Source of the DNA: a virus
Direction: 5' to 3' (one strand)
DNA: 24,153 bases
Virus record (IMG/VR): IMGVR_UViG_3300006802_000559
Coordinates: 1 to 24,153 of that record
A model generated the notes under the pieces. That model saw only the letters and a list, made by a program, of their open reading frames with translations, ran no database searches and was not told where the DNA came from. A program made the translations under genes and the position numbers. Every line of letters starts with the position of its first letter. Position 1 is the stretch's first letter. Shown here one piece after another: positions 1-24,153 of the stretch.

Positions 1-8
1 CAATTCAC
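1..8 (-). CDS. 5' end of next late-operon gene (cut by window edge)
   Basis: Only the start is inside the window. On the minus strand an AAGGAGG ribosome-binding site (positions 22-16) is followed after 7 nt by GTG AAT TG, with GTG at 8-6. The site overlaps the TAA stop of the holin-like gene, so translation is probably coupled. Nothing can be said about the product. In many phages a holin-like gene is followed by an endolysin, so a lysis gene is a reasonable guess by position only. Confidence 0.5.
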
Positions 9-21
9 AATACTACCTCCT

Positions 22-258
22 TTAGATAGCCTGACTAACAAACCAAACAATACCAGCAAGAATACCACCAGAGATAACACTCGTAGCAACCATCATCTGC
101 ATACGCTTGCCCTCCTTCTCACCTTCCCACTTAGCCTCACTCATCTCCAACTCAGTCACGCGCCCATTAGTACGCCTAACCTCATCATGGATCTGACACA
201 ACCTAGCATCCAACTCATCAAGACGATGAAGGATAACTTGAATATCGCCCTCACTCAC
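22..258 (-). CDS. Small coiled-coil membrane protein, holin/XhlA-like
   Basis: This 78-residue protein has a charged, heptad-like N-terminal half (about residues 5-50, with repeated L/I spacing such as ILHRLDELDARL) and one C-terminal hydrophobic segment (about 57-77). Coiled coil plus single C-terminal membrane helix is the layout of XhlA-like phage haemolysin/holin proteins, which act at the cytoplasmic membrane during lysis. The GTG start overlaps the TGA stop of the giant upstream gene as GTGA, behind a G-rich ribosome-binding site (GGGGGGTGATC). Its place at the end of the virion genes fits a lysis role. The family match is by architecture only; it could also be a membrane-anchored virion protein. 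Confidence 0.55.
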   Translation of the reverse strand: MSEGDIQVILHRLDELDARLCQIHDEVRRTNGRVTELEMSEAKWEGEKEGKRMQMMVATSVISGGILAGIVWFVSQAI

Positions 259-3200
259 ATCTGATCACCCCCCGGTAACGTCACATAACCATTAAGAATA
301 CGCTCTACCAAACCGCGAGGGGTAGATGCAGGAATCTCTGGGAACTCTGCCTGCAACTGTTGCAACACACGCTGCACCATCTCAGGATTAGACTTCTCCC
401 AACGAGGCACATAATACTCCATAATAAAATCACGCTTACGCTTCCACTTCTGTACCTTATTAATAGTATTAAACACGCCCTTATACTGTGGCGAAGACTT
501 AGCAGGCACATCCATACCTGCCTCCTTCATCTCAGTACGAATCATCTTATCCAATCCCTCAGGATCCAGACTATATGCCCGAAGCGGAGAGAACAAGTTA
601 TAAGCACCAGTATAAGAATCAGTCTCAAAACGAGTAGACAACTTATCACTAGGAATACTTAACTTACCATTAGGATCATTGTTCTCAAAAATATCCTCAG
701 GATTATCCATGCCACGCATAGCGTTAAGATCAGCATGAGACTTAAACAAATTAACCGTAGCACCAATAACAGGGAATCCTTGGAAGCCATCAGCCAGCGT
801 GCCGAACGCGCCCTTAGATTCTACTGGAGCACCAGTAAGAATACTCTTACCAGTCTGTTGTTCAATAGCCATCTTAGCAAACGGATTCAAGAAGTCAATA
901 GCATTACTAGTACCAAACTCTCTAGCAATAGCAAAGTTACTACCAGCAGCAACCGACTCTCCGAACGTACCAAACGGAGAAACACCAGCAAGGTTAATAA
1001 GATTCACATTCGTAGGATCTAACCCCAAAGTATTAGTTAAGAACTCTGGCATAGGGATAGATTGTAACAACCACTCCGGCAAACCACCACGATTGAATGC
1101 CTCCTCATAACCATAATTACCAATGTATGCTAACGCATTCGTCGTAAGCGGACGCTCTTGTACCATACGCTTAGTATACAAAGCCGAGTGCCTAGTCCAC
1201 GCATAGAACGGCATAATGATATTACGCAACTGCCGCTCAAACGTAGTGAAGTCACGATAATTACCAGACACCATATCCGTACCATGCCTCACCTCACGCA
1301 AGAACATAGGATCATAATACGGAGACTCTGGATCAGCAAGCAACTTAAACGCTGCGGCAAACGGAGAGTTCGTAGCAAAAGGAGTAGGCGCCATAGTATC
1401 ATACGTAACCTTACCCTCAGCATAATCACGAACAACCTTACTATTAACAAACGACTTAAAACCCGGATACTGCATAGCCATCTTACGTCCAATAGCAATA
1501 CGCAGATTCTTCTCCCAAGCAAACGCAATAGTATAACCACTATTAAGAACATACCGCATAACCTTAGACGGCATCTTCTTCTCAGCAGTAGCAAGCATAT
1601 CCTGTTGGAAAAGACTCTCCGTCACATCACGCGGCATATACTGTTCCATCACCATATAATCAGTATTATGATTAAGGAACTCAGCAGACTCACCATTAGT
1701 ATACTTAGAGATACGTTCATGAGATCGCCGAGCAGCATACTCTAACACCTTACTAAGAACAGCAGGCGACTGATTAGGATACGCAAGCATCAGCATCACA
1801 GCAGAACCAATGATCTGCTGAGGAACGAAGCGAGGATTAAGACTAAGCGTCAGAACCTTAAACATATCAGTAGACGAGTTAAGGATCTTAGCAGCCAACT
1901 GCTCACTACGCTTATACGATGAGCCGACATTCCTAGCAAAATACTTAGGCACAACAACAATCGCTTGTCGCGGATCCTCAGCACGAATTTTCTCAATATC
2001 ATCAAAGTAATTAGAAGCCACATCATCATCCCAATTAAGCAGACGCTTCAACCGCATCTCCTTAAGAGTAGCCGCATTAATATCAAAGAAGTCTAGATTA
2101 ACAACATAAGCAGTCTGACCATTAGGAGTAGTAACTTCCTGAATATTACCTTCACGATTAGCACTACGTAACTTAGCCTCTGCCTGAGTACGAGTAGGAT
2201 ACACTCGTGCAGTCCTAAGAGGCTGATGCAACAACGGATCAAAATCAGCCAGCGCAATAATCTCAGCCTGAGAATTAATTAACTGATTAATATCATCCTT
2301 AAACCTACGCTTCACAGCAAACTGGTGTGCAGCAATCTGCTCTTGATAACGGAAACTCATCAAGCCACTAGCCACAACCTTATTAAAGTTCTTACGCTCA
2401 GCAAAAGTCTCCGGCCCCTGAATAGTTTCATACGAAACCTTATCAGTAAAGTCACGAGCATTAGGATACAAGTCCGTCATCTCATTAAGAGTCAACTCAA
2501 TAACAGCATTCTCAGCCTGAGTATACCCAGTATCAGTCTCCTTCTTATTATCCTTAAACTTTAATTGACCATTCTTCCTAACAACAAAGAACTCTCTAGG
2601 AAGGATCAACTCGTTACGATCAACAAGACTATTACGACTAATCATACCAGACGGATTATCAATCTCACCATCAATACGGATACGACGAACAAGAACAAAG
2701 CCACGATCACCAAGCATATTAGGAATATCCTCAATAACCTCAAAGACTGGCGTTCGGCCCTGACTACGATTACCAAGATCCTGCCTAATAATATCAAGCG
2801 ACTCCTCAACCTGCTTAGCAACCGCCTCAATATCAGCCTTATCAACACCCGGAGTATCTCGTAAAGCCACGTTCTGCTCATTCGGAAGATCAAGAACATC
2901 AGCCAAACGAGCCTCATACAAGTGGAACACACTATTCAATACAGGAATACGATTCAACTTCTTACCTAACTCATTAATAATCTGAGCCGGCATAAGATCA
3001 GCAGCCTCTAAGATAGGCTGATAACGCAACAGCATAGCGCGAGTAGCACGAGAATCATCCCACGAGTGCGGCATCAAGTGACTAGTCTTCTCACGAAGAA
3101 GAATCATACGCTCAGCAGCAGTCAAAAGAGCCTCACCCCTAGCAGTACGAGGACCACTAATAGGGAACATCTCATTCATGACTCGCTCAATCTCGCGGAC

Positions 3201-5789
3201 AAAACCCGGATCACTAAACAACTTATAATCCGCCTCAGTCATACCAATAACAGCATCATCATTAGGATCAAGATTCATCCGCTTAGCCCGCTCAGTACGC
3301 TTAAACGCAATCGTACGAAGCACAGCAGGAGAATACATCTCACCACTAGCAACATTCATAATAGCCATCATCTCAGCATCATTAGGATTCAAAGCCTTAA
3401 ACTCTTCTGCAATCATACGATTAAAGATCATCTCACGCGCTTGCAAATCAAGCACAGCAGGATCTCCCTCTCGTAGAGCACGAGTAAACCTAAAGGAGTA
3501 ACCACCCGGAAGAGTCGTAAGGATCTGCGGCACACGTCCCGGAGTCTTACCAATCTGTCGCTGAGTATAAAACACAGCCTTCTGAGTAGCACGAGCCAGA
3601 GGATTACCAGCAAAACGAATCCTAGCAGCACGAGGAGACTCGGGCAGAGTCTCACGAAGAACCTCTAACGTACCCTCAGCAACATCAGTACGACGCTTAG
3701 GAGCGCCCTCCTGCTGTGTAATAATCCTATACCTAGGCTCAAAGAATGCAGCAGCCTTATCCATAACAGTAGGAACATAAGCACTATTCAAACCAAACTC
3801 TGACTCGGGAAGAATAGCACCAAGGATCATAGCCGCAGCCTCATCACCAGTAGCAGCCTTACGCGCTAACTTAGCATAATCACGCACACTAATACGACCA
3901 GTCTCAACTTCAAAAGCACTAGGCGGAAACAAATCAGTAGTAGCCCGCTGCTCAGCAGGAAGATTAAGCCAATCATCAATCTGAGTATTATAAGCACCCA
4001 TATCAATACCACGAGTAGTAAGCGTCTTACCCATCTTAGAAGCCACAGCAATACGCGCAGTCTGTGCAGCCTTAACAGTACTACCAACCATGCCCATAAC
4101 ACTCAACACATCCATAATAGGAAGCAGCGGATCCTCATACGTCGAATCCTTAAAGCCCTGAAGACTACCATAACGATACTTATAATCCTCAACCATAGCC
4201 TGTGCTAACTCAGTAGGCTCCTTCAAACCATAATAAAAACCCTGTGGCATACTAATGCTAGCACGAATAGGAGCCTTAAGAAAATTCTTACCAAGCGTAG
4301 CCAGACTAAACCCATCACTAAGCGGAGTCGGAGCAAGCGGCCCCTTCTCAGCAGCCTCATTCAACTGCTCCTCAGCAATACCACCAAGCACACCAGTACC
4401 AACAATAAGAGGACCAACAGTCGGAATATTACCAATCGCCTTAACCGCAGGAGACTTAAGGAACTCCGTCATACCCTGCTGCTTAGCCTCAGATAAAGCC
4501 TGCACCTGCTCAGGCAACAAGCCCTTCTCTGCCAACTCTTGCTCAAACGCTTGAGCGCGACTAAACATCAGAGGAGGCACAGGATTACCAGCACGAAGCG
4601 CACTAATAACACCAGTATAAATAACCTGCTTCTCATTATCAGTCAAGTCCTTAAACTTAGCAGCCATAACATCATCATAAAAAATACTATTAAGCACATC
4701 AACCGGAATATAATTACCAGTACCAGCAGCAACCAGACCCATAGCATTATTAAGCCACATACCCTCAGGAGTAACAGGACCAACAGTAGGATCCGTATTA
4801 AAATAAAACTCTTGAGCCTTCTTCTGCTCCTCAATCTGCTCCTTTTGCAGATCCGCATACTCCTTCTGACGATCCTTAAACAACTGCAAACGCTGATCAG
4901 CATCAGCCGCAGCCATAGTCTCATCAGCAATCTGACTAGCCATCTGCCCACCAAGGAAAGTCTGATCAAGCCAACGCTGCTGAGCCTTACCATAAATACC
5001 ACGAGGAGAATACATATACTGTTGCAACGCTTGCAGATTCTCAGGCGTAGCACCCTCAGTCTGAATCTGCTGCAACAAAGCACCGCCACCCTCATCATTA
5101 ATCTTCTTAATGATCTTACTTTGAAGAACACCATAAACCTCAGTATCCTTCATAAACTCTTGTTGCATCTTCTTATAATCATACTCTTGACCAAGCGGAG
5201 TAGCCGCCTTCGGCGCATCAACAAGCCTACTAGCAGGAGCAGCCGGATTCAAATCACGACGACCCGCATCCCAAAAGAGTTTATTACCCGCAGCCTTCTG
5301 ATAGAACTGATCAGAGAAGCGAAGAAAACCAGCCTTCTTAGTATCCTTCGTACGCTTATACTGACCCGTCTTAGTACCACGATAATTATCCCGAAGCAAC
5401 TGATCAAGTGCATTAATATTAACACCAACAGTAGGCACACGATACCCAGCATCGCCCACCTTACCATACGCCAATACGCCCTGACCAATAAGATCCGCAA
5501 CATCGTTAGGCTTAAAGTTAAACGCCGCGCCCTGCGTCTCATAAAACCTACGAGCAGCAGCATAACGAGTATCGCTTGTGAACATATCAATCGTATCAAA
5601 GTATCCTTGAGGCCGCGTCTGCCTAGCCCACTCAATTAGACCATTCTGAGTAGGTTGAACTGTCTGACGCTGTGCCCCAGTAACAGGATCGGGGAACGGC
5701 TTTTTACGCTTAGGACGAGGACGGCCCGGATCAGTAGAACCAATCAGTAGACTACCACTAGGACCATTCCCAGAATCACCAAAAGCCAT
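255..5789 (-). CDS. Giant virion protein, probable internal/ejection protein (1844 aa)
   Basis: This is the longest gene of the window. By size and by its place after the tail and ejection-type genes it is probably a podovirus internal virion (ejection) protein, comparable in role to the large T7 core proteins that travel with the DNA into the cell. Visible parts are a basic Pro-rich N-terminus (about 20-40), a Q/E/K-rich coiled coil (about 295-330), a Gly-rich hydrophobic stretch (about 455-471) and an aromatic motif MPFYAWTRH near residue 1526. I see no lysozyme, peptidase or RNA polymerase signature. ATG follows AAGGAG at 5 nt. Its stop overlaps the holin-like gene, and 9 nt separate it from the preceding gene. 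The virion role is inferred from context; the function of individual regions is unknown. Confidence 0.65.
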   Translation of the reverse strand: MAFGDSGNGPSGSLLIGSTDPGRPRPKRKKPFPDPVTGAQRQTVQPTQNGLIEWARQTRPQGYFDTIDMFTSDTRYAAARRFYETQGAAFNFKPNDVADLIGQGVLAYGKVGDAGYRVPTVGVNINALDQLLRDNYRGTKTGQYKRTKDTKKAGFLRFSDQFYQKAAGNKLFWDAGRRDLNPAAPASRLVDAPKAATPLGQEYDYKKMQQEFMKDTEVYGVLQSKIIKKINDEGGGALLQQIQTEGATPENLQALQQYMYSPRGIYGKAQQRWLDQTFLGGQMASQIADETMAAADADQRLQLFKDRQKEYADLQKEQIEEQKKAQEFYFNTDPTVGPVTPEGMWLNNAMGLVAAGTGNYIPVDVLNSIFYDDVMAAKFKDLTDNEKQVIYTGVISALRAGNPVPPLMFSRAQAFEQELAEKGLLPEQVQALSEAKQQGMTEFLKSPAVKAIGNIPTVGPLIVGTGVLGGIAEEQLNEAAEKGPLAPTPLSDGFSLATLGKNFLKAPIRASISMPQGFYYGLKEPTELAQAMVEDYKYRYGSLQGFKDSTYEDPLLPIMDVLSVMGMVGSTVKAAQTARIAVASKMGKTLTTRGIDMGAYNTQIDDWLNLPAEQRATTDLFPPSAFEVETGRISVRDYAKLARKAATGDEAAAMILGAILPESEFGLNSAYVPTVMDKAAAFFEPRYRIITQQEGAPKRRTDVAEGTLEVLRETLPESPRAARIRFAGNPLARATQKAVFYTQRQIGKTPGRVPQILTTLPGGYSFRFTRALREGDPAVLDLQAREMIFNRMIAEEFKALNPNDAEMMAIMNVASGEMYSPAVLRTIAFKRTERAKRMNLDPNDDAVIGMTEADYKLFSDPGFVREIERVMNEMFPISGPRTARGEALLTAAERMILLREKTSHLMPHSWDDSRATRAMLLRYQPILEAADLMPAQIINELGKKLNRIPVLNSVFHLYEARLADVLDLPNEQNVALRDTPGVDKADIEAVAKQVEESLDIIRQDLGNRSQGRTPVFEVIEDIPNMLGDRGFVLVRRIRIDGEIDNPSGMISRNSLVDRNELILPREFFVVRKNGQLKFKDNKKETDTGYTQAENAVIELTLNEMTDLYPNARDFTDKVSYETIQGPETFAERKNFNKVVASGLMSFRYQEQIAAHQFAVKRRFKDDINQLINSQAEIIALADFDPLLHQPLRTARVYPTRTQAEAKLRSANREGNIQEVTTPNGQTAYVVNLDFFDINAATLKEMRLKRLLNWDDDVASNYFDDIEKIRAEDPRQAIVVVPKYFARNVGSSYKRSEQLAAKILNSSTDMFKVLTLSLNPRFVPQQIIGSAVMLMLAYPNQSPAVLSKVLEYAARRSHERISKYTNGESAEFLNHNTDYMVMEQYMPRDVTESLFQQDMLATAEKKMPSKVMRYVLNSGYTIAFAWEKNLRIAIGRKMAMQYPGFKSFVNSKVVRDYAEGKVTYDTMAPTPFATNSPFAAAFKLLADPESPYYDPMFLREVRHGTDMVSGNYRDFTTFERQLRNIIMPFYAWTRHSALYTKRMVQERPLTTNALAYIGNYGYEEAFNRGGLPEWLLQSIPMPEFLTNTLGLDPTNVNLINLAGVSPFGTFGESVAAGSNFAIAREFGTSNAIDFLNPFAKMAIEQQTGKSILTGAPVESKGAFGTLADGFQGFPVIGATVNLFKSHADLNAMRGMDNPEDIFENNDPNGKLSIPSDKLSTRFETDSYTGAYNLFSPLRAYSLDPEGLDKMIRTEMKEAGMDVPAKSSPQYKGVFNTINKVQKWKRKRDFIMEYYVPRWEKSNPEMVQRVLQQLQAEFPEIPASTPRGLVERILNGYVTLPGGDQM

Positions 5790-5798
5790 ATAATCTCC

Positions 5799-6215
5799 TT
5801 AAAGAATTGGTTGAGTTCCTACTGGAGTAGGACCACCTGCAACATAACCACCATAACCACCAGTAGTATCCTCATCTAACTTTTTTAATGCCATCTGATA
5901 AGGATTAGCCATACGTAAACGATAAAGAATATTAGCGCCTCGTAGTGCTGCTTGAGCAGGACCAGAAACACCACCCGCTAGAAGACGCGAGATCGCTCCC
6001 GTCTGAAAATTCTGAAAACCCGGAGCGGCACTAAGATCAGCAAACATGCCGCCTCTAGCCGCAGCCTGTCCTAAAGCCTGCACACCACCAGCCCGACTCT
6101 TAGCAAAAGCCGCAGCCCTCTGAGCAGCAATTCGCTGATTACGCGCTAACGCATTAGCCTTCTGTTGCTCAGTAGCAGTATCATAATTAAAACGAGTATA
6201 ACCAGTCTTAGCCAT
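5799..6215 (-). CDS. Ala/Gly-rich probable internal virion protein
   Basis: A 138-residue protein I do not recognise. The N-terminal half (about 15-60) is rich in Ala, Gln and Arg and probably helical (for example ARNQRIAAQRAAAFAKSRA); the C-terminus is Gly/Pro-rich and flexible. It lies between another Ala-rich protein and the giant virion protein. In T7-like phages small Ala-rich helical proteins in this slot are internal core or ejection proteins, and that is my inference here. ATG follows GAGGTG at a normal distance, with an 8 nt gap to the upstream stop. No catalytic motif, signal peptide or membrane segment is visible. Confidence 0.5.
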   Translation of the reverse strand: MAKTGYTRFNYDTATEQQKANALARNQRIAAQRAAAFAKSRAGGVQALGQAAARGGMFADLSAAPGFQNFQTGAISRLLAGGVSGPAQAALRGANILYRLRMANPYQMALKKLDEDTTGGYGGYVAGGPTPVGTQPIL

Positions 6216-6223
6216 ATATCACC

Positions 6224-6913
6224 TCACTTCTTCTTCTTCTTGTACCAACCAGCGCCCTGAGGCCCCTTAGGACGATACACACTTGTAACCCCACCCGGAC
6301 CAGTAAACGATTGTCCCGGCTTAGGCTTGCTAGGAAGATTAGTACCACGCGGCTTAACCTTTTGAGTATAAGCACCACGATTAGTAGCCTTAACAACAGC
6401 GCCCCGCTTACCACGAACACCAGCAATCCTACCACGAGTAGTATCAAGCACCGCCTTAGCGTTATCAACTTCTGCTTGTGCAGCAGCCTCCGCAGCAGCA
6501 GCCTCAGCAATCTTAGTCTGTGCTTGTTGAACAGCCTCTTGTGTAGCAATGGTTCCCGCCTCAGCAGCAACAACCTTTTGTTGTCCCAACAAGCCGCCCT
6601 CACCCTCAATACCACGCTGAGCAAGCGCTTCCTTCTGCGCAGCAACAGTAGCAACCTGTTCCTTAGCAATAGTAGGCAATGCTCCCTCACCAAAACCAGT
6701 ACGCATGGTAAGATTCTTAGAAGTATCCTCGGTTTTATATGCTGCACCAGCATCTTCTGGAGATAAAACAGTTCCAGTTTGTGTAGTAATATCAGCACCA
6801 AGACCGATCATGGCGCCAGTACGCGCCCTAGCAGCCTCGTCAAGAGCGAGAGCAAAAGCAGTACGGGCTTTACCATAGTTTTCTGTTGCTGTTAGAATAT
6901 CTGTTACTGCCAT
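6224..6913 (-). CDS. Ala-rich coiled-coil protein, probable internal virion protein
   Basis: A 229-residue protein. The first two thirds are Ala/Gln/Glu-rich with long predicted helices (about 85-170, including AEAAAAEAAAQAEV), followed by a basic Gly/Pro-rich tail ending in five lysines. The lysine-rich end suggests contact with DNA or another acidic partner. It precedes the second Ala-rich gene and the giant virion gene, so these three may form an ejection set. The start ATG has a GAGG ribosome-binding site 9 nt upstream, and the gene begins 3 nt after the S74 fibre stop. The family is not recognised, so the role is inferred from composition and neighbours. Confidence 0.5.
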   Translation of the reverse strand: MAVTDILTATENYGKARTAFALALDEAARARTGAMIGLGADITTQTGTVLSPEDAGAAYKTEDTSKNLTMRTGFGEGALPTIAKEQVATVAAQKEALAQRGIEGEGGLLGQQKVVAAEAGTIATQEAVQQAQTKIAEAAAAEAAAQAEVDNAKAVLDTTRGRIAGVRGKRGAVVKATNRGAYTQKVKPRGTNLPSKPKPGQSFTGPGGVTSVYRPKGPQGAGWYKKKKK

Positions 6914-6916
6914 AAT

Positions 6917-8152
6917 TTATGCCTCTAACGCAGTAACACGAGTCTCTAAGTTATCAATAATATCTTGCTGATACTTGCACAACTCTAAAAGTGCGGCAGT
7001 AAAATGCTGATAATTAAAGCCCTGAACGACATTATCATCATCATATTCTACGAATAGCCCTAATCCACATTCTTCTGCTTCTTCAGCAATAAAGCCTGCG
7101 CGGTCAATGCTCTTATCATCTCCATCACAAATGGAATTAAAAAGAACGCCTCTGAAATTAAGCAAGTCTTGCATATTAGGCGTATACTGTCTAATATTTG
7201 TCTTATACCTGCGGCTTGAAGTAGAGCGTTCAAACTCATAAGGAGAGCCTGTTTGAATACGTAGATTAGCGGGGTTAGAAGTAACCTTATTAATGCTTGT
7301 ATTAGACGAAGCAAAGGTTCCTCCGTTAATGTAACCGCCATTAGTATTACCAGCACTACCAGCACTACCAGTGATATTAATTGCTTGCCCACTAGCCGTA
7401 GAACTAGCATAACCAGCACTAGTAGCATAACCAGCATTACCAGTAATATTAGTATTTAAAGTACCAGTACCAGAATTAGCGTTATTTTGAACTAGTGAAT
7501 TACCCCCTCTTAAGTAGGTTGCATCCATAGCACTAGTAGCACTAGTAGCACTAGCAGCGCTACCAGAAACATTACCAGAAACATTACCAGTAACATTACC
7601 AACAACATTACCAGCAACATTACCAGCAATGCTAGCCGTTAATGTACCAGTAGCAGTAAGAGCATTAGTCGTAGCAGTTAAATAAACATTACCACTATTA
7701 GTAGTCGCCCTTAAAAGAGGAGCCGAAGCAACAGCACCACCTGTAACAGCATCAACCGCGTCCTGCACATAAGCCGTACTCGCCACAGCATTAGTATCAT
7801 TTGGATACGTTTCTGTCGAAACAGTAACAGTCTTAGAAGTTAAATTAAGCGTAGTTGCTAATTCTGTAGTTCCCACAGCACCCGGAGCAATCTTAGCCTG
7901 AGTAACCGCATCATCAGCAATTTTACTTTCAGTAACAGCAGAAGCAGCGATACTAGCAGTATCAATCAAACTAGAAATAGTAGTACCACTACTCCAAATA
8001 ATAGCCTTACCCTCACCAGCAGCATCTACTGCAGCCTGCGTTAATAAACGCGGACTAGTATCAAGCACATTATTAATACTAGTAATCAAACCATTAATAG
8101 TACTATATCCCGCCAAATCATTCGCAGATAATGTATCAAAATCAAAAGCCAT
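6917..8152 (-). CDS. Tail fibre/spike with C-terminal S74 intramolecular chaperone
   Basis: This 411-residue fibre protein ends in a Peptidase_S74 type chaperone. The hallmark SSRRYKTNI lies at about 312-320; Ser312 and Lys317 have the spacing of the self-cleavage dyad of this family. The segment continues through AGFIAEEAEE to a C-terminal trimerising helix ending LETRVTALEA. S74 domains fold trimeric beta-rich fibres and then cut themselves off. The middle is low-complexity: repeated GNVxGNV units at about 175-200 and many Ala/Ser/Thr, typical of a fibre shaft. ATG overlaps the preceding stop as ATGA, with a strong AAGGAGGTG site. It probably binds the host surface; the receptor is unknown. 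Confidence 0.85.
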   Translation of the reverse strand: MAFDFDTLSANDLAGYSTINGLITSINNVLDTSPRLLTQAAVDAAGEGKAIIWSSGTTISSLIDTASIAASAVTESKIADDAVTQAKIAPGAVGTTELATTLNLTSKTVTVSTETYPNDTNAVASTAYVQDAVDAVTGGAVASAPLLRATTNSGNVYLTATTNALTATGTLTASIAGNVAGNVVGNVTGNVSGNVSGSAASATSATSAMDATYLRGGNSLVQNNANSGTGTLNTNITGNAGYATSAGYASSTASGQAINITGSAGSAGNTNGGYINGGTFASSNTSINKVTSNPANLRIQTGSPYEFERSTSSRRYKTNIRQYTPNMQDLLNFRGVLFNSICDGDDKSIDRAGFIAEEAEECGLGLFVEYDDDNVVQGFNYQHFTAALLELCKYQQDIIDNLETRVTALEA

Positions 8153-8562
8153 CAGTCACCTCCTTTATCCCAAGGTCGTCTATTTAACTTTTTATTAGGT
8201 TGAGCAATTAACCCACGATCCTTATACCTTTCTGGTATAGGTTCTTGTTTAGGAAAATCGTCAATATCCATATCCTTAATAGTCATAGCATCCGCATAAT
8301 TCTGTTCTTTAATAGCAATATTAAGGCTCCTAGTTTTCCAATCATGTGGATGAGGAGGAGTATTTCCACCCTCAGTAATTGTTCCTGCTAGCATACTAGC
8401 GCCCCAAACATCCTCAAAAGCATCAATAAGATCAATCTCATCTGCCTTTTTGCCAGCAATTTCAATTGCCTTTTTGCCTACAGCATAAGCATCATCTATA
8501 GGAAGGCCGCAAAAAGTACGACCATAACCTATAAGCATTAATAAAGTATGGTTTACTTCCAT
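8152..8562 (-). CDS. Hypothetical protein between the two fibre genes
   Basis: A 136-residue protein I do not recognise. The N-terminal half (about 1-60) looks like a compact helical domain with a hydrophobic start, LIGYGRTFCGLP. The C-terminal third (about 85-136) is polar, rich in Lys, Asp and Pro and probably flexible. No catalytic or metal-binding motif is evident. It overlaps the upstream 238-residue gene by 10 nt and the fibre gene downstream by a few bases. The GGAGG site lies rather far (11 nt) from ATG, which suggests coupling. Position between fibre genes would fit a fibre assembly factor or a small tail component, but this is guesswork. Confidence 0.6.
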   Translation of the reverse strand: MEVNHTLLMLIGYGRTFCGLPIDDAYAVGKKAIEIAGKKADEIDLIDAFEDVWGASMLAGTITEGGNTPPHPHDWKTRSLNIAIKEQNYADAMTIKDMDIDDFPKQEPIPERYKDRGLIAQPNKKLNRRPWDKGGD

Positions 8563-9269
8563 GATTTAAGTGACCTCCAATTATCTTTATATCTGTGCAT
8601 AGCCTTTTTTGTAGCCTTATTCCATTCCAAATCACCAGCAACATTGTCCTCATCATTAATAATTTCCATTTCCCATTCTTGCCTCTTAAAAGGAATAATT
8701 TGAATAATAGGAGTACCATAAGGAATGACTCCTTCAAAATCATTGCGAAGCAAAAAAGGAAAATTAACATTAACAGGATGTTGATCAGTATCAACTAACC
8801 CAGATAAAGAATAAAAAGGTTGATCTGTTGTATGATAAAAGGGATGTCTAAATAAGCAAGAATAACCCTTAGGCGTTTTAATTCTCCAAAAATTATTAAA
8901 CTTAAAAGGATGAATAGAATATTCTGGAGGCACAGGAAAATGCGAAATCTGTGCCGTACTATGTGTACTAATTAATTCCTTATTACAAAGATACGTAGCA
9001 GCAATAGCAACATTACCATCTGCTTGTTTTTCAATAATTAAATCCGAATTTAATTTAATAATATACCCTGCTGTCATATCATCTAAAACAGGCATACACT
9101 TCTTAACAGTAAGATTAGGAATCCCATTAGGAATACCACTTAATTTCTCTGAAGTATAAGGCGTTTGCTTATTATACCATTCTGGCAAAACACTTTTTGC
9201 CGGGACAGGCGGATCAAACAACTCTAAAACATCCTCAGTAATAGGAATAAATTGAATCTTCTTCATCAT
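8553..9269 (-). CDS. Conserved-looking phage protein of unknown function (238 aa)
   Basis: The protein has the pattern of a family I associate with environmental phages: an N-terminal VPEWYNK-like region (here LPEWYNKQ, about 28-35), a central part rich in aromatic residues (WRIKTPKGYSCLFRHP, about 128-143), LSGLVDTD, and a C-terminal GTPIIQIIPFKR segment (about 191-202). The last piece is faintly like a jelly-roll or dUTPase-type strand, but I see no dUTPase catalytic motifs. No signal peptide or membrane segment is visible. Two consecutive ATG codons stand behind AAAGGA, and the second (9266) is better spaced. It sits inside the fibre cassette, so a tail or head accessory role is possible; enzyme activity cannot be excluded. 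Confidence 0.65.
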   Translation of the reverse strand: MMKKIQFIPITEDVLELFDPPVPAKSVLPEWYNKQTPYTSEKLSGIPNGIPNLTVKKCMPVLDDMTAGYIIKLNSDLIIEKQADGNVAIAATYLCNKELISTHSTAQISHFPVPPEYSIHPFKFNNFWRIKTPKGYSCLFRHPFYHTTDQPFYSLSGLVDTDQHPVNVNFPFLLRNDFEGVIPYGTPIIQIIPFKRQEWEMEIINDEDNVAGDLEWNKATKKAMHRYKDNWRSLKSWK

Positions 9270-9274
9270 GTCCT

Positions 9275-11362
9275 TTAAGTTTTAATAATATAATTAACTT
9301 CAACAAAAGCCGGAATATGGCTTTCGATATCGGCCGTACCCGCAGTAACATCAGTAGTTGCCGTACCAGTAGTAACAGTAACATTACCCGCTGGCGTAAT
9401 ATTAATTGCATGACGGTGATTACCGCCATCACTAGAAGTACTAGTACCATTATTATTATGATTATGGCCACCCGTACTAGAAGTACTAGAACCATTAACG
9501 CCCTGACCATTAACGCCGTGGTTATGCCCATTAAAGGCAGTTTGCAAGTTACCCCCACCACGACCCGAATTACCGCCATTACCATTAGTACTAGAACCAT
9601 TACTATTAGCGCCATGATTATTATGATTATGATCACCCGTACTAGACGTACTGCCGCCATTAACATTATGATTATGAGCGCCAGCAGCACCAATAGTATT
9701 AACACTATTATAATTATTAGTAGTATCAATAAGAGTACCAGTAAATGTAGCCGTAGTAGCATTAAGTGTAGTACTAGCATTAAACGCATTAAGTGTATGA
9801 GTATGCGTATTATTATTTGTACTCGTAACAGTACCACTAGTAGTAGCCGTACCACGAGGAAACTTGCTACGAAGATCAGGCAAATAAAAATCAGTAGCAG
9901 TATCAGTACCATAACGATCCGCACCAAGCGTAGCATATAACGTAGCATACGTAGTCTTAGATACAAGACTACCATCACACCACAAATAATTAGCCGGAAG
10001 AACCGTACCACCAAACATAACAATAGCACCCGGCGGATTACCAACACCAGCCTGACCCTCAGGAATAGTAAAATCAAACACAGCCGCATTACTAGTACCG
10101 CTATTAACAACCGTAGCATTAGTGCCCGGAGCACCCGTAGTAGTAGAGCCAACATTAACCGTAGCAGCAGTACCCTCAGGAATACCAAAGTCTAACACTT
10201 GAGCATACTGAGTACCACTAGAATTAACAGTAGCATTACTACCGGGAGTAAGCGTATTTGTAGAACCAACATTAACCGTTGGACTACCCGGTACAGTAAA
10301 GTCTAATACTTGTGCATACGCTGTACCACTATTAGTAACACTAGCATTAGTACCTGCCGTTGTAGTATTAGTCGTACCAACATTAACTGTGGGACTCCCC
10401 GGCAAATCAAAGTCTAATACCTGAGCATATTGCGTGCCACTATTAGTAACAGCCGCATTAGAGCCAGCAACAATAGTGCTTGTAGTCCCAACATTAATGC
10501 TTGGACTACCGGGAATACCAAAATCAAGAATAGCGTCTCCACTAGTACCACTATTAACAACCGTAGCATTAGAACCAGCAACATTAGTTGTTGTCGTTCC
10601 AACAGTAATTGTGGCTGCATCGCCCTGTGGTCCTGTGGCTCCAGTATCTCCTTGTGGTCCAGTAGCACCAGTAGCGCCAGTAGCCCCCGTAGGTCCAGCC
10701 GGTCCCTGCGGACCCGTGCCTCCCTGTAACACATCCGCTACAGGAATAACACTAGCAATAATACTAGGCGTAGCAGGACTAACAACAGGACTAGTATGAG
10801 CAGCATCATAATATAGACTAACACCAGTATCACTAGCCCACCAATATAATTCTACATAATCGCCATCATTAACAGCAGTACCCGTAAAACTAACCGTAAG
10901 CAACTGAGCACTAGGAGTGCTAGCGTCTTTACGAGGAAGCAAAGATAACTCTGTACTAGAATTAGCATAATCGCTACCATTAAGACGTAACCAGAATGCT
11001 ACCTCTTGAACCGAGTTTGTATCATTTTCTACCTGAGCAACATACGTAAGGTTATATGTACCCGCATTAGCAATAACAATTTGCGAATTACTATTAATAC
11101 TAACTCCATTTGACCCATACTCTTGTCGAATATAAACAGGCGTAGCCGTATATGCGGACGCAACAGTTTGATCCTGATCATCATAGAATGATCCATAGAA
11201 TCCTTGTACTGCCGCAGTTGTAGACACGCTAGTAGTAGTCATAGGAGGATTATAACTGCTAGTAAAAGAGATAATCTCATTACGCATAAGATTAACAATA
11301 TACTGAATAAACTCTTGCTTTCCCGCATCTGTAAGAAGATCAAATGTAGGAATACCAAACAT
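9275..11362 (-). CDS. Modular tail fibre: C1q-like, collagen-like, beta repeats, tail-collar tip
   Basis: A 695-residue adhesin built of clear modules. Residues 1-50 probably attach to the tail. Residues 50-205 resemble a TNF/C1q-type jelly roll (AGTYNLTYVAQVEND, GDYVELYWW). About eleven Gly-X-Y triplets (217-250) form a collagen-like stalk. Five repeats of 37-39 residues follow (251-435). A phage tail-collar domain (443-503: GAIVMFGG, WCDGS, FYLPDLRSKFPRG) leads to a Gly/Asn/Ser-rich region with repeated HxH motifs (519-651), as in metal-binding tips of T4-type fibres. It surely acts outside the cell in host binding, as a trimer. ATG overlaps the nozzle stop as TAATG. Confidence 0.88.
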   Translation of the reverse strand: MFGIPTFDLLTDAGKQEFIQYIVNLMRNEIISFTSSYNPPMTTTSVSTTAAVQGFYGSFYDDQDQTVASAYTATPVYIRQEYGSNGVSINSNSQIVIANAGTYNLTYVAQVENDTNSVQEVAFWLRLNGSDYANSSTELSLLPRKDASTPSAQLLTVSFTGTAVNDGDYVELYWWASDTGVSLYYDAAHTSPVVSPATPSIIASVIPVADVLQGGTGPQGPAGPTGATGATGATGPQGDTGATGPQGDAATITVGTTTTNVAGSNATVVNSGTSGDAILDFGIPGSPSINVGTTSTIVAGSNAAVTNSGTQYAQVLDFDLPGSPTVNVGTTNTTTAGTNASVTNSGTAYAQVLDFTVPGSPTVNVGSTNTLTPGSNATVNSSGTQYAQVLDFGIPEGTAATVNVGSTTTGAPGTNATVVNSGTSNAAVFDFTIPEGQAGVGNPPGAIVMFGGTVLPANYLWCDGSLVSKTTYATLYATLGADRYGTDTATDFYLPDLRSKFPRGTATTSGTVTSTNNNTHTHTLNAFNASTTLNATTATFTGTLIDTTNNYNSVNTIGAAGAHNHNVNGGSTSSTGDHNHNNHGANSNGSSTNGNGGNSGRGGGNLQTAFNGHNHGVNGQGVNGSSTSSTGGHNHNNNGTSTSSDGGNHRHAINITPAGNVTVTTGTATTDVTAGTADIESHIPAFVEVNYIIKT
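10058..10612 (-). repeat. Five tandem 37-39 residue repeats in fibre shaft
   Basis: Within the fibre gene the unit TVNVGTTxTxxxGxNAxV...SGTxYAQVLDFxxPGSP occurs five times (starts at residues 251, 288, 325, 362, 401). Each unit is Thr/Asn/Gly-rich and ends in a [LI]DFxIPG-type turn. The repeats are alike at DNA level but not identical, so they probably arose by duplication and can vary in number between relatives. Confidence 0.85.
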
Positions 11363-14052
11363 TAGTTACGCCCCTTACGAAGTGGCTTAAGACCAAACAC
11401 CCAATCATTAATACCGATAAGTTCTGGCCGAACTTCAACTGAAAGTTCTGTCTCAGCATCAAGTTCCGTATAACCATGTAGACCATAGATCCTAAAACCT
11501 AAACTATTACGGCGATAACCTAACCAACGAGAATAACGAATAAATTTATTACCAAAATACTCAGCCCAAGTAAGCCCAGAATCCTCAATTGTCTTCCAAT
11601 TAAATCCATACTCGTCAAGTATAGGATCATAAGATGCTAACGATTGATCCTCATAATCTTTCCAATTTAAACCAGTAGCCGGAATAAGAAAATAACCCGA
11701 CTCATCATCATTACGAACAATAGATAAACCAGTTACAGGACTAACAAGACTAAGATTATTAATATCAACAAACTCAACCATCATTTGACCACTACTGACA
11801 CGCAAATTAAACATCATTTTACGCCACCATTTACGCAACGTAGACTCACCAAAATTATATTGCTTAGTTTCAATATAAAAATCAGGCCCATACTTAGTAA
11901 TACCACCATCTACAGGTGGATCATCCGTAGTAAAATAAGTACTATAATTAGCATCATTACTACGAACAACATCAAGCACAACCTCATCTATTACTTCTGT
12001 AAACATCGTAGAAAGATTAATAATCTCTCCCGTATTTTCAGTAGGCGGAGCCACAGTATCCGTTTCTGCTAAACGATTCATCATAAGTAATCCCTTAGCA
12101 GCAGTACTACCAATGCTTTTATTATTTGTAACCACAAAACCGCGAGGGGTAAAATTACTAAGAGTTCCAATAGCACCAGTAGGCAGATAAATATTAAACG
12201 TAATACTATTAGGCGTTAAACGAGTATAATTTTTATTTGTATCTAATGTAATGAGTTCTAATGGATCAGATTCTCCAGCAGGATTAGGCACATTACTTAC
12301 AGCCTGATAACGATTAATAGTATAATTAGAATCCCATTGCGTAAAATTAATCACTAAATAATTATTAAACACAAAAGCATAGATACGATCCTTATTAGGA
12401 TCAAAAGAATGTACGCCATCAGTATAATAAATACCAAGTGGCTGATTAGTAAAGTTACGGACAGTCACACCATCATAGTAGTAGATTCCCTGCTTACCTG
12501 CCCAAATTACACCACCACCAACTTGAACAATACTACTAGTACAAAGAGTACCATCAGGATACAACTCTTCAAGAGCAAAAGTAGAACGATTAGTTCCCTT
12601 AATAATATACGTCTTATTCTCTACAAAAACAAGCAATCCAGAAACACTACCAGCAATACCCCTAATAGCCTCACGCCCCGGAATAATAATACTATCCGAA
12701 GCATCAGGGCTAAGATTAATATTCTCTGGATTACCCCGCTCACTAAACACAACACGATTAACAAACTTATCAGACTTAATCGCTGTATTACCAACGCTAG
12801 CAAACCATTGACGATTAGCATACGTAGAATTAAACACGCCCGGAAAAGGAGTATACACTCCACCAATCCCAGAGGGAGTTAGAAAAGGCTTAGAATCATA
12901 TACACGCTCTTTAGCAAGCATACTATACTTCTTAGTATTACGAGTTGTATCAGCAGAAAGCGTCATATCCGCATCATCACGAATAATAAAATACGCATCA
13001 TCACTTAAATAATCTTTATCAGTATTACTCTGTCCACTAATCTTAACTTGCGTATTACTAACAGTACCCTCATATTCAACACGACCAATAAACTGATGAT
13101 CAGATTGACGATACGCATACACACGATGATTATCAACACTACTACCAATAGTAGTACGAGCAGCCTTAAAGAATCCCTCAGCATCAGATCCGAGGCGACC
13201 ACTAGTAATATAAACGCCACCATCAGTAGCAGCCAAACCACGCCCATGCTGATGAACAAAACCACGAAAACTACGAAACTCTAATGTACGAGAAGTATAA
13301 TTAGTAGGAGCACCCGTACCACCATATGTTGTAATAAGCGGCTCTTTTTCTAAAATAATCTTTTGACCAGCCGTATCCACATCCCCAATAACACCAATAT
13401 AACGGCCATAACCATCCGCGCTATCTGTAATATCAAAGACAAACATACCAGATTCTACATTATTATAATTAGTACTTAAACTAATTTCTTTATCATTTTC
13501 TATATAAGTAGTTGTCTCTGAAACAGTCGCCTTACCCGCTCCACGCCAATACATAAGTGCCTGTGTTTGTGTACTATTTAAAACACCATAACCATCAGTA
13601 ACACCAATCCAAACGCCTCCACCAAGTGCGGGCTTAGCATCAATAATAGTATTATATTCCCAATGCTTATTAGTAGAATTCCATTGAGTATTTAATACAA
13701 ATGGAAGTTCAATAGCCTCATCAATGGCTATGCCTGTACTATCAAAAACTTTAACAAGAGCATAATCACTAATAGCAGAACCACTAGTATCGCTATTACC
13801 TGTAATAAAAGTAGCAGTTCTCCAAGCGCCAGCAGGATTAATAGTTTCACAAGCACCAAGAATTTGTTGCCCATTACTAAAAGAAAGGCCCTCTTTCCAA
13901 CGAGTAAGTGGTCCGCGTTGCCTAATCTCTCCCGGACGATCAACAAGAATATCCTGCATCCAACGACAATAAGCATCATCAATAAACAAAGGCGGACCCG
14001 CAAGATTCATCCCCCTAGGAGCAGGAGGCATACTAGTAAACTCTAAAGACAT
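11362..14052 (-). CDS. Tail nozzle / tail tubular protein B-like
   Basis: An 896-residue protein following the adaptor gene, where T7-like phages carry the tail tubular B (gp12) nozzle. The N-terminus (about 1-45, PPAPRGMNLAGPP, CRWMQDILVDRPGEIRQR) and the central GLLVFVENKTYIIKG and GVIWAGKQGIYYYDG segments (about 470-540) are typical of these beta-propeller-like nozzle proteins: they start by listing the input condition and then cycle through blade-like strands. The product forms the distal hexameric tube through which DNA leaves. ATG follows AAGGAGG at 5 nt, 17 nt after the adaptor stop. The N-terminal pattern makes the family call fairly secure; exact similarity was not computed. Confidence 0.82.
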   Translation of the reverse strand: MSLEFTSMPPAPRGMNLAGPPLFIDDAYCRWMQDILVDRPGEIRQRGPLTRWKEGLSFSNGQQILGACETINPAGAWRTATFITGNSDTSGSAISDYALVKVFDSTGIAIDEAIELPFVLNTQWNSTNKHWEYNTIIDAKPALGGGVWIGVTDGYGVLNSTQTQALMYWRGAGKATVSETTTYIENDKEISLSTNYNNVESGMFVFDITDSADGYGRYIGVIGDVDTAGQKIILEKEPLITTYGGTGAPTNYTSRTLEFRSFRGFVHQHGRGLAATDGGVYITSGRLGSDAEGFFKAARTTIGSSVDNHRVYAYRQSDHQFIGRVEYEGTVSNTQVKISGQSNTDKDYLSDDAYFIIRDDADMTLSADTTRNTKKYSMLAKERVYDSKPFLTPSGIGGVYTPFPGVFNSTYANRQWFASVGNTAIKSDKFVNRVVFSERGNPENINLSPDASDSIIIPGREAIRGIAGSVSGLLVFVENKTYIIKGTNRSTFALEELYPDGTLCTSSIVQVGGGVIWAGKQGIYYYDGVTVRNFTNQPLGIYYTDGVHSFDPNKDRIYAFVFNNYLVINFTQWDSNYTINRYQAVSNVPNPAGESDPLELITLDTNKNYTRLTPNSITFNIYLPTGAIGTLSNFTPRGFVVTNNKSIGSTAAKGLLMMNRLAETDTVAPPTENTGEIINLSTMFTEVIDEVVLDVVRSNDANYSTYFTTDDPPVDGGITKYGPDFYIETKQYNFGESTLRKWWRKMMFNLRVSSGQMMVEFVDINNLSLVSPVTGLSIVRNDDESGYFLIPATGLNWKDYEDQSLASYDPILDEYGFNWKTIEDSGLTWAEYFGNKFIRYSRWLGYRRNSLGFRIYGLHGYTELDAETELSVEVRPELIGINDWVFGLKPLRKGRN

Positions 14053-14069
14053 ACAAGCCTCCTTTCAAA

Positions 14070-14705
14070 CTAGGGCAACAAGTACCAATCATCATCTAAC
14101 ACAACGGCACGATCAGGCCGATCATACTGCTTCATCCACAAGTCGCCACGCGCTGTCTGAAGACGAGCCTCCATAACTTGCTGCATAGCCGCGCCCTGCG
14201 GATCATCATTAATATAATAAGCCTTACTAAGTGCCGCATAAAGAACAATACTATCATGACGAGCAGGCCAAAGAATGTCATTATCAACAGTATTATTAGT
14301 AATTGTAGAAGGATTCTGCAAATAACGAATACTTAACTGCGTCGCACTAGACGGAGTAGGGTACACATAAAGTGCCTCACCAACAAAATAATAATAAACA
14401 GGATCACCAGTCTGATTCAAATCATAAACAAAATCTTTTAATTGAGTATCCGTACGATAAGGACTCATAACAGTTTTAGTAGTAGTATTAACAAGAGCAA
14501 GTACTTGACCAAGAGACTTAGTAGTAGTAACACTATTATCACCCGCTGCTTGAGTAATACTTTCAGCATATTCTCTAAAAGGCCACGGCTCCCGCAAACA
14601 CAACTCCTTATGAGCATCATCAAGTAGACGCGCAAGCGTTGTAGTAGATAAATCATCAAAACCATAATCTTCCATCGTATCAATCCAATCAGTCATTACT
14701 GTCAT
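14070..14705 (-). CDS. Head-tail adaptor / tail tubular protein A-like
   Basis: A 211-residue protein of the size and layout of T7 gp11 or P22 gp4-type adaptors, which bind the portal and receive the nozzle. It opens with a helical region (about 5-40, TDWIDTMEDYG, LARLLDDAHKELC). The middle beta part ends in LYVYPTPSSATQLSIRYLQ (about 112-130), and a C-terminal helical hairpin contains ILWPARHDSIVLYAALSKAYY (about 143-163), characteristic of this family. Its place directly before the nozzle gene supports the call. ATG lies 7 nt after AGGGGGTG and inside the preceding gene's 3' end. Assignment is by pattern and order. Confidence 0.8.
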   Translation of the reverse strand: MTVMTDWIDTMEDYGFDDLSTTTLARLLDDAHKELCLREPWPFREYAESITQAAGDNSVTTTKSLGQVLALVNTTTKTVMSPYRTDTQLKDFVYDLNQTGDPVYYYFVGEALYVYPTPSSATQLSIRYLQNPSTITNNTVDNDILWPARHDSIVLYAALSKAYYINDDPQGAAMQQVMEARLQTARGDLWMKQYDRPDRAVVLDDDWYLLP

Positions 14706-15114
14706 TTGCGTTCACCCCCTTACTCGTACTCTTAATAATAGGACTCTTACCATGCTTACGAAGCATAAACTCAATACGCTCAGCAGAATCAGCACTAGCC
14801 TCATCAACTTTCTTAAGACCAGACTTACGATACTCCTCCTGCGAACGCAGCACCTCACGATACACAGCATCACCATGACGCATAGTATCAGCCGCCTTCA
14901 AACGATCAAGCGCCTCATCAGGCTCAGGAATCCTATTCTGAAAACCAATAACAGGATACGGATCGCGTGGAGTAGGCATCTTAATAAAAATACACCAATC
15001 GCCCGTATCCTCATTCCGACCAAACATCAAACGAGAATCATACTCTCTAACACGCTGATCAATCTTCCAAGCCCGAACATCCGTCTCACCATACTTAGGA
15101 ATCCAAATATTCAT
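14689..15114 (-). CDS. Conserved hypothetical protein before the tail adaptor
   Basis: A 141-residue soluble protein with N-terminal beta-type sequence (MNIWIPKYGE, DWCIFIKMPTPRDPYPVIGF) and a long charged helical C-terminal half (about 65-130, many Arg, Glu and Lys). I chose the ATG at 15114 because it overlaps the upstream TAA as TAATG, although an in-frame GTG lies 12 nt further upstream; no strong ribosome-binding site is visible, which fits translational coupling. It sits between capsid-proximal microproteins and the tail adaptor. A head-completion or internal head role is possible, but I do not recognise the family. Confidence 0.7.
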   Translation of the reverse strand: MNIWIPKYGETDVRAWKIDQRVREYDSRLMFGRNEDTGDWCIFIKMPTPRDPYPVIGFQNRIPEPDEALDRLKAADTMRHGDAVYREVLRSQEEYRKSGLKKVDEASADSAERIEFMLRKHGKSPIIKSTSKGVNANDSND

Positions 15115-15389
15115 TAACAATCCCACGCCCTTAAACTCTTATTGATACGACTATTCGGATCATTCGCCGTCTTAGCCGATGTTAACTTGCGCTTCATACC
15201 GCGCATCCTAGCACAAAAACTTCTACGCCTAGCAGCAGACTTTCGACTACGCTTAGCCTCAGCCCTCTTAACAGGCGGTTTCAAACCCGGCTTACCCGGA
15301 TTAGCACGATTATAAGCAGCACGACCCCTAGCGTTTAATCCACCCTCAGGATTCTTACCTTCCTTACGAGTCCACGCAGGCGTACTCAT
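15114..15389 (-). CDS. Conserved small basic protein (DUF6321-like)
   Basis: A 91-residue, very basic protein. The run KNPEGGLNARGRAAYNR (about 12-28), the Lys/Arg-rich middle with RRRSFCARMRGMKRK (about 54-68) and TSAKTANDPNSRINKSLRAW (about 70-89) match a small phage family of unknown function that I recall as DUF6321 from many marine and freshwater phages. It probably binds nucleic acid or an acidic protein surface; this is inferred from charge only. ATG overlaps the stop of the 38-residue gene upstream as ATGA. Stop and next start overlap as TAATG, so the four genes from 15502 to 14070 are probably coupled. Confidence 0.8.
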   Translation of the reverse strand: MSTPAWTRKEGKNPEGGLNARGRAAYNRANPGKPGLKPPVKRAEAKRSRKSAARRRSFCARMRGMKRKLTSAKTANDPNSRINKSLRAWDC

Positions 15390-15502
15390 CGCTTATCCTT
15401 CTTCTTATACGTACTCCAAGCAATAGCATATACCTTACTCAGAGGCCAAGAAGGATTATCTTTCTTTAACGCATCAACAATCTTATCAACCTCAGCAGGC
15501 AT
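15386..15502 (-). CDS. 38-residue conserved microprotein
   Basis: A short gene easily missed. AAGGAGG stands 4 nt before ATG, and the frame ends in TGA overlapping the next ATG. The product begins MPAEVDKIVDALKKDNPS and continues WPLSKVYAIAWSTYKKK: an acidic helix, then a W-P-L-S-K turn and a basic helical end. I have seen closely similar short proteins next to the small basic protein in environmental phages, so the pair may act together. Pattern, start site and overlap all support that it is real. Function unknown. Confidence 0.8.
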   Translation of the reverse strand: MPAEVDKIVDALKKDNPSWPLSKVYAIAWSTYKKKDKR

Positions 15503-15521
15503 ACATCCTCCTTATATAAAG

Positions 15522-15550
15522 TAAGGGTGAGGGGCATAAGCCCCCCACCC
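15522..15550 (-). terminator. G-rich hairpin terminator after the capsid gene
   Basis: GGGTGAGGGGC (525-535 in the last three digits) pairs with GCCCCCCACCC (540-550) with one mismatch and loop ATAA. On the minus strand it comes 17 nt after the capsid stop and is followed by TTACTTTATAT, a T-rich but imperfect tail. It would reduce, not abolish, transcription into the tail genes, keeping capsid mRNA more abundant. Confidence 0.75.
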
Positions 15551-15566
15551 CCACAATCACTATAAC

Positions 15567-16835
15567 TTAGTAGCCGTTAGCGTCAGCCGTGATACCAGTA
15601 ATAACAATCTGATTGTTACGACGAGTAGCACCCATGTTCATGTAGCGAACCATGTACGCCGAGAAGGCATCCTTATTGCCCTCTTGACGAAGCGTCTGAC
15701 CATCAGCATCAAGGAAATGGAAGTCCTGATCAGAGTACACCTTAAGAGTGGACTCGTCCAGAATATACATCTGCCCCCAAGGAGCATCAATATCCGCAAT
15801 AAGCGGCATACCATTATACATGAGCGTCTTGAAGCCAGCCTCATAGGTCAGCGAACCCGGATCATTGTAACGCACAACGTCGGTCAGCGAATTGTAGAAC
15901 AACCGCTGAACGCCAAGCGACGTAACAATAGCCGTGGGATAACCACCAGCAATCCGAGCCTTATTCAGCGCCTGCTGAATATCATCCAACGAAGCACCGG
16001 GGTTGGACCAGCCAGAGTTCGTGGCCGCGACAGACTGAGCCTTCCACCACTCCTTGCCAGAAGCCGTAGGATCAATACCACCAAGAGCCGCCGTAGCCGA
16101 AACAATACGCTTCAGACCATCAACCTCGTCCGACAGAGCATACGTACCGGGGTTACCCGAAGTCGGGTCCACCGCGGCCGCATAGACATTAACACCAGCA
16201 CGAACGAGAACGTCAGTATCAGCCAACTCCGCATCATCGTCAACAGTAATCTGAACGTTAGCAATATCAACAGCAGTCACCTCAACCGGCCCAGAGGTCG
16301 TCTGCTTCGTAGTACCATTAAAGGCATCCAAAAGCATACCGACATAAATCTGGCCCTTAGCAAGAGGCTCAGCCGAATCAAGCGTCACGACATTCGCAGC
16401 CGGAACGCCGTCAATCGTAGCGATAGTACCAGTACCATCACCATAAATCTGACGAGACAGATCCTTACGAAGATCAAGAGCCAGCCCGTCCAACTCAGAC
16501 TTAAGAGCCTGCAAGAACGCACCAGCCTCGCTCTTCGTCTTAGCCATCGACGGACCACTCACCGACGCCTTACCGTACAGATACTTAAGATCATACACGG
16601 CCTTATCGTACGAGTAATTACCCGCAGCCGGAAGGTCCGCGTTCTCAGCACGCGCACCAATACCCGTCGTACGAGAGGCCTGCAGCGGAACATACGCCCG
16701 CTTACCAACAAGATCCTCCGACTTCGACTCAAGACGAGACAGAAGGAGAACCTCCTTATTCAACTGCTCAACAACCGGACCCTGATAATACTCCTTCAGG
16801 ATCGTGCTAAGCGTAAGAAGATCAGCACCAGCCAA
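15567..16835 (-). CDS. Major capsid protein (HK97-fold type)
   Basis: A 422-residue protein following the scaffold gene, as major capsid genes do in T7-like phages. The N-terminus (LSTILKEYYQGPVVEQLNKE, about 8-27), the region around LVGKRAYVPLQASRTTGIG (about 42-60) and the C-terminal VRYMNMGATRRN are typical of podovirus HK97-fold capsids. I start at TTG 16835 because GGAGGTGG ends 5 nt before it; the longer frame reaching 16850 would begin inside the ribosome-binding site. The gene is clearly richer in G and C than its neighbours, and its codon choice differs, consistent with very high expression. A strong hairpin terminator follows. The product forms the icosahedral shell around the scaffold. 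Confidence 0.92.
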   Translation of the reverse strand: MAGADLLTLSTILKEYYQGPVVEQLNKEVLLLSRLESKSEDLVGKRAYVPLQASRTTGIGARAENADLPAAGNYSYDKAVYDLKYLYGKASVSGPSMAKTKSEAGAFLQALKSELDGLALDLRKDLSRQIYGDGTGTIATIDGVPAANVVTLDSAEPLAKGQIYVGMLLDAFNGTTKQTTSGPVEVTAVDIANVQITVDDDAELADTDVLVRAGVNVYAAAVDPTSGNPGTYALSDEVDGLKRIVSATAALGGIDPTASGKEWWKAQSVAATNSGWSNPGASLDDIQQALNKARIAGGYPTAIVTSLGVQRLFYNSLTDVVRYNDPGSLTYEAGFKTLMYNGMPLIADIDAPWGQMYILDESTLKVYSDQDFHFLDADGQTLRQEGNKDAFSAYMVRYMNMGATRRNNQIVITGITADANGY

Positions 16836-16859
16836 TCTAACCACCTCCAATAATAGAAA

Positions 16860-17657
16860 TTATTGAAGATTACGAACAGCCTCCAACGCGGCCTTATGAG
16901 CATCATCCAAACCACTAAAGGATCGTGGCGGAACACTAGCCGGAGCATTCCCCGGACTAGTTGCACCAAGCGGAATCTGCTTAGACTGCAAATACTTATT
17001 AAGAACACCCTGCTCCATCTGATTATAAATCTCTTGAGCAGCCAGAAGATCACCATCAGTAGCATTCGCAAGCCCATAAATCCTCTCAATATCATCATCA
17101 TTATAATGCGGATACTGAGTACGAATCTGAGCCTCCTCAACTTCTAACTCTTGAATCATCTGCTGATGAACCTGCGCCTCTTGCATCTCAGTACGAAACG
17201 CTCGCATCTGCTCTAACTCTTGCATAAGAGCCGGAGGAAGACTATCGTAACCTTCCCCATTATTAGGAACACTATCCTGATTACTTTGCTGTGCTACCAT
17301 CGGTTGTTCATTACTAGGCGATAATTGAGCCATCACCTCCGCAGCAAACTGCGGATCAGACTCCAACCTAGCGATGAAGCCGACTGCTTCCAACGCATAA
17401 CTCGGATCAATTCCATACTCATCGAACTGACTAAACTGCTTCCGCTGCTCAGCCAACTCTTGAGTCTTCCTAGTATAATCAGCCTGCATATTCTTATACA
17501 AAGGCTGAAGATCCTCAGGAAGTCCGGTAGGATCCAAACCAGTAAACGAGTCCTCAACAGCCTGCTCCACAACGGGAGTGCTATCTACGGGTTGCTCCTC
17601 TACAGCCGCATCCGTACCCATGAACGCCTCCGTGGCGCTCTCAATATCAATATCCAC
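16860..17657 (-). CDS. Capsid assembly scaffold protein
   Basis: A 265-residue, strongly acidic, Gln/Glu-rich protein immediately before the major capsid gene. The N-terminus is acidic and flexible (about 1-50); the centre is helical and coiled-coil-like (about 50-180, ADYTRKTQELAEQRKQFSQF and QEAQVHQQMIQELEVEEAQI); the C-terminus carries a small basic/amphipathic end (about 240-265). This is the typical plan of T7 gp9-like scaffolds, which direct shell assembly and leave before DNA enters. GTG start, with AAGGAG 6 nt upstream, 3 nt after the preceding stop. The call rests on composition and position. Confidence 0.85.
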   Translation of the reverse strand: MDIDIESATEAFMGTDAAVEEQPVDSTPVVEQAVEDSFTGLDPTGLPEDLQPLYKNMQADYTRKTQELAEQRKQFSQFDEYGIDPSYALEAVGFIARLESDPQFAAEVMAQLSPSNEQPMVAQQSNQDSVPNNGEGYDSLPPALMQELEQMRAFRTEMQEAQVHQQMIQELEVEEAQIRTQYPHYNDDDIERIYGLANATDGDLLAAQEIYNQMEQGVLNKYLQSKQIPLGATSPGNAPASVPPRSFSGLDDAHKAALEAVRNLQ

Positions 17658-17660
17658 TAT

Positions 17661-18176
17661 CTACTCCTTTACACTAGGGAGTCCCAGAATGGGTTGCTCC
17701 ACAACCTCCACATCAATAATTTCGCTAGTACGATCCTCTGCCGCACTAACGATCCCCTCAACAAACGCACCCATAAGTTCTTGAACATCCTGCTTACTAG
17801 GAAGCACATACGTATTCTCCGTACGCTTCGTAGCAAGACCAGACGCCAAACGAATCTTATCACCCATAATACCAACAACGGTAGCGATAGCAGATAATTG
17901 CTTCGACTCTGCCTGAGGAATAAGTTCCTCCAACTTAAGCATTGCCTGTTCGCGTACCCTATTAGCATGATGAACAAACTCATAGGCTTCGTTTGCAATC
18001 TTATCTTCAATATCTTCGGGAGGACCAGACTCCTCCCATTCCTTAACCCAATGCCTCAGCGTACTATGCGGGACTCCAAATTCGCGGGAAGTCTTACGAA
18101 CATTGCGATTATTTGCAATCCATTGCACATAAATCTGCGCCTTAGCATCATCGGTCCACTCTGTTCTAGAGGCCAA
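17661..18176 (-). CDS. HTH protein, probable terminase small subunit
   Basis: A 171-residue protein with an N-terminal helix-turn-helix (about 25-46, RKTSREFGVPHSTLRHWVKEW) and a helical middle part (about 60-112). The motif ATVVGIMGDKIRLASGLATKRTE (about 98-120) is the sort of sequence seen in phage small terminases and related HTH proteins that recognise the packaging site and load the large subunit. It is displaced: the large terminase lies two genes upstream, with the portal in between. The start is TTG, overlapping the portal stop, with GGAGG about 9 nt before it. It could alternatively be a DNA-binding regulator of the operon. Confidence 0.65.
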   Translation of the reverse strand: MASRTEWTDDAKAQIYVQWIANNRNVRKTSREFGVPHSTLRHWVKEWEESGPPEDIEDKIANEAYEFVHHANRVREQAMLKLEELIPQAESKQLSAIATVVGIMGDKIRLASGLATKRTENTYVLPSKQDVQELMGAFVEGIVSAAEDRTSEIIDVEVVEQPILGLPSVKE

Positions 18177-20502
18177 CCTTCATCGCCTCCTCCATCATAG
18201 CGTTCCTACGCTTCTGACTAGCCATCATATCTTGCTCCATAATCTGATCAAGAAGTTTCTGTTGAATAGCGGCTTGCTCTCCTGCCACCCCCTCTTCAGC
18301 ATTCGGCTTGTCCTTGTTATCAATAACCACCGTATCAAGCGGCGGCTCCAACAACTCTTCCGGCGTAACATCCTTAACACCAGACTGATTAAGCATCTTA
18401 GACCCAACCGTCGGCCCAACAGCACCACGCAGTTGCAGCGACACACGAGGCGGCTCACCCTGCGGCGACTCCTCAGCGACAAGCGCCTGCTGCGTAAGCG
18501 AATAATGCTTATAGAAAGCCTCTTGAATATCAGGCGGCAACAACTCAAACTCGGCACTCTTCATAAACAAAGCATGAGTCTCAAGATGAGCAGCCTTATT
18601 CTCAAACGGCAACGGCTGCAAACCAGCCTCCAACGACTGATTAAACATAGCCGGATCAAGCGGCATAGGCTCACCAGTCTCAGGATCAAACTCAGGATTC
18701 TGCATCATACTCATCATCTGAGCCTCAGCCTCACGAGCAGCACTAATATTAATAGCCTCACCATTAATCAACTTATCATGCTCACGCAAAGCCTGATCCT
18801 CATCCGCTTGGAACTGAGCCTGAAGCGTCTTAAAGTCAGCCATATCAAGATACTTATACGCCTTAGCCGGACTAATCAAACCAAGATTAAGCATCTGGAA
18901 AACACGAGCCTGCTTACCAGCACGAGTACGCGGAAGACCAGAACCAGCCTCAACCTTAATCTGCAAACCAGAAAGAATATCAGCGTGCTCAAACTGCTCA
19001 ACACGCGGCTTAGAACCAGCACCACCACTAAGCATCATCATACGAGGCTCAGTATAATACTTCTGAGCAAGAGCAAGCATAAGATTACCAGCACGCTCCA
19101 ACGACTTCTCCATCATAAGAATCTGCGGAGCAAGCCGATCAACAGCCGCCTCCTGCAACAAGTCAATAGCCACACCAGCCTCAACATTCGGAGGCACAGT
19201 ACCTTGCATAACCTCCGTCAAACCAAACACATCCTTCAACCTAGCACCCATATCCTGCAAGTGTTGAATAACATAACCCGGCAAACCCGGAAGCGGAATA
19301 GACTCAGGCACCTTACCAGCCACAGGATTATACTCAAAGATAGCACCCGGCTCATCCGTAATACGCTGACGCAAAGAACCGACCGGAGCCAACATCTGCG
19401 GCTTCAACGTAAGATTCTTATACTCAACAATCTGCGAAAGAGTACGATTCAACTCCTTCTGCAACGGCACAGCCTGCTCAACAACACTCGTATCCCACAA
19501 CTGACCCGGAATACGCAACCCCGGAAACTTCACCAACGGCAACTCCATAAACGGAAACGGCCAAGGCGAATCATAAAGAATAATCGAAGGATCCTTAGTA
19601 AACACAACAAACCTACCCTCAGGATACTTAGCCGAAGGCAAGAAGTACCCGTAAAAAATCTCGCGCACATTCTCCTTCGTCGTACCAGAAGCAAACGAAT
19701 ACAAACCCGGAAGCGACTCATCAGGATAACGATTAACAGCATTCGGCTTCAAACGAACACCATACTTACTAAAAATCTCATCCGTACTAACAGCATGAGA
19801 ACAAATAGCAAACTTACAATCCTCAAACACCTGAGCCGAATCATCAAGAAGCACATTAAACGGAGCCATCACATCAACGCGAACATCCCCCTCAAAAACC
19901 TCCATCTCAAAATCATCAGACTCAAGGCCCTGCATCTCAAGATTATCACGAAACAAACGCTCAACAAGAGGATCAACAATAGGATTACCCTCAGGATCAA
20001 TCATCAACTTAACACTAGAACCAATCTTATCATCCCAAGTAATCTTCCAAAAACCATTACCCGCAATGATGCTCCAAAGCATAGCCTCCTCGCGCTTCTC
20101 ACTCAACGAGAACTTCGACCACCAATGCTCAAGAAGATTCTCAGCAACATCAACAGCCTTAATAGTTTCAAACGAAGCCTGAATAGGCGTAGCATAAAAC
20201 GTAGGCTTGCTCTTCGTAAGACGGGCGAGCAAGCCCATGCTATTAGGAGCAATCTGATTAGCAACGATACGCACACGATAACGCGGCTTATCACCATCAT
20301 CAGTAGCCAACGACTCAATCCTACGAGTACGCTTATTATAAAACACGTACTGCTTACCCTTATAGAATGCGAGGTTAATCTTCCAAGAACGCTCCATCAA
20401 TTCGCGTTGACGCTGCAACTCATCCACGCGCTTAACGAGACTAGTCGCCGAAGCAAAACCAGCAGGAATATCCTCTACATATTGTGTACTAGTCTCATCC
20501 AA
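18166..20502 (-). CDS. Portal protein (P22-like)
   Basis: A 778-residue portal. The region YRVRIVANQIAPNSMGLLARL (about 75-95 of the protein), followed by a hydrophobic helix-rich part, LLWSIIAGNGFWKITWD-like sequence and FGLTEVMQGTVPPNVEAGVAI (about 435-460), is typical of podovirus portals of the P22 type. The last 150 residues are Gln/Glu/Pro-rich and probably form the barrel or a flexible tail. The portal is the dodecameric ring through which DNA enters and leaves. I place the start at TTG 20502 because AGGAGG lies 6 nt upstream; upstream in-frame codons would run through this site. Transcription continues without a gap into the HTH gene. Confidence 0.9.
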   Translation of the reverse strand: MDETSTQYVEDIPAGFASATSLVKRVDELQRQRELMERSWKINLAFYKGKQYVFYNKRTRRIESLATDDGDKPRYRVRIVANQIAPNSMGLLARLTKSKPTFYATPIQASFETIKAVDVAENLLEHWWSKFSLSEKREEAMLWSIIAGNGFWKITWDDKIGSSVKLMIDPEGNPIVDPLVERLFRDNLEMQGLESDDFEMEVFEGDVRVDVMAPFNVLLDDSAQVFEDCKFAICSHAVSTDEIFSKYGVRLKPNAVNRYPDESLPGLYSFASGTTKENVREIFYGYFLPSAKYPEGRFVVFTKDPSIILYDSPWPFPFMELPLVKFPGLRIPGQLWDTSVVEQAVPLQKELNRTLSQIVEYKNLTLKPQMLAPVGSLRQRITDEPGAIFEYNPVAGKVPESIPLPGLPGYVIQHLQDMGARLKDVFGLTEVMQGTVPPNVEAGVAIDLLQEAAVDRLAPQILMMEKSLERAGNLMLALAQKYYTEPRMMMLSGGAGSKPRVEQFEHADILSGLQIKVEAGSGLPRTRAGKQARVFQMLNLGLISPAKAYKYLDMADFKTLQAQFQADEDQALREHDKLINGEAINISAAREAEAQMMSMMQNPEFDPETGEPMPLDPAMFNQSLEAGLQPLPFENKAAHLETHALFMKSAEFELLPPDIQEAFYKHYSLTQQALVAEESPQGEPPRVSLQLRGAVGPTVGSKMLNQSGVKDVTPEELLEPPLDTVVIDNKDKPNAEEGVAGEQAAIQQKLLDQIMEQDMMASQKRRNAMMEEAMKVGL

Positions 20503-20512
20503 TATGATCCTC

Positions 20513-20803
20513 CTAAACGAATTCAATATCTCCCGGCTCTAACCCAGCCTCAGATAAAATGTTTTTATACTCTTCTGGAGAGATCAACTTATTACGCAAA
20601 GCCCAATCAGCATCCTGCTCTTCCTCGTCCATACGAAGACGACCAAGTGGCATATCCTCAAGCGGCTGTGCACCCTCAATACGAAGCCTCTCTAAGCGCA
20701 AACGCTCAGTCTCTAACTCTAACATCTTCTCAGTCCAAGAACGATGCGTCTCTAACAAGTCCTTCATAACCTCTAATAAGATTTGATCAGCATTATTAAA
20801 CAC
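20513..20803 (-). CDS. Small charged helical protein between terminase and portal
   Basis: A 96-residue protein, almost wholly helical in appearance. Residues about 5-45 form a likely coiled coil (LLEVMKDLLETHRSWTEKML then ELETERLRLERLRIE). The C-terminal part (about 55-96) is acidic and contains LISPEEYKNILSEAGL. I start at GTG 20803, which shares its first G with the TAG stop of the terminase as TAGTG and is 9 nt from GGGGAG; a TTG 6 nt further up is too near this site. The family is not recognised. Position suggests help in packaging or portal assembly, but this is inference. Confidence 0.7.
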   Translation of the reverse strand: MFNNADQILLEVMKDLLETHRSWTEKMLELETERLRLERLRIEGAQPLEDMPLGRLRMDEEEQDADWALRNKLISPEEYKNILSEAGLEPGDIEFV

Positions 20804-22263
20804 TACCAATAACTCCCCATAGTTTCATCAATAAACTCTTCTCGGCGATCACCACTAGGACGATCCCTAAGAACCCAATCAGGCAAACCAGAGTTAGGTT
20901 TATCATCAGGAGTATACTCTCCAAGCAGAGCACCAGCACAACGAAGCGCAATCTCCACCGAATCCAAACAGTCATCCTTAGGTTTGCTAAGACTAGAATC
21001 ATAATTGACCCACTCGTCAATAAAATCCCGATGCTCCTTCTTAATCTTCACCTTACCGATTCTAAACAATGGACTCATGGCAAGAATGCGCTCCCACTTC
21101 TTGCCCTTCGCAAAAATTGGAACAATAGGAGGCATTGAAGGTAATCGTTCAGCCTGCTGAACCAGCGCAGCCTGATAAGCATTCGACTCAATGCCGATAA
21201 TTTCAGGCGTATAATTAATATAATACTCTTCAATTTTCTCCAATTGTTCAGCGAACGGGATACGCGCCGCAAACTGCTCTAACAAGAACACTTGATTAGA
21301 GTCAGAGACACCGACGATACTGATAACGAACCTGTCGCCCTTCCCGCTCATACTAACCGCAGGGTCTACGCCCATATACTTACGAAGTTTAAGCGCATTA
21401 CCCTCAGAATCCTTCAAATCATCCACCTCATAATACTTTAACCACTCTCCTGCCAAGTCGCGGCCAGCCATGCTATCAAAAGCGGCGCAATACTCTTGGT
21501 TAAAGAGCAAAGGATGATACCTCTGCTTCACATACTCCCATTCTTTCTTAGAAAAGTAAGGATTATCAATGCTACGATACTCTACACGCGCATTATTCTC
21601 ATCAGCCAAGGCTTGTTTTGACCAGAACTCGTCATAAAACCAGTTCTTCCCATCAGGAGTCGTTGTTGTAATGAGCATACCCTGCTTATCAGAAAGCGAA
21701 GGACGGGTAACGAGCCAAGCCTCCTCACTCTTAATGAATGCTGCCTCATCCATCCACAAGATATCAAGGCCCGCACCACGCAAAGACTGCGGATCTTCCG
21801 CCGATTTGAACTCAACAAGGCTACCATTAGCAAACTCATAACGCAAATCACCACGATTCTCCTTAACATCCTTACCAATAACAAGCCCCGCATCAATAAT
21901 CACCTTACGAAACGTCAAATACGAAGGCCTACCCACCTTATACGAAGCAGACAACGCCCAAACCCACAAAGGATCATCCCTATCCGTACCATGAAGATCC
22001 TTATGAAACTGCTCAGGAAACAAACAATAAAACAAAACCTCCCAAGCAGCACTCAAAGTCTTACCACCACGACGCCCCGCAACCAAATGCCTAAACCGAA
22101 CCAGCAAATCCTCATTCGCATTAGCATGAAACAACGTCTGCCAATAATGCGGCAAATACCCAACACTAAGAAACCAGCCAAACTTCTCAGGAAACCGCGC
22201 AACCATCCCCGCCACAAACGCCTTATCAGCACTAGCACCCTTCTTAAAATTAAAATCAGGCAT
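20803..22263 (-). CDS. terL: Terminase large subunit
   Basis: A 486-residue packaging motor. The ATPase has a Walker A motif AGRRGGKT (62-69), Walker B LDILWMDE (166-173) and a coupling motif TTTTP (199-203). The nuclease part is RNase H-like, with acidic residues in GVDPAV (Asp300), GIESNA (Glu359) and KPKDDCLDS (about 428-435) as probable metal ligands. It translocates DNA into the prohead through the portal and cuts the concatemer. I choose ATG 22263, which overlaps the TGA of the zinc-finger gene (TGATG) and is 5 nt from GGGAG; a preceding TTG is too close to that site. All key motifs are intact. Confidence 0.95.
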   Translation of the reverse strand: MPDFNFKKGASADKAFVAGMVARFPEKFGWFLSVGYLPHYWQTLFHANANEDLLVRFRHLVAGRRGGKTLSAAWEVLFYCLFPEQFHKDLHGTDRDDPLWVWALSASYKVGRPSYLTFRKVIIDAGLVIGKDVKENRGDLRYEFANGSLVEFKSAEDPQSLRGAGLDILWMDEAAFIKSEEAWLVTRPSLSDKQGMLITTTTPDGKNWFYDEFWSKQALADENNARVEYRSIDNPYFSKKEWEYVKQRYHPLLFNQEYCAAFDSMAGRDLAGEWLKYYEVDDLKDSEGNALKLRKYMGVDPAVSMSGKGDRFVISIVGVSDSNQVFLLEQFAARIPFAEQLEKIEEYYINYTPEIIGIESNAYQAALVQQAERLPSMPPIVPIFAKGKKWERILAMSPLFRIGKVKIKKEHRDFIDEWVNYDSSLSKPKDDCLDSVEIALRCAGALLGEYTPDDKPNSGLPDWVLRDRPSGDRREEFIDETMGSYW

Positions 22264-22400
22264 CAATGCTCCCTATGAGAACCACACTTCGGACACTTAG
22301 AATAATAATGAGGATTATCCAAATCACAATGATGACAATACCAAGGCTCCTTAGGAACATCCTTAATACGCCGCTTAGGTTGAACATTAGAACTAAACAC
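22263..22400 (-). CDS. 45-residue RanBP2-type zinc-finger microprotein
   Basis: A short gene with clear signals: AAGGAG, 5 nt, GTG start, and TGA overlapping the terminase ATG. The product has a basic N-terminus (about 1-19, QPKRRIKDVPKEP), then W-x-C-x2-C-x3-N-x6-C-x2-C (Trp20, Cys22, Cys25, Asn29, Cys36, Cys39). This is exactly the RanBP2-type zinc-finger pattern, which in known proteins binds single-stranded RNA or protein partners. Coupling to terL suggests a packaging or late-expression role. The function in a phage is unknown to me; it may be a simple zinc ribbon that matches the pattern by chance. Confidence 0.8.
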   Translation of the reverse strand: MFSSNVQPKRRIKDVPKEPWYCHHCDLDNPHYYSKCPKCGSHREH

Positions 22401-22417
22401 AATAACTCCTTAATAAA

Positions 22418-23035
22418 CTAACTACTTAATCTTTTCACCGTGCAAACAAACTGATGGCCGGCGTCGTCGGCCGGATCAAGCATTGAGAGTGTGCCGCCTG
22501 ATCTGTAAACCCGTAGAGCGTACGTTTGAGCCGTATTTGCAATTGTCGCCAAAAATTGATAATTGACCGGACCGGGATCGGCGCCCCCAACCTGTCCCGT
22601 ACCATACGAGCGCGCAAGAGTTACACCGGTAGTCTCATTATACAAGCCGCAGCCCGTCCAAACATCGCTACCAGTACCAAAGCGGTGACCAAAACCAAAC
22701 TCATAAACACCCGGTTTACTAAAAATAATCGAACCACCAGAAAGAGATAAATTCTTTGAGTTTAATAGACCATTAAAACTAATTTTAAAATAACCACTAG
22801 TAAAATAACTTCCAGCGCCATCATAAATATACTGTCCATAAGCCTCATCATCAGCAGAAGGAATCTTAATCCAACTACTGCCATTATAAATGTATAAAGT
22901 ATTAGTATCAGTCTCAAAAAACTGGGCACCCGCCTCAGGCGAATCCCAAGCAGTACGCTCAGCCGCCGTACCAACACCACCATGAAAACCAACATCAGCC
23001 TTACCCGAAGTCCTATAACGACCAACACCCGGCAT
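22418..23035 (-). CDS. C1q-like trimeric virion protein, first gene of the late operon
   Basis: A 205-residue protein. Residues about 25-58 (AAERTAWDSPEAGAQFFETD, then TLYIYNGSSWIKI) are the short motif typical of phage fibre or head-decoration proteins. The rest resembles a C1q/TNF-like jelly roll: GVYEFGFGHRFG (about 108-119), YALRVYRSGGTLSM (about 175-188) and a final strand FVCTVKRL. Such domains form trimers at fibre tips. I choose ATG 23035 because AAGGAG lies 8 nt upstream; a frame extending to 23134 has no site. It is probably an exposed host-binding or decoration protein. Its place ahead of the terminase, away from the other fibres, is unusual. Confidence 0.75.
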   Translation of the reverse strand: MPGVGRYRTSGKADVGFHGGVGTAAERTAWDSPEAGAQFFETDTNTLYIYNGSSWIKIPSADDEAYGQYIYDGAGSYFTSGYFKISFNGLLNSKNLSLSGGSIIFSKPGVYEFGFGHRFGTGSDVWTGCGLYNETTGVTLARSYGTGQVGGADPGPVNYQFLATIANTAQTYALRVYRSGGTLSMLDPADDAGHQFVCTVKRLSS

Positions 23036-23203
23036 TACGACCACTCCTTCTGCGCCGAAACCATAACACTCCTCCACAATAGAAAAAATAACCCTCCATA
23101 TATAACAACGAACGAAAACACAAAAATGTAACATTTTAATTCAAAAGTGCTAAAAATATTTGTAGTCCATTGTATATATAGTGGATGGTCAGGACGGGGG
23201 ACT
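23036..23203. promoter_or_regulatory. AT-rich divergent control region (no confident promoter)
   Basis: Between the divergent late and early genes, the left part is AT-rich and unstructured. On the minus strand TTACAT and TTATAT, 20 nt apart, precede the C1q-like gene by about 60 nt and are only a weak promoter candidate. On the plus strand TATATATA at 23173-23180 could be a -10 box, but no -35 is seen at the right distance. The late genes may use a phage-specific promoter that cannot be recognised from one site. Confidence 0.3.
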
Positions 23204-23300
23204 CGGTATGTATATACCGTATTGTAATATTTTACAAGAGCCTTAGGAGCCTACCCGGGTATCCTCCTTTGGAGGATCGATTTTATTATAAGCCCCTCTT

Positions 23301-23324
23301 ATACTACATACTAGTATGTAGTAT
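23301..23324. repeat. Perfect 24 bp palindrome
   Basis: Half-site ATACTACATACT followed by its exact reverse complement, centred on CTAG. The lack of a loop fits a symmetric protein site or a DNA cruciform as well as an RNA hairpin. Confidence 0.95.
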
Positions 23325-23341
23325 TACTATCAGCCCCTATA

Positions 23342-23371
23342 GTAATATATTATATATATATAATATATTAC
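23342..23371. repeat. Perfect 30 bp AT palindrome
   Basis: Half-site GTAATATATTATATA followed by its exact reverse complement; only the outer pair is G-C. Such a sequence melts and extrudes easily. It could be an origin-type unwinding element, a cruciform or a dimeric protein site. Confidence 0.95.
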
Positions 23372-23426
23372 ACATACTAACTCTACAATGTAGAGTTAGA
23401 ATCTTTTATAGTACCATAAGTCTTTG

Positions 23427-23448
23427 TTATCTCTAGTACTAGAGATAA
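23427..23448. repeat. Perfect 22 bp palindrome
   Basis: Half-site TTATCTCTAGT followed by its exact reverse complement, centred on GTAC with CTAG on both sides. Confidence 0.95.
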
Positions 23449-23543
23449 TACATAATCCTAGTTTTACTAGGATTAGTGCTAGTTTAGTATCATCTAGAAT
23501 AGATGATACTGTTTGACACTTTAGTTCCTAAAGTGTCATTGTT

Positions 23544-23608
23544 CTATCTATTCTCTTATCTAGAACTACTGTGCCTTTGGCAAGTAGTTCTATAAGAGAT
23601 ATAGATAG
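23544..23608 (+). repeat. Compound long hairpin (~29 bp)
   Basis: Stem segments from outside in are CTATCTAT, TCTCTTA, TAGAACTACT and TGCC, each matched on the other side in order, with small bulges (a T at 23600, TC at 23559-23560, G at 23571) and loop TTT. It is the longest stem of the chain. Confidence 0.9.
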
Positions 23609-23663
23609 GTTCTAGTCTCTCTCTCCTATGAGAGAGATACTAGGGATTTCCGCCGAGTTTCCC

Positions 23664-23728
23664 CTCTACTTTCTTAGAGTTATCTTTCTTCGAACGAAGT
23701 GAGAAGAAAGAGAACTCAAGAAAGAGAG
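23664..23728 (+). promoter_or_regulatory. Leader hairpin just upstream of the first plus-strand gene
   Basis: CTCT, CTTTCTT, GAGTT and CTTTCTTC (23664-23691) pair with GAAGAAAG, AACTC, AAGAAAG and AGAG (23703-23728), with single-base bulges and one 2x2 internal loop; the apical loop is 11 nt. The right outer arm includes the purine-rich AAAGAGAG that serves as ribosome-binding site for the GTG at 23734. Folding would hide this site, so the hairpin may restrain translation. Confidence 0.75.
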
Positions 23729-23733
23729 AGATA

Positions 23734-23907
23734 GTGACCGACGACCAAATTTGCAAAGTTCTCTCCGAGATGAACATTCCTCTGGAATGGATCTGGAGAA
23801 ACTTTGAGAGCATTCGCTCTCTTTCCTTCTCCTCTGCTGAGGAGATGGAGTTCTCGGAACTGATCGGAGATTGGTACTTCTCCGATCTGGAAGATGGAGT
23901 TGCCTGA
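23734..23907 (+). CDS. 57-residue protein, first gene of the rightward module
   Basis: GTG follows GAGAGAG after 3-5 nt, and the frame runs to TGA at 23905-23907. The protein begins MTDDQICKVLSEMNIPLEWIW and is acidic, rich in Ser, Glu, Phe and Trp; it looks helical and soluble, with no cysteine pair or membrane segment. I do not recognise it. Codons differ from the minus-strand genes (more C- and G-ending). At least five hairpins lie inside the gene, and their arms (TCC/GGA, TTC/GAA, CTC/GAG) may explain its Ser/Glu/Phe bias. The stop codon is inside another hairpin. Coding status is supported by the start site and by the similarly organised gene that follows. Confidence 0.65.
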   Translation: MTDDQICKVLSEMNIPLEWIWRNFESIRSLSFSSAEEMEFSELIGDWYFSDLEDGVA

Positions 23908-23920
23908 GCCGAAGGCTCAG
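23904..23920 (+). terminator. Hairpin over the stop codon of the first plus-strand gene
   Basis: CTGAGCC pairs with GGCTCAG around loop GAA; the TGA stop lies in the left arm. No T-tract follows, so a true intrinsic terminator is doubtful. It may instead be an mRNA stability or processing element. The GAA triloop closed by C-G is known to make unusually stable mini-hairpins in single-stranded DNA. Confidence 0.5.
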
Positions 23921-23934
23921 TCAAAGTAGAAACC

Positions 23935-23949
23935 CAAACCGGAGGTTTG
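23935..23949 (+). promoter_or_regulatory. Hairpin holding the ribosome-binding site of the second plus-strand gene
   Basis: CAAACC pairs with GGTTTG around loop GGA. The Shine-Dalgarno GGAGG spans the loop and the start of the right arm, 6 nt before the GTG at 23952. Its G's are partly buried, so translation could depend on opening this stem. Confidence 0.7.
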
Positions 23950-23951
23950 CT

Positions 23952-24153
23952 GTGAAAACTGTCAAGATGCTGGAGTCGGCTACTGCCGACCAGATCGCTG
24001 AGATCAAGTCCATCCTTGGGATGGAGGATGCTCCGAAGGAGGAGACGAACATGGATCAGCCGAAGGCTGAGAAGATCAAGTGCAAGTGCTGCGGCTTCCT
24101 GAAGAAGCCGAGGAAGGTCCTGCGGGAGACGGGGCTGTGCGGGGTCTGCACGG
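23952..24153 (+). CDS. Zinc-ribbon protein, 3' end cut by window
   Basis: GTG with GGAGG 6 nt upstream opens a frame that stays open for 67 codons to the window edge. The first 40 residues are helical and charged (SATADQIAEIKSILGMEDAP). Then a basic CKCC (Cys44, Cys47) and a CGVC (Cys63, Cys66) form a CxxC-x15-CxxC zinc ribbon with Lys/Arg-rich spacer, so nucleic-acid binding is likely. Almost every codon ends in C or G, in sharp contrast to the leftward genes. In phages such proteins act in early transcription or replication control; which one applies here is unknown. The rest of the protein is missing. Confidence 0.75.
   Translation, partial: MKTVKMLESATADQIAEIKSILGMEDAPKEETNMDQPKAEKIKCKCCGFLKKPRKVLRETGLCGVCT

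Follow-up and report, generated by a model that had tools for sequence, protein, structure and literature searches.

A chain of covarying hairpins at the head of a phage gene block that runs on into coding sequence

The head of the rightward, non-structural gene block of an uncultured virus carries a chain of short, perfect hairpins, ~900 bases in length, that is a selected structure beyond chance palindromes: compensatory changes among relatives exceed both sets of controls, and where the chain runs on into coding sequence its hairpins are kept at matching positions with compensation, through synonymous as well as amino-acid changes. The stretch analysed (the window; positions 1 to 24,153 of IMG/VR record IMGVR_UViG_3300006802_000559) is a 24-kb fragment, and the chain lies at the divergent junction facing the terminase, heading a block of ~16 kb. 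Our main reading, that the head of the first early transcript is a hairpin chain acting in cis, is one that we favour by a narrow margin (probability ~0.55): the structure is shown, as are its compensated conservation, its restriction to a single transcript start and its association with a zinc-ribbon gene, whilst the sense-strand mRNA as the selected molecule, the role in cis and binding by the zinc-ribbon protein are inferred without RNA data.

The window encodes a terminase, a P22-type portal and a major head protein, together with a 1844-aa protein that has no family match. The gene for the terminase large subunit (20806..22266, minus strand) is the first in the leftward late block and was used as the anchor for collecting relatives. 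Near-complete relatives measure 42–46 kb and are organised in two divergent blocks, with the late genes in one direction and DNA polymerase, helicase/primase-like, Rad52-like and ArdC-like genes in the opposite block; our term "early" for the rightward non-structural block is inferred from this gene content, there being no timing data. Among isolates, those nearest in capsid protein are Arthrobacter phage Jasmine, Microbacterium phage Shocker and Cellulosimicrobium phage DS1 (28–31% identity), and hence the host is likely to be an actinobacterium, although this is not shown and the host was not identified directly. A genome scan for the host was uninformative, as only contigs from Dehalococcoidia and Caldisericia MAGs matched and their terminases were distant. 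Clusters of 2–4 tRNA genes (Leu, Asn, Lys, Gln) were observed in the early block of some relatives (L083:11973-12333, L042, L027, L064).

A preliminary description of the window, made from the sequence alone, had claimed at least ten inverted repeats in 23754–24110 within two plus-strand genes, about 270 base pairs counted by hand over 23204–24110, pairing of over half of the bases and no comparable density in the late genes. We found 11 perfect hairpins with a stem of ≥5 bp in 23754–24110, 10 of these with ≥6 bp, compared to means for the latter class of 0.71 (maximum 4) in dinucleotide shuffles of the same stretch (n = 300) and 0.77 (maximum 2) in late-gene windows of equal length (n = 62); the claims on the number of repeats and, as far as hairpin density is concerned, on the late genes therefore held. 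The minimum free energy (MFE) of 23204–24110 was −367 kcal/mol versus −245 ± 5.5 kcal/mol for shuffles (z = −22), the MFE structure contained 322 pairs rather than 270, and 14 hairpins exhibited a stem of ≥7 bp, against ~0.3 per 500 nt in the remainder of the window. The claim on the paired fraction held as well (71% in the chain), yet since late mRNAs reach up to 67% in MFE folds this fraction alone is not diagnostic: what stands out is how densely short, local, perfect hairpins are packed. Chance or base composition as the cause is ruled out by the dinucleotide shuffles together with the codon shuffles presented below.

Immediately upstream of the chain lies a promoter-like block (23130..23200, plus strand; family consensus ..AAAAATATATGnAtAGTAATTATATATATGTGG-n12-AACGGGGGTA..) that is kept in 12 sequences, ~450–500 nt upstream of a hairpin with a CTAT loop, and that does not match the sigma-70 consensus; this region is probably where the rightward transcript starts, its promoter role being inferred. 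The leader chain (23204..23733, plus strand; ~530 nt) consists of ~11 short hairpins with tri- or tetraloops and G-poor 5′ arms: across 126 distinct hairpins of the family, G accounts for 5% of the 5′ arms and C for 23%. A composite long hairpin (23549..23610, plus strand) with the conserved tip GTGCC-TTT-GGCA is followed by the anchor hairpin (23612..23643, plus strand), whose CTAT tetraloop is invariant and whose 8–14 bp stem covaries family-wide; the anchor was present in all chain-bearing members checked, with a freely varying stem. The ribosome-binding region of the first gene sits within the last leader helix (23664..23729, plus strand), in which CTCTAC/TTTCTT pairs with the purine-rich sequence AAGAAAGAGAGAG before ORF1. 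The tip of this helix reads UUC-GAACGAAGUGA-GAA, with tandem G.A pairs around AC-GAA-GU, and its motif CU-GA-AC-GAA-GU-GA-AG is kept in most members, though not in all; model R1 scores the window copy of the tip helix at 118 bits, this copy being a training sequence.

Amongst 80 terminase relatives, a hairpin cluster occurred at the same place in most of those with enough upstream sequence, and the order of the hairpins is kept across relatives whereas the arm sequence is not. In an alignment of 19 leaders (A3), double compensatory changes were observed in 53 of the 63 predicted pairs, versus 35.5 in the shuffled control and 16–28 in the slid control; the fraction of paired cells was 93.5% (72% shuffled, 41–52% slid) and the covariation score 0.634 (0.242 shuffled, ≤0.19 slid). 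The composite hairpin (A3 helices 1–3) showed double changes in 19 of 24 pairs and the CTAT hairpin (helix 4) in 14 of 16, with the helix that pairs with the ribosome-binding region corresponding to helices 5–7. The same alignment also served to predict the structure, and neither the counts of double changes nor the covariation score were corrected for relatedness.

The chain continues into ORF1 (23734..23907, plus strand), a folded coding sequence of 57 codons with a GTG start and a TGA ending at 23907, for which we found no family match and no convincing homologue in relatives; ORF1 as a homologue of the N-terminus of longer zinc-ribbon proteins was unsupported. The hairpin CTGAGCC-GAA-GGCTCAG (23904–23920, plus strand) lies across the ORF1 stop codon and a further hairpin (23935–23949) directly 5′ of the start of ORF2 at 23952, in line with the earlier claim that repeats cross a stop codon and ribosome-binding sites. 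ORF2 (23952..24153, plus strand) comprises the first 67 codons of a zinc-ribbon gene that is truncated by the contig end, and contains coding hairpins at 23975–23990, 24009–24025, 24056–24070 and 24092–24110 (plus strand). The hairpins were compared to those in codon shuffles, with synonymous codons permuted within each ORF such that protein and codon use remained unchanged (500 shuffles for MFE, 1000 for hairpin counts). In case of ORF1, both measures were significant (MFE z = −4.3, 0/500; 3 hairpins versus 0.53, P = 0.010), whilst in case of ORF2 the hairpin count was (4 versus 1.13, P = 0.007) and the MFE was not (z = −1.0). Of 16 ORFs, comprising the two of the window and 14 ORF2 homologues, 13 showed a hairpin excess at P < 0.05: the homologues in L222, L223 and L237 contain 9, 10 and 8 hairpins against ~1 in codon shuffles, and those in L234, L239 and L241 show no significant excess. 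The late genes tested by codon shuffle displayed no hairpin excess, with one capsid segment exhibiting a low MFE.

Comparison of the homologues reveals how the coding hairpins are kept: GGCTTC/GAAGCC, found in the zinc-ribbon gene of most members, is GGCTTT/AAAGC in L237, and GGTAAC-GAA-GTTACC of L222 corresponds to GATAGTAAC-TCT-GTTACTATC in L237 and to GACGGT-GAA-ACCGTC in L228, despite amino-acid changes; AATGCC-GAA-GGCATT is shared. The dense part ends within or just after the zinc-ribbon gene in relatives, the contig of the window itself not being extendable rightward. The preliminary description had interpreted this as a coding region shaped by folding, a claim supported by the codon shuffles and by the compensated arms of relatives, and had stated that it would be refuted if codon shuffles folded equally well or if relatives lacked arms at the same places: the former is not the case by hairpin count (the MFE of ORF2 not being significant), nor is the latter. 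Its claim that protein composition mirrors the arm triplets fits tripeptides such as IED, TEG and VED, encoded as X-GAA-X′ mirror codons, and those hairpins that persist despite amino-acid changes, without a statistical test of composition.

Homologues of ORF2 were identified in 10 of 20 records searched, and their alignment reveals four conserved Cys residues and a basic C-terminus. The AlphaFold model of the zinc-ribbon protein is weak (mean pLDDT 67.5) and gave no fold match, and the protein shows a weak match to L37Ae (E = 0.036). That it binds RNA is conceivable, but remains a guess from the Cys residues, the basic residues and this weak match, inferred from sequence alone. Across the 21 loci with >3 kb upstream of the terminase, presence of the chain and of the zinc-ribbon gene coincided completely (both present 14/14, both absent 7/7). 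The loci without either are L014, L017, L018, L062, L063, L078 and L080. Neither is found in L014, whose terminase shares 84% identity with that of the window, whilst members at 72–75% carry both, and the pair thus behaves as a module that is gained or lost; the existence of chain-less relatives also means that the chain is not essential.

Several known types of element were considered and rejected. A search against Rfam gave no match at gathering score in the window, L006 or L071, only the tRNAs in L042, and otherwise sub-threshold matches of chance type; a DNA search of isolate genomes with the leader returned no match. An array of intrinsic terminators does not fit, as the stems are A+T-rich and the T tracts broken: the 7 weak matches, versus 0.8 in shuffles, are in excess because hairpin density is high. 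A CsrA-type GGA sponge is not supported by the leader loops, which are TTT, CTAT, TAT and ATA instead of GGA. Hairpin promoters of the N4 type were rejected given that stems and loops vary freely and that the hairpins lie within transcript and codons, although a role for a virion RNA polymerase was not directly tested.

As to which molecule or process is under selection, the triloops of the window's family are strand-biased, with GNA 25 versus TNC 3 in the coding part and TTT 16 versus AAA 3 in the leader. In A3 stem cells G-U outnumbers A-C by 56 to 27, part of which is alignment noise, and amongst single interruptions in the 126 distinct leader hairpins by 6 to 1, with G-U pairs rare overall. 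Between close relatives, paired sites diverge by 3.0% and unpaired sites by 5.9%; the pairs compared are not independent, and the slowing of stems is reversed in 2 of 8 close pairs (the L023/L043 pairs). Because stems are slower, triloops and arms are strand-biased, the structure ends at the ribosome-binding site and only one transcript start is affected, we consider selection on sense-strand RNA a better fit than foldback mutation, an inference made without RNA data. Thus, of the two causes that the preliminary description had put forward, folding at the RNA level is favoured over foldback template switching; the latter is not excluded and could have helped to create the arms.

According to our main reading, the chain would be the 5′ part of the first rightward early transcript of an uncultured, actinophage-like podovirus, and this transcript would fold during transcription into a series of independent short hairpins, mispairing being avoided by 5′ arms that are almost G-free. 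The ~530-nt structured leader would enclose the first gene's ribosome-binding site and may keep it closed until the chain is acted upon, perhaps by the zinc-ribbon protein; further downstream, the chain would carry on within the coding part of the first genes, with codon and amino-acid choice adjusted to keep the hairpins. Its roles may be to shield the 5′ part of the first mRNA from host endonucleases and to gate translation, and the zinc-ribbon protein, encoded directly downstream, may bind the hairpins and so close a control loop. Several observations speak against this reading: ORF2 alone is not significant by MFE and three members lack a significant coding excess, G-U pairs are rare for a selected RNA, the antisense strand of the chain folds almost as well (z = −19.5), the promoter-like block has no sigma-70 match and chain-less relatives exist.

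An explanation that we consider unlikely is that the leader is cut to yield a trans-acting noncoding RNA (decoy or scaffold), with the coding hairpins as spill-over. The ornate, conserved layout of the ~530-nt leader with its conserved junctions speaks for it, and its patchy presence among relatives would suit an accessory function; however, there is no terminator-type U run between the CTAT hairpin and the gene, the ribosome-binding site lies inside the last helix and the coding hairpins are themselves conserved. Also improbable is selection on DNA, single-stranded or extruded, with the hairpins recruiting, for example, replication, packaging or RNA polymerase proteins. In its favour, the stems are almost purely Watson–Crick with few G-U pairs, C-GNA-G triloops are exceptionally stable in DNA, divergent junctions are common origin sites, and a second virus family with such a chain, described below, exhibits strand-balanced loops (GNA 24, TNC 37) and no G-U excess; against it stand the strand bias of triloops and arm composition in the window's family, the end of the structure on the ribosome-binding site and the additional tip hairpins at start codons. 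We find it very doubtful that perfect arms are continually generated and repaired by foldback template switching, a process that creates quasi-palindromes, with selection playing little or no part. In its favour, the arms are indeed perfect and many of the double changes are transversions, which cannot proceed via G-U, but concerted copying should not slow the stems, whereas paired sites change half as fast in the (non-independent) close pairs, and the phenomenon is limited to one transcript start with conserved layout, loops and pairing of the ribosome-binding site. Equally remote is the idea that the leader works like a put site, binding RNA polymerase so that termination is prevented throughout the early block: although the chain directly follows a promoter-like block and heads a ~16 kb block, its arms are free to vary and it runs on into coding sequence, and known put sites consist of two hairpins and are much shorter than this leader.

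Returning to the chain as a cis-acting mRNA structure, its closest known counterparts are the start-associated repeats of actinophages: the SAS/ESAS of Cluster K mycobacteriophages (PMC3203893), those of Microbacterium Cluster EF alongside the 18-bp inverted repeats of Cluster EG (PMC7302621), and the CR3/CR4 stem-loops of Cluster M (PMC7953290). Shared with these are inverted repeats that directly precede the ribosome-binding sites of non-structural genes and occur several times per genome, hosts of actinophage type and a suspected role in translation start. However, start-associated repeats are short, of conserved sequence and one per gene, whilst most stems of the chain covary without shared sequence and ~11 hairpins form one leader that runs into coding sequence. 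The part most like them is the tip hairpin (GAACGWAGTGA) found before further early genes: in L009, L030, L054, L059, L071 and L079 there are 2–3 such hairpins per genome, and after each one come a purine-rich stretch and a start codon. This conforms to the criterion for start-associated repeats that several inverted-repeat copies in the non-structural region should lie immediately before ribosome-binding sites. In these six genomes the tip hairpin CU-GA-AC-GAA-GU-GA-AG has a covarying inner stem and the base ACTCTCTA/TAGAGAG, directly 5′ of the early-gene ribosome-binding site. The conserved 13-bp SAS sequence is absent, the elements ending in TAGAGAGATAAAGGAG or similar, unlike GGGATAGGAGCCC or GGGAAAGGACCCC.

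In that short-range pairing pervades coding sequence to an extent not expected from codon shuffles, the chain resembles the genome-scale ordered RNA structure (GORS) of RNA viruses, but there the whole RNA genome is structured, whilst here discrete perfect hairpins at conserved positions occupy the head of one dsDNA-phage mRNA only; no GORS-like case in a dsDNA phage was found in the literature searched, a search that was not exhaustive. The chain shares with GOLLD, ROOL and OLE (PMC12286853), which are large structured RNAs associated with phages, its length, ornate structure, strong covariation and occurrence in environmental phage genomes, yet it lacks an Rfam match and, on our reading, is an mRNA leader, a linear chain of simple hairpins leading into a gene. 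RNA thermometers and autoregulated leaders sequester the ribosome-binding site, and here too the purine-rich ribosome-binding region before the first gene is paired, in the last helix; unlike in those leaders, ~ten more hairpins precede this helix and coding hairpins follow, and no switching partner was identified. Structured leaders and start-associated repeats are thus already known, and what is new is a structured leader that extends into genes, its function being inferred: to our knowledge, no dsDNA phage has been described with a covarying hairpin chain that heads a gene block, runs into the genes and is kept through synonymous and amino-acid changes. Judged from the paired compensating mutations, RNA shape would here be selected even within coding sequence, and if the RNA reading is true, leader and zinc-ribbon gene would constitute a compact, testable module and each genome would offer a natural set of ~ten orthogonal hairpins.

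A second virus family exhibits a comparable arrangement: in the 63998 nt contig L162/L244 and its relatives L245–L248, a hairpin chain of ~5 kb runs through coding genes at a divergent junction. A 350-aa ORF of this family contains 26 hairpins versus 2.6 in codon shuffles (MFE z = −9), and several hairpins are kept between proteins of 48% identity, with others gained or lost. That it is unrelated to the family of the window is indicated by its phrog_38 terminase and by a family-B polymerase whose nearest counterparts, at 22–23% identity, are those of haloviruses; its strand-balanced loops render the RNA argument weaker there. This second, unrelated family hints that the pressure on the first viral mRNA is a general one, which would be relevant to the survival of phage transcripts in the face of host nucleases and RNA-targeting defence. 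A bolder reading, which we regard as no more than possible, is that unrelated DNA viruses have independently armoured the head of an early mRNA with hairpins that override codon and amino-acid choice, as a general counter-measure against a threat from the host at the RNA level, such as an RNA-targeting defence or an endonuclease.

The second family was found only via the 15-mer tip CTGAACGAAGTGAAG, and the frequency of such chains therefore cannot be stated. A search of all viral contigs with this 15-mer returned many unrelated contigs, often in a hairpin context; since the search demanded the exact sequence, its conservation in those contigs is not evidence. Within L101–L220, the 15-mer with complementary flanks was seen in many unrelated contigs, sometimes as in-frame SERSE within coding sequence, and it may represent a widespread stable hairpin or a REP-like element. 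In L131 (9750 nt), the tip-hairpin positions are mirrored on both strands and the contig is apparently its own reverse complement, which could reflect either an assembly artefact or a hairpin-ended genome.
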